From positions 1 through 64,000 of the forward strand of contig VGRF01000012.1 in assembly GCA_016875395.1 (NCBI GenBank): a stretch of 64,000 nucleotides of DNA, given 5' to 3'. Positions 1 to 64,000 of this stretch are shown one piece after another; position 1 is the stretch's first letter; each line of letters opens with the position of its first letter. The notes under the pieces are model-generated. The model had not been told where the DNA came from and searched no databases. It saw only the letters and a list, made by a program, of their open reading frames with translations. Position numbers and translations under genes: made by a program. The stretch comes from Deltaproteobacteria bacterium. Its GTDB lineage: Bacteria; Myxococcota_A; UBA9160; UBA6930.

Positions 1-303
1 GCTGCGGGCGGGGGCCGCGCTCGCGCGCGGCGCGGGCGGCGCCGGCTTCACCTCGGGCACCGGATCCGCGGCGGCCACTGCGGTCATCGCCTTCTGCTTC
101 GCCGCGATCTGATCGCGCGCCTTCATCACCGCGGCGAGCTGCGCCTGCGACAGGAAGCCAAGCTCGACGAGCACTTGCCCGATCTGCTTGCTGGCGCCCA
201 GTTCCGCCTGGTGGCGCGTCGCTTGGGCGAGCTGGTCGTCCGTGATGAGCTTCAGGTGGACCGCGATGCGGCCAATCAGCGGGACTTGGGCAGGTGCCGA
301 CAT
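1..303 (-). CDS. Partial protein with GspE/PilB N-terminal-like domain
   Basis: This is the first 101 codons of a leftward gene whose C-terminal part lies beyond the left edge. The visible part contains two helical modules of the kind found at the N-terminus of type II secretion and type IV pilus ATPases: IGRIAVHLKLITDDQLAQA, then QIGQVLVELGFLSQAQL. An Ala/Pro-rich linker follows (VPEVKPAPPAPRA). The start is the ATG at 301-303, just before this domain. It could be a pilus ATPase with such an N-domain or a short c-di-GMP-responsive regulator; the missing part would decide. It is divergent from aroG, with about 90 bases between them. Confidence 0.6.
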   Translation of the reverse strand, partial: MSAPAQVPLIGRIAVHLKLITDDQLAQATRHQAELGASKQIGQVLVELGFLSQAQLAAVMKARDQIAAKQKAMTAVAAADPVPEVKPAPPAPRASAAPARS

Positions 304-392
304 GCGCGCCTCATCGGAGCGCCGAGAGCTCGATTTGAGGCCCGCGTGGCTGCGGGGCGAGGCCGCGCGAATTCCGTAGATTCCTCCGCCTC

Positions 393-1448
<1,056 letters not shown>

Positions 1449-1491
1449 CTCGTCCACGCCAGCGGTCCCCGTTGCACCGGGGCTCGCGTTT

Positions 1492-1792
1492 TTCCTTGTT
1501 TACTTCGCGTTCGGCTCCGCGGACTCCGCCGAACGCTGCGCGCTTCGCTTGCGGCCTCGGCCGACTCGCACCCAGTAGCGTTCGTCAGCGAGCACGCTCC
1601 GCCGTTCTCTCGGCGCGCCAATGCACCGAGGTGGCGGCGCGCGCGAAGGCACCTCGGTGCATTGCCGCGTTCGCGAGGGAGTCGGAACGACCTCGAAGTC
1701 GAACGCTCCTCAGTGCGAGTCGGCCGAGGCCGCAAGCGAAGCGCGCAGCAAAGCGCGGAGTCTTCGACGCGCTTTGCGAAGTAAACAAGGAA
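1492..1792. repeat. 301-bp nested inverted repeat between convergent genes
   Basis: The gap 1449-1823 holds no convincing gene but a layered palindrome. The outer arms are a perfect 17-bp match (1492-1508 with 1776-1792). The middle arms are a perfect 36-bp match (1536-1571 with 1713-1748). The inner arms are a perfect 13-bp match, AATGCACCGAGGT at 1620-1632 with its complement at 1651-1663. It sits between the 3' ends of aroG and mlaC, so it could fold into a large hairpin and end transcription from both sides, or be a non-autonomous mobile element. Short ORFs through it are shadows. Confidence 0.85.
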
Positions 1793-1823
1793 GAGGGATC
1801 AAGGCGAAGCCCCGCCGAAGCCC

Positions 1824-2465
1824 CTACTTCGCGCGCGCCTCGGTGGGTGGCGCGTCCACGATGCCCGCATCGTTCTTCGCCTTGATCCTCTTCAAGAGCT
1901 CTTGGGGCCCGCCCTTGGCGATCACGTCGGCGAACTGGGAGCGGAAGTTCGAGACGAGGCTGATGCCTTCGATCACGACGTCGATCACCTGCCATTTGCC
2001 GGCGAGGAGGCGCATGCGGTAGTCGACCGTCGCGCCGTCGAACTGGCCACCCTTGATCGCGGTCTGCACGGTGACGTCCTTGTTCACCTCTTCGCGCGCG
2101 CCGAGCGTCACGACCTGCTCGTTCGCGTAGCGCGCGATGCGCGTGCCGTAGCTGGCCGAGAGGTACTCGGTGAACTCCGCGACGAAGTCTTGCTGCTCGG
2201 GCGGCGTGAAGCGGCGCCAGTCTCGCTTCAGCACGAGCTTCGACATCGTGGTGAAGTCGAAGCGCTGCTTCGCGATCTGCTCGATCTGCGTGCGGCGCGC
2301 CTTCTCTTCCGCGTCGGTGCGCAGCACTTTCAGCACCGCGTCGATCGTGCCCTGCATCGCGGCGCGCGCGTCGTCGGTCGCCGCAGCCAGTGCGGGAGCG
2401 GCGAAGAGCAGCGCGGCGAACGCGATCAGCGCGGCGCGCAGGGAGTTGTTACGGCTGGGCTTCAT
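1824..2465 (-). CDS. mlaC: MlaC-family periplasmic phospholipid-binding protein
   Basis: Soluble periplasmic carrier that moves phospholipids between the outer-membrane MlaA complex and the inner-membrane MlaE/MlaD complex (family knowledge, Ttg2D/MlaC). The 213-residue product starts with a signal peptide (MKPSRNNSLRAALIAFAALL, cleavage probably after APALAAA). It has typical MlaC features such as FDFTTMSKLVLKRDWR and YRMRLLAGKWQVIDVVIEG. The ATG at 2465 lies 17 bases inside the end of mlaA. Longer upstream extensions of this frame are read-through of mlaA in another frame and are rejected. It is the last gene of the operon. Confidence 0.9.
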   Translation of the reverse strand: MKPSRNNSLRAALIAFAALLFAAPALAAATDDARAAMQGTIDAVLKVLRTDAEEKARRTQIEQIAKQRFDFTTMSKLVLKRDWRRFTPPEQQDFVAEFTEYLSASYGTRIARYANEQVVTLGAREEVNKDVTVQTAIKGGQFDGATVDYRMRLLAGKWQVIDVVIEGISLVSNFRSQFADVIAKGGPQELLKRIKAKNDAGIVDAPPTEARAK

Positions 2466-3204
2466 CGGTCTCGGCTCCTTCACCCGCGTCGTCCTCGAGC
2501 TCGTCGATGTCGTAGAGGTCGTCCTCTGCCGCTTTCGGCGCCGCACCGTCGCGAACCGCGCGTTCACGGCTGGAGAGGTAGGCGTCGCGCACGAACACGT
2601 AGTAGTCGACGGCATCCTTGCGGGCCTGCGCGATCTCCTCGAGGTACTGGGCCCGCGTGTTGACGACACGGACGACCGAGAGCCCGAACACATTCACCCA
2701 CGTGGTCGGGTTCGTGGCGACGTCGACCGGCGCGGCGAGCGTGTCGCGCACGTTGTAGGGTCCCGCGAGCGGCAGCACGACGTAGGGCCCCGGGCCAACG
2801 CCCCAGCGGCCGAGCGTCTGACCGAAGTCCTCCTCGTTCTTCGGAATGCCGACCTCGGACGCGACGTCGACCAGCCCGCCGATGCCCGCGATCAGGTTCA
2901 GCGAGAAGCGACCGAGATCCTGCACCGCCGGCAGTGGCTTCCCCTGCAGCACGTTGTTCACGAACGTGCGCGGCACCGTCGTGTTCTGGAAGAAGTTCCC
3001 GATCACGATCTGGAAGAAGCTCGCGGTGACGGTGTCGTAGCCCTCGGCGACGGGCTCGAGCAGCCCCTGATCCACGCGCTCGTTGAAGCGAAAGACCTTC
3101 TCGTTCGTCGGGCGCCACGGATCGGGATCGCCGGTGGTCGCGCAGGCGCTCGTGAGAGCGAGCGCGGCGAGCAGCGTGAGCGTGTGGAGCTTCTGGCTGT
3201 GCAT
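2449..3204 (-). CDS. mlaA: MlaA (VacJ) outer-membrane lipoprotein
   Basis: Outer-membrane component of the lipid-asymmetry pathway, which removes phospholipids from the outer leaflet. The 251-residue precursor has a lipobox ending in Cys21 (LALTSAC). The VacJ core is recognisable: DPWRPTNEKVFRFNERVDQG, NFFQNTTVPRTFVNNVLQGK, GRWGVGPGPYVVLPLAGPY and DTLAAPVDVATNP. The last 40 residues are strongly acidic (DDLYDIDELEDDAGEG), a tail the family does not need. It lies 5 bases after mlaD and overlaps mlaC by 17, so the three are one transcription unit. Confidence 0.92.
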   Translation of the reverse strand: MHSQKLHTLTLLAALALTSACATTGDPDPWRPTNEKVFRFNERVDQGLLEPVAEGYDTVTASFFQIVIGNFFQNTTVPRTFVNNVLQGKPLPAVQDLGRFSLNLIAGIGGLVDVASEVGIPKNEEDFGQTLGRWGVGPGPYVVLPLAGPYNVRDTLAAPVDVATNPTTWVNVFGLSVVRVVNTRAQYLEEIAQARKDAVDYYVFVRDAYLSSRERAVRDGAAPKAAEDDLYDIDELEDDAGEGAETDEAQP

Positions 3205-3209
3205 GCGCG

Positions 3210-3671
3210 TTACTCCTCAGTCTTCTCGAGATCGTTGCCGTGGACGAAGTCGCCGATCAGGCGTTCGATGCTGAGCGCGCTCTCGGCGTAAGCGATCTTG
3301 CCGCCGCTCTGCAGCAGCTCCTCTTCGGCGCCCGGCTCGAGCGCGACGAACTGCTGCCCTAACAGGCCCTCGGTGCGGATCGCGGCCGAAGTGTCGACCG
3401 GCAGCTGGTATCGGGAGTCGACGTCGAGCACCACCACGGCGCGCAGGTCCTGCGTGAGCTCGATGCGCTTCACGCGCCCGATCTTCACGCCCGACACGAC
3501 CACCGGCGCGCGCTCCTTCAGCCCGCCGATCTCCGCGAACTCGGCGGACAGCTCGAGGCCGCCCTCGCCGTCGCCTTCGATGCCGCCGACCTGGAGGGCG
3601 AGGTATCCGAGCGTCGCGAGGCCCGCGAGCACGAACAGCCCGACCACGAAGTCGCGCGTTGCCTTGGACAT
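3210..3671 (-). CDS. mlaD: MlaD-family MCE-domain substrate-binding subunit
   Basis: Inner-membrane-anchored MCE protein that forms the periplasmic ring of the MlaFEDB transporter. The 153-residue product has one N-terminal membrane segment (FVVGLFVLAGLATLGYLAL) followed by one MCE domain. The domain shows the typical GLKERAPVVVSGVKIGRVKR and IRTEGLLGQQFVALEPG. The length matches single-MCE MlaD proteins. It lies 33 bases downstream of mlaE and 5 bases upstream of mlaA. A rare TTA codon occurs in LLGQQ at 3358-3366 as CTGTTAGGG, part of the motif discussed in the findings. Confidence 0.92.
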   Translation of the reverse strand: MSKATRDFVVGLFVLAGLATLGYLALQVGGIEGDGEGGLELSAEFAEIGGLKERAPVVVSGVKIGRVKRIELTQDLRAVVVLDVDSRYQLPVDTSAAIRTEGLLGQQFVALEPGAEEELLQSGGKIAYAESALSIERLIGDFVHGNDLEKTEE

Positions 3672-3704
3672 GTGTTTCCCCCAGACCGCCGAACGAAGCG
3701 CCTT

Positions 3705-4487
3705 CTAGAACTTCCAGAGCGAGGTGACCACGAAATCCGCGAGCAGGATCCAGACGGACGCCGTGACCACGGTCGAGGTCGTCGCGCGGCTCACCTCCTC
3801 CGCGCTGCGCCCGCTCGTAAAGCCGCGGTAGGTCGCGATCAGCGCGACGAGCGCGCCGAACACGAGCGCCTTCAGGTTCGAGCCGACGACGTCCTTCTCG
3901 TAGTTCACTTGGTCTTCGAGGTTCCCGAAGAACACGCCCTGGTCGAGCCCTAACAGCTGCACGGCGATCAGCCACGAGCCCGCGATCGCGAAGCAGATGA
4001 AGAGGCCGTTCAGCAGCGGCATGCACAGCACCATCGCGAGCGCCTTCGGGCCGACCACGAAGCGCACCGGGTCCATCGCCATGGTCTTCATGCCGTCGAG
4101 CTGCTCGCTCGCGTTCATCACCGCGATCTCGGCCGCCATCGCCGAGCCGGCGCGGCCGGTGACGAGCAGGCACGTCAGCACCGGCCCGAGCTCGCGCACG
4201 AGCACGAGGCCGATCACGCCGCCGAGCGACGTCTCGGCGCCGAACACGATCAGCACCCAGTAAAGCTGCAGCCCGAGCACCATCCCGACGGTGAGGCCCG
4301 AGAGGCACACGATCGGGAGCGAGAGCACGCCGGTGTCGTAGACCTCGCGCACGAGGCGCGGCAGCAGCCAGAACGTGGGGCGCAGCCAGCTCAGCAAGGC
4401 TGCGCCGCCGAACGCCGCCATGCGGCCGAGCTCGAAGATCAAGCGCGAGGTGTTGGCGCCCAGGCGCTCGATCGCGGGTCGGATCAC
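3705..4487 (-). CDS. mlaE: MlaE-family ABC transporter permease
   Basis: Multispanning permease of the Mla phospholipid transporter. The 260-residue product carries the MlaE/Ttg2B core: YDTGVLSLPIVCLSGLTVGM, the long segment around LVRELGPVLTCLLVTGRAG, AAEIAVMNASEQLDGMKTM and YRGFTSGRSAEEVSRATT. The GTG start at 4487 makes a GTGA overlap with the valS stop, indicating translational coupling to an unrelated housekeeping gene. No mlaF ATPase or mlaB STAS subunit is adjacent, so the ATPase must be encoded elsewhere. Confidence 0.9.
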   Translation of the reverse strand: MIRPAIERLGANTSRLIFELGRMAAFGGAALLSWLRPTFWLLPRLVREVYDTGVLSLPIVCLSGLTVGMVLGLQLYWVLIVFGAETSLGGVIGLVLVRELGPVLTCLLVTGRAGSAMAAEIAVMNASEQLDGMKTMAMDPVRFVVGPKALAMVLCMPLLNGLFICFAIAGSWLIAVQLLGLDQGVFFGNLEDQVNYEKDVVGSNLKALVFGALVALIATYRGFTSGRSAEEVSRATTSTVVTASVWILLADFVVTSLWKF

Positions 4488-7141
4488 GAGGCGCTCGCTT
4501 CGGCTCGCTCGGCGAACACCGCGTCGCGCACCGCGATCGCGCCTGCCTCGAGCGCGGGATCCGCGGCGAGCGTGTGCTCTGCGCAGCGCGCCGCAGCGAG
4601 CACGTCCGCGACCACGCTCGCGAGGCGCGCGTGCGCATCCGGCGCGGCGGCGAGCGTGAGCCGCAGCGTCTCGCGCCCGGCGGAGACGTTCGCGTCGGCC
4701 TTCGCCTTGTTGATGGCGAGGAACGCCGCGACCGCGGAATCGAAGCTCGCGCCGTCCGCGGGCTTTGCCGTGCCCGCGAAGTCCGCGTCGCTCGGCCAGC
4801 GCGCGGCGTGCACCGAGGCTGCGCCCGTCTCCGCAGCGAACGCCCAGCTCCAGATCTCCTCCGTGATGTACGGCAACACCGGCGCGAACAGGCGCACGAG
4901 CACCGAGAGCGCGAGGCGCAGCGTCGCGACTGCGCTCGCTCGCCCCGCGGCGTCGCTCTCGCTGCGCGCGCGCGCCTTCGCGAGCTCGAGGTACGTGTCC
5001 GTGAAGCGCTTCCAGAAGAACGACTCGGTCAGCTCGAGCGCCCGCGCGTAGTCGAGCTTCTCGTACGCCGCGGTGCACTGCGTCACGAGCTCGCGCAGCT
5101 CCGCAACGAATGCGCGATCGAGCTCGTTCGCGATCGCGCCCTCGGGCGCCGTCTGCGCGAGCGCGAACTTGCTCGCGTTGAAGAGCTTGGTGACGAGGCG
5201 CTTCCCCACCTTGAAGACGGCGTCGTCGAGCGCGGTGTCGACGCCGAGCCGCGCGCTGCCTGCCCAGTAGCGGATCGCGTCGGCGCCGAACTGCTCGATC
5301 GGCTCGCTCGGCGTGACCACGTTGCCGATCGACTTCGACATTTTCTTGCGGTCGGGATCGAGGATCCAGCCCGAGATCGCGATGCGCTTCCACGGGATCG
5401 CGTCCTCGTGGAGCATCGCCTTCGCGATCGTGTAGAAGGCCCAGTTGCGAATGATGTCGTGCGCCTGCGGGCGCAGGTCCGCGGGGAAGAGGCGTGCGTG
5501 GCGCTCCGGGTCGTCGAGCCAGCGGCTCGCGATCTGGGGCGTGAGTGAGCTCGTGAACCACGTGTCGAACACGTCGGCCTCGCCGACGAACCCGCCGGGT
5601 TTTCCGCGCTGCACTTCCTGGTACCCCGGCGGTACGTCGGTCATCGGGTCGACCGGTAGGCGCTCGGCCGGCGCGACGATCGGCTTCGAGTAGTCAGGCC
5701 GCCCCGCGGCGTCGAGCGCGTACCACACCGGGATCGGCACCCCGAAGTAGCGCTGGCGAGAGATGCACCAGTCGAAGCCGAGATTGCGCGTCCAGTCCTC
5801 GTAGCGCTTGCGCATGTGCTCGGGATGCCACTCGATCGCGGCGCCCTTCGCGAGCAGCTGCTCCTTCTTGTCGAGTAAGCGCACGAACCACTGGCGCGTC
5901 GGCAGGAATTCGAGCGGACTCTCGCCCTTCTCGTAGAAGCGCACCGCGTGCTCGATCGGCTTCGGGTCGCGCACCAGCGGCGCGCCACGGCCGCTCGCGC
6001 TCGCGCCCGCGTCGCGTAACAACTCGACGATGCGCGCGCGCGCCTGCTTCACGTTCTTGCCCGCGAGCTCTGCGTGCGCCGCGTTCGCACGCGCAGCGTC
6101 GAGGCTCGGGAACGCGTCGGTGCCGAACGTCACGGGCAAGAGGCGCCCGTTCTTCCCGAGCAGCTGGCGCAGCGCGAGCTTCTGGTCGCGCCACCACTCG
6201 ACATCGGTCTGATCACCGAAAGTGCAGACCATGAGGATGCCCGTGCCCTTCTCGGGATCCGCCTTCTCGCTCGGGAAGATCGGGACCGGCGCGCGGAAAA
6301 GCGGCGTGATCGCGCGCTTCCCGAACAGCCCCTGATAACGCGCGTCGCTCGGGTGCGCGGTCACGCCGACGCACGCGCCGAGCAGCTCGGGGCGCGTCGT
6401 CGAGATCGTGAAGGCGCCGCCGCCTTCGACCGCGAACTCGAGATCGTGGTAGGCGCCGGAGCGAGCTCGGTCCTCGACCTCGGCCTGCGCGACGGCCATC
6501 TGAAAGTCGACATCCCACATGAACGGCGCGTCGCTCTGGTAGGCGTGGCCCTTCGCCCAGAGATCGCAGAAGGAGAGCTGCGAGATGCGGCGAGCGGTGG
6601 CGTCGATCGTGGCGTACTCGGCGCGCCAATCGACCGAGAGCCCGACGCGCCGCCAGATTCCCTTGAAGACCTGCTCATCCTCGGACGTGACGCGCGCGCA
6701 CAGCTCGATGAAATCCGGCCGCGAGAGCTGCACGGGAGGTTGGCTGCGCTGCTTGGCGTTCAGGGGACCGGTCGGGATCAGCTCGAGGTTCGTGCCGCGC
6801 GCGAGCTCCGGGTTGCAGCGCACGTTGAGCAGGTTCTGCGCGCGGCGCTCGGTCGGCACGCCGTTGTCGTCCCAGCCCATCGGGTAGTAGACGCTCTTGC
6901 CGCGCATGCGCTGGTAGCGCGTGACGATGTCGGTCTGCGTGTAGGAGAAGATGTGCCCGATGTGCAGCGTGCCGGACGTAGTGGGCGGCGGCGTGTCGAC
7001 GACCCAGGTTTCCTCGCGGCGGCGGCTGGGGTCGTATCGATAGACGCCAAGCTCCTGCCAGCGCGCGTCCCAGCGCTTCTCCGCCTCGGCGGCGTCGAAG
7101 TGCTTGGGCAGCTGGTCCGGATCGATCGTCGCGCGCGCCAT
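4484..7141 (-). CDS. valS: Valyl-tRNA synthetase (short, archaeal/actinobacterial-like type)
   Basis: Class I aminoacyl-tRNA synthetase that charges tRNA-Val. The 885-residue product has the HIGH motif in PPTTSGTLHIGHIFSYTQTD near residue 50 and the KMSKS motif in DRKKMSKSIGNVV near residue 610. The context GKSVYYPMGWDDNGVPTERR is typical of the second ValRS type rather than the E. coli type, and no long C-terminal coiled-coil arm is obvious. The start chosen is the ATG at 7141 (MARATIDPDQLPKHF); an in-frame start at 7174 would add 11 residues with no family similarity. It heads the operon that continues into mlaEDAC. Confidence 0.92.
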   Translation of the reverse strand: MARATIDPDQLPKHFDAAEAEKRWDARWQELGVYRYDPSRRREETWVVDTPPPTTSGTLHIGHIFSYTQTDIVTRYQRMRGKSVYYPMGWDDNGVPTERRAQNLLNVRCNPELARGTNLELIPTGPLNAKQRSQPPVQLSRPDFIELCARVTSEDEQVFKGIWRRVGLSVDWRAEYATIDATARRISQLSFCDLWAKGHAYQSDAPFMWDVDFQMAVAQAEVEDRARSGAYHDLEFAVEGGGAFTISTTRPELLGACVGVTAHPSDARYQGLFGKRAITPLFRAPVPIFPSEKADPEKGTGILMVCTFGDQTDVEWWRDQKLALRQLLGKNGRLLPVTFGTDAFPSLDAARANAAHAELAGKNVKQARARIVELLRDAGASASGRGAPLVRDPKPIEHAVRFYEKGESPLEFLPTRQWFVRLLDKKEQLLAKGAAIEWHPEHMRKRYEDWTRNLGFDWCISRQRYFGVPIPVWYALDAAGRPDYSKPIVAPAERLPVDPMTDVPPGYQEVQRGKPGGFVGEADVFDTWFTSSLTPQIASRWLDDPERHARLFPADLRPQAHDIIRNWAFYTIAKAMLHEDAIPWKRIAISGWILDPDRKKMSKSIGNVVTPSEPIEQFGADAIRYWAGSARLGVDTALDDAVFKVGKRLVTKLFNASKFALAQTAPEGAIANELDRAFVAELRELVTQCTAAYEKLDYARALELTESFFWKRFTDTYLELAKARARSESDAAGRASAVATLRLALSVLVRLFAPVLPYITEEIWSWAFAAETGAASVHAARWPSDADFAGTAKPADGASFDSAVAAFLAINKAKADANVSAGRETLRLTLAAAPDAHARLASVVADVLAAARCAEHTLAADPALEAGAIAVRDAVFAERAEASAS

Positions 7142-7234
7142 GCGGGGCAATGTGTCCTGAGAATCGGAACACACTAGCCGCGCGAGTTCGGCGGGGAAGT
7201 CCGCTTCCGCAGCGATTGCGGCACCTTACACGCG

Positions 7235-9361
7235 ATGCGCGCGCGCGATTTCGTGACGATCGTCTCCGGCGTCCCGCGCTCGGGCACCTCGCTCCTGATG
7301 CAAGTGCTCGACGCCGGCGGCATTCCCGCGCTCACGGACGGCGCGCGCCCCCCCGACGCGAGCAACCCGCGCGGCTACTTCGAGCACGCGCTCGTGCCGA
7401 AGCTCGGCCGCGACGAGCGCGCCGCCGACCTCGTGCGCAGCGCCCGCGGGCGAGCGCTCAAGGTGATCCACGCGCTGCTGCCCGCGCTGCCCGAAGGCGT
7501 GCCGCTGCGCGTCCTCGTCGCCGAGCGGGCGCTTGCGGACGTGGTCGCGTCGCAGGCGGACATGCTCGGACGCGAGGCCACCGCGCAGCGGGCCAAAAGG
7601 GGTCAGACCCCAAGTGGCCCGTTGCCACCCGAGCGCCTCGCGCAGGTCCTCGCCGCGCAGCTCGCAGAGGCCCTCGCGCAGCTCGCTGCGCGCCCGAGCT
7701 GCGCGCTGCTGCGCGTCGACACCGCGGCGCTGGTGCGCGCGCCGGCGGCGGAGTGCGCGCGCATCGCGGCGTTTCTCGGCGGTGGCCTGGACGAGGCCGC
7801 CATGGCGCGCGCGATTTCGTCCCCGTTGTACGGGCGGTCGCGCGGGTATCGTGGCGCGATGGACGCCGCCGCACGCGAACTGTTGGGCCCGCTCGCGCTG
7901 GAAGTGGAGCACCGCACGCCCGGCGCTTCCGGCGGGCCGACGCTGCGCGCGAAGCGGGCGGTTGATGGCTACGAGCTGTTCCGCTTCGACTGCTTCGTCG
8001 ACGGCGCGCACTGGCACAACGACTCGGACGGGCGCGACGAGATCACCGCCATCGCGCCCGAGCTCGACTCGCTCGACTTCGCGCTCGCCGAGCTGCGCCG
8101 CGATCTCGCCGGCTACGCGGCGCGCGCCGGCCTGCGCGAGCCGCTGCCGACGCGCGCCGAGTGCGACGCCGCGCTCGCGCGCCTCGAGCTCGCGCTGCGC
8201 AACCCGGCGCCCGAGTTCGGCGCGCTGACCGAGCCCGTCCTGCGCGCGCGAAGCGGCGAGAAGTGGCACCAGTACGGCCCGGACGCGCTCGCGCTCTGGG
8301 TCGCCGACATGGACTTCGAGGCCGCGATGCCGATCCGCCGCCGCCTCGCGCGCGCCTTCGCGGTCGGCGACATGGGCTACCCGCAGTACGCGCCGCAGAC
8401 GCGCCTCCCCGACCTCGCGGCCGCGCGCATGGCGCAGCGCTTCGGCTACCGCGTGCCGCGCGGGCAGGTCGAGGTGGTGAGCGAGGTGGTGCAGGCGATG
8501 CACGTCTCGCTGCTCCAGCTCACGCAGCCCGGCGACGGCGTGATCACGCAAGTGCCGATCTATCCGCCGTTTCTCGGCGTGATCAAGGACCACGCGCGCA
8601 CGCTGCTCGCGAACGAGATGCCGCGCGGCGCGCGCGGCTACGAGCTCGACCTGGACGGCCTGCGCGCGCAGGCGAAGCAGGCGCGCTTGTTATTGCTGTG
8701 CAACCCGCACAACCCGACCGGCCGCGCCTTTCGCCGCGACGAGCTCGAGGCCGTCGCCGCGATCGCGCGCGAGCACGACCTCTACGTCGTCAGCGACGAG
8801 ATCCACGCGGACCTCGTGTTCTCCCCCAACAAGCACATCCCGTTCGCGTCGCTCAGCGAAGACGCCGCCTCGCGCACGATCACGCTCTACGCCGCGTCGA
8901 AGGCCTTCAACATCGCGGGTCTGCGCTGCGCGGTCGCGATCTTCGGCACGCCCGAGCTGAAGAAGCGCTTCAACGCGCTGCCGCGCCACGTGCGCGGCGG
9001 CCTCAACGGCCCCGGCATCCTCGCGACCGAAGCCGCGTGGACGCACGGCGACCCGTGGCTCGCGGACGTCACGGCGTATCTGCGGGCGAACCGCGACTTC
9101 GTCGCCGACTTCGTCGCGCGCGAGCTGCCTGGCGTCGTGCACTTCGCGCCCGAGGCGACGTACCTCGCGTGGCTCGACTGCCGCGCCCTGAACCTCGCGC
9201 CCACGCCGCACGAGTTCTTCCTGAAGCGCGCGAGCGTCGCGCTCAGCGAAGGCCCGAACTTCGGCGAGCCGGGCCGCGGCTTCGTGCGCCTCAACTTCGC
9301 GACCTCGCGCCCGCTTCTTGCGCGCGCTCTCGAGCAGATCGCGAAGGCGGTGCGGGGTTAG
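7235..9361 (+). CDS. Sulfotransferase-like / middle domain / PatB-MalY PLP lyase fusion
   Basis: A 708-residue protein with three parts. Residues 1-220 resemble a sulfotransferase: a 5'-phosphosulfate-type P-loop, SGVPRSGTSLLMQVL, and a paired RVDTAALVRAPAAECARIAAF region. Residues about 235-310 form a middle domain of unknown function (GYELFRFDCFVDGAHWHNDSDG). Residues about 320-708 are a class I/II aminotransferase-fold enzyme of the PatB/MalY C-S lyase type: WVADMDFEAAMPIRRRL, NPHNPTGRAF, VSDEIHADLVF, and the PLP lysine in LYAASKAFNIAGLRC. The fold suggests cleavage of cysteine S-conjugates or cystathionine. Fusion to a sulfotransferase module suggests handling of a sulfur metabolite, but the substrate is unknown. 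A palindromic repeat lies in frame at 7590-7620. Confidence 0.82.
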   Translation: MRARDFVTIVSGVPRSGTSLLMQVLDAGGIPALTDGARPPDASNPRGYFEHALVPKLGRDERAADLVRSARGRALKVIHALLPALPEGVPLRVLVAERALADVVASQADMLGREATAQRAKRGQTPSGPLPPERLAQVLAAQLAEALAQLAARPSCALLRVDTAALVRAPAAECARIAAFLGGGLDEAAMARAISSPLYGRSRGYRGAMDAAARELLGPLALEVEHRTPGASGGPTLRAKRAVDGYELFRFDCFVDGAHWHNDSDGRDEITAIAPELDSLDFALAELRRDLAGYAARAGLREPLPTRAECDAALARLELALRNPAPEFGALTEPVLRARSGEKWHQYGPDALALWVADMDFEAAMPIRRRLARAFAVGDMGYPQYAPQTRLPDLAAARMAQRFGYRVPRGQVEVVSEVVQAMHVSLLQLTQPGDGVITQVPIYPPFLGVIKDHARTLLANEMPRGARGYELDLDGLRAQAKQARLLLLCNPHNPTGRAFRRDELEAVAAIAREHDLYVVSDEIHADLVFSPNKHIPFASLSEDAASRTITLYAASKAFNIAGLRCAVAIFGTPELKKRFNALPRHVRGGLNGPGILATEAAWTHGDPWLADVTAYLRANRDFVADFVARELPGVVHFAPEATYLAWLDCRALNLAPTPHEFFLKRASVALSEGPNFGEPGRGFVRLNFATSRPLLARALEQIAKAVRG
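7590..7620. repeat. 31-bp palindromic element inside the fusion gene
   Basis: The core GGGGTCAGACCCC (7599-7611) is a perfect palindrome around its central base. It is flanked by outer arms GGGCCA (7590-7595) and TGGCCC (7615-7620). The element is read in frame as AKRGQTPSGP, between the P-loop half and the C-terminal half of the sulfotransferase-like domain. It looks like an inserted REP-like unit rather than protein-driven sequence. A related GTCWGAC palindrome core appears twice at 17931-18016. Confidence 0.7.
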
Positions 9362-9414
9362 TCGGGAAAGGTTGCTCTCGGACGAGCCTCCGCGGTCAGC
9401 GTGCTTGGCCAGTG

Positions 9415-9442
9415 CAGCTGGCGACGCCGCGCGTCGCAGCTG
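9415..9442. terminator. Hairpin between convergent genes
   Basis: CAGCTGGCGACG (9415-9426) can pair with CGTCGCAGCTG (9432-9442), with one bulged base and a short GC-rich loop. It lies between the convergent fusion gene (ends 9361) and the membrane-protein gene (ends 9490). There is no T-tract, so a terminator role is inferred from position and stem strength only. Confidence 0.4.
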
Positions 9443-9489
9443 ACCGGCTCTGCGTCACGGGGACCGATCGCTCACGCGTCCGCACCGTC

Positions 9490-10299
9490 TCACAGCGGCC
9501 ACTCGGCGCGCCCGAGCTTGGCGAGGTGCTGCGACCGTGTTCCGAGCGCCGCGCCCACGAACAGAAAAACCTGAGGTAGCGGAACGACGATGGCCATCGA
9601 GAGCAAGAACAGTCGACCTCCGCGGTACTCGCGGGTCTCCAGCAACGTGTGAGCCGCGGCTGCGATCACGCTGAGCGCGAGAGGGCACGCCAGCATGATG
9701 AGCCGCGCGGCGGTGACATCGCGGACGCGATCGGCGGTGAGCGCAGCGAGAATGAACGGGAATCCCAGGACCGCGAGACTCTCGATGCCGAGGACGGCAT
9801 GGAGCAAGCCGGCCAAGCGCATGTTCGCGCCATCGCCGTCGTCGGGAGCCAAGCGCAGCGCGACCGCGTAGGCGGCGGCGAGGAGCACGAACGTCAGCTG
9901 GGTCGTCGCGGGTCTCGGCTCGCGCGGGCGCGGATGCTCTGCGGCAGCGGCCTCGAGCTCGTCGGCACGCTGCAGTCGCGCTGCGGCGTGCAGCTCGCCG
10001 GTGATGAGCTGGTACGCGCAAACGCCGACGAGCGCGAGCCCTGCCCACGTGCCGAGATCGATCCAAGCGAAGCCGCGGGGCGTGAGGTCTTCGAGGCCGA
10101 GCAGGGTGCCCACCACTCCTGCACCGGCGCTCGCAACGAGCGGAGCGGCGCTGGTCCGCACGCGCATCCACACCGCGAGCGCACCGTAAGCCACCGCGAG
10201 CGCGAGTGCGCCGATCTCGCCGCCGCGCAGCGCCCAGTCCGCAGCGTGCACCACGCTGGCGAGCAGCAGCAGTGCGACCGCGGCGGGGCGCGTCTTCAG
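9490..10299 (-). CDS. Polytopic membrane protein of unknown function
   Basis: About 269 residues with roughly eight hydrophobic segments, for example AVALLLLASVVHAADWAL, APLVASAGAGVVGTLLGL, LTFVLLAAAYAVALRL and FLLSMAIVVPLPQVFLFVGA. A charged loop rich in Glu and Ala sits in the middle. I recognise no family. The start is uncertain: the frame stays open into the upstream gene. A CTG at 10299 overlapping the upstream stop is the best-placed start, and a GTG about 17 codons further in is an alternative. It is probably cotranscribed with the LLM oxidoreductase gene upstream. Confidence 0.55.
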   Translation of the reverse strand: MKTRPAAVALLLLASVVHAADWALRGGEIGALALAVAYGALAVWMRVRTSAAPLVASAGAGVVGTLLGLEDLTPRGFAWIDLGTWAGLALVGVCAYQLITGELHAAARLQRADELEAAAAEHPRPREPRPATTQLTFVLLAAAYAVALRLAPDDGDGANMRLAGLLHAVLGIESLAVLGFPFILAALTADRVRDVTAARLIMLACPLALSVIAAAAHTLLETREYRGGRLFLLSMAIVVPLPQVFLFVGAALGTRSQHLAKLGRAEWPL

Positions 10300-11234
10300 C
10301 GCCTCATCTCCCGCATCACCGTCTCCGCAAACAACGCCGCGGGCTCCTTCGTGTCGCGGCCGAAGAACTCGATCACGAAACCGGTGCAGCCGAGCTTCAC
10401 GTGGCGCTGGATGCGCTCGATCACTTGCTCGGGCGTGCCCCAGATGCCGTGCTGCTCGAGCGCGGCGCCCATGTGGCCGCCGTAGATCTTGCTCGCTTTC
10501 GCGAGCGCTTCTTTCGCGCCGGCGTCGCTCTCGGCGATCACGATCGTGCACTGCTGCGAGATCGCGAGCGTGCCGAAGTCGCGCCGCGCTTCGTCGCAGC
10601 GGCGCTTCAGCGCGTCGACCTTCTGCGCGAGCTGGCCTTGGAACACGGCCATGTTGTTCCACACGTCGGCGTGCTTCGCGGCGATGCCCATCAGCACCTT
10701 CTCGCCGCCGCCGCCCACGAGCACGCGCGGCTTCTTCGCCGGCTTCGGCTCGCACATCACGTCCTTCACGGAGTAGTGAGTGCCCGCGAAGCTCGTCTTC
10801 TCCTGCGTCCACATCCCGTTCATGATCGCGAGCGACTCGTCGAGAGCGCGCAGGCGCTCGCCGAGGCTCGGGAACTTGCAGCCGTAGCCGTCGAACTCGG
10901 CTTGGAACCAGCCCGCGCCGAAGCCCGGGAACGCGCGGCCGGGCGCGATCTGCTCGAGCGTCGCGATCTGCTTCGCGAGCACCGCGGGGTTCCGGAAGAA
11001 CGGCGGCGTCACGAGCGTGCCGAACTGCACGCGCTCGGTGATCGCCGCGACCGCGGTGAGCTCGGTCCACGCTTCGAGGATCGCGTTGTTAGGGCTCGGC
11101 ACCCCGTAGAGGTGGTCGCACACCCACAGCGAGTCGAAGCCGAGCCGCTCGAAGGCGAGGGCGGCATCGCGCGCCTCGGCCCAGGTGCGTTTGATCTGCG
11201 GAAGGGTCACGCCGAAGTGGAGTTTTGTGCTCAT
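10296..11234 (-). CDS. LLM-class (luciferase-like) oxidoreductase
   Basis: Predicted flavin- or F420-dependent oxidoreductase of the bacterial luciferase-like superfamily. The 312-residue product shows the family pattern: FGVTLPQIKRTWAEARDAAL, ERLGFDSLWVCDHLYG, LGTLVTPPFFRNPAVLAKQI, then TLEQIAPGRAFPGFGAGWF and a C-terminal GTPEQVIERIQRHVKLG. The start chosen is the ATG at 11234 (MSTKLHFG); an upstream in-frame ATG would add 15 residues of no family similarity. The substrate is unknown. The PPOX-fold protein at 20170 also belongs to a superfamily that often uses F420. Confidence 0.85.
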   Translation of the reverse strand: MSTKLHFGVTLPQIKRTWAEARDAALAFERLGFDSLWVCDHLYGVPSPNNAILEAWTELTAVAAITERVQFGTLVTPPFFRNPAVLAKQIATLEQIAPGRAFPGFGAGWFQAEFDGYGCKFPSLGERLRALDESLAIMNGMWTQEKTSFAGTHYSVKDVMCEPKPAKKPRVLVGGGGEKVLMGIAAKHADVWNNMAVFQGQLAQKVDALKRRCDEARRDFGTLAISQQCTIVIAESDAGAKEALAKASKIYGGHMGAALEQHGIWGTPEQVIERIQRHVKLGCTGFVIEFFGRDTKEPAALFAETVMREMRR

Positions 11235-11311
11235 GGGCGCAAAGGTTACGAGCGGCGTTGCGCGCGAATCAACCGTCAATCGAGGCGCGTGGCTGGCCGA
11301 TATGCGCCGTC

Positions 11312-13156
11312 ATGCCCAAGCCGCAGAATGACGACGCTCGCGCGCCGCTGACCCTCGAAGAGTTGGTCGACGTGCTGGTGAAAGCCAAGCGCCTCGATCC
11401 CGCGAAGACGCCCGAGATCGTGGGCCGCGCGACCACGCTGCGCAGCCAGGTGCTGAAGGAGCGCGTCGGCTCGGTGCGCTCGCAGGCCGCGGCTCGCTAC
11501 GAGGCTTCGCCCGCGGAGCTGATCGCGGTGCTGCGCCTCGCCGACGCGAGCAACCCGAAGCGCACGCTCGACGAGGACGCGATCGCGGAGGCCATCGCCG
11601 CGTCGGCGGATCTCCCGTACCTGAAGATCGACCCGGTGAAGGTCGACGCCGACCTCGTCACCAAGACGCTCTCGCGTCCGTTCGCGCGCCGCCACGCGGT
11701 GATCCCGGTCGGTCGCAACGGCGATCAGCTCACCATCGCGCTCAGCGATCCCTTCGACGGCGCGCTGCGCGCGAATCTCGAGCAGCTGTTACGGGCGCCG
11801 GTCTCGGTCGTGGTCGCGAGCAAGCGCGACATCGTGCAGCAGATCGACCGCATCTACGGCTTCCGCTCGAGCGTGCGCGGCGCGACCGAGCAGCTCGGCC
11901 CGACGACCTCGGCAACGAGCGCGAACAATGCGCTCGGGCAGCTCGTGCAGCTGCGCAGCAACGACGAGCTCGCCGCGAACAACGACGAGCACGTGATCGC
12001 CGCGGTCGACTACCTGCTCAACTACGCCTTCGACCAGCGCGCGAGCGACATCCACCTCGAGCCGCGCGATCGCGACGCGGTGATCCGCTTCCGCATCGAC
12101 GGCATCCTGCACGAGATCGAGCGGCTGCCCGTCGCGGTGCACGCCGCGGTCGCGTCTCGGATCAAGGTGCTCGCGCGCATGGACATCGCCGAGCGCCGCC
12201 GGCCGCAGGACGGGCGCATCAAGACCGTGCGCGGCGACCGAGAGGTGGAGCTGCGCGTCGCGAGCCTCTCGTGCGCGTTCGGCGAGAAGGTCGTGGTGCG
12301 CGTGTTCGACCCGATGGCGCTGATGACGGATCTCGCGCAGCTCGGCTTCGGGCGCGAAGACCGCGAGCGCTACGAGAAGTGGATCACGTCTCCGTCGGGC
12401 CTGGTGCTCGTCACCGGCCCCACCGGCTCCGGCAAGACGACGACGCTCTACTCGACGCTCCGGTACTTGTCAGGGCCCGAAGTCAACATCACGACGGTCG
12501 AAGATCCGATCGAGATGGTCGAGCCGCGCTTCTGTCAGGTGCAGGTGCAGCGTCAGGTCGACGTCACGTTCGCGAACGCGCTGCGCGCGATCCTTCGCCA
12601 GGACCCCGACGTGATCATGGTCGGCGAGATCCGAGACGCCGAGACCGCGAACATGGCGGTGCAGGCAGCCCTGACGGGTCACCTCGTGTTCAGCACGGTG
12701 CACACGCGCGACGCCGCGGGCGCGGTCACGCGCCTCGTCGAGCTCGGCGTCGAGCGCTTCCTGCTCTCGAGCGTGCTGCGCGGCGTGCTCGCGCAGCGCC
12801 TCGTGCGCCAAGTGTGCCCCGATTGCTCCGTCGAGGGCGCGCTCACGGCGCAGCAAGTCGAGGCGCTCCAGCTGAAGGTGCCCGTCGAGCGCCGCGAAGA
12901 GCTGCGCGTGCGCTGGGGCGAGGGCTGCCCGAAGTGCCGGCACACCGGCCTCTATGGCCGCATCGGCGTGTTCGAGATGCTCGACGTGCAGCGCCGCGTG
13001 CGGCAGCTGATCACCGAAGGCAAGGACGCGAACGAGATCGCGTACGCCGCACGCGTCGAAGGCATGGGGACCCTGGGTGAGGCGGCGATCAGGAAGTTGG
13101 CTGAAGGCGCGACGACCTTCGAGGAAGTGGTGCGTCTCACCGCTGATCAGCAGTGA
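11312..13156 (+). CDS. GspE/PilB-family secretion or pilus assembly ATPase
   Basis: Hexameric cytoplasmic ATPase that powers a type II secretion system or type IV pilus. In the 614-residue product, residues about 90-200 form the GspE N-domain (LPYLKIDPVKVDADLVTKTL, FARRHAVIPVGRNGDQLTIA). The ATPase core has Walker A GPTGSGKTTTLYSTL near residue 368, an Asp box DPIEMVEPRF, Walker B RAILRQDPDVIMVGEIRD and a His box STVHTRDAAGAVTRL. A C4 zinc motif, CPDC near 505 and CPKC near 539, fits GspE and PilB. Only this ATPase, and none of the other secretion or pilus genes, is adjacent; the two genes downstream are unusual partners. Confidence 0.9.
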   Translation: MPKPQNDDARAPLTLEELVDVLVKAKRLDPAKTPEIVGRATTLRSQVLKERVGSVRSQAAARYEASPAELIAVLRLADASNPKRTLDEDAIAEAIAASADLPYLKIDPVKVDADLVTKTLSRPFARRHAVIPVGRNGDQLTIALSDPFDGALRANLEQLLRAPVSVVVASKRDIVQQIDRIYGFRSSVRGATEQLGPTTSATSANNALGQLVQLRSNDELAANNDEHVIAAVDYLLNYAFDQRASDIHLEPRDRDAVIRFRIDGILHEIERLPVAVHAAVASRIKVLARMDIAERRRPQDGRIKTVRGDREVELRVASLSCAFGEKVVVRVFDPMALMTDLAQLGFGREDRERYEKWITSPSGLVLVTGPTGSGKTTTLYSTLRYLSGPEVNITTVEDPIEMVEPRFCQVQVQRQVDVTFANALRAILRQDPDVIMVGEIRDAETANMAVQAALTGHLVFSTVHTRDAAGAVTRLVELGVERFLLSSVLRGVLAQRLVRQVCPDCSVEGALTAQQVEALQLKVPVERREELRVRWGEGCPKCRHTGLYGRIGVFEMLDVQRRVRQLITEGKDANEIAYAARVEGMGTLGEAAIRKLAEGATTFEEVVRLTADQQ

Positions 13157-13172
13157 CCAGGACCGAGCGACG

Positions 13173-14654
13173 ATGAGCCGAGCCGTCGACAAGGAACTCT
13201 CGCTCTTGCTTCGCGCGGGCTACAAGCTCGTGGCGCTGGAGTCGTTCGAGGAGGACCGCGCAGTTCGCGCGGCGACGCGCGCTGCCGAATCGTGCGAGCG
13301 CGCGTTCCACGCCTGGTCGCTCGCGGCGGGGCTCGACGGCAAAGGCGAAGGCGCGGGCAGCCTCGACGCGGGCGTGCTCGCGCTCGAAGCGCTCGAGAAG
13401 CCCGCGGTGATCGCGCTGCTCGACGCGCACACGCTCTTCGGCAACGTGCTCGGGCTGCGCCGGCTGCGCGATGCGCTCGCGCGCCTCGGCCAGCGCCGCC
13501 AGACCCTCGTGCTGATCGCGCCGCTGATCGAACTGCCGCTCGAGCTCGAGCGCGAAGCGGGGCGTCTGACGCTTCCGCTGCCGACGGGCCCCGAGTTGCA
13601 CGCGCTGTTCGAGCGGGTGCTCGCGAGCACGCCGAACGCGAAGGCTTCGCCCGACGTGCTCGCGGACTGCGTGCGCGGCGCGCTCGGGCTCACGGGCAAC
13701 GAGGCGGTGCGCGTGTTCCGCAAGGCGCTGCTCGCGACGGGCGCGGAGGGCGACGCGATGGTCGCCGCGATCGTGCGCGACAAGCAGAAGGCGCTGCGCC
13801 GCACGCCGGCACTCAGCTTCCACGACGCGAGCGACGACCTCTCCGGCATCGGCGGCCTCGGCGAGCTGAAGCGCTGGCTGCGCGAGCGCCGCCGCGCGTT
13901 CGGCGACGAGGCGCGCAAGTTCGGGTTGCCCGCGCCGCGCGGCCTCTTGTTGTTGGGCGTGCAGGGCTGCGGCAAGTCGCTGTGCGCGAAGGCCGTCGCG
14001 CGCGAGTGGCGCTTCCCGCTGCTGCGCCTCGATCTCGCCTCGGCGTTCGGCGACCCCACCAAGTCGCCCGAGCTCACCATGCGCGAGGCGATGGCCGTCG
14101 CGGAGTCGCTCGCGCCGGCCGTGCTGTGGATCGACGAGATCGAGAAGGGCTTCGCGGCGACGGACCGCGACCCGCGCGCGAGCCGCGTGCTCGGCGCGTT
14201 CCTCACCTGGCTCGCGGAGAAGCAGGCCCCCGTGTTCGTGGTCGCGACGGCCAACGACGTCACGGCGCTGCCGCCCGAGTTGTTACGGCGCGGGCGCTTC
14301 GACGAGCTGTTCTTCGTGGACCTGCCGAGCGAGGACGAGCGCGTCGAGATCCTCACGATCCACCTGCGCAAGCACGGGCGCGATCCGCTCCAGTTCCCGC
14401 TGGCGCAGCTCGCGGCGAACGCGAGCCGCCTCTCCGGCGCCGAGCTCGAGCAGGTCGTCGCGGCCGCGCTGAACACCGCCTTCTCCGAGCGCCGCGAGCT
14501 CGGCGAGAACGATCTCGCCAACGCGATCCAGGAGACGGTTCCGCTCTACGAGACCTACGAGGAGCGCATCAAGGAGCTGCGCGACTGGGCGCGCACTCGC
14601 GCGCGCCCGGCAACCGTGGACGGGCGCATCGCCGGCCTGTTCCGCACGCGCTGA
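13173..14654 (+). CDS. Ycf46-like AAA+ ATPase
   Basis: A 493-residue ATPase whose N-terminal 220 residues resemble the Ycf46 type (LLRAGYKLVALESFEEDRAV, then LIELPLELEREAGRLTLPLP). A classical AAA+ module follows: Walker A GVQGCGKSLCAKAVA near residue 262, Walker B AVLWIDEIEKGF near 316, sensor region VFVVATANDVTALPPELLRR, then RRGRFDELFFVDLPSEDER. Relatives in cyanobacteria and chloroplast genomes are poorly characterised. It starts 16 bases after the GspE/PilB gene and ends 5 bases before the rhomboid-like gene, so all three are probably one operon. Confidence 0.85.
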   Translation: MSRAVDKELSLLLRAGYKLVALESFEEDRAVRAATRAAESCERAFHAWSLAAGLDGKGEGAGSLDAGVLALEALEKPAVIALLDAHTLFGNVLGLRRLRDALARLGQRRQTLVLIAPLIELPLELEREAGRLTLPLPTGPELHALFERVLASTPNAKASPDVLADCVRGALGLTGNEAVRVFRKALLATGAEGDAMVAAIVRDKQKALRRTPALSFHDASDDLSGIGGLGELKRWLRERRRAFGDEARKFGLPAPRGLLLLGVQGCGKSLCAKAVAREWRFPLLRLDLASAFGDPTKSPELTMREAMAVAESLAPAVLWIDEIEKGFAATDRDPRASRVLGAFLTWLAEKQAPVFVVATANDVTALPPELLRRGRFDELFFVDLPSEDERVEILTIHLRKHGRDPLQFPLAQLAANASRLSGAELEQVVAAALNTAFSERRELGENDLANAIQETVPLYETYEERIKELRDWARTRARPATVDGRIAGLFRTR

Positions 14655-14659
14655 CCGCC

Positions 14660-17134
14660 ATGAAGCGGAGGGGCGCAGAGCAGCTGCGCATCTTCCACGC
14701 GGTCGTGAGCGCCGCGCTATGCGGAGCCGCGCTCGTGGGCTTCCTGGTCGCCAGCCTGCTCGGTTCGCAGTTGGTCTCGGAGCGCGACAGCGCGCAGGCC
14801 CAGGCAACGAGTTATTACGCCACCCACCCGTATCTGGAAGCGCCGTTCGAGATCATGCTCGGCGTCGAGGAAGGCGAAGGGTCGGAGATCGACTTCGAGG
14901 CGCTCGCGAGTGCCGACACGACGGCGGAGCAGGCCGAGCTCGATGCGCTCATCGCGGCGTGGCGCGCAGCCGAGGCCGAGACGCCCGCGCACCGCTTCGG
15001 CATCGCGGCGGGCCGAACGAGCGTGCTCGGCGCGCTGCTGCACGCCCTCGTACACGCGGGTTGGCTTCACTTGTTGTGGAACATCGGCCTGCTCGTCTCG
15101 GCCGGCGCGCGACTCGAGCTGCGCCTCGGTCGTGCGCACTACGGCGCCGTGCTCGGCGGCTCCGCCGTCGCGGGCGCGCTCGCGCACCTCGCGCTCGCCG
15201 GCGGAGAGTCGGCGCCCTTCGTCGGTCTCTCGGCCGCGACGGCCGGCATCGTCGGCGCCTTCGCGATGCGCCCCGGCGACACGAGCCGCGACCCGCTCGA
15301 GTTTGCGGCGGGGAAGAAGCAGCGCTCGCCGATTCGCATGGCCGCTGCGTTCGGCGTGATCGCGCTCGGCGTCTGCACGCTCACCGGCTTCTCCGCCTCG
15401 AGCTTCTCGCCTCTCGCGCAGCTCGGCGGCTTGGGCGCCGGTGCGGTCGCGATGCTCGGCTTCGCGCGGCTCGGCTGGCTGCGCGACGAAGCTGCGGCGC
15501 CGGCACCGGAAGTCGCCCAGGCGATCGCTCAACTGAAGAGCGGCGCCGCGCCCGCTGCGCTCCAGTTGTTACGGGCTCGCCTCGCGGCGCAGGCGGACGA
15601 TGCGCTCGCCGCGCGCGCGTTCGGCGTGGCGCTGCGCGGGCGCGAAGATGCGCGCGAAGAGATCGAGCGCGCTTGGACCGCCGCGGTCGACGCGAAGCAG
15701 CCGGCGGTGGCCGCTGCGCTTTGGCGCGAGGCCGGCATGCGCGGCGAGTTGCCTCGCGCTGCGAGCGAACGGTTGCAGGCGTTCGCGAAGTGGCGCCGCG
15801 CCGACGGAGCCGTTGGCGAAGCGCGCGTGGCGCTGGTGGCGGCGCTCGCCGAAGCGGACGCCGCGACGGCGGGGCGCATCGCCCGCGAGGCGCGCCGCAG
15901 CGATCCGGTGCTCACGCTGCGAGCCGCCGAGCGCGCGCTGAGCCTCGACTCGCTCTCCGCTGCGGATCGCGGCGTGATGAGCGACTTCGCGGAGCAAGCG
16001 CGCAAGGAGGCGGCCAACAACGGAGTGGTCGTGCTCGACGACGCGCGCGAGGCGCAGCGAGCGAGCTCCGCAACAAAGCCAACGCGACCGCCGCAGCGCC
16101 CGGCGCCAATCGAGTTGACACGCGATGACGCCGCGGCCGAGAGCGCGGCGCCTCCGCTCGACGGGCTGTTCAGCGACGCCGACGCGCTCATCGACTCTTC
16201 AGCCGAGCCCGAAGTGGCAGCGGAGAACACCCAGCCGGAATACGACGCGAACGCCGCGTTCTTCGAGCGCGGCGCGATCGACCTTGCCCCCGAGTTGCCG
16301 CCGGCGGAGATGCCCGAGCCTGCGGGCGAGGGCGACGCCGCGCTGATCGATGCGCTCCATGCGGCGCTCAGCGACGACGCGGACCTCAGCGCGGCGCCCG
16401 GCGCGCTCGACGCCGACGTGCGCGAGCCCTCGGCGTCCGGCGCGCCGCTGGAGCTGGGCGAGGCGGGCAACGACCTCGCCGCTGCCGAATCACGCGCCGA
16501 GATGCTTGACGTTCAGCCTCCCCGCCTTTCCTTCGCGCCACAGCGATCCGCGTTCGAGGCGTCCGGCCCGGTCCCGATCGTCGCCCTCAGCGTCGAGCCG
16601 CAACCGGCGAGTGTTCCGCCGCCGAGCGCCGACGAGCTCGCGTTGAGCGACGCGCTGGACGACTTGTTCGAAGACGAGAAGCCCGAGCCCACGGCGCCGA
16701 AGCTGCGCCCGCTGCGCATCACGACCGCGAAACCGCTCCGACTCGACGCGGACGCGATTGCGCTCGACATCGAGGGACGCGGTCGCGGCAAGCTCGCGTT
16801 CGCGAAGATCGACGCGGTGTCGGCGGCCGGCGTGAAAGGGCTCACGCAGAGCGGCAAGGCCGTGCTGTTCATCGACCTCGCGCTCGGCTTCGCGAGCGGC
16901 GGCGAGGGGGAGCTGCGCGTCGTGCGGCTGCGCGCGGATGCGTTCGATCCGCGCACGCTGGTGCCGGACGAGAAGTCGCCGCTCGCCGCGCTGCGCAAGC
17001 TGATCGCCGAGCTGCGCGCGCGCACGCGGGCGATTCCGCTGCCGCGCGACGCCGAGCCGAGCGCGCCGTTCCGCATCTACGCCGATCTCGCGAGCTACGA
17101 GCGCGAGGTGCTCGGGGCGCAGCGACCGAGCTGA
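14660..17134 (+). CDS. Rhomboid-like membrane protein without catalytic His, with long C-terminal extension
   Basis: An 824-residue protein. Residues about 15-290 form a rhomboid-like membrane core: a first membrane segment, a roughly 90-residue acidic loop, then HALVHAGWLHLLWNIGLLV near 131 and VGLSAATAGIVGAFA near 187. The Ser is present, but the normal GxSG reads GLSA. The segment that should carry the catalytic His reads LAQLGGLGAGAVA near 253, with Gln in place of His. Residues 300-450 are helical and TPR-like, 450-690 are acidic and low-complexity, and the last 140 are a separate folded domain (LRLDADAIALDIEGRGRGKL) I do not recognise. Probably a non-proteolytic scaffold. Start: ATG at 14660. 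Confidence 0.75.
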   Translation: MKRRGAEQLRIFHAVVSAALCGAALVGFLVASLLGSQLVSERDSAQAQATSYYATHPYLEAPFEIMLGVEEGEGSEIDFEALASADTTAEQAELDALIAAWRAAEAETPAHRFGIAAGRTSVLGALLHALVHAGWLHLLWNIGLLVSAGARLELRLGRAHYGAVLGGSAVAGALAHLALAGGESAPFVGLSAATAGIVGAFAMRPGDTSRDPLEFAAGKKQRSPIRMAAAFGVIALGVCTLTGFSASSFSPLAQLGGLGAGAVAMLGFARLGWLRDEAAAPAPEVAQAIAQLKSGAAPAALQLLRARLAAQADDALAARAFGVALRGREDAREEIERAWTAAVDAKQPAVAAALWREAGMRGELPRAASERLQAFAKWRRADGAVGEARVALVAALAEADAATAGRIAREARRSDPVLTLRAAERALSLDSLSAADRGVMSDFAEQARKEAANNGVVVLDDAREAQRASSATKPTRPPQRPAPIELTRDDAAAESAAPPLDGLFSDADALIDSSAEPEVAAENTQPEYDANAAFFERGAIDLAPELPPAEMPEPAGEGDAALIDALHAALSDDADLSAAPGALDADVREPSASGAPLELGEAGNDLAAAESRAEMLDVQPPRLSFAPQRSAFEASGPVPIVALSVEPQPASVPPPSADELALSDALDDLFEDEKPEPTAPKLRPLRITTAKPLRLDADAIALDIEGRGRGKLAFAKIDAVSAAGVKGLTQSGKAVLFIDLALGFASGGEGELRVVRLRADAFDPRTLVPDEKSPLAALRKLIAELRARTRAIPLPRDAEPSAPFRIYADLASYEREVLGAQRPS

Positions 17135-17135
17135 G

Positions 17136-17165
17136 GCCCCGCCGCGACCTGCGCGGCGCGGGGGC
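17136..17165. terminator. GC-rich hairpin between convergent genes
   Basis: GCCCCGCCGCG (17136-17146) pairs with CGCGGC and GGGGC (17152-17157 and 17161-17165), leaving a 3-base bulge. It fills the 42-base gap between the convergent rhomboid-like and amidotransferase genes. There is no T-tract on either strand, so a terminator function is inferred from position. Confidence 0.45.
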
Positions 17166-17176
17166 ATTGAAGTTGC

Positions 17177-17893
17177 CTAGTTGCGGAATGTCCCGGCAGC
17201 AGCCGCTGCCACGAACGCGCCGTACACGCAGCGCACGTGCGCCGCGTCCATGTCTTCGGGGTGCCACTGCACACCCAGCGCGAAGGCGGCGCCGGGCGCG
17301 GACTCGATCGCCTCGATCACACCGTCGGGGCTGTGCGCGCTCGCGACGAGGCCGTCACCCGGCGTCGCGACGCCTTGGTGGTGCCGGCTGTTCACCGCGA
17401 TTTCCCGTGCGCCGCCGAACGCCGCGGCGAGCCGCGAGCCGGGTGCGAGCGCGAGTGGGTGGCGCTCGTGCGCGGCGAGCTTGTGCGCCCGCGCGCCGGC
17501 CACTTCGTGCGCGATGTCGAACACGAGCGATCCGCCACGCGCCAGCGCGAGCAGCTGCATGCCGTAACAAATGCCGAGCACGGGCAGGCCGCGCGCGAGC
17601 GCGCCGCGCACGAGCGCGAGGTCGCGCGCGATCTGCTCGGGCGCCGCCGGGCGGAACGGGACGTGCGGGGGGTAGGGCGCGGGCGGGAGGAAGTCGTCGC
17701 CGCCGGGAATCACGAGCGCAGCGAGGCCCACGATCACGGCATCTGCGCTCGCTTCGCTGCTCGCGCCGACGTGGAGCGCGCTGCCGCCCGCCGCCTCGAC
17801 GGCCGCGGCATAGGCAGCATCCGCGAACCAGGTGCGCCGGCCGGCGCGCAGCTGCGCGTCGAGCGAGAGCGCGATGCCGATGCGAGGGCGCAC
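17177..17893 (-). CDS. Class I glutamine amidotransferase, gamma-glutamyl-GABA hydrolase-like
   Basis: A stand-alone class I glutamine amidotransferase domain of the peptidase C26/PuuD type, 238 residues. The nucleophile elbow GICYGMQLLALARGG is near residue 107. VNSRHHQGVATPG and the His/Glu pair in GVQWHPEDMDA near 211 complete the triad. PuuD-type enzymes hydrolyse gamma-glutamyl amides such as gamma-glutamyl-GABA in polyamine breakdown; nothing nearby confirms that substrate. The GTG at 17893 (VRPRIGIALSLD) is the likely start; earlier in-frame codons lead into the repeat at 17931. Confidence 0.82.
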   Translation of the reverse strand: MRPRIGIALSLDAQLRAGRRTWFADAAYAAAVEAAGGSALHVGASSEASADAVIVGLAALVIPGGDDFLPPAPYPPHVPFRPAAPEQIARDLALVRGALARGLPVLGICYGMQLLALARGGSLVFDIAHEVAGARAHKLAAHERHPLALAPGSRLAAAFGGAREIAVNSRHHQGVATPGDGLVASAHSPDGVIEAIESAPGAAFALGVQWHPEDMDAAHVRCVYGAFVAAAAAGTFRN

Positions 17894-17930
17894 GGCGGCG
17901 ACGGTAGCCGCACGCGAGATCGCGGCGTTT

Positions 17931-18016
17931 GCGTCAGACGCCGGCGCCGCGATCTGCCCGAATCGCGGCTTCCGCGTCTGACGCTGGCACCGCGATTCGC
18001 CCGATTGCGTGCGCAT
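17931..18016. repeat. Two-copy imperfect 43-bp tandem repeat upstream of peroxiredoxin
   Basis: Two adjacent units with a 43-bp period. Each begins with a palindrome, GCGTCAGACGC at 17931 and GCGTCTGACGC at 17974, followed by a similar GC-rich stretch (CGCGATCTGCCCGAATCGCG compared with CGCGATTCGCCCGATTGCG). It lies in the divergent region between the amidotransferase and peroxiredoxin genes, so it could be an operator pair or a small repetitive element. With only two units it is not a CRISPR array. Confidence 0.65.
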
Positions 18017-18087
18017 CCGCCCGCTCACGTCCGGCGCGATGGGGTTATGCTGCGCGCCTTTCCCACTCTTGGAGAAATGGAGAGCAC

Positions 18088-18567
18088 ATGGCGATCAAGG
18101 TTGGTGACAAGATCCCGTCGGCGAAGGTGAAGGTCGTGACGCCGGATGGCGCGAAGGACGCCGACGCGGCGCAGCTGCTCGGTGGCCCGAAAGTGGTCGT
18201 GTTCGCGGTTCCGGGGGCGTTCACGCCGCTTTGCTCCGCACAGCACCTGCCGGGCTTCGTGAACAATGCGGCCGCGTTCAAGGCCAAGGGCGCGCAGGTG
18301 TTCTGCCTGTCGGTCAACGACGGCTGGGTGATGGGCGCCTGGGGCAAGGACAAGAACGTGGGCGACTCGGTCACGCTCGTGGCCGACGGCAGCGCCAACT
18401 TCACGAACGCGATGGGCCTCGCGATGGACGGCTCGGGCTTCGGTCTCGGCACGCGCTCGCAGCGCTACGCGTTCGTCGCCGAGAACGGCGTGATCAAGCA
18501 CCTCGCCGTCGAGGCGCCGATGAAGTTCGAGGTCTCGAGCGCGGAAGCCGTGCTCAAGGCGCTCTAG
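18088..18567 (+). CDS. Peroxiredoxin (Prx5/AhpE-like, thiol peroxidase)
   Basis: Cytoplasmic thiol peroxidase that reduces H2O2 and alkyl hydroperoxides. The 159-residue product has the PGAFTPLCS active site with peroxidatic Cys49, the downstream FCLSVNDGWVMGAWG segment and LGTRSQRYAFVAENGVIKHL, all typical of the Prx5 group. Such enzymes use glutaredoxin or glutathione, and no fused glutaredoxin is present here. A purine-rich ribosome-binding region (GGAGAAATGGAGAG) lies just before the ATG at 18088, which decides the start over an upstream in-frame codon inside the tandem repeat. Confidence 0.93.
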   Translation: MAIKVGDKIPSAKVKVVTPDGAKDADAAQLLGGPKVVVFAVPGAFTPLCSAQHLPGFVNNAAAFKAKGAQVFCLSVNDGWVMGAWGKDKNVGDSVTLVADGSANFTNAMGLAMDGSGFGLGTRSQRYAFVAENGVIKHLAVEAPMKFEVSSAEAVLKAL

Positions 18568-18613
18568 CAAGCGCGGTGCGCGCAGCGAGCGGCAGGCGAG
18601 CGGAGATCGATCA

Positions 18614-19114
18614 GTGGCCTCGATGCCCGTCGTGGCTGCGCGCGAGGCGTCGCCCGTGAGGGTGGGCTGGACGTATCCGCCCACGCTCACGCTCGGCGAA
18701 GCCCGCGCGCTCTACTTCGAGCGCGCGGGCTTCGACGAGCGCAGCTACACGGATCGCTGGGTCGCGCTCCGCGTGTTCGGCCGCCCGCTGCTGGGCTTCC
18801 CGAACACGCGCGCCCGCGTGCGCGCGGTGCGCCTGCACGATCTCCACCACGTGCTCACCGGCTACGACACGAGCTGGGCGGGAGAGGGCGAGATCGGCGC
18901 CTGGGAGCTGGCCTCGAACTGCCGCGATCACTACGCGGCTTGGTGGCTCAACTTCTCCGCCGCGCTGATCGGGCTCTGCATCGCACCGCGCCGCGTCGTC
19001 GCCGCGTTCCGCCGCGGCCGGCGCGAGCGCAACCTCTACGACACCGCGTTCTCCGAGGCGCTGCTCGCGGAGCGCGTCGGCTCGCTGCGCGCGAGGCTCG
19101 GCATTGCGCAGTAG
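18614..19114 (+). CDS. Coq4-like protein
   Basis: A 166-residue protein with a Coq4-type metal motif, VRLHDLHHVLTGYDTSWAGE near residues 75-90, followed by GEIGAWELA. Coq4 is needed for ubiquinone biosynthesis in eukaryotes; bacterial relatives are less well understood. One hydrophobic segment follows (WWLNFSAALIGLCIA). The start is uncertain: GTG at 18614 or ATG at 18623 would serve, and no clear Shine-Dalgarno is seen. The next gene starts within its last codons. A quinone-related role is possible but inferred from the motif alone. Confidence 0.6.
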   Translation: MASMPVVAAREASPVRVGWTYPPTLTLGEARALYFERAGFDERSYTDRWVALRVFGRPLLGFPNTRARVRAVRLHDLHHVLTGYDTSWAGEGEIGAWELASNCRDHYAAWWLNFSAALIGLCIAPRRVVAAFRRGRRERNLYDTAFSEALLAERVGSLRARLGIAQ

Positions 19115-20156
19115 CAGCGCGCAGCTTCGCCTCGCCTGCGCGGCGCTCGCCGCGATCGCGGGTGTCGCGTGCGGCGACGGCCCGCCTCCGATCAGCGAGT
19201 GCGTCCCGGCGGGCGATCTCACGCCGCATTGCCGCTTCCAGAATCCCGAAGATCTCGCCGTCGTCGGGGACTGGCTGCTCGTGAGCCAAATGGTCGCAGG
19301 CGACAAGCCGGGCAGCCTCGTCGCGTTCCGTCCGAGTGACGGCGCGCTGCGCACGCTCTACCCGCTCGAGGGCGACGCCACGCCGCAGGGCGAGTGCGCC
19401 GCCGGGCTCGCGCCGCCGGCCGCCGACTTCGCGCCGCACGGCATCGACCTCGCCGGCACGACACTGCTCGTGATCAACCACGGCAGCCGCGAGGCCGTGG
19501 AGGAGTTCACGCTCAGCGCCGACGCCGAGGGGCCGACGCTCGCATGGCAGCGCTGCACGGAGCTGCCCGAGGACGCGAGCGCGAACGACGTCGCCGCGCT
19601 CAACAGCGGCGGCTTCGTCGCGACGAAGATGCTCGAGCGCCCGCAACTGCTCGGCGTCGTGAAGCTGCTGTTCGGTGCGAACACGGGCGTGCTGCTCCGC
19701 CACCTGCCCGCGACCACGGGCTGGGAGGTCGTGCCCAACACCGAGGGTCGCGCGCCGAACGGCGTCGAGGAGGCGCCCGACGGCACGCTGTTCATCGCGG
19801 AGTGGTCGGCGCGGCGGCTCGTGCGCGTCGCGCCCGACGGCAGCGCGCGCAGCGAGGTGCCGCTCGACTTCGCGCCGGACAATCTCGCGTGGGCGAGCGA
19901 TGGCCGCCTGCTCGTCGCTGGCCAGCGCGCGACGCCGCTGCAGATGCCGCGCTGCGCGTCGCTCGAAACCGGCGCATGCTCGCTCGCCTCGGTGGTGGTC
20001 GCGCTCGATCCGACCACGCTCGCCGTGACGAAGCTCGTCGACGACGACCCCGCGGCAACGATCGGCGCCGCTTCGATCGCCGTCGAGTACGACGGCGCGC
20101 TTTGGATCGGCACGTTCGCGGGCGACCGCATCGTCCGGCGCGAAGGCGTCGACTAG
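19104..20156 (+). CDS. SMP-30/NHL-like beta-propeller lipoprotein
   Basis: A 350-residue exported protein with a lipobox ending in Cys23 (LAAIAGVAC), so anchored to a membrane outside the cytoplasm. The body has repeats typical of SMP-30/gluconolactonase-like propellers: NPEDLAVVGDWLLVSQ, APHGIDLAGTTLLVINHGS, APNGVEEAPDGTLFIAEWSA, APDNLAWASDGRLLVAGQ and EYDGALWIGTFAGDRIVR. Such folds hydrolyse lactones or bind ligands; the substrate is not visible. The TTG start at 19104 overlaps the end of the Coq4-like gene by 11 bases, suggesting coupling. Confidence 0.72.
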   Translation: MRSSSAQLRLACAALAAIAGVACGDGPPPISECVPAGDLTPHCRFQNPEDLAVVGDWLLVSQMVAGDKPGSLVAFRPSDGALRTLYPLEGDATPQGECAAGLAPPAADFAPHGIDLAGTTLLVINHGSREAVEEFTLSADAEGPTLAWQRCTELPEDASANDVAALNSGGFVATKMLERPQLLGVVKLLFGANTGVLLRHLPATTGWEVVPNTEGRAPNGVEEAPDGTLFIAEWSARRLVRVAPDGSARSEVPLDFAPDNLAWASDGRLLVAGQRATPLQMPRCASLETGACSLASVVVALDPTTLAVTKLVDDDPAATIGAASIAVEYDGALWIGTFAGDRIVRREGVD

Positions 20157-20169
20157 CCAGGAGAACCGA

Positions 20170-20550
20170 GTGTCCGACTTGAAGCGCGAGCAGTACGTGA
20201 GCCTCGGCACCTTCCGCAAGAACGGGAAGGAAGTGCTCACGCCCGTCTGGTTCGCTCACGACGCGAAGAACCCGAAGCTGCTGTGGGTCTACACGAACGC
20301 GACGATGGGGAAGGTGAAGCGCATTCGGAACAACGGGCGCGCGCGCGTGGCGGCGTGCGATGCGCGCGGGAAGCTGAAGGGCGAGTTCGTCGACGCGAAG
20401 GCGCGCATGGTCGCCGAGGGCGAGCGCGAGTGGCAGCAAGGCTGGGACGCGCTGCACGCGAAGTACTGGCTGCTGAGCGTGGGCCTGTTCGTGTCGCGCT
20501 TCACCGGGCGATACAAGCAGCGCGCGCTCGTCGCGGTAGAGCTGGCGTAG
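20170..20550 (+). CDS. PPOX-class flavin/F420-binding oxidoreductase family protein
   Basis: A 126-residue split-barrel protein of the pyridoxamine-phosphate-oxidase-like superfamily. The N-terminal pattern SLGTFRKNGKEVLTPVWFAH and the strand VYTNATMGKVKRIRNNGRAR match the subgroup annotated as PPOX class F420-dependent proteins. The cofactor (F420, FMN or haem) cannot be told from sequence alone. An AGGAG sequence precedes the GTG start at 20170. It lies 13 bases after the propeller gene and 3 bases before the BKACE gene, so it is in a continuous rightward run. Confidence 0.8.
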   Translation: MSDLKREQYVSLGTFRKNGKEVLTPVWFAHDAKNPKLLWVYTNATMGKVKRIRNNGRARVAACDARGKLKGEFVDAKARMVAEGEREWQQGWDALHAKYWLLSVGLFVSRFTGRYKQRALVAVELA

Positions 20551-20553
20551 CGA

Positions 20554-21444
20554 GTGGCGACCGCGGGCTTCGGCAAAGTCATCGTCGAAGTCCGCGCGAA
20601 CGAGTACACGAGCCGGCGCGCGAATCCGCACGTGCCGTTCTCGGCGGAAGAACTCGGGGCGGACGCGGCGGCGTGTCGGGAAGCGGGCGCCGCGATCTAC
20701 CACTTCCACGCGCGCGAGCCGAAGACGGGCGCGCCGGCCTACGACGTCGCGACCTACGGCGCCGCGGTGCGCGCGATCCGCGCAGCCGGCGACCTGCTGA
20801 TCAACCCGACGCTCGGCGCGAACACCGTGCCCGATCCCAAGAAGCGCGCGGCGATCATCCCCGCGCTCGCGCGCGATCCTGCGACGCGCCCCGACCTCGC
20901 GCCGGTCGACCTCGCGAGCATCAACGTCGACCCGTGGGATCCAGCGACGAAGCGCTTTCTGGTCGAGGACATGGTCTACGCCACCTCGGTCGCCGGCCTG
21001 CGCGAGATCGCTGCGACGATTCGCGGCGCGGGGGTGTTGCCGCAGGCGGTGCTCTGGAACATCGGCAGCGCACGCCTGCTCGGGGCTTTCGTCGAGATGG
21101 GCGTGCTCGCAGCGCCCGTCTGCGCGCAGGCGATCCTCTCGAGCTCGCTGCTGTCCACCCATCCCGCCACGGTGCGCGGCCTGACCGCGCTGCTCGACTT
21201 CGTGCCCACCCGCGCGCCGATCTTTTGCACGATCGGCAACGGCGGCGGAAACCTCTTGCCGCTCGTCGCGGCCGCGCTCGAGCGCGGCGCTCACGTCGCG
21301 ATCGGGCTCGGCGACTACGCCTATCCGGAGCTCGGCGCACCGACGAACGCCGAGCTCGTGCGCGAAGTCGCCCGCATCGCGCGCGGCTGCGGCCGCGAGC
21401 TCGCGACGCCCGCGGAGGTGCGCGGTCTGCTCGGCGTCGCGTAG
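20554..21444 (+). CDS. Beta-keto acid cleavage enzyme (BKACE, DUF849)
   Basis: Member of the 3-keto-5-aminohexanoate cleavage enzyme family, a TIM-barrel that uses Zn and acetyl-CoA to split beta-keto acids. The 296-residue product begins with KVIVEVRANEYTSRRANPHV, includes the zinc-site pattern AAIYHFHAREPKTGAP, and has INPTLGAN, ASINVDP and AIGLGDYAY. The family normally opens IITVALTGA; the EVRANE variant here suggests a non-lysine-pathway substrate. The GTG start at 20554 follows the PPOX gene by 3 bases. The substrate is unknown. Confidence 0.85.
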   Translation: MATAGFGKVIVEVRANEYTSRRANPHVPFSAEELGADAAACREAGAAIYHFHAREPKTGAPAYDVATYGAAVRAIRAAGDLLINPTLGANTVPDPKKRAAIIPALARDPATRPDLAPVDLASINVDPWDPATKRFLVEDMVYATSVAGLREIAATIRGAGVLPQAVLWNIGSARLLGAFVEMGVLAAPVCAQAILSSSLLSTHPATVRGLTALLDFVPTRAPIFCTIGNGGGNLLPLVAAALERGAHVAIGLGDYAYPELGAPTNAELVREVARIARGCGRELATPAEVRGLLGVA

Positions 21445-21523
21445 TCGACGCAAGCTCGCGGTTGGGGTCGGGCCCAGGAGTGGGCGGGAGTTGTGACCGC
21501 ATCCGTCATGGCGGCGGGATACG

Positions 21524-24500
21524 TTGCCGCGCGTGACGCAGGGCAGCCTCGACTTCGGCGCGGGATCGGTGAGCTCGGCAGGCGACGAGCGCGTGCTGAT
21601 TGCGCCAGGCCCGCGCGCGGCGGAGGCGCTGCTGCTGCGCGCGATCGCGGCAGACGCGGCGGACGTGCGCCGCGATCCGAGTCGGCTCGCGACGCCGCTG
21701 CGCGTGATCGTGCCGTCGCGCAGCCTGCGCGAGCACGTGGCCGCGCGCATCGCGCAGGAGCACGGCGCGGCGGCGGGCGTGGTGGTGCAGACGCTGCGTG
21801 GCTGTGCGCGCGAGCTGCTCCGTCGCGCGCGAGAGCCGGACGTGGGGCGCGCGGGGGATCTCTTGCTGCCGCTGATCGTGCGCAGGCACGCGAAGGAGCT
21901 CCCGGCGTTGCTCGATGTGCTCGGCGCGCTCGACGAGGGCTACTCCGCGGTCGTCGAGACCGTGCGCGATCTCCTCGACGCCGGGCTCGACGAGACGAAC
22001 GCCGGCGCCGCCGAAGACGCCCTGGCCGAGCTCCCGAGCGACGCGCAGACGGAGCGCGCGCGCGCGATCGTCGGACTCGCGCTGCGCGCGCGTGCGGAGC
22101 TCAGCGCGCTCGGGCTGCCGCCGCCCGCGGCGCTGTTCGTGCGCGCGACGGAAGCACTCGAGCGCGACGCGCGAATCGCGCACGCGCGCGCGCTGTTCGT
22201 GCACGGCTACGCCGACATCACCGGCGTTCAGCTCGCCCTCGTGAAGCAACTCGTTGCGCTGGCAGACGCGCGTGTGGTGATCGATCACCCCCCGGATCCC
22301 ACCGGCGCGGGCGGGGTGGGCGCCTTCACGGCGCGCCTGCGCGAGCGGCTGAGTGCGCCGCGGCCGCCAGCGGAGCCCGCAAGGCTCCCGGCGCCTCCGG
22401 ATTTGTTGCGCGCGCCGGGCGCCCACGCGGAGGTGCGCGCCGTGGCAGAACGCATCCGCAAGCTGCTCGATGCGGGAATGCGCCCGGAGTCGATCGCCGT
22501 GGTGGCGCGAAATCTTCAGCCGCTGCGCTTCGCGATTGCCACCCACTTCCGGCGACTCGGAGTTCCGTTCAGCGGCGGTCCGGGATTTCTCGATCCGGCG
22601 GGTCGCCGCCTCCGCGCGTTGCTTGCGCTCCTCGAACAGGGCGCGCGCGCGACGGCCGACCGCTGGCTCGACGCCGCGAACTTGCGACGCGGCGCTCAGC
22701 TCGACCTCGCGGATCTTCGGCTCGCACTACACACGCTCGGTCGCGGCCGGCTCGGCGAGGTCGCGGCGCTGGACGCGGACGCGGCGCTGGACGGTCGCGC
22801 GCGGTATCGGCTGCCGGTGCGCGTTCGCCTGGCGGGGGAGAGCGCAGACGACGCCGCTCGCAGCGACTCCGTGGCGCCTCGGCAGGCGGGAGTCGCGCGC
22901 GCGGAGCGGCGCAGTGTTTCGCGCGAGTCGCTCGTGTGGGCGCGGGGCGATGCGGAGGCGACCCTGGCGGCGCTCGCGCAGCAGGAGCGAGCCTCGACGC
23001 TCGCGGATCACGCGCGCGCGCTGCGCGAGCTCACGCACGGCGCGCTGCGCTGGGCGCGCGACACGGCGGGCTGCGCGGCGCTCGACGCCGCGCTCGCTGG
23101 CCTCGCGCGCGAGATTCCAGCTTCGTTCGCGCTGAGCGCGGGCGAGTTCCGTCTGCTGCTGGAGCGCACGCTGCGCGACGTCGGTATCGCGGCGCTCGGC
23201 GGCCGTGGCGGCGGCGTTCAGGTGCTGAGCGCGACCGCCGCGCGCGCGCGCACGTTCTCGCAGCTGTTCGTGATTGGCCTCGAGCGCGACGTGTTTCCGC
23301 GCGTCGTCAGCGAGGATCCGTTGCTGCCCGATCGCTTGCGACGCCAGCTCGAAGCGGTGCTTCTGGACATCCCGATCAAGGCCCGCGGCTATGCCGAGGA
23401 GCGCTTCTTGTTCGCGCAGCTTTGCGCCGCGGCGGACCGCGTGCAGCTGTCGTGGCAGGCGACGAGCGACGACGGAAAGGAGCGCGCGGTCTCTCCGCTC
23501 GTACAGCGCTTGCGCGTCGCGCACGAGATGCGCGACGAAGCGCCCGTCGCGCCGCTCGTGTGGGACGCACACGAAACGCCGAGACCCGCGCACGAGCACG
23601 CGGTGCGCGCAGGTCTCGCGCGCGACGAGGATGCAGCCGTGCACGCGACGGCGCAGGCGCTCGCGCCGTTGTTAGGGAGCGGAGCGGAGGCTGCCGCGCG
23701 CTCGCGCGCCGCTTCGCTCTCGTTCCGCGACGACTGGCGGCCGCCGAGCGTGCTCGGCCCGCACCTCGGGCAGATCGGCGATGCGCTCGCCACCACGCGC
23801 GAGCTGTCGGTCACGCGCCTCGAGGCGATCGCTCGCTGCCCGTGGCGAGCCTTTCTCGAGAAGCTGCTCGGCCTGCAGCCGCCGCCCGACGCGCTCGCGG
23901 CGCTGCCCGAGCTCAGTCCGCTCCTCGTCGGGAATGCCGTGCACGGAGCGCTCGAAGAGATCGTGCGGCGCGCCGGCGTGAAGGTCGGTGTGCCGCTCGC
24001 AGAGGCGCTCGCGGAAGCCCCGGCGGAAGTGCGCTGGCCGCCACCGGAGGAACTGGCCGCGATCGTTGGCCAAGCGGCGCGCGCTGCCGCGGGCGACGAC
24101 GGCATCCTGATGCCGGGCTTCGCCGAGCTGCTCGCTCGCCGCGCGCACGCGTACTTGGAGCGAGTGCAGCGGATCGACTGGCCGAGCGGGCTGCGCAGCG
24201 GCGTGCGCGGCGCAGAAGTCGAGTGCGCGCTCGACCTCGCGATCCCGCGCGACGAGCCGCTTCGCGTCACGTGTCGCGCGGATCGCGTCGACCAGACGGA
24301 GGAAGGACTCGCGCTCACCGACTACAAGACGGGCAAGCCGATCTCGGACGCGAAGACCGCGAAGACGCGCGCGGCCCACTTCCTCGAGCAAGTCGTCGCG
24401 GGCAAGAAGCTGCAGGCGGTCGCATACGCCGCGGCTTCGCCCGCTCCGGCGGCGGGGCGATACCTGTTCGCGAAGCCCGATCTCGAGGCGGAGCTCGCCG

Positions 24501-24739
24501 TCGTGCGCGCGCCGAGCGGGGACGCGCCGCTGCGGGCAGCGTTCGTCGAAGCGGTCGAGCACGCAGTGCACGCATGGCGCAGCGGCGAGCTCACGCCGGA
24601 CCTCGTCGGCGAAGAGCCCGACAGCGAGGGTGAGAGCTGCAAGTTCTGCGACGTGTCCGAGGCGTGCTGGAAGGGCGACGCCGGTGCGAAGCGAAGGCTC
24701 GCGGCGTGGCGCGCGCAGCGTGCGGGAGCGCGCCCGTGA
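21524..24739 (+). CDS. addB: AddB-type subunit of AddAB helicase-nuclease
   Basis: Subunit of the double-strand-break end-processing nuclease that prepares DNA for RecA. The 1071-residue protein ends with a RecB-family nuclease site, ALTDYKTGKPISDAKT near residue 930. It has the cysteines of an AddB iron-sulfur cluster: one in ARCPWRAFLEKLLGLQ near 771 and CKFCDVSEACW near 1040. The N-terminal ATP-binding loop is degenerate (VLIAPGPRAAEALL, with no GKT). The start is uncertain between TTG at 21524 and GTG at 21533. The last four bases overlap addA. Confidence 0.85.
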   Translation: MPRVTQGSLDFGAGSVSSAGDERVLIAPGPRAAEALLLRAIAADAADVRRDPSRLATPLRVIVPSRSLREHVAARIAQEHGAAAGVVVQTLRGCARELLRRAREPDVGRAGDLLLPLIVRRHAKELPALLDVLGALDEGYSAVVETVRDLLDAGLDETNAGAAEDALAELPSDAQTERARAIVGLALRARAELSALGLPPPAALFVRATEALERDARIAHARALFVHGYADITGVQLALVKQLVALADARVVIDHPPDPTGAGGVGAFTARLRERLSAPRPPAEPARLPAPPDLLRAPGAHAEVRAVAERIRKLLDAGMRPESIAVVARNLQPLRFAIATHFRRLGVPFSGGPGFLDPAGRRLRALLALLEQGARATADRWLDAANLRRGAQLDLADLRLALHTLGRGRLGEVAALDADAALDGRARYRLPVRVRLAGESADDAARSDSVAPRQAGVARAERRSVSRESLVWARGDAEATLAALAQQERASTLADHARALRELTHGALRWARDTAGCAALDAALAGLAREIPASFALSAGEFRLLLERTLRDVGIAALGGRGGGVQVLSATAARARTFSQLFVIGLERDVFPRVVSEDPLLPDRLRRQLEAVLLDIPIKARGYAEERFLFAQLCAAADRVQLSWQATSDDGKERAVSPLVQRLRVAHEMRDEAPVAPLVWDAHETPRPAHEHAVRAGLARDEDAAVHATAQALAPLLGSGAEAAARSRAASLSFRDDWRPPSVLGPHLGQIGDALATTRELSVTRLEAIARCPWRAFLEKLLGLQPPPDALAALPELSPLLVGNAVHGALEEIVRRAGVKVGVPLAEALAEAPAEVRWPPPEELAAIVGQAARAAAGDDGILMPGFAELLARRAHAYLERVQRIDWPSGLRSGVRGAEVECALDLAIPRDEPLRVTCRADRVDQTEEGLALTDYKTGKPISDAKTAKTRAAHFLEQVVAGKKLQAVAYAAASPAPAAGRYLFAKPDLEAELAVVRAPSGDAPLRAAFVEAVEHAVHAWRSGELTPDLVGEEPDSEGESCKFCDVSEACWKGDAGAKRRLAAWRAQRAGARP

Positions 24740-27700
24740 GGATCCCGCTCGTCGACGACGGCGCTCGGCTGCTCGCGCAGACCTGCTTCGACAAGCCGGT
24801 GCTGCTCGAAGCCGGCGCGGGTACCGGCAAGACCGCCGCGCTCGTCGCGCGCGTGGTGGTGTGGTCGCTCGGACCAGGCTGGGAGTTGGCCGCGCGTGAC
24901 GATGCGAGCCCGCACGACACGGCTGCCTCGGTGCTCTCGGGCGTCGTCGCCATCACGTTCACCGAGGCCGCAGCGGCGGAGATGGCAACGCGCATCGCGG
25001 CCGACCTCGCGTTGATCGCGCGCGCCGAGACGCCCGAGGCGTACTTCAGCGACGCGCCGCTGCCGCCCGAGAGCGAGCGAGCGCTGCGTGCGAAGGCGCT
25101 GATCGGCGCGCTCGATCACCTCACGGTGCGCACGATTCACGCGTTCTGTCGTCGCCTACTCGCGGCGCATCCGCTCGAGGCGGGCTTGCACCCGGAGCTC
25201 GAGGTCGATGCAGACGCCGTGCGCGTCGACGCGATCGCGCGGGATGCGATCGAGGCGCGCGTCGCGCGTAGTCTCAGCGCTGTCCTCGACGCAGATCTCG
25301 CCGCACTCGCCGACGCCGGCATCGGGCCGAGCGCGCTCCACGAGGCGCTGGTGCAGCTGCTTGCCGAGGGCGCGAGGCCGGAGGACTTCGCGGAGGAGCT
25401 GCTCGGGCCGCGCGCGACGAGCGAGTTCGCGCGCGAGATCGCTTCGCTCGCGCAGCGCATCCTCGCGATCGAGGCCGGTGGCCTCGCGGGCTCGCGGGCG
25501 TCCACGAGCGCCGCCGCGTGCGAACAGCTGCGCGGCCTCGTGCGCGATCTCGCGGCGCTGCGCGAGCGAGACATCGCGCTCGCCGAGCTGGCGCCGCTTT
25601 GCGCGCGCGACTGGAGCAGCACTGCGAGCAAGCTCACGACGTGGGCGCGCGGGGACGATTTTGGCGCCGCGGAGACGGAGTGCTTCGGCGATCGCGCGCC
25701 CGAGGTGGCGGAGTGCTCGCGCCGGCTGCGCGACGGCCTGCGCCAGCTCGCTGACATGAACCCGCCCGCTCTTGCCGCTGCGCGGCGCCTCGTCGAAGAG
25801 CTCCTCGACGAGTGCCAGCTGCGGCTGCGCGCGGCCGGCATCGCGACGTTCGGCGCCCTGCTGCGCGACGCCCACGCGCTCGTTCGCGCGCGGCCCGAAG
25901 TCGCAGCGCGCGTACGCCGCGACATTCGGCAGCTGCTCGTCGACGAGTTCCAAGACACGGACGCGCTGCAGTGCGAGCTGATCGAAACGATCGCGTTCGA
26001 GGGCGAAGCGAGGCCGGCGCTGTTCCTCGTCGGCGATCCCAAGCAGTCGATCTACGGCTGGCGGAATGCGGACCTCGCGGCCTACGAGCGCATGCGCCAG
26101 CGCGTGCGGGACGCGGGCGGGGCGGTCGAGCAGCTCGTGGTGAACCGCCGGTCGACCCAGGCGGTGCTCGACGAAGTCGGCCGGCTCGTGGCGCCCGTGA
26201 TGATCGAGACGCCCGAGCTGCAGCCGTCCTACGAGCCGCTGCAGCTCCACCCCAGGCGCGCGCCGCCTCGGCCGCTCGCCGATGGTCAGGCCGCGATCGA
26301 GCATTGGCTCAGCTTTGCGCGTGCGGCGGACGGCTCGATCGAGAACAGGGTTCTCGTCGGGCGCGCAAGTCGGCTCGAGGCGGAAGCACTGGCGCGCGAC
26401 CTGCTGCGGCTGCGCGCGCACGGTGCTGCGCTCGGCAAGGTCGCCGTGCTGATGCGCAACACGACCGGCTTCGAGCCCGTGCTGAGCGCGCTGCGGCGTG
26501 CTGGCGTTGCGTTCGTCGTCGAGCGTGAGACGAAGCACGGCGAGCGCCGCGAGCTGGTCGAGGCGCGCGCATTCCTGCGCTGCGTGCTCGACCCGCACGA
26601 TCAGCTCGCGCTCGTCGCGGCGTTGCGCGCGCCCGCGGTCGGTGTGCCCGACGCTGCGCTCGTGCCGCTGTGGCGGCGCGATTTCCCGAAGCTCGCGGCC
26701 GAGCTCGGCGGCGACGACGGAGAGCGCCTCGCCAGCCTCGAGCGGGTCGTGCAGGAGACCGCGGCCGCGATGCCGGCGGTACCCGGTGCCGAGCTGCTAG
26801 CGGGCTTTGCGCCGGGGCTGATTGCCTTCCTGCGCGGGCTCGCCGAGCTGCGCCGCTGCTTCGCGACCGCATCGCCCGAGCGCTTCGTCGAGCGCCTGCG
26901 CGAGGTGTGGCTGCTCGAAGCCGCCGAAGCTTCTCGCTTCCTCGGCGCGCATCGAGTCGCGAGCGTCGACCGGCTGCTGCGCGATCTCGTCGCCGCGCTC
27001 GAAGACGCCGATGGCTCTGCGGCTGGCTTGCTCGCCGCGCTGCACCGCTCGGGCACGATCGCGCGCGAGCATGAAGAGGGGCGTCCGCGCGCGATCGCCG
27101 ACGACGCCGTGCAGGTGATGACCATCCACCGCGCCAAGGGCCTCGAGTTCGATCACGTGTACCTGTTGCAGGGGCATCGCGAAGACCCGAACGCGCCGGA
27201 CCGCGAGACGCGCGTGCATCGCGGCCGCGGACGGCGTGCGTTCGAGCTGCTCGGCATGCCCTCGCCAAGCGCCTGGCAGGCGCGCATCGACCAGACCGTG
27301 CTCGAGAAGCACGAGCGCGTGCGCCTGCTCTACGTGGCGGCGACGCGCGCGCGGGAACGACTGGTCGTGGGCTGGTCGCGGCGGCCGGGCAACGCGCCGG
27401 AGCCGGAGGCGGCGCGCTCGTTCGCGGATCTGCTCACGAATCGCGGGGATCCGCGCCGGCGCGCGCAGGCGGCGATCGACGCGGGGGGCGCCGTGCGCGA
27501 CGAGCACGGCGCGCTCTGGCGCGCGCTCGACTGGCAGGAGGCGCCAGCGCTTCCGCGCGCGGCGGGCTCGAGCGGCGCGCTCGAGGTCGCGCGCATCGAT
27601 GCGGACGTGGAGCGGCTGCGAGCCGCGCGCGAAGTGGCGGAACGCGCGGAGTCGCGCCCTTGGCACTTGGCGGCGTCGGAGCTCGCGCACACGACCGAGC

Positions 27701-28323
27701 TGCGAGAGGGCGAAGACGCGCGCGGCGAGGACGCCGCCGAGGAGCCCACTACGCGTCGCGCGCCGGACGCGCCCGACCGCGCGCGCCGCATCGCGATGGC
27801 CGCCGGCACCGCCGTGCACGCTGCGCTCGAGCACGCGAGCTTCGACGCGAGCGGGAGCGATCTGCGCAGCCACGGCGAAGCCGCGATCGAGGGGGCGCTC
27901 GCAAGCGTCGAGCCTGCGGACGAGCGCGCTGAAGCCGCGCAGCGCGCGCGCGCGATCTGGGCGCGCGCCTGCGCGGGCAGGCTGCTCGCGAAGCTGCGCG
28001 CGCTCGAGCCGAGCATCGTCGCGCGCGAGCTGCCCGTGCTGCTCGCGCCGAGCGCACTGCCTGCGAGCGACGACGCGCCCGTGGGCTTCGTGTCGGGCGC
28101 GATCGACCTCTTGTATCGGGACGAGGGCGGCCAGTACGTCGTCGCGGACTACAAGACCGACGAAGCGGAGAGCGAGGTGAAGCTCGCCGAGCTCGCGGCG
28201 AAGTACGCGCCCCAAGGCGCGGCCTACACGCGCGCGGTCCAGCTCGCACTCGGCCTAACAACCGCGCCGCGTTTCGAGCTGTGGTTCCTGCAGGCGGGCG
28301 AGGTGCGCGCTACGGGCGCGTGA
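24736..28323 (+). CDS. addA: AddA-type UvrD-like helicase/nuclease
   Basis: Motor and nuclease subunit of AddAB. The 1195-residue product contains Walker A LEAGAGTGKTAALVARV near residue 27, motif Ia VVAITFTEAAAAEMATRI, HLTVRTIHAFCRRLL, motif II LVDEFQDTDALQCELIE, motif III GDPKQSIYGWRNADL, motif V AVQVMTIHRAKGLEFDHVYL and motif VI RLLYVAATRARERLVV. A C-terminal nuclease site, YVVADYKTDEAESE, is near 1137. The GTG start at 24736 makes a GTGA overlap with addB. Its 3' end overlaps the convergent gene at 28310 by 14 bases. Confidence 0.92.
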   Translation: MRIPLVDDGARLLAQTCFDKPVLLEAGAGTGKTAALVARVVVWSLGPGWELAARDDASPHDTAASVLSGVVAITFTEAAAAEMATRIAADLALIARAETPEAYFSDAPLPPESERALRAKALIGALDHLTVRTIHAFCRRLLAAHPLEAGLHPELEVDADAVRVDAIARDAIEARVARSLSAVLDADLAALADAGIGPSALHEALVQLLAEGARPEDFAEELLGPRATSEFAREIASLAQRILAIEAGGLAGSRASTSAAACEQLRGLVRDLAALRERDIALAELAPLCARDWSSTASKLTTWARGDDFGAAETECFGDRAPEVAECSRRLRDGLRQLADMNPPALAAARRLVEELLDECQLRLRAAGIATFGALLRDAHALVRARPEVAARVRRDIRQLLVDEFQDTDALQCELIETIAFEGEARPALFLVGDPKQSIYGWRNADLAAYERMRQRVRDAGGAVEQLVVNRRSTQAVLDEVGRLVAPVMIETPELQPSYEPLQLHPRRAPPRPLADGQAAIEHWLSFARAADGSIENRVLVGRASRLEAEALARDLLRLRAHGAALGKVAVLMRNTTGFEPVLSALRRAGVAFVVERETKHGERRELVEARAFLRCVLDPHDQLALVAALRAPAVGVPDAALVPLWRRDFPKLAAELGGDDGERLASLERVVQETAAAMPAVPGAELLAGFAPGLIAFLRGLAELRRCFATASPERFVERLREVWLLEAAEASRFLGAHRVASVDRLLRDLVAALEDADGSAAGLLAALHRSGTIAREHEEGRPRAIADDAVQVMTIHRAKGLEFDHVYLLQGHREDPNAPDRETRVHRGRGRRAFELLGMPSPSAWQARIDQTVLEKHERVRLLYVAATRARERLVVGWSRRPGNAPEPEAARSFADLLTNRGDPRRRAQAAIDAGGAVRDEHGALWRALDWQEAPALPRAAGSSGALEVARIDADVERLRAAREVAERAESRPWHLAASELAHTTELREGEDARGEDAAEEPTTRRAPDAPDRARRIAMAAGTAVHAALEHASFDASGSDLRSHGEAAIEGALASVEPADERAEAAQRARAIWARACAGRLLAKLRALEPSIVARELPVLLAPSALPASDDAPVGFVSGAIDLLYRDEGGQYVVADYKTDEAESEVKLAELAAKYAPQGAAYTRAVQLALGLTTAPRFELWFLQAGEVRATGA

Positions 28324-28771
28324 GCTCGCGGCGGATGCGGGCGCGGAGGAGCGGGACGTCGCCGTTGAGCTTCTCGCTGTAACGCGGCGCATCGACGAAC
28401 ATGTAGACGAGCATCGCGAGACCCAAGCCCGAGAAGAGCAGCGCCGGCGCGAGATCGTCGATCAAGAGCCAGCAGAGCGGCGTCCACAAACACAAGAACG
28501 CCACCGGCCAGTGGGGTTTCCCGCCTATCGGGCGCGGCTCGTAGCTGCCGACCAAGCGCGGGCCGTCTGTGGAGTCCACGAACTGCCCACAGAAGCGTGC
28601 GATGTGTTGACCCTCGCCATCGTAGGCGCCCGACGAGAACGAGAGCGAAACTTGCTCGGGCGAGACCACTCCGTAGAGCACTCGCTGCTCGAGCGGGAGG
28701 AACCATTCGACCTTCCAGTCGAGTGGCCGAGTGACGCGCTGCAGACGCTCCATCGCGACCTCGATGGTCAC
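28310..28771 (-). CDS. Hypothetical protein with membrane hairpin
   Basis: A 153-residue protein I do not recognise. The first 90 residues look soluble and beta-rich (VEWFLPLEQRVLYGVVSPEQ, GPRLVGSYEPRPIGG). Two adjacent hydrophobic segments follow (VAFLCLWTPLCWLLIDDL, ALLFSGLGLAMLVYMFV) and then a basic tail (LLRARIRRELTRP). Start: GTG at 28771 or ATG at 28753. It converges on addA with a 14-base overlap of the coding ends. Confidence 0.6.
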   Translation of the reverse strand: MTIEVAMERLQRVTRPLDWKVEWFLPLEQRVLYGVVSPEQVSLSFSSGAYDGEGQHIARFCGQFVDSTDGPRLVGSYEPRPIGGKPHWPVAFLCLWTPLCWLLIDDLAPALLFSGLGLAMLVYMFVDAPRYSEKLNGDVPLLRARIRRELTRP

Positions 28772-28843
28772 ATCGAGGTCGATCGATTCGTCGCAGCATC
28801 TCCCAACGCGCTCGTACCCAAGCGATCGCTTCTCCGAGAGGCC

Positions 28844-29842
28844 TCACGCCGCAGCTCCCGGCTTCCAGCGCGACCCCGCGAACAGCTCCTCAATCGCGCG
28901 CAGCGCCTCGTGCTCGCGCGCTTCGAGGCTGCCGCGCAGCACGCGCCACGGCACAGGCTGGGCGCGCAGCGCGTCCTCGAACCAGCGGTGCATGTCGTGG
29001 CGAATCGCTTCGCCGTCGCGGATGCCGTCTTGCGCGAACGGGATCTCGTCGCCGGTGAGCAGGTAGAGGTCGCAGCGATCGCGCGCGGCGATCGCGCCCG
29101 TCTCGGCGTCGTGCGCGCCCATGTAGCGGCGGTGCCAGAGCGCGGTCGCGAACGCGTTCGTGTCGCACACGAGCACGCGGTTCGCTGCGCGCGCGGCGGC
29201 ATTCTCTTGGCGTTGCTGCTCCGCCGCGATCTCCACGAACTCGCTCGAACGCCACTCCGTGTCGCCGCGGCCGTACTTCACGAGCGTGAACTCGCGCCCG
29301 TACTCGGGAACCCACGATGTCGCGAGCCGCTGCGCGAGGCGCTCCGCGAGGGTGGTCTTGCCGGTGGACTCGGCGCCGACCAGCACGACGCGCTTCGCGT
29401 ACCAGCCGCGCACCGGCGGCGCGAGAAACTCCCAGCTCGCGAACGGGTCGGCGCGCACCGCCGCGCCCGAGATCGGGACGCGCGCACGCGAGGGGTCGAC
29501 CGCGACGTGCGCGCACGCGATCTCGCGCGCCCAGCGTTCGCCGTACGCCTCCGAGGTGAATGCGGCGTCGGGCTTCGCGCCGGGCCAGTCGATCGTCAGG
29601 CGCGCCCACAGCGCGGAGTCGTCGGGGTCGTACGCGTCGTCGATGCGCCGCACGTGCGCCCGCGGATGCGCCTCGCGCAGCCACGCCGCGCGCAGCTCGC
29701 CGGGAATCCCGTCGCCCTCGCGCTCGCACACGATCACGGTGACGTGCGCACACTGCGCGAGCGCCGTCTCGATCACGAGCGTGTGGCCCGCGTGCGGCGG
29801 CAGGAACTTGCCCACCACGACGCCGCTCGCGAAGCGCGTCAC
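28844..29842 (-). CDS. nadR: NadR-like NMN adenylyltransferase / ribosylnicotinamide kinase
   Basis: Bifunctional NAD salvage enzyme. Residues 1-150 form the nucleotidyltransferase, with VVVGKFLPPHAGHTLVIETA carrying the HxGH motif at about 17-20 and PISGAAVRADPFASWEF. From about 155, a P-loop kinase domain begins (VVLVGAESTGKTTLAERLA), with VLVCDTNAFATALWHRRY and DLYLLTGDEIPFAQDGIRDG. It would phosphorylate nicotinamide riboside and adenylate NMN. The DNA-binding N-terminal domain of enterobacterial NadR is absent, so it is an enzyme rather than a repressor. The GTG start at 29842 makes a GTGA overlap with pnuC. Confidence 0.92.
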   Translation of the reverse strand: MTRFASGVVVGKFLPPHAGHTLVIETALAQCAHVTVIVCEREGDGIPGELRAAWLREAHPRAHVRRIDDAYDPDDSALWARLTIDWPGAKPDAAFTSEAYGERWAREIACAHVAVDPSRARVPISGAAVRADPFASWEFLAPPVRGWYAKRVVLVGAESTGKTTLAERLAQRLATSWVPEYGREFTLVKYGRGDTEWRSSEFVEIAAEQQRQENAAARAANRVLVCDTNAFATALWHRRYMGAHDAETGAIAARDRCDLYLLTGDEIPFAQDGIRDGEAIRHDMHRWFEDALRAQPVPWRVLRGSLEAREHEALRAIEELFAGSRWKPGAAA

Positions 29843-30525
29843 GCGCCCGCTCCGGCGCGGTGCGCGCGCAGCCAATCGCGCAGGCCGACGATGCACATCG
29901 CGAGGAAGATCGCGTAGAGCACGGCCGTGAGGTGAAGGCCGCGGCTCACGTAGAGCGGCACGTAGATCACGTCGGCGAGGATCCAGAGCCCCCAGTTTTC
30001 GAGGCGCTTTCTACCGAGCAGGTACTGCGCGGCGAGGCTGATCGCGGTGGTGAGCGCGTCGAGCAGCGGCGCCGCGCCGTTCGCGGCGATCAGCACTTCG
30101 CGCAAGCCGAGCGTCGCGAGCGGCACGCCCGCGAGCACGAGCCCGACCTCCCAGCGCGCCATGCGCGTCACGGCGAGCGGCGCTGCGCCGCGGCGCGCGA
30201 ACCACTTCCACCACCCGTAACAACCGAGCGCGAAGAACACGGCCTGCAGGGCCATGTCGGCGTAGAGGCGCGCCTCGAAGAACACCGCGAAGTAGAGCGC
30301 GTTGTTCGCGAGCCCGAGCGGCCAGCTGAGGATGTGCTGCCGCACCGCGAGCCACACGCACGCGCCGCCGCTGATGAAGCCGAGCGTCTCGGTCCAGGTG
30401 AAGGGGGCGAGCTGCGTGGCGGTGGCGAGCAGGAGGGCGAGCGAGGCGACAGCGAGGACGGCGAGCTCGAGGGGGGCGATCCGCGCGTCCGCGCGCCGAG
30501 TTGCCGTGCGCCCGGCTTCACTCAT
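29839..30525 (-). CDS. pnuC: PnuC nicotinamide riboside transporter
   Basis: Inner-membrane facilitator for nicotinamide riboside; metabolic trapping is by the coupled NadR kinase. The 228-residue product has about seven membrane segments and PnuC hallmarks: ETLGFISGGACVWLAVRQHI, WPLGLANNALYFAVFFEARL, GCYGWWKWFARRGAAPLAV, LGRKRLENWGLWILADVIYV and GLHLTAVLYAIFLAM. It begins 1 base after the stop of a small upstream ORF and overlaps nadR by 4 bases, a standard pnuC-nadR salvage operon. Confidence 0.93.
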   Translation of the reverse strand: MSEAGRTATRRADARIAPLELAVLAVASLALLLATATQLAPFTWTETLGFISGGACVWLAVRQHILSWPLGLANNALYFAVFFEARLYADMALQAVFFALGCYGWWKWFARRGAAPLAVTRMARWEVGLVLAGVPLATLGLREVLIAANGAAPLLDALTTAISLAAQYLLGRKRLENWGLWILADVIYVPLYVSRGLHLTAVLYAIFLAMCIVGLRDWLRAHRAGAGA

Positions 30526-30526
30526 C

Positions 30527-30772
30527 TCAGCCTCGCAGGAACGAGCGGGCGACGAGGCCGCAGAGAGCCCTCGTGGCGCATGCGCACTCGCGACGCCTCA
30601 TCCCCCACGCCCCGGCGGGTGCGCACAGGATCATGGCAAAGATGAGGCCGGTCCCCGCCGAGTCCCGCTCCCCCTCCAACCACCACGCGATCGCCGCGAG
30701 CGCAGTGGCAGTCCAAACGAAGTCGAGCGCGCGAAGGGCGCGCGAACGCCGCGCGGGCATTGCGCCGCACAC
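30527..30772 (-). CDS. Small membrane protein upstream of pnuC
   Basis: An 81-residue frame with two hydrophobic stretches (DFVWTATALAAIAWWLEG and GLIFAMILCAPAGAWGM) and a basic Arg/Cys-rich C-terminus. I recognise no family. It is supported by position: its stop lies 1 base before the pnuC ATG, and it fills an otherwise empty 290-base gap. The start could be GTG at 30772 or ATG at 30760. The coding status is uncertain. Confidence 0.4.
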   Translation of the reverse strand: MCGAMPARRSRALRALDFVWTATALAAIAWWLEGERDSAGTGLIFAMILCAPAGAWGMRRRECACATRALCGLVARSFLRG

Positions 30773-30818
30773 GCAGTAGATGACGCGTTCTGGTCGCGAG
30801 CATTGCGGCCCTCGCTCG

Positions 30819-31301
30819 TCAGAACTTCAGCAGCTCCACCTCGAGCTTCGCGAGGTCGACCACGCCGACCGCGTTGTGGCCTTCGAGGAAGCCCGCGCAC
30901 TCGCCCGGGTTGAAGAGCAGTGCGCCGCCGCGGCGCTCGAGCACGAGGCGATGGTTGTGGCCGTGCAGCACGAGGTCGTGGGCGGCGAGCAGCGCGTCGT
31001 CGATGTGGTCGGGGTTGTGGATCACGCCGATGCGGCGGCTGGCGGCCTCGAAGGAGAGGTGGCCCTCGACGAGCTGCATGGCGAACCGCGCTGCAACCGG
31101 CGCGATCGCCTCGCGCTCGTCGTTGTTCCCGTACACGCCGACGAGCGGCGCGTTCAGCCGCGCGAGCACTTCGAGGGTCTTCGCCTGCGTGATGTCGCCG
31201 GTGTGCACCACGCGCTCGACGCGCGCGGCGTTCACGAGCTCCACGATGCGCGTCACGTTGCGCAGGTTGTTATGGGTGTCGCTCACGACCGCGATGCGCA
31301 C
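30819..31301 (-). CDS. YfcE/MJ0936-type metallophosphoesterase
   Basis: A 160-residue calcineurin-like phosphoesterase. Metal-binding motifs appear in order: AVVSDTHNN at the N-terminus, VVHTGDITQ, VYGNNDE and LHGHNHR. Family members are Mn-dependent phosphodiesterases active on model substrates; the physiological substrate is unknown. The GTG at 31301 is preceded by GGAGAGAGC. Extending upstream to 31382 would add 27 residues that do not fit the fold. It is divergent from the crotonase gene. Confidence 0.88.
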   Translation of the reverse strand: MRIAVVSDTHNNLRNVTRIVELVNAARVERVVHTGDITQAKTLEVLARLNAPLVGVYGNNDEREAIAPVAARFAMQLVEGHLSFEAASRRIGVIHNPDHIDDALLAAHDLVLHGHNHRLVLERRGGALLFNPGECAGFLEGHNAVGVVDLAKLEVELLKF

Positions 31302-31401
31302 GCGCTCTCTCCGAAGTGGGCGCAGGGTAGGCGGCGAGATGGAGATTGCGACTGGCGCTGGCGTAGGCTGCGCGCCTTCCACCGCACGAGGAGCAGCGCG
31401 C

Positions 31402-32346
31402 GTGACGACTTATCAGACGATCCTGGTCGACAAGAGCGAGAACATCATGACGATCACGTTCAACCGGCCCGACCGGCTGAACGCGCTGAACGGCCAGATG
31501 CTGATGGACACGCTCGCGGCGCTCGACGACGCGGACGCCGACGACGACGTGAAGGCGATCATCTTCACCGGCGCGGGCCGCGGCTTCTGCGCCGGCGCCG
31601 ATCTCGGCGGCGGCGGCGGCACTTTCGACCACAGTGGCCGCGAGGCGCGGAGCGAGCATCGCGACGGCGGCGGCCTGCTCACGCTGCGCATCTTCGAGTG
31701 CAAGAAGCCGGTGATCGCCGCGATCAACGGGCCGGCCGTCGGCGTCGGCTCGACCATGACGCTGCCGATGGACATCCGCATCGCGAGCGATCAGGCGCGC
31801 TTCGGCTTCGTGTTCGCGCGCCGCGGCATCGTGCCCGAAGCGGCGAGCTCGTACTTCATCACGCGCGCGGTCGGCATCGCGCAGGCGATGGAGTGGGTCG
31901 CGACGGGGCGCGTGTTCTCCGCGGCCGAAGCGCTGGCGGGCCGGCTCGTCTCGCGCGTGGTCCCGCACGACCAGTTGATTCCCACCGCGCGCGCGCTCGC
32001 GCGCGAGATCGCGGACAACTGCAGCGCGATCTCGGTGACGCTCGCGCGCCAGATGCTGTGGCGGATGCTCGGCGCCGATCACCCGATGGAGGCGCACAAG
32101 CTCGACTCGCGCATGATCCACGCGCTCGGGCAATCGCCCGATGCCTACGAAGGCGTGTCGAGCTTCCTCGAGAAGCGCCCCGCCAAGTTCAAGGGCCGCG
32201 TCTCGACGGATCTCCCGCAGCCCTATCCCTGGTGGCCCGAGCGCAAGTTCTCGGACGCGCCCGCCAAGAAGAAGAAGGCGCCGGCGCGCGAGGCGAAGAA
32301 GCCCGCGAAGGCGAAGCCCAAGGCGAAGGCGAAGCGGCGGCGCTAG
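31402..32346 (+). CDS. Enoyl-CoA hydratase/isomerase family protein with Lys-rich tail
   Basis: Crotonase-fold enzyme acting on acyl-CoA thioesters. The core is typical: NRPDRLNALNGQMLMDTL, IIFTGAGRGFCAGADLGG (first oxyanion-hole segment), INGPAVGVGSTMTLPMDIRI (second) and FVFARRGIVPEAASSYFIT with the usual active-site Glu region. A family of this size should end near residue 285. The last 25 residues are instead almost all Lys, Ala, Arg and Pro (AKKKKAPAREAKKPAKAK). A GAGGAG sequence precedes the GTG start at 31402. Its stop overlaps the convergent kinase gene by 4 bases. Confidence 0.88.
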   Translation: MTTYQTILVDKSENIMTITFNRPDRLNALNGQMLMDTLAALDDADADDDVKAIIFTGAGRGFCAGADLGGGGGTFDHSGREARSEHRDGGGLLTLRIFECKKPVIAAINGPAVGVGSTMTLPMDIRIASDQARFGFVFARRGIVPEAASSYFITRAVGIAQAMEWVATGRVFSAAEALAGRLVSRVVPHDQLIPTARALAREIADNCSAISVTLARQMLWRMLGADHPMEAHKLDSRMIHALGQSPDAYEGVSSFLEKRPAKFKGRVSTDLPQPYPWWPERKFSDAPAKKKKAPAREAKKPAKAKPKAKAKRRR

Positions 32347-33803
32347 CGCGCACCGCCGTTGACGATGCGCGCGAGCGGCAGCTCCACGTGGAAGCGCGCG
32401 CCGCGTTCGCTCGGTGCGAGCGTGAGGCGGCCGCCGTGGCGCTCGACGAGCTGGCGCGCCATGGCGAGGCCGAGGCCCGTGCCATGGCCCGCGGCCTTGG
32501 TGGTGAAGAACGGCTCGAAGATGCGCTCGCGCAGCTCGGCGGGAACTCCGGGACCGCTGTCCGCCACCTCGAGGACGGCGCGCTTGTCGTCGGCGAACGT
32601 CGCAATCGAGACGACTCCGCTCGCTCCGCTGCCGCGCACGGCGTGAATCGCGTTGATCACGAGATTCGCGACGACTTGCCCTAACAAGTTGCGGTCGCCG
32701 CGCACGGTCGGGACGGGCGCGAGCCTCGCTTCCAGGGCCACGTCGCCGCGCGCCTCGAAGCGCAGCGTCGGCAGTGCGGCGTCGACGACTTCGCTGAGCG
32801 CGACTTCGCCGAAGCCTGCGCGCGAGTGGTCCGACATCTGGCGCAGCTCGGCGACGATCCCGCGCAGGCGCTCCACGCCCTCCTCGGTCTCGGCGAGCAC
32901 CTCTTCGAACTCCGCGTCGTCGTCGGGGCGCTCGGACAGCTCCGCGAGGTAGTTGAGGTTCGAGCGGATGAAGGCGGCAGGGTTGTTGATCTCGTGCGCG
33001 AGGCTCGCCGCGAGCGTCCCGAGTGCGGCGAGCTTTGCGCCGTGCGCGAGGTGCAGGTCGGTCTCGCGCAGCTCGCGCGCACGCGCTTCGGCCGCGCGCT
33101 GCAGGTTGTCCGCGCTCGACTCGACCTGCGCGAGGCCCTCGACGAAGCGAATCAGCAAGGACGCCGTGAAGGCGAAGCACGTGACGGCAAACAGGATCGG
33201 GAACAGGTACGGAAGATCGACCCATCCGCCCAGCACGAGCGCATCGGACATCACGATGGAGCTGCCGACCACGTTGCCCATCAACACGGACCGCTTCTCT
33301 TCCGGCGGCGCGGCGACAAACGGGGCGACGCCGTTGGCGATCGACAACAGCACCGTGGCGAACGGCGCCCAGCGTCCGAGCTCCGTGAGCGCCGTGTCGG
33401 TGTAGGAGCCGATCAAGGGCGCCGTGCGCAGCAGCTCGCCCTCTGCATACAGGACTCCGGGGATCAGACCCGCCAGCGCGAGGGCGCACTGAAGGCCCGC
33501 GCCCGCAATCGCGAGCTTCGGGAACGTGTGCGACATCGTCTTTTCCATGAGGCGCACGACCAGGAACTGCAGCGGAATCGCGGTGAGGAGAACCGCCGTG
33601 CGGCCCGCGACGGCGGCCGTGTGCGAGTCCGCCGAGTAGATCAGCCCGTGCCCGACGAACATCACCGCCGTCGCGAGGCAGGCGAGCGCGAAGAAGTAGT
33701 GGACCGTTTCGGCGCGGCGGTAGGTCCAAATCCCGAAGTTCACGCCGGCGGCGAACAAGCTCACCACCACCGGGAACGCGAGGAGCGCCGAGTTGTCGCT
33801 CAC
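32343..33803 (-). CDS. Membrane sensor histidine kinase (catalytically intact)
   Basis: A 486-residue two-component kinase. About seven membrane segments occupy residues 1-235. A coiled linker follows, then the dimerisation domain with the phospho-acceptor in [20 protein letters not shown] near residue 270. The ATPase has N-box [16 protein letters not shown]1 [10 protein letters not shown]-box [20 protein letters not shown] and a final [12 protein letters not shown]. The GTG start at 33803 makes a GTGA overlap with the upstream kinase-like gene, so the two are coexpressed. No response regulator is adjacent. It resembles HAMP-less kinases with a 7TM sensor; the signal is unknown. Confidence 0.9.
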
Positions 33804-35266
33804 GAGCCCGGCTCCGGCGAAACGGGCGCGAACTCGACGACCACGCGGTTGCCCGCGGCCGTGCTCTCGATCGCGAACGCGCCGCCGTGGCGTTCGACCA
33901 GCTGCCGAGTCACCGCGTAGCTCGCGGTCCGCGAGTCGCCGTCGAGGCGCGTCGCGGGATCGAAGAGGCCGGCTCCAGCCGCGGTGGACAGCGGCGCGCC
34001 GTTGTCCGTTACCGCGAGGTAGGCGTGGCCTTCGCGCTCGCCGGTCTCGATCGAGACCACCGGGGTCGGGCCATCGCCGCTCTCGGGCGACGCCTGGATC
34101 GCGCCGACGATCAGGTGCAGCGTGATCTGCGCGAGCATCGCGGAGTCGCCGTGCACGGGCGGCGCGCTCGCGAGGCTGGTGTGAAGTCGCGCGCGACGAG
34201 TCAGCTCGTAGCTCGCGACCGGCAGCACCCTCGCGACGATCGCAGCGAGGTCGTGGCGCCCGGTAGCGCCCTGCTCTCGGCGAGCGAGCTGCAGTAGCTC
34301 GGCGACGACGATGCGGATCCGCTCGATCCCGCGCTGCGCATGCGCCAGCGGCTCCCGCGCGGCGTCGCGGCGCGATGGCGCGTGCCAAGCGTCGCGCAGA
34401 ATCTTCACGTGGCCCGCGACTTCAGCGAGTGGGCTCTCGATCTGCGCTGCGATGCCGCCCGCGAGCGCGCCCAGCGTGGAGAGGCGTGCCCCGTGCGCGA
34501 GCTCGAGATCTTTGCGGCGCAGCTCTTCCGTGCGCGCATCGATGAGCGCGTTGAGCTCGGCGGCGCTGCGCTCGAGGTGGCGCTGCGAGCGCACGAGGCG
34601 CCGCAACAACACGGCCCCGAAGGCGCCCGAGAAGAGCCCGAAGCCGAGGGGCGAGAGGAACGGCGCCCAGTGCGTGCCGAGCACGACGCAGAGGTCGTTC
34701 ACCAGGCACGCGCCGAAGGCCATCAGAGCGGCGGAGATCAAGGCGCCGCCGTGGATGGTCGGCGCCGCACGTCGGAACGCATGCAGCTGAACCCCGACCA
34801 CGATCGCGAAAGGCGCCAAGAACACCGTTGCGGCGAGCGACAGCTCGGGCACGAGGTACGCACTCACCAGCCCCTCGGCGCGGACCTCGATCGCGTTTCC
34901 GGTGAAGTAGAGCTGCGGCGCAGCCAGCGCGATGCAGACGCCGATCGCCAGGTATGGGATCGCCGCGCGCAGCACCAGGTTGCGGATGCCCGCGAACAGC
35001 TCGCTGAAGCGCTGCATCGCGACCGCGAACGGCAGCGTCCCGACGGTCGCGCTGGTGACCCAAGCTTGCGCACTCTCGAGCGTGTGGGCCTGATAACTCG
35101 CCGCGAAGGCCCCGGAGAGCCACACCACGCCGAGCGACATCACCCCGAGCCAGAGGTGGGCGGGGTCACGCGGGCGCATCCAGAAGACCCAGAGATTGAA
35201 CACGGCCGTGCAGAACGCGAAGGTGCCGAACCCCCACGTGATCCCGGTCAGTACGTCCGTGGTCAT
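33800..35266 (-). CDS. Degenerate membrane histidine kinase homologue (no phospho-acceptor His)
   Basis: A 488-residue protein built like its downstream neighbour: about seven membrane segments (residues 5-235), a coiled linker, then a kinase-like region. The H-box reads GALAGGIAAQIESPLAEVAG near residue 274, with Gln where the phosphorylated His should be. The N-box equivalent (ITLHLIVGAIQAS) lacks the catalytic Asn. The G1 box is kept in part (VTDNGAPL), and ARQ-like [13 protein letters not shown] is present, but GTGLGL is lost. It is probably a pseudokinase partner of the kinase encoded at 32343. Start: ATG at 35266. Confidence 0.82.
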   Translation of the reverse strand: MTTDVLTGITWGFGTFAFCTAVFNLWVFWMRPRDPAHLWLGVMSLGVVWLSGAFAASYQAHTLESAQAWVTSATVGTLPFAVAMQRFSELFAGIRNLVLRAAIPYLAIGVCIALAAPQLYFTGNAIEVRAEGLVSAYLVPELSLAATVFLAPFAIVVGVQLHAFRRAAPTIHGGALISAALMAFGACLVNDLCVVLGTHWAPFLSPLGFGLFSGAFGAVLLRRLVRSQRHLERSAAELNALIDARTEELRRKDLELAHGARLSTLGALAGGIAAQIESPLAEVAGHVKILRDAWHAPSRRDAAREPLAHAQRGIERIRIVVAELLQLARREQGATGRHDLAAIVARVLPVASYELTRRARLHTSLASAPPVHGDSAMLAQITLHLIVGAIQASPESGDGPTPVVSIETGEREGHAYLAVTDNGAPLSTAAGAGLFDPATRLDGDSRTASYAVTRQLVERHGGAFAIESTAAGNRVVVEFAPVSPEPGS

Positions 35267-35423
35267 CTGGCGGAGAATCGGCCTGCCTGGGCCGATTCCT
35301 GAGGCGGGAGTCGGGGTTGCCGGGATCCATGCCGACCGGCCGCGCATCCCGGGCCGGCACTCAGCGCTTCAGTGCAACGCCTCGGCTGGCCGATGAGAGG
35401 CGGTGCGCAAGACGGGGGGAGAC

Positions 35424-35819
35424 ATGCGCTGGTTGGCACTCGTGCTGGTGCTCGTGTGCGCCCCGGTGTTCGCAGAGGCGCCTGCGCCGGGCACACCGCC
35501 TGCGACGCCTAACAACCCGAACAACGCGTCGAATCCGAACGGTGCGCCGGTGCCCCCGAAGAAGTGGCAGATGCGTCCGAACCAGAAGGCGCACCGCGGC
35601 GAGTGCATCAAGCTCACCAAGCAGATCGGTCGCTACGACCGCGATGCGACCTGGGCGAAGGAGCGCGGCAACGAGCTGTGGGAGCTGTCGAGCCGCGAGC
35701 GCGTCTACCGGCTCGCCGCCGAGCGCGAGAAGCTCTGCCCCTCGGTGAAGGGGCCGACGACCGAGGAGCTGCTCGCGCAGGCCGCCGTGATGGCAGCGCG
35801 GCTCGCGGCGGCGGCGTAA
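35424..35819 (+). CDS. Secreted hypothetical protein
   Basis: A 131-residue exported protein. A signal peptide (MRWLALVLVLVCAPVFAEA) is followed by a Pro/Asn-rich linker (TPPATPNNPNNASNPNG), then a charged helical domain with two cysteines (HRGECIKLTKQIGRYDRDAT ... REKLCPSVKG) that could form one disulfide. I recognise no family. The ATG at 35424 follows a GGGGGGAGA Shine-Dalgarno region, better than the GTG at 35403. It is divergent from the kinase pair, so a periplasmic ligand or partner role is possible but speculative. Confidence 0.7.
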   Translation: MRWLALVLVLVCAPVFAEAPAPGTPPATPNNPNNASNPNGAPVPPKKWQMRPNQKAHRGECIKLTKQIGRYDRDATWAKERGNELWELSSRERVYRLAAEREKLCPSVKGPTTEELLAQAAVMAARLAAAA

Positions 35820-35846
35820 ACGCAGGGCGCGTTCTAGGGCGGCGAA

Positions 35847-36668
35847 TCAGCTCGCGCGGTCGAACGCCGCCTCCATCACGCTCCCCGGGGCGTTCTCGCC
35901 GCTCCACGCGCGCAGCTGCTCGCGCGCTTGCTCGATCAGCATCCACTTGCCCGAGATGGCGCGCGCGCCACGACCCGCGGCGTCTCGCAGCAGCCGCGTC
36001 TCGAGCGGGTCGTAGACCGCGTCGAGCACGATGCTTCCGGCGCGCAGGGCTGCAGCAGCGACCGGGCTCGCGTCGCTCTTCAGCCCGACGCTCGTCGTGT
36101 TGACGAGCACGTCGTGGGGAATCGCGGCGAGCTCCTCGAGCGCGCCGGCGCGCTCGGCGCCGAGCTCGCGCGCGAGCGCCTCGGCCTTGCCGGGCGTGCG
36201 ATTCAGCACGATCGCGCGCGCGCCGCGCTGGCGCAGCGCGAACAGCGCCGCGCGCGCGGTGCCGCCGGCGCCGAGCACCACCGCGGTCTTCCCGGCGAGC
36301 GCCGTCTCGCGCTCGAGCGCGCGCGCGACGCCGAGCCAATCCGTGTTGCTGCCGACGAGCGCGTCGCCGTCGCGCACGACGGTGTTCACCGCGCCGATCG
36401 CGCGCGCGGTCTCGTCGACGCGATCCAGCAGCGGGAAAACCGCCTCCTTGTGCGGGATCGAGATGGAGAGCTGGCGGACGCCGATCGCGCGCGCGCCTGC
36501 GATGGCCGCGGCGAGATCGCCGGGCACGACGTCGAAGGCGAGGTACACCGCGTCGAGGCCGAGCGCGGCGTAGGCCGCGTTGTGCAGCGCGGGCGAGCGC
36601 GTGTGGCCGGCGGGGTGCAGGAAGATCCCGCACAGCGCGGTCTTCGCGGTGATCACAGCGTGGGGCAC
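35847..36668 (-). CDS. aroE: Shikimate dehydrogenase
   Basis: NADP-dependent reduction of 3-dehydroshikimate to shikimate. The 273-residue product has the substrate-site pattern GHTRSPALHNAAYAALGLD, the catalytic Lys in LSISIPHKEAVFPLLDRVDE, IGAVNTVVRDGDALVGSNTD, the dinucleotide loop VVLGAGGTARAALFALRQRG and VLNRTPGKAEALARELG. Length and motif order are standard. The start (ATG at 36668) lies 16 bases inside the upstream alcohol dehydrogenase gene, implying cotranscription. The upstream gene belongs to another pathway. Confidence 0.92.
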   Translation of the reverse strand: MPHAVITAKTALCGIFLHPAGHTRSPALHNAAYAALGLDAVYLAFDVVPGDLAAAIAGARAIGVRQLSISIPHKEAVFPLLDRVDETARAIGAVNTVVRDGDALVGSNTDWLGVARALERETALAGKTAVVLGAGGTARAALFALRQRGARAIVLNRTPGKAEALARELGAERAGALEELAAIPHDVLVNTTSVGLKSDASPVAAAALRAGSIVLDAVYDPLETRLLRDAAGRGARAISGKWMLIEQAREQLRAWSGENAPGSVMEAAFDRAS

Positions 36669-37660
36669 GCGAGCACCTTGCCTTGCCCCTGCGGTGTCGC
36701 GAGCGACTCGAACGCCGCGGGCACCGCGTCGAGCGCGACGCGGTCCGTGATCAGCGGCGCGGGGTCGATGCGCTCCTGCGCGAGCATGTCGAGCGTGTAG
36801 GTGAAGTCGTCCTTCTCATAAGCGAGCACGAACTGCAGCGCCGTCTCCTTCATGACGCCGGTGATCGGCGTGATCGAATCCGCACCGACACACACGCCAG
36901 CGACGACCACGCGGCCGCGGAAGCGCACGCGATTCACGCAGTCCTCGATCAGCCCCCGCGCGCCGACCGCCTCGAACACGATGTCGGGGCCCCCGGGCGC
37001 GACCCGCTCGAGCACGCTGGTCAGGTCCTCGCGCACGGGGTCGACGACGCGAGTCGCGCCGAGCTTCTCCGCGAGCGCGCGGCGGCCGGCCGCGCGCTCC
37101 GACACGATCACCTCGCGCGCACCGAAATGGCGCGCCCAGAGCGCGATCGCGAGGCCGATCGGGCCCGCGCCGACCACGAGGCAGCGCTCGCCGCGTCGCA
37201 GGCGGCTCGCGTTCAGCGCGTGCACGCCCACCGCCAGCGGCTCCGTCAGCGCCGCGAGCTCGATGCTCACGCCGCTCGGCACGCGCACCGCCTCGTGCGC
37301 CGCGATCGCGACGTACTCCGCGAACGCGCCGTTCGGCGCGCCGAGGCCGATCGGCGTCTGCGCCTGGCAGTAAGCGCCCATCCCCGCGCGACAGCGCTCG
37401 CACGCGCCGCACGAGAGATTCGGGATCGCGCACACGCGCTCGCCCGCCTTCAGCACGCCCGCGGCTTCCACCACCTCGCCGCAGAACTCGTGGCCCATGA
37501 TCGCGCCGGCGGGCAGCAGCTTGTGCTGATGCAGGTGCAGATCGCTCCCGCAGATGCCGCACGCGAGCACTCGCAGCACCGCCTGCCCCGCGCTCGGCTT
37601 CGGCTCGGGCACCTCCTCGACGGAGAGCTCGCCCGGTGCTCGTGAAACCACTGCGCGCAT
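36653..37660 (-). CDS. Zinc-dependent alcohol dehydrogenase (threonine/butanediol dehydrogenase-like)
   Basis: Medium-chain dehydrogenase of 335 residues. Catalytic zinc ligands are Cys37 (ACGICGSDLH) and the GHE pair at 56-58. Structural zinc cysteines are in CGACERCRAGMGAYC. The Rossmann loop is VVGAGPIGLAIALWARHFGA. The pattern resembles the 2,3-butanediol, sorbitol and threonine dehydrogenase branch, but the substrate cannot be read. It overlaps aroE by 16 bases and is divergent from purE. Confidence 0.88.
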   Translation of the reverse strand: MRAVVSRAPGELSVEEVPEPKPSAGQAVLRVLACGICGSDLHLHQHKLLPAGAIMGHEFCGEVVEAAGVLKAGERVCAIPNLSCGACERCRAGMGAYCQAQTPIGLGAPNGAFAEYVAIAAHEAVRVPSGVSIELAALTEPLAVGVHALNASRLRRGERCLVVGAGPIGLAIALWARHFGAREVIVSERAAGRRALAEKLGATRVVDPVREDLTSVLERVAPGGPDIVFEAVGARGLIEDCVNRVRFRGRVVVAGVCVGADSITPITGVMKETALQFVLAYEKDDFTYTLDMLAQERIDPAPLITDRVALDAVPAAFESLATPQGQGKVLACPTL

Positions 37661-37815
37661 CGCATCTCCCGACTTCCAAGCCCTAAGCCTACGTTGACGT
37701 CGCTGGGCGCGCGATCAACGCACGAGGCCGCGCTCGAACTTCGCGCGGCTTTGCCTCGCTGCGCGCTTCGCATGCACTAGAGTGCCGACCCTTCTCAACC
37801 AAAGGAGCGATCGAG

Positions 37816-38292
37816 ATGACGGCGCGGGTGGGGATTCTGATGGGCAGCGCGAACGACTACGACGTGATGAAGGCGGCGGAGGACGCGCTCAAGGATCTCG
37901 GGATCGAGAGCGACGTGCGCGTGATCAGTGCGCACCGCACGCCCGAGCGCCTCACGCGCTTCCTCGCGATGGCGGAGACGAACGGCATCGAGGTCGTGAT
38001 CTGCGGTGCCGGCGCCGCCGCGCATCTCGCAGGGGTTACCGCCGCGCACACCACGCTGCCCGTGCTCGGCGTGCCGATCGACTCGTCGCCGCTGCAGGGC
38101 CTCGACGCGCTGCTCAGCACGGTGCAAATGCCCGGCGGCATCCCCGTCGCCACGTTCGCGATCGGCAAGGCCGGCGCGAAGAACGCGGGCCTCTTCGCCG
38201 GCGCGATCATCGCGGGCCGCGACCCCGCCGTGCGCAAGAAGCTCGACGAGTTCCGCGCCAAGCAGAGCGCGAGCGTGCCGGAGCGGCCGTAA
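37816..38292 (+). CDS. purE: PurE, N5-carboxyaminoimidazole ribonucleotide mutase
   Basis: Purine biosynthesis enzyme converting N5-CAIR to CAIR. The 158-residue product has the phosphate-binding start VGILMGSANDYDVMKAAEDA, the catalytic VRVISAHRTPERL with His40, ICGAGAAAHLAGVTAAHT, LGVPIDSSPLQGLDALLSTV and MPGGIPVATFAIG. AAGGAGCG lies 8 bases before the ATG. purK is not adjacent; the gene appears alone, with the CoA-transferase-like gene 28 bases downstream. Confidence 0.94.
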   Translation: MTARVGILMGSANDYDVMKAAEDALKDLGIESDVRVISAHRTPERLTRFLAMAETNGIEVVICGAGAAAHLAGVTAAHTTLPVLGVPIDSSPLQGLDALLSTVQMPGGIPVATFAIGKAGAKNAGLFAGAIIAGRDPAVRKKLDEFRAKQSASVPERP

Positions 38293-38320
38293 GCGAAGGA
38301 GCCGGTGCGCTTCGCCTAGC

Positions 38321-39637
38321 GTGACGCGCGTGGGCGCTTCGCAAATCGACTGGGCTCAGCACCTCCCGCCGCCGCGGCAGCGCGCCGGCCGCATCGCTTT
38401 GGCGCAGGAAGCGCTGCGAGCGATTGCGGATCGCTCGCGCGTGTTCATCTCGGCCGCGTGCTCGACGCCGTTTCGCTTGCTCGAACAGCTCGACGCGCTG
38501 CGTGATCACTTCACTTCGCTCGAGCTCGTCGTGGGCCACCTGCGCCGCCCCCTCGCGCCCTTCGCGCACGCGGGCGCGCCGTTTCGCATCACGTCGTTGC
38601 ACGCGAGCGACGCGCTCCGCGCGATCTCGGATCCGCGCGCGCTCGACATCCTGCCGTGCCGCTACTCCGACTACGGGCGCCTCTTCAGCGCGGGCGGCGC
38701 ATACCCGTGCGACGCCGCGCTCGTGCAGGTGAGCACGCCCGGGCCGGGCGGTCGCGTGAGCCTCGGCGTGAGCACGGGCAGCACGCTCCCGGTCGTGTTC
38801 GGGGCGCCGCTCGTGATCGCGCAGATGAATCCGCAGATGCCGTACACGTTCGGAGCGGGCGAGCTGCCGCGCAGCGCGTTCGACTTTCTCGTCGAGGCGG
38901 ACGAGCCGATTCTCGAAGTCGATCCGCTGCCGCTCGACGACGTGTCGCGCGCGATCGGCAAGCATGCCGCCGGCGAGATCCCCGACGGCGCGACGCTGCA
39001 GTTCGGCATCGGCGCGGTGCCCGACGCGATTCTGCAGGCGCTGCGCGATCACCGCGAGCTCGGCCTGCACGGCGGCATGATCGGCGACGCCTGCATCGAG
39101 CTCGTCGAGCGCGGCGCGCTCACGGGCGCGCGCAAGCCGTTCGCGCCGGGCTTCCTCGTCGCGGGCGAGGTGATCGGCTCGCGGCGCCTCTACGACTGGG
39201 TGCACCGCAATCCCCTCGTGCAGATGGCGCCGCCCGAGATCTCGCACGGCGCCGCGGCGCTCGCCGCGTGCCCGGACTTCGTCGCGATCAACTCCGCGGT
39301 GGAGGTCGCGCTCGACGGCGCCGCGAACGCGGAATCCGTGGGCGCGGAGCTTGTCTCGGGTCCCGGCGGTCAGCCTGACTTCGTGATCGCCGCGAGCCTC
39401 GCCGCATCGCATCGCAGCATCCTCGCATTCCCGTCGACCGCCGCGCGCGGGCGCGTCTCGCGCATCGTGCGCAGCCTCGCGGCCGAGGCGACGACGACGG
39501 TGCCGAGCTGGCTCGCGGACCGAGTCGTTACGGAGTACGGCGTCGCGCGCCTGCGCGGGCTGCCGCTGCGCGCGCGGGCGGAAGCGTTGGCGCGCATCGC
39601 CCACCCGAACTTTCGCGCGGCGCTGGAGAGTGACTAG
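38321..39637 (+). CDS. Acetyl-CoA hydrolase/4-hydroxybutyrate CoA-transferase family protein
   Basis: A 438-residue member of the class I CoA-transferase-like family. Typical stretches include QVSTPGPGGRVSLGVSTGST, IAQMNPQMPYTFGAGELPRS and LQFGIGAVPDAILQALRDH. The segment that normally carries the catalytic glutamate (LGIHxEMxxD) reads LGLHGGMIGDACIELVERG near residue 248, with Gly at that place. Activity may therefore be altered or absent. The start is GTG at 38321 or 38330. The TAG stop falls inside the left end (CTAG) of the 167-bp element, which supplies the stop codon. Confidence 0.82.
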   Translation: MTRVGASQIDWAQHLPPPRQRAGRIALAQEALRAIADRSRVFISAACSTPFRLLEQLDALRDHFTSLELVVGHLRRPLAPFAHAGAPFRITSLHASDALRAISDPRALDILPCRYSDYGRLFSAGGAYPCDAALVQVSTPGPGGRVSLGVSTGSTLPVVFGAPLVIAQMNPQMPYTFGAGELPRSAFDFLVEADEPILEVDPLPLDDVSRAIGKHAAGEIPDGATLQFGIGAVPDAILQALRDHRELGLHGGMIGDACIELVERGALTGARKPFAPGFLVAGEVIGSRRLYDWVHRNPLVQMAPPEISHGAAALAACPDFVAINSAVEVALDGAANAESVGAELVSGPGGQPDFVIAASLAASHRSILAFPSTAARGRVSRIVRSLAAEATTTVPSWLADRVVTEYGVARLRGLPLRARAEALARIAHPNFRAALESD

Positions 39638-39800
39638 AACCCATCTCAAAACTCCTCCCGTCGCCGGGCGCGCGTCTTTGTCCGTCTGGCTTCGTTGCGC
39701 TTCGCTCGAAGTATCGACGGATACGCCTTCGCTCGCGCGCCTCGCCAGCCGGCCAAATCCGCGCGCCGGGCTCGGTCCGGAATTCTGAGATGGGTTCTAG
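39634..39800. mobile_element. 167-bp MITE-like element, copy 1
   Basis: The ends are a perfect 15-bp inverted repeat, CTAGAACCCATCTCA at 39634-39648 and its complement at 39786-39800. The 137-bp centre is GC-rich with no gene. A second copy of exactly the same length lies inverted at 54336-54502. Compared by eye the two differ at about 15 positions. The palindromic CTAG ends give TAG on both strands: the left one stops the CoA-transferase gene and the right one stops the GST remnant. This fits a non-autonomous mobile element that lacks its own transposase. Confidence 0.82.
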
Positions 39801-40010
39801 GCACCGAGGCGCAGTGCGCGCTGGAACGCGGGTCGCTGCTCGGCGCGCGCGACGAAGGACTCGAACGCAGGGCGCTTGTCCTGAAGTCCGAAGCGCATGC
39901 CGAAGCCGAGCGACGAGGCGAGGTAGAGGTCGGCGGCGGTGAAGTGATCGTCGAACAGCCACGGGCCCGGCGACGCGGCGGACGCGAGCGCGGTCGTCGG
40001 GCCTGCACGT
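39797..40010 (-). pseudogene. Glutathione S-transferase C-terminal remnant
   Basis: About 70 codons that match the end of a GST alpha-helical domain: PWLFDDHFTAADLYLASSLG and PAFESFVARAEQRPAFQRAL. The thioredoxin-like N-terminal domain, about 100 residues or more, is missing, and the codons just upstream (up to 40063) do not resemble GST. The stop codon comes from the CTAG end of the adjacent 167-bp element. The gene was probably broken by rearrangement during insertion of the element or of the neighbouring subtilase gene. Confidence 0.7.
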
Positions 40011-40072
40011 TGGGCTGTAGAAGAGCTGCGGCGGGGATCCTGTCTTGGGACGCTGGCGTGCATCGCGCGGAG

Positions 40073-42610
40073 TCATCGATCTATGCGCAGCGACCAACGG
40101 TTTAGTTTGCCGGTATCGACGCGCGCTCGGTCCGCGACTTTCAGCCGCCACGCGCCGGACATCGCTTGCCCGCGCAGCGCTGCCAGCGCGGGGGTTCGTG
40201 TGGCGTCGTACACGCCGAGGATGTTGTCTGCGTCGCCGCCCGCTCGCTGATGGAGCACGATCGGCGCGCTCGAGGGCGGGACGAGCGTGATCTCGAGGTC
40301 GCCGATGTAGGAGTGCGTGATGTCGAGCGACACGCGCACGTCGCCAATCGCGCCCGCCCCGTTGACGGTCAGGCTGCGCTCGATCCCGCGCGCGTCGTTG
40401 TCGGGAATCGAGAGCCCCGGCGCGTCCTCGAGCTCGACTGCCGGAAGCTCGGCGAGCGCGGCGTCGATCTCCCAGCGGTTGAGCACGCCCGTGTCGACCG
40501 GCGCCGCGTCGACCACCTGTAGCGTCCACGCGCCAGCGAGGGATTCGCCCGTGACACCGCCAAGCGCGGGCGTGTTCGCGAGCGAGAACGTCTTGCGCAA
40601 GTTCGCTGCGTTGCCGCCGGATCGGCTCTGCAGATTCACGCTCCGTCCGCTGGGTGCGCGAAGGGAGATGGTGAGGTCGCCGACGTAGCTGTGTGAGATG
40701 TCGACTGAGACACTGAGTGCCGAGACGCGCCCCGCTTCGCTGAACGTGATCGAGTCGCTCACGCCCGCGGGCGCGTTGTCCGGGATCGCACGACCGGGAG
40801 CGCTCGCGCGAGCGAGGCCCTGCTGCGCGGGTGGCCGCATCCGAATCGCCTCGGCGACGGCAGCAATCGCGTCGACCCGTCCATGTCCGAACCAGGGGCT
40901 CCACGTGCCGTCGGGGTGACCCGTGTTCTGGAACGCTCCGCTCGCGAATGGAGCCGCCGGGGAAATGTCCCAGGTCGGGTTCTGATCGAAGGACGCGGCC
41001 GGCGTGCGCGCGTACGCCGTCGCGTCGAGATCCTTGCTCGCCGTGCGCTGCAGCACGCTGACCACTTCGAGCGCGGTGAGCTGCGGATTCGCGGAGATCA
41101 CGAGCGCCGCGATGCCGGCGACGAGCGGCGTGGCGCTCGAGGTTCCCCCGAACAGGTCAGTCGTACTGGTCGGGCTGGTCCCCTGCGCGGTCGTGATTCC
41201 CCTCCCCTGCACGGAAGCACGCCGGTACTTGTGCGAGTTGTTCGAAGGCGCGCAGATGCCGATGCCCGTGCCGTAGTTCGAGTAGTGGCTGCGCTGCGCC
41301 GTCGAGGCGAGTGCGGCGACGTGCACGACTCCCGGCACCGTGGTCAAGTTGTGCTCGAACGCGCGCGCGGTTCTCACGCCGACCCACTGAGTGGCCGTAG
41401 CGTTCCAGCCGTTCGTGTAAGGGATATCCAGGCTGCCCGAGTGTTGGATCGGACAGTTGTCGTTGCCCGCCGCCCATAAGAACACGATGCCGCGCCCACG
41501 GCGGCCACCCGTCACCGCGAGCTGGCGCACGCGACTCAGCACCAGGCTCGAATACGTCGCCCTCGGCGAGCTCCCCCACGAGTTCGAGATGACGTCGACC
41601 TTGTCCGCCATGAAGTCGATCGCCGCACGCAGCTTGCTGCCGGAGATTTGGAGGAACCCGTTGACGTCGAGCTCCCACTTGATCGGCAGCAAGCGACAGC
41701 CGGGCGCCGCTCCCACGGTGAGCGCAGCGTCGACTTCGGCAGCGACGACGCCCGCGCAGTTGGTGCCGTGATTGTCGCCGGGGGAGTACATCCGCTGCGC
41801 GTCGGCGCTCGGCGAGCCATTCGTGACGAGCGTGCTGCCCTCGAAGTAACCCCAGGCGGCGAACTTCGCCTGCGAGTTGAAGTCGCCGTGGTCGAGCCGG
41901 CAGCCGTCGTCGGTCACGCCAACGACGACCTGCGCGTCGCCGAAGTGGTCGAGTAGCTGCCATGCGCCTTCGCAGTTCGCGCACGAGCGCCGGTCGACGT
42001 TCGCGAGCCCGGAGTGCGTGTGGAGGTGCCACTGGCGCTGGTACGCGGGATCGCTCGGGAGCGCAAGCTGCGCCGTCGTCGCACGCATGTTCAGGTCATG
42101 ATCGATCGTGTCTACGAGCGGCTCGCCCTCGGAGATCCGCACGACCACCTTCACCGGGTTCATGCCCGTGTGGTTCGTGAGCTGAAGCAGAAACTCGCGG
42201 TCCGAGTAGGCGTTCAGCTGGATCAGCGCATAGCGCGCGAGGAACTCGCTCAGCTCTGCCGCGCTGGGCGCGCGCTTGAAGGTCACGATCACACGATCCG
42301 TGATCAGGAACTCCTGCCCCGTGGCGGCCTCGTCGTAGGCGTGGTGCACGGGCGCAAGCTCGCGCGCGCGCAGCATCGCAGCGTCGAGCTCCGCGGCTGT
42401 CGTCGTCACGCGCGTCGAGTGCGGTGAGACGCGCTCGGCCTTCGCGAACCCCGCAGCCGCCGCGCGTTCGGGCGAGACGCGCGCCACGAACTGATCCACC
42501 CGTTTCTTGAGGGGAACCCGCACGCCGCCGCGATAGGTGTAGAGATCCTTCGCTCGCGCCGTGCTTTCTCCGCGCTGACCCGCGCGCCGTTTCGCCTTCC
42601 TTGCCGCCAT
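40073..42610 (-). CDS. Subtilisin-like serine protease with two C-terminal P domains
   Basis: An 845-residue S8 family peptidase. The catalytic Asp is in VVVGVTDDGCRLDHGDF near residue 229, His in DNHGTNCAGVVAA near 280 and Ser in FGGTSSATPLVAGIAALV near 492. The oxyanion Asn is probably in FLWAAGNDN. Two proprotein-convertase P domains follow (about 610-725 and 735-845), each with an IPDN start and an ISHSYVGDL or ITHSYIGDL motif. The N-terminus is Lys/Arg-rich (MAARKAKRRAGQRGES) with no signal peptide, unusual for the family. The start is the ATG at 42610, behind an AGGAGG Shine-Dalgarno. Confidence 0.88.
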   Translation of the reverse strand: MAARKAKRRAGQRGESTARAKDLYTYRGGVRVPLKKRVDQFVARVSPERAAAAGFAKAERVSPHSTRVTTTAAELDAAMLRARELAPVHHAYDEAATGQEFLITDRVIVTFKRAPSAAELSEFLARYALIQLNAYSDREFLLQLTNHTGMNPVKVVVRISEGEPLVDTIDHDLNMRATTAQLALPSDPAYQRQWHLHTHSGLANVDRRSCANCEGAWQLLDHFGDAQVVVGVTDDGCRLDHGDFNSQAKFAAWGYFEGSTLVTNGSPSADAQRMYSPGDNHGTNCAGVVAAEVDAALTVGAAPGCRLLPIKWELDVNGFLQISGSKLRAAIDFMADKVDVISNSWGSSPRATYSSLVLSRVRQLAVTGGRRGRGIVFLWAAGNDNCPIQHSGSLDIPYTNGWNATATQWVGVRTARAFEHNLTTVPGVVHVAALASTAQRSHYSNYGTGIGICAPSNNSHKYRRASVQGRGITTAQGTSPTSTTDLFGGTSSATPLVAGIAALVISANPQLTALEVVSVLQRTASKDLDATAYARTPAASFDQNPTWDISPAAPFASGAFQNTGHPDGTWSPWFGHGRVDAIAAVAEAIRMRPPAQQGLARASAPGRAIPDNAPAGVSDSITFSEAGRVSALSVSVDISHSYVGDLTISLRAPSGRSVNLQSRSGGNAANLRKTFSLANTPALGGVTGESLAGAWTLQVVDAAPVDTGVLNRWEIDAALAELPAVELEDAPGLSIPDNDARGIERSLTVNGAGAIGDVRVSLDITHSYIGDLEITLVPPSSAPIVLHQRAGGDADNILGVYDATRTPALAALRGQAMSGAWRLKVADRARVDTGKLNRWSLRIDR

Positions 42611-42693
42611 GGAGCCTCCTGGGTGAGGCGTCACGTTGGTGCAGCGGCGAGCCCGAGCGCGATGACCTGGTTCACACCTCGCGCTCGTTCAGC

Positions 42694-43488
42694 TCACACC
42701 GAGGCTTTGCTGCGCTCCAGCGCCGCCTTCAGGTCCTCCCACACGAGCCGCCGATTCTCGGGCGTGTACTGCCGCAGCAGGAACGCGGGGTGGAAGGTGG
42801 GCATGACGGGGATGCCACGGTAGTCGTGCCAGGTGCCGCGTACGCGCGTGATCGAGACGTCGCGCCCTAACAAGAGGCTCGTGGCGGGCTTGCCGAGCGC
42901 GACGATCGCGCGTGGGCGGATCGCGTCGATCTGGCCGTCGAGGAATTCGCGGCAGGCGGCGACCTCGGCGGGCAGCGGCGTACGGTTGTTCGGCGGGCGG
43001 CACTTCACGACGTTCGCGATGTAGACGCTCGCGCGCGGGATCTTCAGACCCGCCTCGATCATCTGCGTGAGCAGCTCGCCCGCGCGGCCGACGAAGGGCA
43101 GGCCGCGCAGGTCTTCTTGCTCGCCGGGGCCCTCGCCCACGAACATCAGCTCCGCGCTGGGGTTGCCGTCGCCGAAGACGATCTTGTTGCGGCCCGCGTG
43201 CAGCGGGCAGCGCGTGCAGTCGCCGAGATGCGCCTGCACTTGCTCGAGCGTGCGGCGCTCGCCGGTGGGCGCAGGCGACGGCGCAGTTGCCGCGGTCGGC
43301 GCGCGCGTAACGACTTCGCTCGCGGGAGGTGTGCGCAGTGGCTCGGGCCGCGCGGGCGATGTGGCCTCGGGCGCACGCTCCGCGCCCCGTGGTGGCGCCC
43401 AGGCGAAGTCTTCCTCCGCCAGCTCCGCGAGCCGCGCGCGGGCGGCTTGCAGCAGCGCCTTCGCTTCGGCCTCTAGCGCCCGGTCCAC
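42694..43488 (-). CDS. Family 4 uracil-DNA glycosylase
   Basis: Base-excision repair enzyme that removes uracil from DNA. Residues about 85-264 form the family 4 domain: the iron-sulfur Cys pair in [18 protein letters not shown], motif [34 protein letters not shown] with the third Cys, CREFL with the fourth, and motif [14 protein letters not shown]. An N-terminal 80-residue Pro/Ala-rich linker precedes it, as in other members. The GTG start at 43488 overlaps the end of the crotonase gene by 16 bases. Confidence 0.92.
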
Positions 43489-44252
43489 TTCGGGCTCCGC
43501 TTCTCGAAGAACGCGGCGATGCCTTCCTGCGCGTCCTCGGTGCGCGACGTCAGAACGATCGCTTCGCGCAGGTAGGTGAGCGCCGCGTGCGCCTCCATCT
43601 CAGCCATCGTGTAGACGGCCTCCTTGCCCATGCGCAGCGTCGACGGCGAGTACGAGATGAAGGTGTCGCACAGCTTCGCGATCGCGGCGTCGAGCTGCGC
43701 ATCCGGAACCACGCGCGTCGCGATGCCGAGCGTGAGCGCTTCCGATGCGGCGACGCGGCGGCCGGTGAGCACGAGGTCGAGTAGCACCTTGCGGCTGCCG
43801 ACCGCGCGCAGGATCGGGACGCTCACCATCAGCGGCAGCAGGCCGAGGGTGATCTCGGGCAGGCCAAACTGGGCGCTCTCGCCCGCAATCGTGAGGTCCG
43901 CCGCCACCGCGAGGCCGAAGCCGCCCGCGAGCGCGAAGCCGGGCACGCGCGCGATCACGGGCTGCGGCGCGCGCTCCATGGCGCGCATCACGCGCACCAC
44001 GCCGTCGAAGTGCTGGCGGCTCTCGTCCATGCTCGCGTGGCCGAGCACTTCCTTCAGGTCGGCGCCCGCGCAGAACACCTTGTCGCCTGCGCCGCGCAGC
44101 ACGATCGCGCGCACGCCCGTGTTTTTCGCGGCGTCGTCGAAAGCGGCTTCGAGCTCGCGCAGCGTCGCGCGGTCGAGCGCGTTGCGTTTCTCCTCGCGAT
44201 CGATCGTGATGGTGGCGATGCCGCCTGCGGTTTCGAGCTTCACGTTGGGCAT
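43473..44252 (-). CDS. Enoyl-CoA hydratase/isomerase family protein
   Basis: A 259-residue crotonase-fold enzyme. The oxyanion-hole segments are [20 protein letters not shown] and [20 protein letters not shown]. It has [17 protein letters not shown] and [16 protein letters not shown]. One of two crotonases in the window (the other starts at 31402). With the thiolase at 46816 it suggests acyl-CoA breakdown, though the genes are not one cluster. It is 16 bases downstream of a small membrane gene and overlaps the uracil-DNA glycosylase gene. Confidence 0.9.
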
Positions 44253-44268
44253 CGGATTCCTCGACTTG

Positions 44269-44775
44269 TTACGGGGTCCGCCGCGGCTCGATCAGCACGA
44301 GCAGCCTCACGAGCGCGACCAGGCCCACGGCGATCAGGGCCGTGCGCAGAGAGTCCCACCACATCCAGCGGCTCACGAGTGCCTGGAGCTCCACGACATC
44401 GCGCACGCCCTTGCCCGCGCCCGCTACCCGGAGCGCCTCGATCATTGGCCAATACACGGTCGGCGTGAGCGCCCAAATCACGGCGAACGCGGCGAGCGGC
44501 GCGACCAGCCAGCAGCGATGCGATGCCAGCGCTCGCCACGCTGCGACCACGGCGCCGAGCGTGCCGAGCAGCAGCAGCGCGCTCAGCGGCTGGAAGAAGA
44601 GGCCCGGATCGACGGGATACTTCGCGCCGTAGGGCATGAGCGCGAGCGACTCGGGTGGGTTCGCGCCCCACGCGCTCCCGAGCACGACCAGGTCGAAGAG
44701 CTTCGCGCCGAGCCCGATGGCCCAGCCGACTAGCGCGAGCCACAGCAGCGTCTGGGCGACACGCACGCGCGTCAT
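44269..44775 (-). CDS. Small membrane protein, DUF1772-like pattern
   Basis: A 168-residue protein with four hydrophobic segments (TLLWLALVGWAIGLGAKL, LSALLLLGTLGAVVAAW, WLVAPLAAFAVIWAL, SLRTALIAVGLVALVRLL). The stretch YWPMIEALRVAGAGKGVRDV followed by SRWMWWDSLRTAL resembles DUF1772/anthrone-oxygenase-like proteins, but the match is by eye and weak. A clear GGAGGTCCTC Shine-Dalgarno precedes the ATG at 44775. A TTGTTACGG motif lies at 44266-44274, overlapping its 3' end. Confidence 0.6.
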   Translation of the reverse strand: MTRVRVAQTLLWLALVGWAIGLGAKLFDLVVLGSAWGANPPESLALMPYGAKYPVDPGLFFQPLSALLLLGTLGAVVAAWRALASHRCWLVAPLAAFAVIWALTPTVYWPMIEALRVAGAGKGVRDVVELQALVSRWMWWDSLRTALIAVGLVALVRLLVLIEPRRTP

Positions 44776-44800
44776 GAGGACCTCCGCGTCGGCGCGGCCG

Positions 44801-46726
44801 CTAGCGCCCGCCGCCCGCCACGAGCGCGCCTTCGATCGCCGCCGCGACCGCGCTCGGCGGGAGGTCGTGCGAGACGAGGCCCTTCAGCGGGCGATCGCTG
44901 TGGCGCTGGTGCTCGATCTTCGCCTTGATGTCGAAGATGAAGCCCGGCTCCTTCTCCTCGCTGTGGCAGGAGCCGCACAGCTGCGTGACGGCGCACGAGC
45001 CGCACTTGTCGGCGAGGCTGATGATCGTGCCCTTCTTCGCCGCGCCTTCGGCGACGTGGTCCGCGCCGCCGCCGTGGCACGTTTCGCAGCCGACTTCCGG
45101 CGTCGCGCTCGCGTGCGGGTGCGCCTGCCACTTCGCGGTCTCGCTCGCGTGACAGCTCGCGCAGGCCTCGCTGCCCACCTTCGCCACGGTCTCGGGTAGC
45201 AGGTCGCTGCGCGGCTTGCCGAGCGCGGCGACGTGCGCGGCCTTCTCCTCGGGCGAGAGTGCCGCGAGCTTCGCGTGCGAGACGCGGGGTAGGAACGCGG
45301 CGTACTCGAAGCCGAGTGAGTGCTCGGGCGTGTGGCAGGTCGCACAGACGGGCTCGTAGTCGTCATTGGCGACGTGCCCCGGCGAGAGATGCGGGCCGCC
45401 GCGGCCGTGGCAGGTCTCGCAGCCGACGTTCTCGAGCTCCGTGTTCGGCTGCGCGATCGCGAAGCCGCCGGGCTTCCCGAAGCCGACGACGTGGCACGTC
45501 ACGCACTCGCCCTTCGCGTCGGCGCCGTGCTTCACGAGCGTGTTCAGCGCCGTCGCGTGCTGCGTCATCTCCCAGGTCGCGCGCTGCTCGGTGTGGCAGG
45601 CGGTGCAGAAGTCGTTGCCGCTGTAGCCGCTCTGGCTGAGCAGCATCGGGGCCGGCACTTCTGCGAGTGTCGCGAGCCGCATGCGCGCGAGCGGCACGTA
45701 GCGCTCCGCTGCCCAGCCCTGCGAGCGCCACTGGATCTGGCCCGCGGCGTCGATCCCGATCAGCACGGGCACGCCGAGCGTCGCGCCATACTTGTTACGG
45801 ATCGCGACGTCGTAGTCGGGCACGATCGCGTCGTACCTCGTGAAGCGGCTCTTCAGATCCTCGAGCACCGCGGTCTCGCTTCCATGCGTCGAGACGAGCA
45901 CGATCTTCGGCCGCTTCGCGGCGGGCAGCTTCGGCAGCTCCTCGCTCAGGAACGCCATCGCCTCGTGGCAGTGCGGGCACGTGTAGAGGAAGAACATCAG
46001 CACGACGGGCTTCCCGCGCAGCGACGACAGCGTGAACTTGCCCTTGCCCTCGAACTGATCCGCGGTGAAGTCGGGCGCAAGCGGCGTTCCGGTCGTGATC
46101 TCGAGCCGCAGCAGCTCGCGCAGCTGTTTCTCGACGGCCTTCTCGGGCTCCGCGATGTCGGTCGGGAAGTAGCTCGCGCTGCCGATCATGTTCGCGTCGG
46201 CGTCGGCCACGATCGCGAACGCCGGAATCGGCTGCCGGGTTAGCTTCGAGATGAACGCGCCGCCGTCGTCGAGAAAGCTCGTGATGTCGAGGCCGTTGTC
46301 GGCCAGGAACGCCTGGGTCGTCGCCGCGTTCGAGCCCATCGCGAAGCCGACGATCTGGAAGTTCGCGTGCACGCGCTCCGCCGCGATCGCCTTCATCGCC
46401 GTCGCGATCACGCGCGCGTCGGGCAGCTCGGGATTGAAGCCCCAGTAGAGCGTGCGCTTGCCGATGAACTTCGAGACCGAGAGCGGCTCGCCCTGAATGC
46501 TGATGCCCTCGAAGGCAGGCAGCGGCGTCCCGCGGCGCTCGCTCGCGGGCGTCTGCGCACTGGGCGCGGGCGCGGCCTGCGCGGCGCCAGGGTCTGCGGC
46601 CGGAGCGCTCGCGCTCGGCTTCTCGCCAGGGCAACCGGCGAGCAGAGTGATTAGGGCGAGAACGACCGATGCGAGGAGTAGGGCGGGCTTGCGCACGGCG
46701 CGCAGGGTAGGCGGGGGCGACTTCAT
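44801..46726 (-). CDS. Redoxin/multihaem cytochrome c fusion lipoprotein
   Basis: A 641-residue exported lipoprotein (lipobox LITLLAGC, Cys32). The first thioredoxin-like domain (about 75-205; PLPAFEGISIQGEPLSVSKF) lacks a CxxC. A second TlpA-like domain (about 215-350) has CPHC in LMFFLYTCPHCHEAMAFL. The C-terminal part (about 370-600) carries seven CxxCH haem sites: CTACH, CVTCH, CETCH, CATCH, CASCH, CETCH and CGSCH. It would couple thiol chemistry to haem electron transfer in the periplasm or on a membrane surface. The start is the ATG at 46726; an extension to 46786 adds no signal-peptide features. Confidence 0.88.
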   Translation of the reverse strand: MKSPPPTLRAVRKPALLLASVVLALITLLAGCPGEKPSASAPAADPGAAQAAPAPSAQTPASERRGTPLPAFEGISIQGEPLSVSKFIGKRTLYWGFNPELPDARVIATAMKAIAAERVHANFQIVGFAMGSNAATTQAFLADNGLDITSFLDDGGAFISKLTRQPIPAFAIVADADANMIGSASYFPTDIAEPEKAVEKQLRELLRLEITTGTPLAPDFTADQFEGKGKFTLSSLRGKPVVLMFFLYTCPHCHEAMAFLSEELPKLPAAKRPKIVLVSTHGSETAVLEDLKSRFTRYDAIVPDYDVAIRNKYGATLGVPVLIGIDAAGQIQWRSQGWAAERYVPLARMRLATLAEVPAPMLLSQSGYSGNDFCTACHTEQRATWEMTQHATALNTLVKHGADAKGECVTCHVVGFGKPGGFAIAQPNTELENVGCETCHGRGGPHLSPGHVANDDYEPVCATCHTPEHSLGFEYAAFLPRVSHAKLAALSPEEKAAHVAALGKPRSDLLPETVAKVGSEACASCHASETAKWQAHPHASATPEVGCETCHGGGADHVAEGAAKKGTIISLADKCGSCAVTQLCGSCHSEEKEPGFIFDIKAKIEHQRHSDRPLKGLVSHDLPPSAVAAAIEGALVAGGGR

Positions 46727-46756
46727 CGCAACGCGCTGGACGCGCGGCCCGTGTGC

Positions 46757-46795
46757 AAAAGCGACGGGCCGGCTGGCGCTCGCCAACCGGCCCGT
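46757..46795 (-). terminator. Rho-independent-like terminator of the thiolase operon
   Basis: Read on the minus strand, ACGGGCCGG and CCGGCCCGT form a perfect 9-bp GC-rich stem (outer pairs 46764-46795). An inner GGC/GCC pairing lies in the loop, and CGCTTTT follows directly. It lies 20 bases after the thiolase stop codon and 30 bases before the cytochrome gene start, so it should end the DUF35-thiolase transcript. This is the clearest terminator in the window. Confidence 0.8.
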
Positions 46796-46815
46796 GCTTC
46801 AGGTCACTCGTGCGA

Positions 46816-47961
46816 TCACACCTTCTCGAGGATGTGAATGCCGCACGCGGAGCCGAGGCCGATCACGTGCGTGAGCCCGAGGCGCGCGCCTTGAACCTGG
46901 CGCTTGCCCGCCTCGCCGCGCAGATGCGTCGAGACTTCGTAGATGTTCGCGATGCCGGTCGCGCCGAGCGGATGGCCCTTCGAGAGCAGGCCGCCCGAGA
47001 CGTTCACCGGCACCTTCCCGCCGAGCTGCACCGCGCCGCTGTCGATCATCTGGCCGGCTTCGCCGTCCGCGCACAGGCCGAGGTTCTCGTAGTGGAGGAT
47101 CTCGGCGGTCGCGAAGCAGTCGTGCAGCTCGACCAGGTTGATGTCCTTCGCGGAGACGCCGGCCATCTCGTAGGCCTTCTTCGCCGCGATGCGCGTGCAG
47201 GTGTTCACGTCGGGCATGACGAGGTCGCGCTCCTGCCACGGATCGCTCGCCATCACGCTCGCCTTCACGCGAACCGCGCGGCCCATCAGGCCGAGCTCCT
47301 TCGCCTTCTTCTCGCTGCACAGCACCGCCGCCGCGGCGCCGTCGACGTTGATCGAGCACATGAACTTGGTGTTCGGGTAGGCGATCATCTCCGAGTTCAT
47401 CACCTCTTCGAGGCTGAACTCCTTCTGCATCGTCGCCTTCGGATTCATCGTCGAGTGGAAGTGGTTCTTCACCGAGACCTTGGCGAACTGCTTGAAGGTC
47501 GTGCCGTACTTGCGCGCGTGCTCTTGGCCCGCCTCGGCGAACACCGCCGGCATCGTGCCCGAGCCGAGCAGACCTTCCTTCGGGATGCCCGTGCCGCCAC
47601 CCGCGCCGCCGAGCAGGCCGCCGCCCATCTTCTCGACGCCGACCGCGAGCACGACGTCGTACACGCCGGCCTTCACCGACATCCACGCCTCGCGGAATGC
47701 CGTGGCCCCGGTCGCGCAGGCGTTCGCGCAGTTCACGACCGGAATGCCGGTCTGGCCGATCTGCTGGAGGATACGCTGGCCGACCATCGCCGAGGCCTGG
47801 CCGAGGTTCCCGCAGTAAAAGGCCTCCATCTGCTGGATCTTGAGGCCGCAGTCGTCGAGCGCCATCAGCGCCGCCTGCGAGCCCATCACGTCCACCGAAG
47901 GACCGGTGCCGGCCTTCATGAACTTGAGCATGTCGATGCCAACGATGTAAACGTCGCTCAT
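46816..47961 (-). CDS. Thiolase family protein (SCP-x/lipid-transfer type)
   Basis: A 381-residue thiolase-fold protein. The nucleophile Cys82 is in VVNCANACATGATAFREAW. The downstream His and Cys are in SGGLLSKGHPLGATGIANIY and GLGSACGIHILEKV. The HDCF motif (LVELHDCFATAEILHYENLG) marks the SCP-x/acetyl-CoA acetyltransferase-like branch involved in sterol or branched acyl chain breakdown. The gene upstream encodes a DUF35 protein, a usual partner that forms a complex with such thiolases. The pair ends at the terminator at 46757. Confidence 0.9.
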   Translation of the reverse strand: MSDVYIVGIDMLKFMKAGTGPSVDVMGSQAALMALDDCGLKIQQMEAFYCGNLGQASAMVGQRILQQIGQTGIPVVNCANACATGATAFREAWMSVKAGVYDVVLAVGVEKMGGGLLGGAGGGTGIPKEGLLGSGTMPAVFAEAGQEHARKYGTTFKQFAKVSVKNHFHSTMNPKATMQKEFSLEEVMNSEMIAYPNTKFMCSINVDGAAAAVLCSEKKAKELGLMGRAVRVKASVMASDPWQERDLVMPDVNTCTRIAAKKAYEMAGVSAKDINLVELHDCFATAEILHYENLGLCADGEAGQMIDSGAVQLGGKVPVNVSGGLLSKGHPLGATGIANIYEVSTHLRGEAGKRQVQGARLGLTHVIGLGSACGIHILEKV

Positions 47962-47985
47962 GAGTGTCTCCTTGCTCGCCTGTTG

Positions 47986-48411
47986 TTAGGCGCGCGCCTG
48001 GAAGAAGTAAGAGATGTAGGAGTTGCCTTCGCGATCCTTGCGGCCGAGCGCGTCCTTGTAGACGACGTCGACCGGCATCCCGAACTTGATCTTCTCCGGG
48101 TTCGGATCGATCCCGATCAGGTTGCCCTTCACCGTGCCGCCGCCGTCGAGATCGACGACCGCGGAGATGTACGGAACCGCGACGCCGGGGAACGAGCGCG
48201 TCACGATCGAGTAGACGTAGAGCTTGCCGGTGTTGGCGAGCTTGGTCGCGCTCAGCTTCCCGCGCGTGCCGCACTTCGAGCACACCTCGCGCTCGCCGAG
48301 GAAGATCGCTCCGCAAGCGCCGCACTTGTGACCTTCGAGGTAGGGATCTCCGTTCTCGGGCAGCTTGAGGAAGTCGACTGCCGGGAGCGGCTTCTTGGCC
48401 GCGTCTGACAT
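47986..48411 (-). CDS. Zn-ribbon/OB-fold DUF35 thiolase partner
   Basis: A 141-residue OB-fold protein with a rubredoxin-like zinc ribbon: CGACGAIF and CSKCGTRG (about residues 30-50). The OB strand VYSIVTRSFPGVAVPYISAV follows. DUF35 proteins bind thiolases and hydratases of the SCP-x type and act as acyl-CoA-binding subunits. The thiolase gene follows after 24 bases. AGGAG sits before the ATG at 48411. The longer in-frame start at 48582 is rejected because it adds no zinc-ribbon sequence. Confidence 0.9.
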   Translation of the reverse strand: MSDAAKKPLPAVDFLKLPENGDPYLEGHKCGACGAIFLGEREVCSKCGTRGKLSATKLANTGKLYVYSIVTRSFPGVAVPYISAVVDLDGGGTVKGNLIGIDPNPEKIKFGMPVDVVYKDALGRKDREGNSYISYFFQARA

Positions 48412-48553
48412 TGGGGGGTCTCCTGGGATTCGCGAGAGATTTCGCGGAAGGCGCGAGGATGACTTAGCCCCGAAGCGTCGGCTAGCAGCGACGGGCCAGA
48501 GAAGCGAGGCGGCCGCAGCAGGCGAAGCGATTTCAGGGACTCGCGCTTCCGGC

Positions 48554-49030
48554 CTACCCGCCCAGCAACGCGAGGGCTTCACGGACGCGCCCAGCGTGGA
48601 CCGTCTCCTCGCGCCCGTTCTGCCTCAAGAGCTTTTGGATCTCGGCGTTCTCCTCGGCGTCCGCCCACTTCTGGTAGCCCGCGTCGCCTTGCAGCTCGCC
48701 TTGCACGATGCCCGCGAGCATCTCACCCGTGACGGCGTCGGGCAGCGCGATCGCGAAGGGCGCGAGGTCGCGCGCCTCGGGCTCCCAGCTGCCGCCGAGC
48801 TTCAGCGCGATCGCGCGCCGCAGCCGCTCCGCATGTCCGCGCTCCTCGCGCGCGTTCTTGCGCAGCAGGTCCGCCGCCTGCGCGTTCGCGAGGCGGTCCG
48901 CGAGCAGGTTGTAGAAAGTCTCGCCCGCGTTCTCGAGCCGGAACATCAGCCGCATTTCCTCGACCCCGAGCTTGGGAATCGAATCGAGCGACGCGGCCAG
49001 CTCGTTGAAGTCACCAGAATCCGTAGACAT
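48554..49030 (-). CDS. Ferritin-like di-iron protein (rubrerythrin-type four-helix bundle)
   Basis: A 158-residue helical protein with the ferritin-like metal motifs: FRLENAGETFYN, then REERGHAERLRRAIA, QGELQGDAGYQKWADAEENA and REETVHAGRVREAL. The two ExxH pairs plus single Glu residues match a di-iron site. The rubredoxin-like domain of rubrerythrin is absent. It probably handles peroxide or iron. It lies alone between DUF35 and the DnaK/J cluster. Bases 49031-49302 upstream are a purine-rich gap without a gene. Confidence 0.82.
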   Translation of the reverse strand: MSTDSGDFNELAASLDSIPKLGVEEMRLMFRLENAGETFYNLLADRLANAQAADLLRKNAREERGHAERLRRAIALKLGGSWEPEARDLAPFAIALPDAVTGEMLAGIVQGELQGDAGYQKWADAEENAEIQKLLRQNGREETVHAGRVREALALLGG

Positions 49031-49302
49031 GCGCGCTCCTCAGAAGAGTGAAGCGCGCAGGAAACCTCAACTCGCGCAAAGAAGCGACAGAAGAAACCAG
49101 GAAGCGAAGCGGCCCCGCAAGCTGGCGAGATGCGAGGACAACGAACCGCGGGCTGGATGTGTGCCGCAAGCCGCGAGCGCCCAAGCAGGTGTGCGCTCGT
49201 TGCGTGACGCGGCGCGCAGCGAGCCGGAGTCCGCGGAGGCGAGCGAAGCACAAGGAAACGCGCGGAGAGCACGAGCCCCAGTTACGAAGAAGAAGAGCCG
49301 AC

Positions 49303-49848
49303 CTACCTACCGATCGGCGGTGGCCCGACCTGTCCCGGCGGCGCATTCCGAAGCGCCACCCGAATCTGCTCCGCGAACTTCTTGAACCCGTCGTTCCCCG
49401 GCTCGAACGTGAGCGCCATCTTCATGTTCCGCGCGGCCGAGGCGAGGTCGCCCTTGTCGAGGTCGGCCCGCGCGAGGCCGAAGAAGCGGCGGCCATTGGG
49501 CGTCTTGCCGAGGTAGTCGTCGAGGGCCTGCTTGTCCGCGCGCGTCTCCGCTTCGGCGAGCGCGATGCGCGTCTGGCCGCTCGCGAGCTGCGCGTCGTAG
49601 GCCTGGCGCCGGCGCTGATCGCGCAGCACCTGGTACGCCTCGCTGATGCGCTTCGCGATCCGCCCGAGGGCCTCCGCGTCGGCGCCGGTGAGGTGACGGT
49701 TCGCGTCGGGGTGCAGCTTTCGCGACGCGCCGTAATAAGCCTGCTTCACCGCCGACGCCGCGGCGCCGCGCTCCAGCTCGAGCAGCTGGTAGTAGTCGAG
49801 CTCGTCGACCAGCCTCGCGAGCGCGCGTACTTCAGCAGCAGAGATCAC
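49303..49848 (-). CDS. J-domain protein with C-terminal TPR-like helices
   Basis: A 181-residue Hsp40. The J domain occupies residues about 15-85, with DYYQLLELERGAAASAVKQA, the essential HPD at 46-48 (SRKLHPDAN) and ISEAYQVLRDQRRRQAYD. No Gly/Phe, zinc or substrate-binding domain follows. Residues 110-165 look TPR-like (NGRRFFGLARADLDKGDLAS). It lies 11 bases downstream of the DnaK-like gene, so it is its likely dedicated co-chaperone. Confidence 0.88.
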   Translation of the reverse strand: MISAAEVRALARLVDELDYYQLLELERGAAASAVKQAYYGASRKLHPDANRHLTGADAEALGRIAKRISEAYQVLRDQRRRQAYDAQLASGQTRIALAEAETRADKQALDDYLGKTPNGRRFFGLARADLDKGDLASAARNMKMALTFEPGNDGFKKFAEQIRVALRNAPPGQVGPPPIGR

Positions 49849-49859
49849 GGCGCCAATCC

Positions 49860-52175
49860 CTACTCGTCGTCGTGGTGGTATCGCGAGAGGTCGGCACCGT
49901 GATCGAACAGGCTCTCGGCGCCAGTCATCAGGTCGGGTGCTTGGCCCGGGTCACCGCTCGCCTCGATCTCGATCCCTTCGAGGTCGGCCTCCTCGATCTC
50001 GGCCACCTCGGCCAGGATCTCGAGATCGTCGATGAGATCGAGCGCCTCGGCTTCGGGAGCTGCCGCGCTCGTCGCGGGCTTCGGCGGCTCGGCGGCCTCC
50101 ACGGGCGCCGCGTCGCGCGTCTGCGTGTCTTCGTTCGCATCGGCGCGCGCCCCGCTCGGCTGCGTCGAGTCGAGGGCGAGGTCGAGGTCGAGATCGTCGG
50201 CGTCGTCGATCAGGTCGCTCGTGTCCTCGCTGTCGATCACGGCGACGTCTTCGGGCGCGCTCGGCGCGATTGCAATCACCGCCGGCGCCTTCGGCGCAGC
50301 CTTCGCGACCGGCGCGGCAGGCTTCTCCGCTGCAACCGGATTCGCCGCGACCGGCGCAGGCGCAGGCTGCGGAGCGGAAGGCGCCGCCGCGGGCTTGGCA
50401 GCGGCAGGCGCAGCCGGCTTCGGGGCCGCCGCGGGCTTGGGCGCGGTGGGTGGTGCTGCGGGCTTCGCTACGGCCGCGGGCTTCGCCGCTGGCGCAGAAG
50501 CAGGAGCCGCCTTCGCGACCGGCGCGGGCTTGGGCGCAGGCTTCGGCGGCGGCGCCGGCTCGATCTCCTGATCGGGCGCGGCCTGCGTTTGCACGCGGTC
50601 CGTGCGCTTCGCCTGGACGATCTCGTCGAGCTCGCCGTCCGAGAGGCCCGACGAGTACGTCAGCGTGGTCGCCGCGACCTTGCCGGTCTCCTGGTCCTTC
50701 GCCTGCACGTTGAGGATGCCGTCGGCGTTGATCTCGAAGGTGACGTCGATGCGGACACCGCCGCGCGGCGCCTTCTTGAACCCGCTGAAGTCGAACTGCC
50801 CGAGCAGCTCGTTCTCTTCCGCGCGGCGCGACTCACCCTGACACACGCGGATCTGCACGCGCTCCTGGTTGTCTTGCGTGGTCGTGAAGCTGCGCGTCTG
50901 CTCGATCGGCACGGGCGTGTTGCGCTCGATCACGGTCTCGGCGAGCCCGCGCGCGACGCCGATGCGCAGCGAGAGCGGCGTGACGTCGAGCAGGAACGCG
51001 CCGCCGCCCGCCGCCTCTTCCGTGACGACATCGCCGACGAGCGACGCCGCGTGGATCGAGGCGCCCATCGCGACGACTTCGTCGGGGTCGACGTCGGTGC
51101 GCGGCTCCTGCTGGAAGTACGCGCGCACGTGGTTGCGAATCAGCGGGAGCCGCGTCGGGCCGCCCACGAGGATCACGCCGTCGAGGTCGCGCGCGACGAG
51201 GCTGGCCTGCTGCAGCGCTTCGTCGCACACCTTGAACGTGCGCAGCACGAGGTCGCCCACGAGCGACTCGAACTCGGCGGCCGTCAGCATGCGCTCGATC
51301 GAGATCGAATTGCCCTGCGCGTCCTTCGCGATGTCGGGGATGCGGATCTCCGCCTGCTCCTCCACCGACAGCGTGCGCTTCGCCGCCTCGGCCGCGGCCT
51401 TCAGCTTCTCGAGCGCGTAGATGTCGCTGCGCAGGTTGGTGCCGTGCTGCGAGACGAACTCGTCGGCGAGCAGGTCGATGATGCGGTCGTCGAAGTCGTC
51501 GCCGCCGAGGTAGGTGTCGCCGCAGGTCGCGAGCACCTCGAACACGTCCTTGCCGATCTCGAGGATCGAGATGTCGAAGGTGCCGCCGCCGAAGTCGTAG
51601 ATCGCGACTTTCTGCGAGAGGCCTTTGCCGAAGCCGTAGGCGAGCGCCGCCGCCGTCGGCTCGTTGAGCAGCCGGAGCACCTCGAGGCCGGCGATCTTCC
51701 CCGCGTCCTTCGTGGCTTGGCGCTGGTTGTCGTTGAAGTAGGCGGGCACCGTGATCACCGCCTTCGTGACGGGCTGGCCGAGCCGCGCCTCCGCGATCTG
51801 CTTCATCTCCTTCAGCACCATCGCGGAGATCTCGGGCAGCGAGTACAGCTCGTCGCGGATCTGGATGCGGACGCTGTGGCCCGGGCCGTCGAGAATCTTG
51901 TACGCGCAGATCGCGCGCGCCTTCTTCACTTCCTCGCTGAACGAGTAGCGGCCGATCAGGCGCTTCGCGGACGCGACGGTGTTCTGCGGATCGAGGATCA
52001 GGTTTGCGCGCGCGGCGTTGCCGACCTGCACGCTGCCGTCCTCGTGGAAGGCAACCACGCTCGCGGTGATGCGCTCGCCGTAGCCGCTCGGAAGCACCTC
52101 GACCGTGCGGCCGCGGGCGATCGCGACGCACGAGTTGCTCGTTCCGAGATCGATGCCGACCGCGATTTCCGCCAT
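49860..52175 (-). CDS. DnaK-like Hsp70 without lid, with long Ala/Pro/Lys and acidic tail
   Basis: A 771-residue Hsp70. The ATPase domain (1-385) is intact: [55 protein letters not shown] and [11 protein letters not shown]. The substrate-binding beta domain follows (about 390-505; [12 protein letters not shown]). The helical lid is missing. Instead there are about 130 residues of Ala/Pro/Lys repeats ([19 protein letters not shown]) and a strongly acidic end ([18 protein letters not shown]). The EEVD-like tail of DnaK is absent. It is transcribed with its own J-protein, so it is probably a specialised chaperone rather than the general DnaK. Confidence 0.88.
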
Positions 52176-52282
52176 GCGCCCTCCGCCCGCGTGTGCGGGA
52201 CTCCACGGCTGCGTATCGGCGCTTCACGGCGGTCCCCTTGAGATTGGAAAACGCCGGCTGCCGCGGCGGCTTCGCGCGCAAC

Positions 52283-52372
52283 TCGAGTGCGCAAGCGGAG
52301 CGCGCCGCGAGGCGAAGCCGAGCGAAGTCGAGTGCGGTAGCGGGGCGCGCAGCGAGGCAAAGCGGCGCGAGG
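52283..52372. repeat. Two-copy 45-bp tandem repeat in the dnaK-like/yebC gap
   Basis: Two imperfect units with a 45-bp period start at 52283 (TCGAGTGCGCAAGCGGAGCG) and 52328 (TCGAGTGCGGTAGCGGGGCG). They lie in the 292-base divergent gap between the DnaK-like gene and yebC, which holds no gene. They could be regulatory-site duplicates or a decayed repetitive element. Confidence 0.55.
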
Positions 52373-52467
52373 TTCGAGCGTGCCCGTGGCGTTCTGGAGC
52401 CGCCGGGACGCTGGTTGCGCATCCTGCGGCGTTCTCCTAGAGGGAGCCTTTCTGCAGGGAGTGACGC

Positions 52468-53208
52468 ATGTCCGGCCATTCGAAATGGGCGACGATTCGG
52501 CGCAAGAAGGGCGCGATCGACGCGAAGCGCGGGAAGATCTTCACCAAGCTGATCCGCGAGATTCAGACCGCTGCCCGCATGGGCGGCGGCAGCGTCGACG
52601 GGAACCCGCGGCTGCGCCTCGCGGTCGAGAAGGCGCGCTCCGAGAACATGCCCAAGGACACGATCCAGCGGGCGATCCAGAAGGGCTCCGGCGGCGGCGA
52701 CGGCTCGAACTTCGAGGAGGTCGTGTACGAGGGCTACGGCCCCGGCGGCGTCGCGATTCTGATCGAGGGCCTCACCGACAACCGCACGCGCACGGTCGGC
52801 GAAGTGCGCCACGCCTTCTCGAAGCACGGGGGCAACCTCGGCGCGCAGGGCTGCGTCTCGCACCTGTTCGAGAAGAAGGGGCAGGTCGTGCTCGAGGGCG
52901 TGAACGGCGACGCCCTGATGGAGGCGGCGCTCGAAGCCGGCGCGGACGATGTCGTGGAGTACGAGGGCACGTTCACCGTCGTGACGCGGCCGAGCGACCT
53001 CGAAGGCGTGAAGGCGGCGCTGGAGAAGGCGGGCTTCGCGACGAAGAGCGCGGAGATCACGATGCAGGCGTCGACGCAAGTGCCGCTCACCGGGGACGCG
53101 GCGGAGTCGATGGTGAAGCTGGCGGAGGCTCTGGAGGACCTCGACGACGTGCAGAACGTTCACGCGAATTTCGACATCGCGGCGGAGGAGCTGGCGCGGA
53201 TCGCTTGA
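52468..53208 (+). CDS. yebC: YebC/PmpR-family regulatory protein
   Basis: A 246-residue YebC family protein, regarded as a transcription regulator or, in recent work on relatives, a translation factor. It starts [20 protein letters not shown] and has the family motifs [40 protein letters not shown] and [13 protein letters not shown], ending with [20 protein letters not shown] sequence precedes the ATG. In many bacteria yebC is next to ruvCAB; here about 1.35 kb (the cassette and the 167-bp element) separates them. Confidence 0.93.
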
Positions 53209-53324
53209 GCCCCGATGGCCGCGGTCAAGAGTTCCGCAGCGACGAGACGAGTCGGAGTACGGAGCACAGCGAGTAGAAGGGCATGCCGCGGCGCCCCGCT
53301 CTTCTGCGCGTGGGACCTTGCGGA

Positions 53325-53960
53325 TCAGCGGATTTGAGAATCGAGCGCAGCGACGGCTTTCTCCAGCACCGCCTCGCCAACAAGCCCGGTCACAGCGAGC
53401 CCCAGCAAGTAGCTCTTGATTGCTGGCGGCATTCCCGAGCTCGCGAGCGCATCGATCTGGCGCGCGAGAGACTGCTGTTCCTCGGCGGAAGCGTTCTGCA
53501 TCAGCGCCATGCAGAACGCGGGGAGTCCCTCTTTCGCCTTCTCGAAGTCGACGTTCGACATGATGCGGACAACGGATTCGGCGCGCGGCGCAGCGCGACC
53601 GCGATCGACGGCGCGATCTACCGCCTGCAGAAGAATCTGGAGCAGAGCCGAGGGCCCAATTCCGACATCTTGGTCACCGCTTCGCACGGTGAAGAACGCC
53701 GTACGAAAGATCGCCATCGCGCCCAAGCCACTCAGGAGCACTTTCGCTACCGGGGAAGTGATCCCCGCTGGCCAAGTCAAGGATTCCGCCATGAGGAATG
53801 CCGCGATCGATGCGACAGCATTGATCGCCACGTAAGAGCCGCCCGGCGCGGTCCGCAGGGCCCGCGCAGGGGCATCGCGGTACCGGCCAACGAGCTCGAT
53901 CCCGCCAACGGCCTCTCCCAACAAGCACGCGAGCAAGGCATTCCCGGTGTCGGGGCTCAT
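53325..53960 (-). CDS. Membrane protein of a two-gene cassette, unknown function
   Basis: A 211-residue protein with two likely membrane segments (YVAINAVASIAAFLMAESL and VLLSGLGAMAIFRTAFFTV) and a soluble helical C-terminal domain (FEKAKEGLPAFCMALMQNAS, SYLLGLAVTGLVGEAVLEKA). I recognise no characterised family. Its ATG at 53960 makes an ATGA overlap with the wHTH gene, so the two are translated together. The pair sits between yebC and ruvC with the 167-bp element next to it. A membrane effector controlled by a DNA-binding partner is one reading, unproven. Confidence 0.7.
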   Translation of the reverse strand: MSPDTGNALLACLLGEAVGGIELVGRYRDAPARALRTAPGGSYVAINAVASIAAFLMAESLTWPAGITSPVAKVLLSGLGAMAIFRTAFFTVRSGDQDVGIGPSALLQILLQAVDRAVDRGRAAPRAESVVRIMSNVDFEKAKEGLPAFCMALMQNASAEEQQSLARQIDALASSGMPPAIKSYLLGLAVTGLVGEAVLEKAVAALDSQIR

Positions 53961-54262
53961 TCCGCTTCACTCTGCTTTGCAAGCCGGAGCATTCGCTGGC
54001 CGTCGGGGGTGAGGCGTGCGAACTCGTCATCCCCCTTTGCCTCGAGATCGACAAGCCCCTCCGACCTCAGAACGGCGAGTGCCTTCGCGAATGCCAATAG
54101 GTCGACGCGGAGCTGCCGGCGCAGGGCGCCAACTTCGATTTCCCCGTCCGCGAGTGCTCGAATGAGTTGCACGGGGGTCGCGCTCGCGGGCTCGGATGCC
54201 TCGCGCCGCTGCTTGAGCGCACCTAGAAAGGCCGAGATCTCGAATCCGGCTTTTGCGCCCAT
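53957..54262 (-). CDS. Small winged-helix-like DNA-binding protein
   Basis: A 101-residue protein with a wHTH-like pattern: TPVQLIRALADGEIEVGALR, RQLRVDLLAFAKALAVLRSE, GLVDLEAKGDDEFARLTPDG. This resembles MarR/ArsR-type winged helices, compared by eye only. GAGGAGGACT lies before the ATG at 54262. The frame also stays open upstream into the 167-bp element, but that extension is an artefact. It is the upstream gene of the cassette and its promoter must lie in or beside the repeat element. Confidence 0.65.
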   Translation of the reverse strand: MGAKAGFEISAFLGALKQRREASEPASATPVQLIRALADGEIEVGALRRQLRVDLLAFAKALAVLRSEGLVDLEAKGDDEFARLTPDGQRMLRLAKQSEAE

Positions 54263-54335
54263 TGAGTCCTCCTCGAACGCGCGGACGATAACGCTCACGG
54301 CTCGATTGCGGCGGTGCAGCCGAAGCTCTCGGGTA

Positions 54336-54502
54336 CTCGAACCCATCTCAGAGTTTCGGACCGAGCCCGGCGCGCGGATTTTGCCAGCTGGCGAGGCGCG
54401 CGAGCGAAGGTGCATCCGTCGATTTTTCGAGCGAAGCGCAACGAAGCCAAACGGACAAGGACGCGCGCCCGGCTATGGGAGGAATTTTGAGATGGGTTCT
54501 AG
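54336..54502. mobile_element. 167-bp MITE-like element, copy 2 (inverted)
   Basis: The second copy of the element at 39634-39800, same 167-bp length, opposite orientation. The right end is the full TGAGATGGGTTCTAG (54488-54502). The left end has one change (CTCGAACCCATCTCA, 54336-54350). It lies 74 bases from the start of the wHTH gene and 58 bases from the ruvC start, so it occupies the promoter region of both. About 91 percent of positions agree with copy 1 when one is reversed, counted by eye. Confidence 0.82.
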
Positions 54503-54560
54503 AGTGGTGCAGCGCTATCCCCTGCGCGCGATTGGCTCTCCTCCCTAATAGGTTCAGCGC

Positions 54561-55286
54561 ATGCGCATCCTCGGGATCGATCCGGGCACGAATGCGACGG
54601 GGTTCGGCGTCGTCGAGCGCGCCGGCGCGCGGCTTACGCACGTCGCGCATGGCACGCTGCGGCCGGTGCGGGCGCAGTCGATGGCGGCGCGGCTGGCGGA
54701 GATTCACTCGGGGCTGACGGCGCTGATCGCGCTGCACTCGCCGACGCACGTCGTGATCGAGAAGATCTTCGTTGCGGCGAGCTCGCGTTCGGCGCTCGTG
54801 CTCGGGCAGGCGCGCGGCGTGGCGCTCGCGGCGGTCGGCGCTGCGGGGCTGCCGTTCGACGAGATCGCGCCGCAGCAGATCAAGCTCGCAGTGACGGGAA
54901 ACGGCGCGGCGGAGAAGGTGCAGGTGCAGGCGATGGTTCGGCGGCTGCTCGCACTCGACGCGACGCCGCAGCGCGATGCGGCCGACGCGCTCGCTGCGGC
55001 GATCTGCCGCGCGCAGAGGCAAGGCGCGACTTCGCGCGCGCTGCGCGCGCTCGAGGGCGCGCCCGTCGCGGTGAGTGAGGCGCGCCGGCTGTACGAGCTG
55101 AGCGCGAGCCGAAAGCGCGGTCGCGGCGCGCGGGCCGCGCAGTTCGTGCTGCGAAACTCCGGCGCGGTCGCTGCTGCCCCGACCGGACGCGGCTCGGGAA
55201 GCGCAAGCGACCCAGCGCCGCGAGGCAGCACGGTGCGCGCGCCGCGAGCCGAAGGCGAGCGGAGCTCGCAAAGGACGACGCGGTGA
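54561..55286 (+). CDS. ruvC: Holliday junction endonuclease RuvC with extended C-terminus
   Basis: Resolves Holliday junctions together with RuvAB. Catalytic acids are Asp in [18 protein letters not shown], Glu in [14 protein letters not shown], and the Asp pair in [18 protein letters not shown]. The normal product is about 160-175 residues. This one has 241, the last 75 being a Ser/Arg/Ala-rich tail ([19 protein letters not shown]) without family similarity. The last 4 bases overlap the GTG of ruvA. Confidence 0.93.
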
Positions 55287-55900
55287 TCGCGCGGCTCGAA
55301 GGAGTGCTGCTCGAGCGCACGCCGACGCGCGTGGTGATCGACGTGCGCGGCGTCGGGTACGAGGCGTGGATTCCGCTCTCGACGTTCTCGCAGCTCCCCG
55401 ACGACGGGAAGACGGTCGCGCTGCGCGTGTACACGCACGTGCGCGAGGACGCGCTCGTGCTCTACGGCTTCGCCAGCGAGGCGGAGCGCGCGGCGTTCGA
55501 GTTGTTACTGCACGCCAGCGGCGTCGGGCCGAAGCTCGCGCAGCGCATTCTCTCGGGCATCGAGGCCGCCGCGCTCGTGCGCGCGATTCGCGCGAGCGAT
55601 CTCGCGACGCTGCGCACCGTGCCGGGCGTCGGCGCGAAGCTCGCGGAGAAGATCTGCGTCGAGCTTCGCGATCGCGTCGAAGAGCTCGCGGCGTTCGCGA
55701 GCGAGGGCGCGGCCGCGCCGGCGCGCGCGCGTGCGGGCGACGACGACGGCACGCGCGCGCAGCTCGTCTCGGCGCTGCTGAACCTGCAAACGCCGCGGCC
55801 CAAGGCCGAGCGCGTCGCCGACGACGTGCTCGAAGAGCTCGGCGCGAGCGCAGGTCTCGGCGAGCTCGTGCGCGCCGCACTGCGCAGGCTCGCCCGATGA
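55283..55900 (+). CDS. ruvA: Holliday junction-binding protein RuvA
   Basis: Tetrameric Holliday-junction recognition subunit. The 205-residue product has domain I ([37 protein letters not shown]), the helix-hairpin-helix pair [20 protein letters not shown] and [20 protein letters not shown], an Ala/Gly linker, and the C-terminal RuvB-contact helices ([20 protein letters not shown]). Coupled to ruvC (GTGA) and to ruvB (ATGA). Confidence 0.94.
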
Positions 55901-56928
55901 GCGCGCCGATTCTCGAGAAGGCGCCGCTGCCGGGCGAGGCCGCGTTCGAGGACAAGCTACGCCCGCAGACCCTCGCCGAGATGGTCGGGCAGGACCGCCT
56001 GCGCGAGAACCTCGCGGTCTTCATCGCCGCTGCGAAGGGGCGCGGCGAGTGCCTCGATCATCTCCTCTTCTACGGCCCGCCGGGCCTCGGCAAGACCTCC
56101 CTCGCGCGCATCGTCGCGCGCGAGATGAACGCGCAGTTCCGCGCCACGAGCGGGCCCGTGCTCGAGCGCGCGAGCGATCTCGCGGCGCTGCTCTCGAACC
56201 TCGAAGCGAACGACGTGCTGTTCATCGACGAGATCCACCGCCTGCCGCCCGCGGTCGAGGAGGTGCTCTATCCGGCGATGGAGGACTTCCAGCTCGATCT
56301 CCTGATCGGGCAGGGCCCGAGCGCGCGCTCGCTGCGCATCGACTTGCCGCGCTTCACGCTGGTCGGCGCCACCACGCGCGCCGGTCTGCTCACCTCGCCG
56401 CTGCGCGATCGCTTCGGCTGGAGCGCGCGGCTCGACTACTACCCCACCGCGGATCTCGTGGGCGTGCTCGTGCGCAGCGCGAAGGTGCTCGGCATCTCGC
56501 TCGAGCGCGACGCCGCGGGCGAGATCGCGCAGCGTTCGCGCGGTACGCCGCGCATCGCGAATCGACTGCTGCGCCGCGTGCGCGACTTCTCGGCGGTCGA
56601 GCACGGCGCGGACGCCGCGGTGGGCGCCGAGATCGCGCGCTTCGCGCTCGAGCGCCTCGACGTAGACGCTGCTGGGTTCGACAAGCTCGACCGCGCGCTG
56701 CTGCTCACGCTGATCGAGAAGTTCGGCGGCGGACCCGTGGGGGTGGAGACGCTCGCCGCCGCGCTCTCCGAGGACCGCGGCACGCTCGAAGAGCTGGTGG
56801 AGCCGTTCCTGATCCAAGGCGGCTTCCTCGATCGCACGCCCCGCGGCCGCGTCGCCACCCGCCGCGCCTACGACCACCTCGGCATCGCGCCGCCTGCTGG
56901 GGGAGCGGGTCAGGGACACCTGTTCTGA
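55897..56928 (+). CDS. ruvB: Holliday junction branch-migration ATPase RuvB
   Basis: Hexameric AAA+ motor of branch migration. The 343-residue product starts at the ATG at 55897, overlapping ruvA by 4 bases. Motifs: [19 protein letters not shown], Walker [18 protein letters not shown], Walker [21 protein letters not shown], sensor [21 protein letters not shown], Arg finger region [19 protein letters not shown], and the C-terminal winged helix ending in [16 protein letters not shown]. Confidence 0.95.
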
Positions 56929-56991
56929 GGGCGTCGCGGACCTGCAAACAGGCCCTCAGTAAGGCACGCCGCCCTTCCGATACGGCCCCGG

Positions 56992-59508
56992 ATGATTCGC
57001 GCCGTTACGACACTCGTTGCGCTCGTGTGCATTGCGCTGGGCGGCTTCGGCCTCGCGAGCGCACTCGCGCCTGAGAACGGCGCGGTGAAGGCGGCCGCGG
57101 GCATCGTGGAAAAAGCCGCGACTGCGGCGGGCGCGGCGGAGCACGTTCAGAAGCTCGTCGGAGTCGTGCCGGGCAGCGCGATCGCGGCCGTCGGGCTCGC
57201 GCTGCTGCTGTTTGGTCCGAGCGGCGGCCCGAGCGCGCGGCAGGAGCGCGCTCCGAGCGGCGAGGCTGCGAAGCCGAGCGCGCGCGGACTCAAGAAGGCC
57301 GAGAAGTCCGCAGCCGCGCTCGCCAAAGACGGCGACCCCACCGGCGCTGGGGAGCTGTGTGTCGATGCGGGCCTGCCCGATCTCGCGGTGAAGTACTTCG
57401 TCGAAGCGCGCGAGTTCGCGAAGGCCGCCGACGTGCGCCAGGGCCAGAACAAGCACGACGAGGCCGCAGACCTCTACCTCAGCGCCGGGCGCTTCGAGAA
57501 CGCGGCGGCCTTGTACGCGACGCGCCAGCAGTGGGAGAAGGCGGCGGACTGCTACCGCAAGGCCGGCAAGATGAGCGTCGCCGCCGAGATGTACGAGAAG
57601 GCGGGCAAGCTCATCGCGGCCGGCGAGTGTTACATGCGCTGCGAGTTCTATCGGCATGCGGCGCAGGCGTTCCTCAAGCAGCACGACTGGTCGCGGGCAG
57701 CCAAGGCTGTCGAGAAGGCGCTCGAGGAAGAGCTCGCTTCGCCGACGATCGGCGACAACAAGGAGCGCGCGCGCGAGCTGAAGAAGCTCGTCCTGCAGGC
57801 AGCGAAGCTGCACGAGGAGGGCGGCGACATCGAGGCGGCGCTGAAGGCGCTCGTCGGGGGGCAGCTCTGGGGCGCCGCTGCGGAGCTGGCGGAGAGCAAG
57901 GGCCCGTTCGAGCGCGCGGCCGACTTCTATCAGCGCGCGAACAACGTGCCGAAGGCGGCCGAGGCGTTACGCCGGATCGGAGAGAATGGCGCGGCCGCGC
58001 AGATGCTCGGCGAGCACCTGCGCGACAAGGGCGAGGACGCGCAGGCTGCGCAGCTGCTGGTCGAGGCGGGCGACTTTGGCTCCGCCGCGGACCTCTACCG
58101 CAAGCTCGAGGACTGGAAGCTCGCCGGCGATTGTTACGAGCGCGGCGGCGACAACGTGCGCGCGGGCGAGATGTATCGCCTCGCGACCGAGTGGGAAGCC
58201 GCCGCGAGCGCGTACGAGAAGGCGCGCCAGTTCCGCGAGGCAGCCGAGTGCGTTTCGCAGCTCGGCGACGGCCGGCGCGAGGCGAAGCTGCTGGCGCAAG
58301 GCGGCGCGCACTTCGCGGCAGCGCAGGTGTTCGCGCGCGAGGGCCTCGAGGAAGACGCGATCAAGCTGCTCCAGCAGGTGCCCGAGCGCAGCGGAGATTT
58401 TCGCGAGGCGGCGGCGTTGCTCGGCGAGATCTTCCGCAAGAAGGGCAAACACAGCCTCGCGCAGAAGAAGCTCGAGCAGGCGATCGCGGGCGAGCCGCTC
58501 AGCGCCGCCAACGCCGAGCTCTACTACCAGCTGGCGTCGGTGCACGAAGCGGCGAACCAGCCGCGCGCCGCGATCGAGCTGTACGAGAAGATCCTGGCGA
58601 TCGACTTCCACTTCCGCGACGTCGATGCGCGGCTCGAAGCGCTGCGCGTACAGGTCGAGACGCAAGACTCGCCCTCGGGCGTGCCCGGGCTCAGCGACTC
58701 GAAATCAGGCGAGCCGCGCCCGGCCCGCTACCGCATCGACCGCGAGCTCGGCCGCGGCGGCATGGGCATCGTGTACCAAGCGACGGACCTCGTGCTCGAC
58801 CGCCCTGTCGCGCTCAAGGTTCTGCCCGACGGCCTGCGCGACAACCCGCAGGCGCTTCGCAACTTCATCCGCGAGGCGAAGGCCGCTGCGAAGCTGAATC
58901 ACCCGAACATCGTGACGGTGTACGACGCTGGCGAGCAGAGCGGCCGCACCTACATCGCGATGGAGTACGTCGACGGTACGACGCTGAAGGCGGTCGTGAA
59001 GCAGCGCGGGCCGCTCGCTCCGCGCGCGATCGTGCACGTGCTCGCGCAGGTGTGCGAGGGCCTCCACTACGCGCACTCGCAGAAGGTGATCCATCGCGAC
59101 ATCAAGACCGCGAACCTGATGTGGACCCGCGAGAAGAAGGCCAAGATCATGGACTTCGGGCTCGCGAGGGTCGTCGAAGGGGTGCTCAACCACTCCACGC
59201 TCGTGTCGGGCACGCCCTACTACATGAGCCCGGAGCAGACCGAGGGCGGGGCGGTCGACCATCGCAGCGACCTCTACAGCCTCGGCGTCACGGCGTTCGA
59301 GCTGGCGACGGGACAGGTGCCGTTCAAAGAAGGCAACGTGGCCTACCACCACGTGCACACGCCGCCGCCGGACCCTCGCTCTCTGCGCGCCGAGATCCCC
59401 GCCGCGCTGGCGGAGCTGATCCTCGCATGCATGGCGAAGAGCCCGGCAGATCGCCCTCAGGCTGCACAAGACGTGCTCAACCGGCTGCGCGCAGTCGTCG
59501 CAAGCTGA
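56992..59508 (+). CDS. Membrane-anchored TPR protein with C-terminal Ser/Thr kinase
   Basis: An 838-residue protein. Two N-terminal membrane segments (TTLVALVCIALGGFGLASAL and SAIAAVGLALLLFGP) are followed by about 450 residues of helical repeats (AADLYLSAGRFENAAALYAT, AADLYRKLEDWKLAGDCYER). A complete Hanks-type kinase starts near residue 580: glycine loop LGRGGMGIVYQA, Lys in PVALKVLPDG, VIHRDIKTANLMW, MDFGLARVVEG and GTPYYMSPEQTEGG. Kinases of this type usually have the catalytic domain at the N-terminus. A phosphorylation cascade input from a repeat scaffold is inferred. Start: ATG at 56992. Confidence 0.9.
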   Translation: MIRAVTTLVALVCIALGGFGLASALAPENGAVKAAAGIVEKAATAAGAAEHVQKLVGVVPGSAIAAVGLALLLFGPSGGPSARQERAPSGEAAKPSARGLKKAEKSAAALAKDGDPTGAGELCVDAGLPDLAVKYFVEAREFAKAADVRQGQNKHDEAADLYLSAGRFENAAALYATRQQWEKAADCYRKAGKMSVAAEMYEKAGKLIAAGECYMRCEFYRHAAQAFLKQHDWSRAAKAVEKALEEELASPTIGDNKERARELKKLVLQAAKLHEEGGDIEAALKALVGGQLWGAAAELAESKGPFERAADFYQRANNVPKAAEALRRIGENGAAAQMLGEHLRDKGEDAQAAQLLVEAGDFGSAADLYRKLEDWKLAGDCYERGGDNVRAGEMYRLATEWEAAASAYEKARQFREAAECVSQLGDGRREAKLLAQGGAHFAAAQVFAREGLEEDAIKLLQQVPERSGDFREAAALLGEIFRKKGKHSLAQKKLEQAIAGEPLSAANAELYYQLASVHEAANQPRAAIELYEKILAIDFHFRDVDARLEALRVQVETQDSPSGVPGLSDSKSGEPRPARYRIDRELGRGGMGIVYQATDLVLDRPVALKVLPDGLRDNPQALRNFIREAKAAAKLNHPNIVTVYDAGEQSGRTYIAMEYVDGTTLKAVVKQRGPLAPRAIVHVLAQVCEGLHYAHSQKVIHRDIKTANLMWTREKKAKIMDFGLARVVEGVLNHSTLVSGTPYYMSPEQTEGGAVDHRSDLYSLGVTAFELATGQVPFKEGNVAYHHVHTPPPDPRSLRAEIPAALAELILACMAKSPADRPQAAQDVLNRLRAVVAS

Positions 59509-59731
59509 CCGGATCGCCCCTGAGATCGTGACGATCTCGTTACGGTCGTGACCGAGTCATCACCAAAATGGGTGACGGGCCGGGGGTGTTTCAGTGACGA
59601 GAATCACGCTATCTGCTCGCAATGCCGCCGGATCACGACGCAGCGAGCGAAGCCGCATCGGCCGGCACGGCGATTGCTGTGCGCTCCGAAGTCGCCCGGG
59701 GGAAAGCCGCCCGGCGCCGGCGGAGGGGTGA

Positions 59732-60640
59732 ATGACGCAACGAACGATTGCCGAGAAGGCGACCTGCACGGGCGTCGGACTGCACTCGGGGGGGGCGGCC
59801 ACCGTGTCGCTCTTCCCGGCGCGTCCTGGCACTGGCGTCGTGTTCGTTCGCAGCGACCTCGAGACCCCCGCCGAGATTCCTGCTCGTCGCACGGCACTGG
59901 CATCTACTCGGCTCGCGACCACGCTCGGCCGCGGCGAGGCGACGATCGGCACCGTCGAGCACCTGCTCGCCGCAGTCTCCGCGTCTGGCATCGACAATCT
60001 GCGCGTCGAGGTCGATGGCCCCGAGATTCCGGTGATGGATGGCAGCGCCGCACCGTTCCTGGCTCTGCTGGCGGCGGCGGGCACGTTCGACCAACGCGTC
60101 GCTCGCCGCGTGATCCGCATTCGCAAGCCGATCGCGCTTCGCGACGGCGACCGCGCGATTCGGGTGACGCCCGCGCCGCGCCTCACGCTCACGTACTTCG
60201 TCGAGTACCCGCACGCGGCGATCGGGAAGCAGCGTCTCGACGCGCTCGCGATCGACGCCGCAAGCTTCGAGCGGGAGCTCGCGAGCGCCCGCACGTTCGG
60301 GTTCCTCCAGGAAGTCGAGGCGCTGCGCCGCGGCGGTCTCGCGCGCGGGGGCAGCCTCGACAACACCGTCGTGCTCGACGAGCAGCGCGTCCTGAACCCA
60401 GGCGGCCTGCGCTTCGCCGACGAGTTCGTTCGCCACAAGGCGCTCGACCTGATCGGCGACCTCGCGTTGCTCGGGATGCCGCTACTCGGCCACGTTGAAG
60501 TCGAGCGCGGCGGGCACGCGCTCCACCAACAGCTCGTCGAGCGCATCCTCGCGACGCCCGAGGTGTGGGCGATCGAGACGTCCTACACGCCCGCACTTCC
60601 GCAGAGCGACGAAGACCTTTCCCTCGCAGCGACGGCGTAG
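59732..60640 (+). CDS. lpxC: UDP-3-O-acyl-N-acetylglucosamine deacetylase LpxC
   Basis: Committed step of lipid A synthesis; a zinc deacetylase and proof of a Gram-negative envelope. The 302-residue product has TIGTVEHLLAAVSASGIDN with the first zinc His, DGPEIPVMDGSAAPF, the acyl-chain-binding LRFADEFVRHKALDLIGDLA with the HKxxD metal/catalytic motif, and GHVEVERGGHALHQQLVERI near the end. The start is the ATG at 59732. The 223-base gap before it holds a palindrome, GAGATCG-TGA-CGATCTC at 59522-59538, with no T-tract. Confidence 0.94.
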   Translation: MTQRTIAEKATCTGVGLHSGGAATVSLFPARPGTGVVFVRSDLETPAEIPARRTALASTRLATTLGRGEATIGTVEHLLAAVSASGIDNLRVEVDGPEIPVMDGSAAPFLALLAAAGTFDQRVARRVIRIRKPIALRDGDRAIRVTPAPRLTLTYFVEYPHAAIGKQRLDALAIDAASFERELASARTFGFLQEVEALRRGGLARGGSLDNTVVLDEQRVLNPGGLRFADEFVRHKALDLIGDLALLGMPLLGHVEVERGGHALHQQLVERILATPEVWAIETSYTPALPQSDEDLSLAATA

Positions 60641-60688
60641 CGAGCGAGGCGCGCGGCGGGCGAGAGTCGTCGCCCCGTCAGAACGCGG

Positions 60689-61042
60689 CTAGACGCCGGT
60701 GGGCTCCCAGTCCTCGAGCTCGTGCGCGAGCCGCGACGCCGCGACCGGATCGGTGAACTCGACGCCGATGCCCGGCGCGCGCGCAGGGCCGATGCCCGGC
60801 GGGCCCGCCGCCATCACCCACACGACGCGCGCCTCGATCTCGTGAGGCTCGCTGCCGGGCAGCGCGAAGCACGCCTTGAAACGAGCGCCTGCGCGCGTCG
60901 GCTCCTCGGTCTCGATGAACATGCCGCCGGCGCCGAGCGTGGTTGCCCACTCCGAGCGCTGCTCGCTGTCGATCGCGTAGTCCACGCGCACGCGCACCGT
61001 GCGGCGCCGAAAGCGCCTTCGCGGCGGCGCGGCTGCGCTCAT
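60689..61042 (-). CDS. PilZ domain protein (probable c-di-GMP receptor)
   Basis: A 117-residue single PilZ domain. The N-terminal RRRFRRRTVRVRVDY gives the arginine cluster that binds c-di-GMP. The usual DxSxxG is represented by TTLGAGGMFIETEEPT, without the Asp and Ser of the canonical motif, so binding may be weak. VEFTDPVAASRLAHELEDWE closes the barrel. It lies immediately after the large TPR gene on the same strand, suggesting a joint role. Confidence 0.8.
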   Translation of the reverse strand: MSAAAPPRRRFRRRTVRVRVDYAIDSEQRSEWATTLGAGGMFIETEEPTRAGARFKACFALPGSEPHEIEARVVWVMAAGPPGIGPARAPGIGVEFTDPVAASRLAHELEDWEPTGV

Positions 61043-61049
61043 GGCCGCC

Positions 61050-64000
61050 TCACAGCCCCGCGAGCCAGGCGTTCACGGCGAGCCGTAACAACTCGCGCGC
61101 CTCGGCATGGGCTGCCACGCGCGCGCGTAGATCGACCTCGGGCGGGAGCGTGCGCGAGGCATCGGGGTCGTCGGACTGGATCCACGCCACGAACGCATCG
61201 CGCAGGCTCACCTCGCCGCGGTCCACGAGCACCGCGCCCGCGAGACCGCGCAGCGCGCTGCGCCATGCCGCGAAGTCGATCGCGGCGAGCTCGTCGCCCG
61301 AGCGCGCCTCGAGCACGCGGCGGATGCGCTTCTTCGCGCGCCAGCCGAGCGCCGTCGAGAGCGTGTTGACGAGACTCGACTGCGCCGAGACCGTTTCGAC
61401 TTCGCTGCCGAGGTCGGCGACCAGCTGCAGCGTGCTGGCGAGCTCCGCCGTCGTGAGCGGCACCAACGCGGGTGCCGAGAGCTCGCCTTCGACCGCAGTC
61501 AGCGCGCCGCGGAAGCGCGCTCTCGCGTCGCCAGCGTGAGGTGAGGCTGCGGAGTGCGCGCCGCCGAGCGCCTCCGCGAGATCGTCTTTGGCTTCGAGCG
61601 CGAGCCTGCGCGCGAGCTCGAAGCGCGCGTCCGCGAGCGCTGGCTTCGCGGCGAGCGCGAGCGGTCCACGCGTCGGCGCCTCGCGCGACTCCTCGGCAGT
61701 CGCAACGCCGAGCGCGCGGAGCAGGCTGAGTCCGTGCGCCGATGCGCTCGCGTTGCCGCGGCCACGCGCGATGCGGAGCAGGCCGCGCAGCGAGGCGAGC
61801 CGCGCGGGATCCTGCGCGAGCAGCTCGCGGTGATGCGCGATCGCCTCGTCCCAGTGCGCCTGGCGGTGCAGGAGCAAGTCCGCGAGCGCCTCACGCGCTT
61901 CGCGATTGTCGCCGCCGAGCGAGGTCGCGTCGCGATAGGCCGCGATCGCGCCATCGACGTCTTCGAGCGGTCCCGCGAGCAGCCGGCCGAGCTGGTGCAG
62001 CGCCGTCGCGCGCGGTCCGCGCGCATCCTCCGGCGCGCCTGCTGCGAACTTGCGCAGCACGTCGGCTGCCGCGGCCCAATCGCCGAGGCCGCGATAGAGC
62101 CGCGCAGACGAGAGCGCGGCCTCGCTCGCGCGCGGGCTGGTCCGCGCCGCTTCGGCGAACGCATCCGCAGCGGCGCGCACGTCGCCGCGCTGCTCGAGCG
62201 CGCGCCCGCGCAGCGCCGCGAGCCGGCTGCGCAGCAGCGGCTCGTTCGTTTCGAGCGCGCCGGCGCTCGCCGCGTCGAGGACCTCGCTCCAGCGCGCCCC
62301 CTTCGCGAGCAACTCGGCGAGCAGCGCCCACGCTTCGGCGAGCGCTGCGTCCGCGCGGGTCGCCTCCCGTAACAACAGCTCCGCAGCTCCTTCGCGCTGC
62401 GGGCGGTTCAGCTCGAGCTCGGCGGCCTGGAGCAGGCGCCTCGCGCGGTCGCGCGGAGCGCCGGCACAGTGCGCCCAGGCGAGCAGGGCCGCGATCGCTT
62501 CGGCATCGCGCTGCTCGCGCAGCAGTACCTGCACGAGGCCGGCGTGCGCATCGGCCTGCGCGGGATCGAGGCTCAGGGCTTCGCGGTAGTGCGCGAGCGC
62601 GGCGTCGCTCGCGCGCGCGGCCGCTTCGGCGTTGCCGAGCAGCGCGAGCAGCGGCGCGCGATCGCCGGCAGCCTGGCTGTGCTCGAGCGCGCGGGTGAGC
62701 GAGCGGCGCGCGCCTTCGACGTCCCCGATCCGCAGCAGCGTGCGGCCGTGCTGCGCGAGCGCCTCAGCGTGATTCGGCTCGATCGCGAGCACTTCGCTGA
62801 GCAGGCGCGCAGCGGGTGTGAGGCGGTCGAGCGCGAGCGCAGCGCGCGCGCCCGCGAGCGCTGCGTCGCGGCGCAGCGCGCCTTCGAGCGCCGCTCCTTG
62901 GGCGTGCAGCGCCGAGGCGCGCTCTGCGGCCGACTCCGCGCGGGCGAGATCGCCCGAAGCGCCTGCCGCGAGCGCGAGGCGCGCGAATGCTTCCGCGGAC
63001 ACCGGGTCGTCGCGCGTCGCGTCCTCGAGCAGCGCCATGCGCTGCTCCGGCGCCGCGCTCTGCGCGAGCAAGTCCGCGGCGCGCACGCGGCGCTGCGCGG
63101 CTTCGCCTCCACCGACGAGCGCGGCAGCGCGCGCGAGCGCGTCGGCCGCCTCGTCGCCCATGCCGAGCCGCTCGCGCAGCGCGGCGATGCGGTCCCAAGC
63201 CGCGGTGAGCGACGGCGCTCTCTTGGCGGCGCGCTCGGCGCGCGCGAGCGCGCCGTCGTAGCGCTGCAGCTCCTCGTACGCCGTCGCGAGTCGCAGCTCG
63301 TCGTCCGCGAGCGCGTGCGAGTCCGGCGCGTCGATCCACGCCGCGAACGTGGCGACGAAGCGCTCGCGCTCGCCGAGGCGGTCGAGCACGTCCGCGAGCC
63401 CTGCGAGCCGCGGCGTCTCGAGCGGCGCGAGCTCTGCGGCGGCGTCGTAGCAGCGCAGCGCGCGCGGAAGCTCGCGCGTGCTGCGATGTGCGATCTCCGC
63501 CGCGCGCAGCCAGCACGCCCGCCGGCGCTCGGGCTCCGCGCTCGCGAGCACGGAGATCTCGCTCTCGTAGAGATCGAGCGCCCCGCGCCAGTCTTCCATC
63601 GCCTCGAACAGCTGCTGAAGCGCGCGGAGCGCCGAGAGATCGGCAGGATCCGCTTCGAGCGCACTCGCGTAGGCGCGGCTCGCCTTGGTCGTCTCGTCGA
63701 GCCGCTTCCAGCGAATCTCGCCAATGCGGCGCAGCAGCGCGGCGCGTTCGCCGGGCGTCGCATCCGCGCGCATCGCGAGCTCGCGCTCGAGCGTGCTCGC
63801 CACGTCGGCCCAGCGGCCGAGCAGCTCGCACGCACCGCGCAGACCGCGCAGCGCCGGGAGTGAGTGGTCGTCGCGCGCGAGAGCGGCTTCGAAGGCCTCC
63901 GCGGCGAGGCCCGGCTGGTGGAGCACTTCGAGGCGCAGGCGTGCGAGCTCGAGCCACGGTTCCGGGCGCCGTGCCGGGAATGCCTTCAGGTGCTCGCCGA
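61050..64000 (-). CDS. Large TPR-repeat protein, 5' end outside window
   Basis: At least 983 codons of leftward gene, open at the right edge of the window (its frame continues to position 64000 and reads GEHLKAFPARRPEPWLELAR). Nearly all of it consists of helical TPR-like units (for example LHQPGLAAEAFEAALARDDH, GRWADVASTLERELAMRADA and DWRGALDLYESEISVLASAE). The last 150 residues are a distinct domain (STALGWRAKKRIRRVLEARS). It is probably a protein-interaction scaffold; myxobacterial-type motility and signalling scaffolds look similar, but this is inferred. The next gene downstream encodes a PilZ protein. Confidence 0.8.
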   Translation of the reverse strand, partial: GEHLKAFPARRPEPWLELARLRLEVLHQPGLAAEAFEAALARDDHSLPALRGLRGACELLGRWADVASTLERELAMRADATPGERAALLRRIGEIRWKRLDETTKASRAYASALEADPADLSALRALQQLFEAMEDWRGALDLYESEISVLASAEPERRRACWLRAAEIAHRSTRELPRALRCYDAAAELAPLETPRLAGLADVLDRLGERERFVATFAAWIDAPDSHALADDELRLATAYEELQRYDGALARAERAAKRAPSLTAAWDRIAALRERLGMGDEAADALARAAALVGGGEAAQRRVRAADLLAQSAAPEQRMALLEDATRDDPVSAEAFARLALAAGASGDLARAESAAERASALHAQGAALEGALRRDAALAGARAALALDRLTPAARLLSEVLAIEPNHAEALAQHGRTLLRIGDVEGARRSLTRALEHSQAAGDRAPLLALLGNAEAAARASDAALAHYREALSLDPAQADAHAGLVQVLLREQRDAEAIAALLAWAHCAGAPRDRARRLLQAAELELNRPQREGAAELLLREATRADAALAEAWALLAELLAKGARWSEVLDAASAGALETNEPLLRSRLAALRGRALEQRGDVRAAADAFAEAARTSPRASEAALSSARLYRGLGDWAAAADVLRKFAAGAPEDARGPRATALHQLGRLLAGPLEDVDGAIAAYRDATSLGGDNREAREALADLLLHRQAHWDEAIAHHRELLAQDPARLASLRGLLRIARGRGNASASAHGLSLLRALGVATAEESREAPTRGPLALAAKPALADARFELARRLALEAKDDLAEALGGAHSAASPHAGDARARFRGALTAVEGELSAPALVPLTTAELASTLQLVADLGSEVETVSAQSSLVNTLSTALGWRAKKRIRRVLEARSGDELAAIDFAAWRSALRGLAGAVLVDRGEVSLRDAFVAWIQSDDPDASRTLPPEVDLRARVAAHAEARELLRLAVNAWLAGL

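Follow-up and report, generated by a model that had tools for sequence, protein, structure and literature searches.

The locus at positions 39634-39800 of the analysed 64,000-nucleotide stretch of DNA (the window) raises the question of whether a short repeated element can provide the stop codons of the two convergent genes between which it lies. In the preliminary description, it was depicted as a 167-bp element with perfect 15-bp terminal inverted repeats and CTAG ends, each of which stops one of the flanking genes. The unit and its repeats were confirmed, with CTAGAACCCATCTCA at 39634-39648 and TGAGATGGGTTCTAG at 39786-39800, and the unit can be read as a 161-bp element plus TA/CTAG flanks. 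Folding of this first copy minus its last 20 bases gave a z of -2.86. Its parts are as follows.

39634-39800, plus strand: copy 1 including both CTAG flanks
39637-39797, plus strand: the element itself, 161 bp (GAACCC...GGGTTC), on the assumption, drawn from flank tallies and complete IS elements, that TA was duplicated
39637-39648, plus strand: left terminal inverted repeat of copy 1, GAACCCATCTCA
39786-39797, minus strand: right terminal inverted repeat of copy 1
39635-39636, unstranded: left target TA within CTAG, belonging to the native TAG with which the CoA-transferase gene ends
39798-39799, unstranded: right target TA within CTAG, included in the stop codon of the frame on the minus strand
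39673-39763, plus strand: hairpin core module of copy 1 (93.9 bits, copy 1 itself being among the training sequences of the model)

Both stops are located where they had been reported. The 543-aa open reading frame of the CoA-transferase ends at 39637 with the TAG at 39635-39637, and its AcetylCoA_hyd_C domain match runs to the last residues. On the opposite strand, an 88-aa frame is ended by the CTA at 39797-39799, but its designation as a GST remnant did not hold, as no Pfam family matched it at an E-value of 0.001. The element, however, is not the source of these stops. When the element and one TA were removed, the rebuilt empty site (GTGACTAGGCACC, with the junction GTGA-CTAG-GCACC) already contained a TAG ending both convergent frames, because CTAG is palindromic and reads TAG in either direction. 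Moreover, related CoA-transferases end at a similar position with stops of their own and without the element. We therefore conclude that copy 1 does not supply stop codons, and that the CTAG is a pre-existing target which already stopped both genes.

The capping of genes with stops had also been regarded as unusual. In an 864-kb sample of the host genome, CTAG was observed 200 times where 2349 occurrences were expected from composition, an approximately 12-fold depletion, and 67 of these 200 sites serve as the stop of a gene on one or both strands. After masking of coding regions, the sites divided into 80 within coding interiors, 69 at stops, of which 9 are double, and 51 at other positions. 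Stops were adjoined by 7 of the 11 distinct host-genome elements with two recognisable ends and by 69 of the 120 CTAGs outside coding interiors (p = 0.76; gene stops assigned by a codon-position GC rule, not by a gene caller), and the element thus adjoins stops no more often than such CTAGs do. In a sample from other phyla, 18 of 36 elements adjoined a stop versus 71 of 611 CTAGs (p = 7e-8); this does not show a stop preference as such, since the background also comprises CTAGs in coding interiors, from which selection removes insertions. The capping is thus ordinary: the element is often found at existing stops because its CTAG target is a stop in both directions and seldom occurs at other places in the genome. 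A palindromic CTAG, rare in gene interiors and common at stops, allows a mobile element to insert without damaging genes.

A second, inverted copy of equal length, described as about 90% alike, was confirmed within the window, together with one further trace of the core.

54336-54502, minus strand: copy 2, inverted, 92% identical to copy 1, between the start of a minus-strand gene and ruvC
54373-54463, minus strand: core module of copy 2 (65.1 bits)
59618-59708, minus strand: weak core-like match without end repeats (27.2 bits)

Copy 2 is positioned upstream of ruvC and one of its flanks has decayed, reading CTCG for CTAG. A gene stop was found at neither of its ends, so that the capping reported for the element holds at copy 1 but not at copy 2. 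The host genome, a draft of 4.51 Mb in 96 contigs that is 96% complete, contains seven near-full-length copies, 92-100% identical, plus many fragments, and the 12-bp end pattern had 29 matches (at most one mismatch) versus none for the reversed control. Longer variants of 209-231 bp, with an extra block in the interior, were seen in the host genome (L008, L009) and in G022 (L246, L247).

Occupation of the same sites in relatives by an element with only two copies in the genome had been named as an argument against mobility. Besides the additional copies, the corresponding loci of relatives turned out to be vacant: ruvC was present with no element nearby in 13 same-family genomes, and these comparisons, like those with the ends of related CoA-transferases, concern homologous loci with differing neighbour genes rather than exact pre-insertion junctions. 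In many same-family genomes no match to the element was obtained at any position, and the search turned up no genome of the same genus. Miniature inverted-repeat transposable elements (MITEs) are under about 600 bp, free of transposase, bounded by terminal inverted repeats and multicopy. The present element is short, encodes no transposase, has terminal inverted repeats and occurs in multiple copies. Together with autonomous IS5-family elements with matching ends found elsewhere, these findings bear out the earlier proposal of a mobile, non-autonomous element. It is real, mobile and of an ordinary kind, and its apparent effect on stop codons is explained by target choice.

In two loci, L250 from a Myxococcota genome and L265 from an Arenicellales genome, a truncated DUF4096-type transposase begins 50-70 bp inward of such an end. 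The end of L250 is identical to the 12-mer GAACCCATCTCA, and its fragment was recognised by the motif MDLTDEQW..., not by a profile match. With the L265 fragment as query, four complete IS elements were retrieved from other genomes of its class.

L274, 892-1728: complete IS element of 837 bp
L276, 892-1726: complete IS element of 835 bp
L278, 102-941: complete IS element of 840 bp
L279, 1404-2279: complete IS element of 876 bp

The ends of all four are variants of GAACCCATCTCA, the right end of L278 being identical to the 12-mer, and TA borders each element on both sides, the one exception being the right border of L278 (TTAA). The encoded proteins gave matches to DUF4096, DDE_Tnp_1 and NCBIfam NF033580, and in two of the elements, L278 and L279, the reading frame is split in two. 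A TAG is likewise found at the left end of L276, where it is the stop of a 263-aa frame. Full-length transposons with matching ends, for which the preliminary description had suggested looking, thus exist in other bacteria, but none was detected in the host draft genome. There, no match to DUF4096 was obtained; among 40 other genomes with the end repeats, 39 lacked a match above the family cut-off and one had such a match. No complete IS was found among the Myxococcota genomes searched. As only one of the 40 end-carrying genomes had a DUF4096 match, partner and MITE almost never co-occur, and the MITEs seem mostly to outlive their partner or to arrive without it. The MITE interior is unlike an internally deleted IS and consists of a separate hairpin core instead. 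Two further loci (L266, L267) had weak, frame-broken DUF4096 matches and were discarded as evidence, and these ends were lacking in the plasmid-borne IS5 elements related to the L250 and L265 fragments. An autonomous partner in the same genome is usual for a MITE but not required, and its absence from the host genome lowers the certainty about the partner, not about the type of element. Altogether, the element is very probably a non-autonomous MITE with IS5-family ends that is moved in trans by an IS5-family transposase. We infer that this IS lineage moved the host-genome copies and has since been lost from the host genome, or was left unassembled in it.

The flanks also bear on the target. 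The bases to the right of GGGTTC were TAG in 25 cases, TAA in 10, TAT in 3, TAC in 2 and other in 9, in a search that forced CTAG on the left; with only the 12-bp end fixed, the bases to the left were CTA in 63 cases, TTA in 9 and other in 6. Since the base outside TA varies beyond what decay alone would suggest, we favour a duplication of TA within a preferred CTAG/YTAR over the alternative, a 4-bp YTAR target duplication, while the decay of old copies confuses these tallies. L274, flanked by TTA at its left end and by TAA at its right end, fits a TA duplication. Very probably, an IS5-family transposase (DUF4096 plus DDE_Tnp_1, of the NF033580 type) that recognises GAACCCATCTCA-type ends moved the MITE in trans, with insertion at YTAR, chiefly CTAG, and probably duplication of the central TA. 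For copy 1, the target would have been a single CTAG serving as the TAG stop common to two convergent genes, and insertion would have duplicated it so that each gene kept a stop of its own.

The TA-type flanks and the preference for CTAG would equally suit a MITE of the IS630/Tc1-mariner type, moved by an IS630 transposase. However, no DDE_3 match was present in the host genome, G022, G349 or G097, four of the five genomes searched and all of them with many copies; the DDE_3 loci of G004 lack these ends, and the transposases encoded by the complete elements with such ends are of the IS5 family. We consider this origin very unlikely. Still less probable is a REPIN-like origin, with mobilisation by a RAYT (Y1) transposase. 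While the element is palindromic and multicopy and Y1_Tnp matches occurred in 22 of 26 carrier genomes, they were absent from G349, which has 39 exact end matches, and from G035, G356 and G387. Moreover, 30 Y1_Tnp loci yielded only one weak, partial core match (17.5 bits), and the ends act as IS5-type terminal repeats.

A different idea is that the host keeps the element as a putative bidirectional terminator or stop cassette between convergent genes. In favour of this idea, 34 of 60 examined elements adjoin a gene stop on one side or both, a long hairpin is formed by the consensus, and 29 of 54 predicted pairs show changes on both sides that preserve pairing. Paired changes are, however, expected in any palindromic element family, the host genome shows no excess over CTAGs outside coding interiors, and copy 2 does not lie between convergent genes. 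Retention for such a role is very improbable. No match to a described RNA family was found in Rfam.

Several systems described earlier come close to this element. One is MITEPsy1 of Pseudomonas syringae, which may descend from ISPsy2; it is likewise short and non-autonomous, has terminal inverted repeats and inserts at CTAG or YTAA; unlike the present element, it is 100 nt long, with 18-nt repeats of another sequence (GGAAGG...) and a 4-nt duplication (PMC3189936). E. coli IS5, with CTAG/CTAA sites (PMC11677980), and ISMysh01, an IS5-family element with CTAG direct repeats (PMC9241763), share both their IS family and their type of target with the complete elements described above, but they are autonomous, have a reported 4-bp duplication and, as far as known, other terminal sequences. 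The Chunjie MITE of Geobacter uraniireducens, compared by description only, is comparable in length (178-235 bp) and has numerous copies that are intergenic or partial (PMC10969869).

The less ordinary part, and the one worth following, is the breadth of the core across phyla. Pairs of the exact 15-bp end, spaced no more than 300 bp apart, were seen in genomes whose titles name Myxococcales, Polyangia, Desulfobacterales, Campylobacterales, Hydrogenimonas, Verrucomicrobiales and several Patescibacteria; most of these genomes are metagenome bins, for which misbinning is possible in single cases. About half of the 15-mer matches in genome contigs had no partner end and are probably due to chance, and a scan of viral contigs for the exact end gave 29 loci but no paired element. 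The same ends, often with a homologous hairpin core of about 90 bp, were thus found in Myxococcota, Desulfobacterota, Campylobacterota, Verrucomicrobiota and Patescibacteria. A model restricted to the interior of approximately 90 bp was trained on 18 sequences from the host genome and its relatives. In 635 kb of end-carrying loci, its best matches were mostly element interiors, including the following (all E-values are rough).

L233, Harrisonbacteria: core match, 2.6e-11
L221, Liptonbacteria: core match, 2.3e-9
L228, Campylobacterales: core match, 3.2e-9
L176, Verrucomicrobiales: core match, 2e-7
L215, Desulfobacterales: core match, 1.7e-6

Four elements of 271-282 bp (L221, L228, L173, L232) had two core matches each in opposite orientation, the second in L221 being weak (0.04). 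In G004, G035 and G003, the core was also detected between ends of another type, CTAGCAGGYTGCGGAARAAC, and in the host genome it occurs without recognisable ends. Tentatively, the core may be an independent module, present in at least five phyla inside different CTAG-targeting ends (GAACCCATCTCA and CAGGYTGCGGAARAAC), with a structure selected in transposition or in the host, although we regard this as a possibility rather than the likelier outcome. Should the core prove common to these phyla, it would represent a non-coding mobile module of unusually wide distribution that deserves a name and further tests.

Elements with CTAGCAGGYTGCGGAARAAC ends form a second family (L069-L079, in G004, G035, G003 and G032), approximately 165-170 bp long and CTAG-flanked with a similar core, and several of its copies lie at contig ends or after gene stops. 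In L010, around 1490-1640, the core is flanked by another possible inverted repeat, CTCACGAA / TTCGTGAG. Cores without end repeats were seen at 1483-1667 of L011 and 1474-1658 of L012, flanked by direct repeats of 24 bp and 34 bp, respectively; the duplicated stretch of L012 reads as GGMPGMM-stop, an end typical of GroEL.
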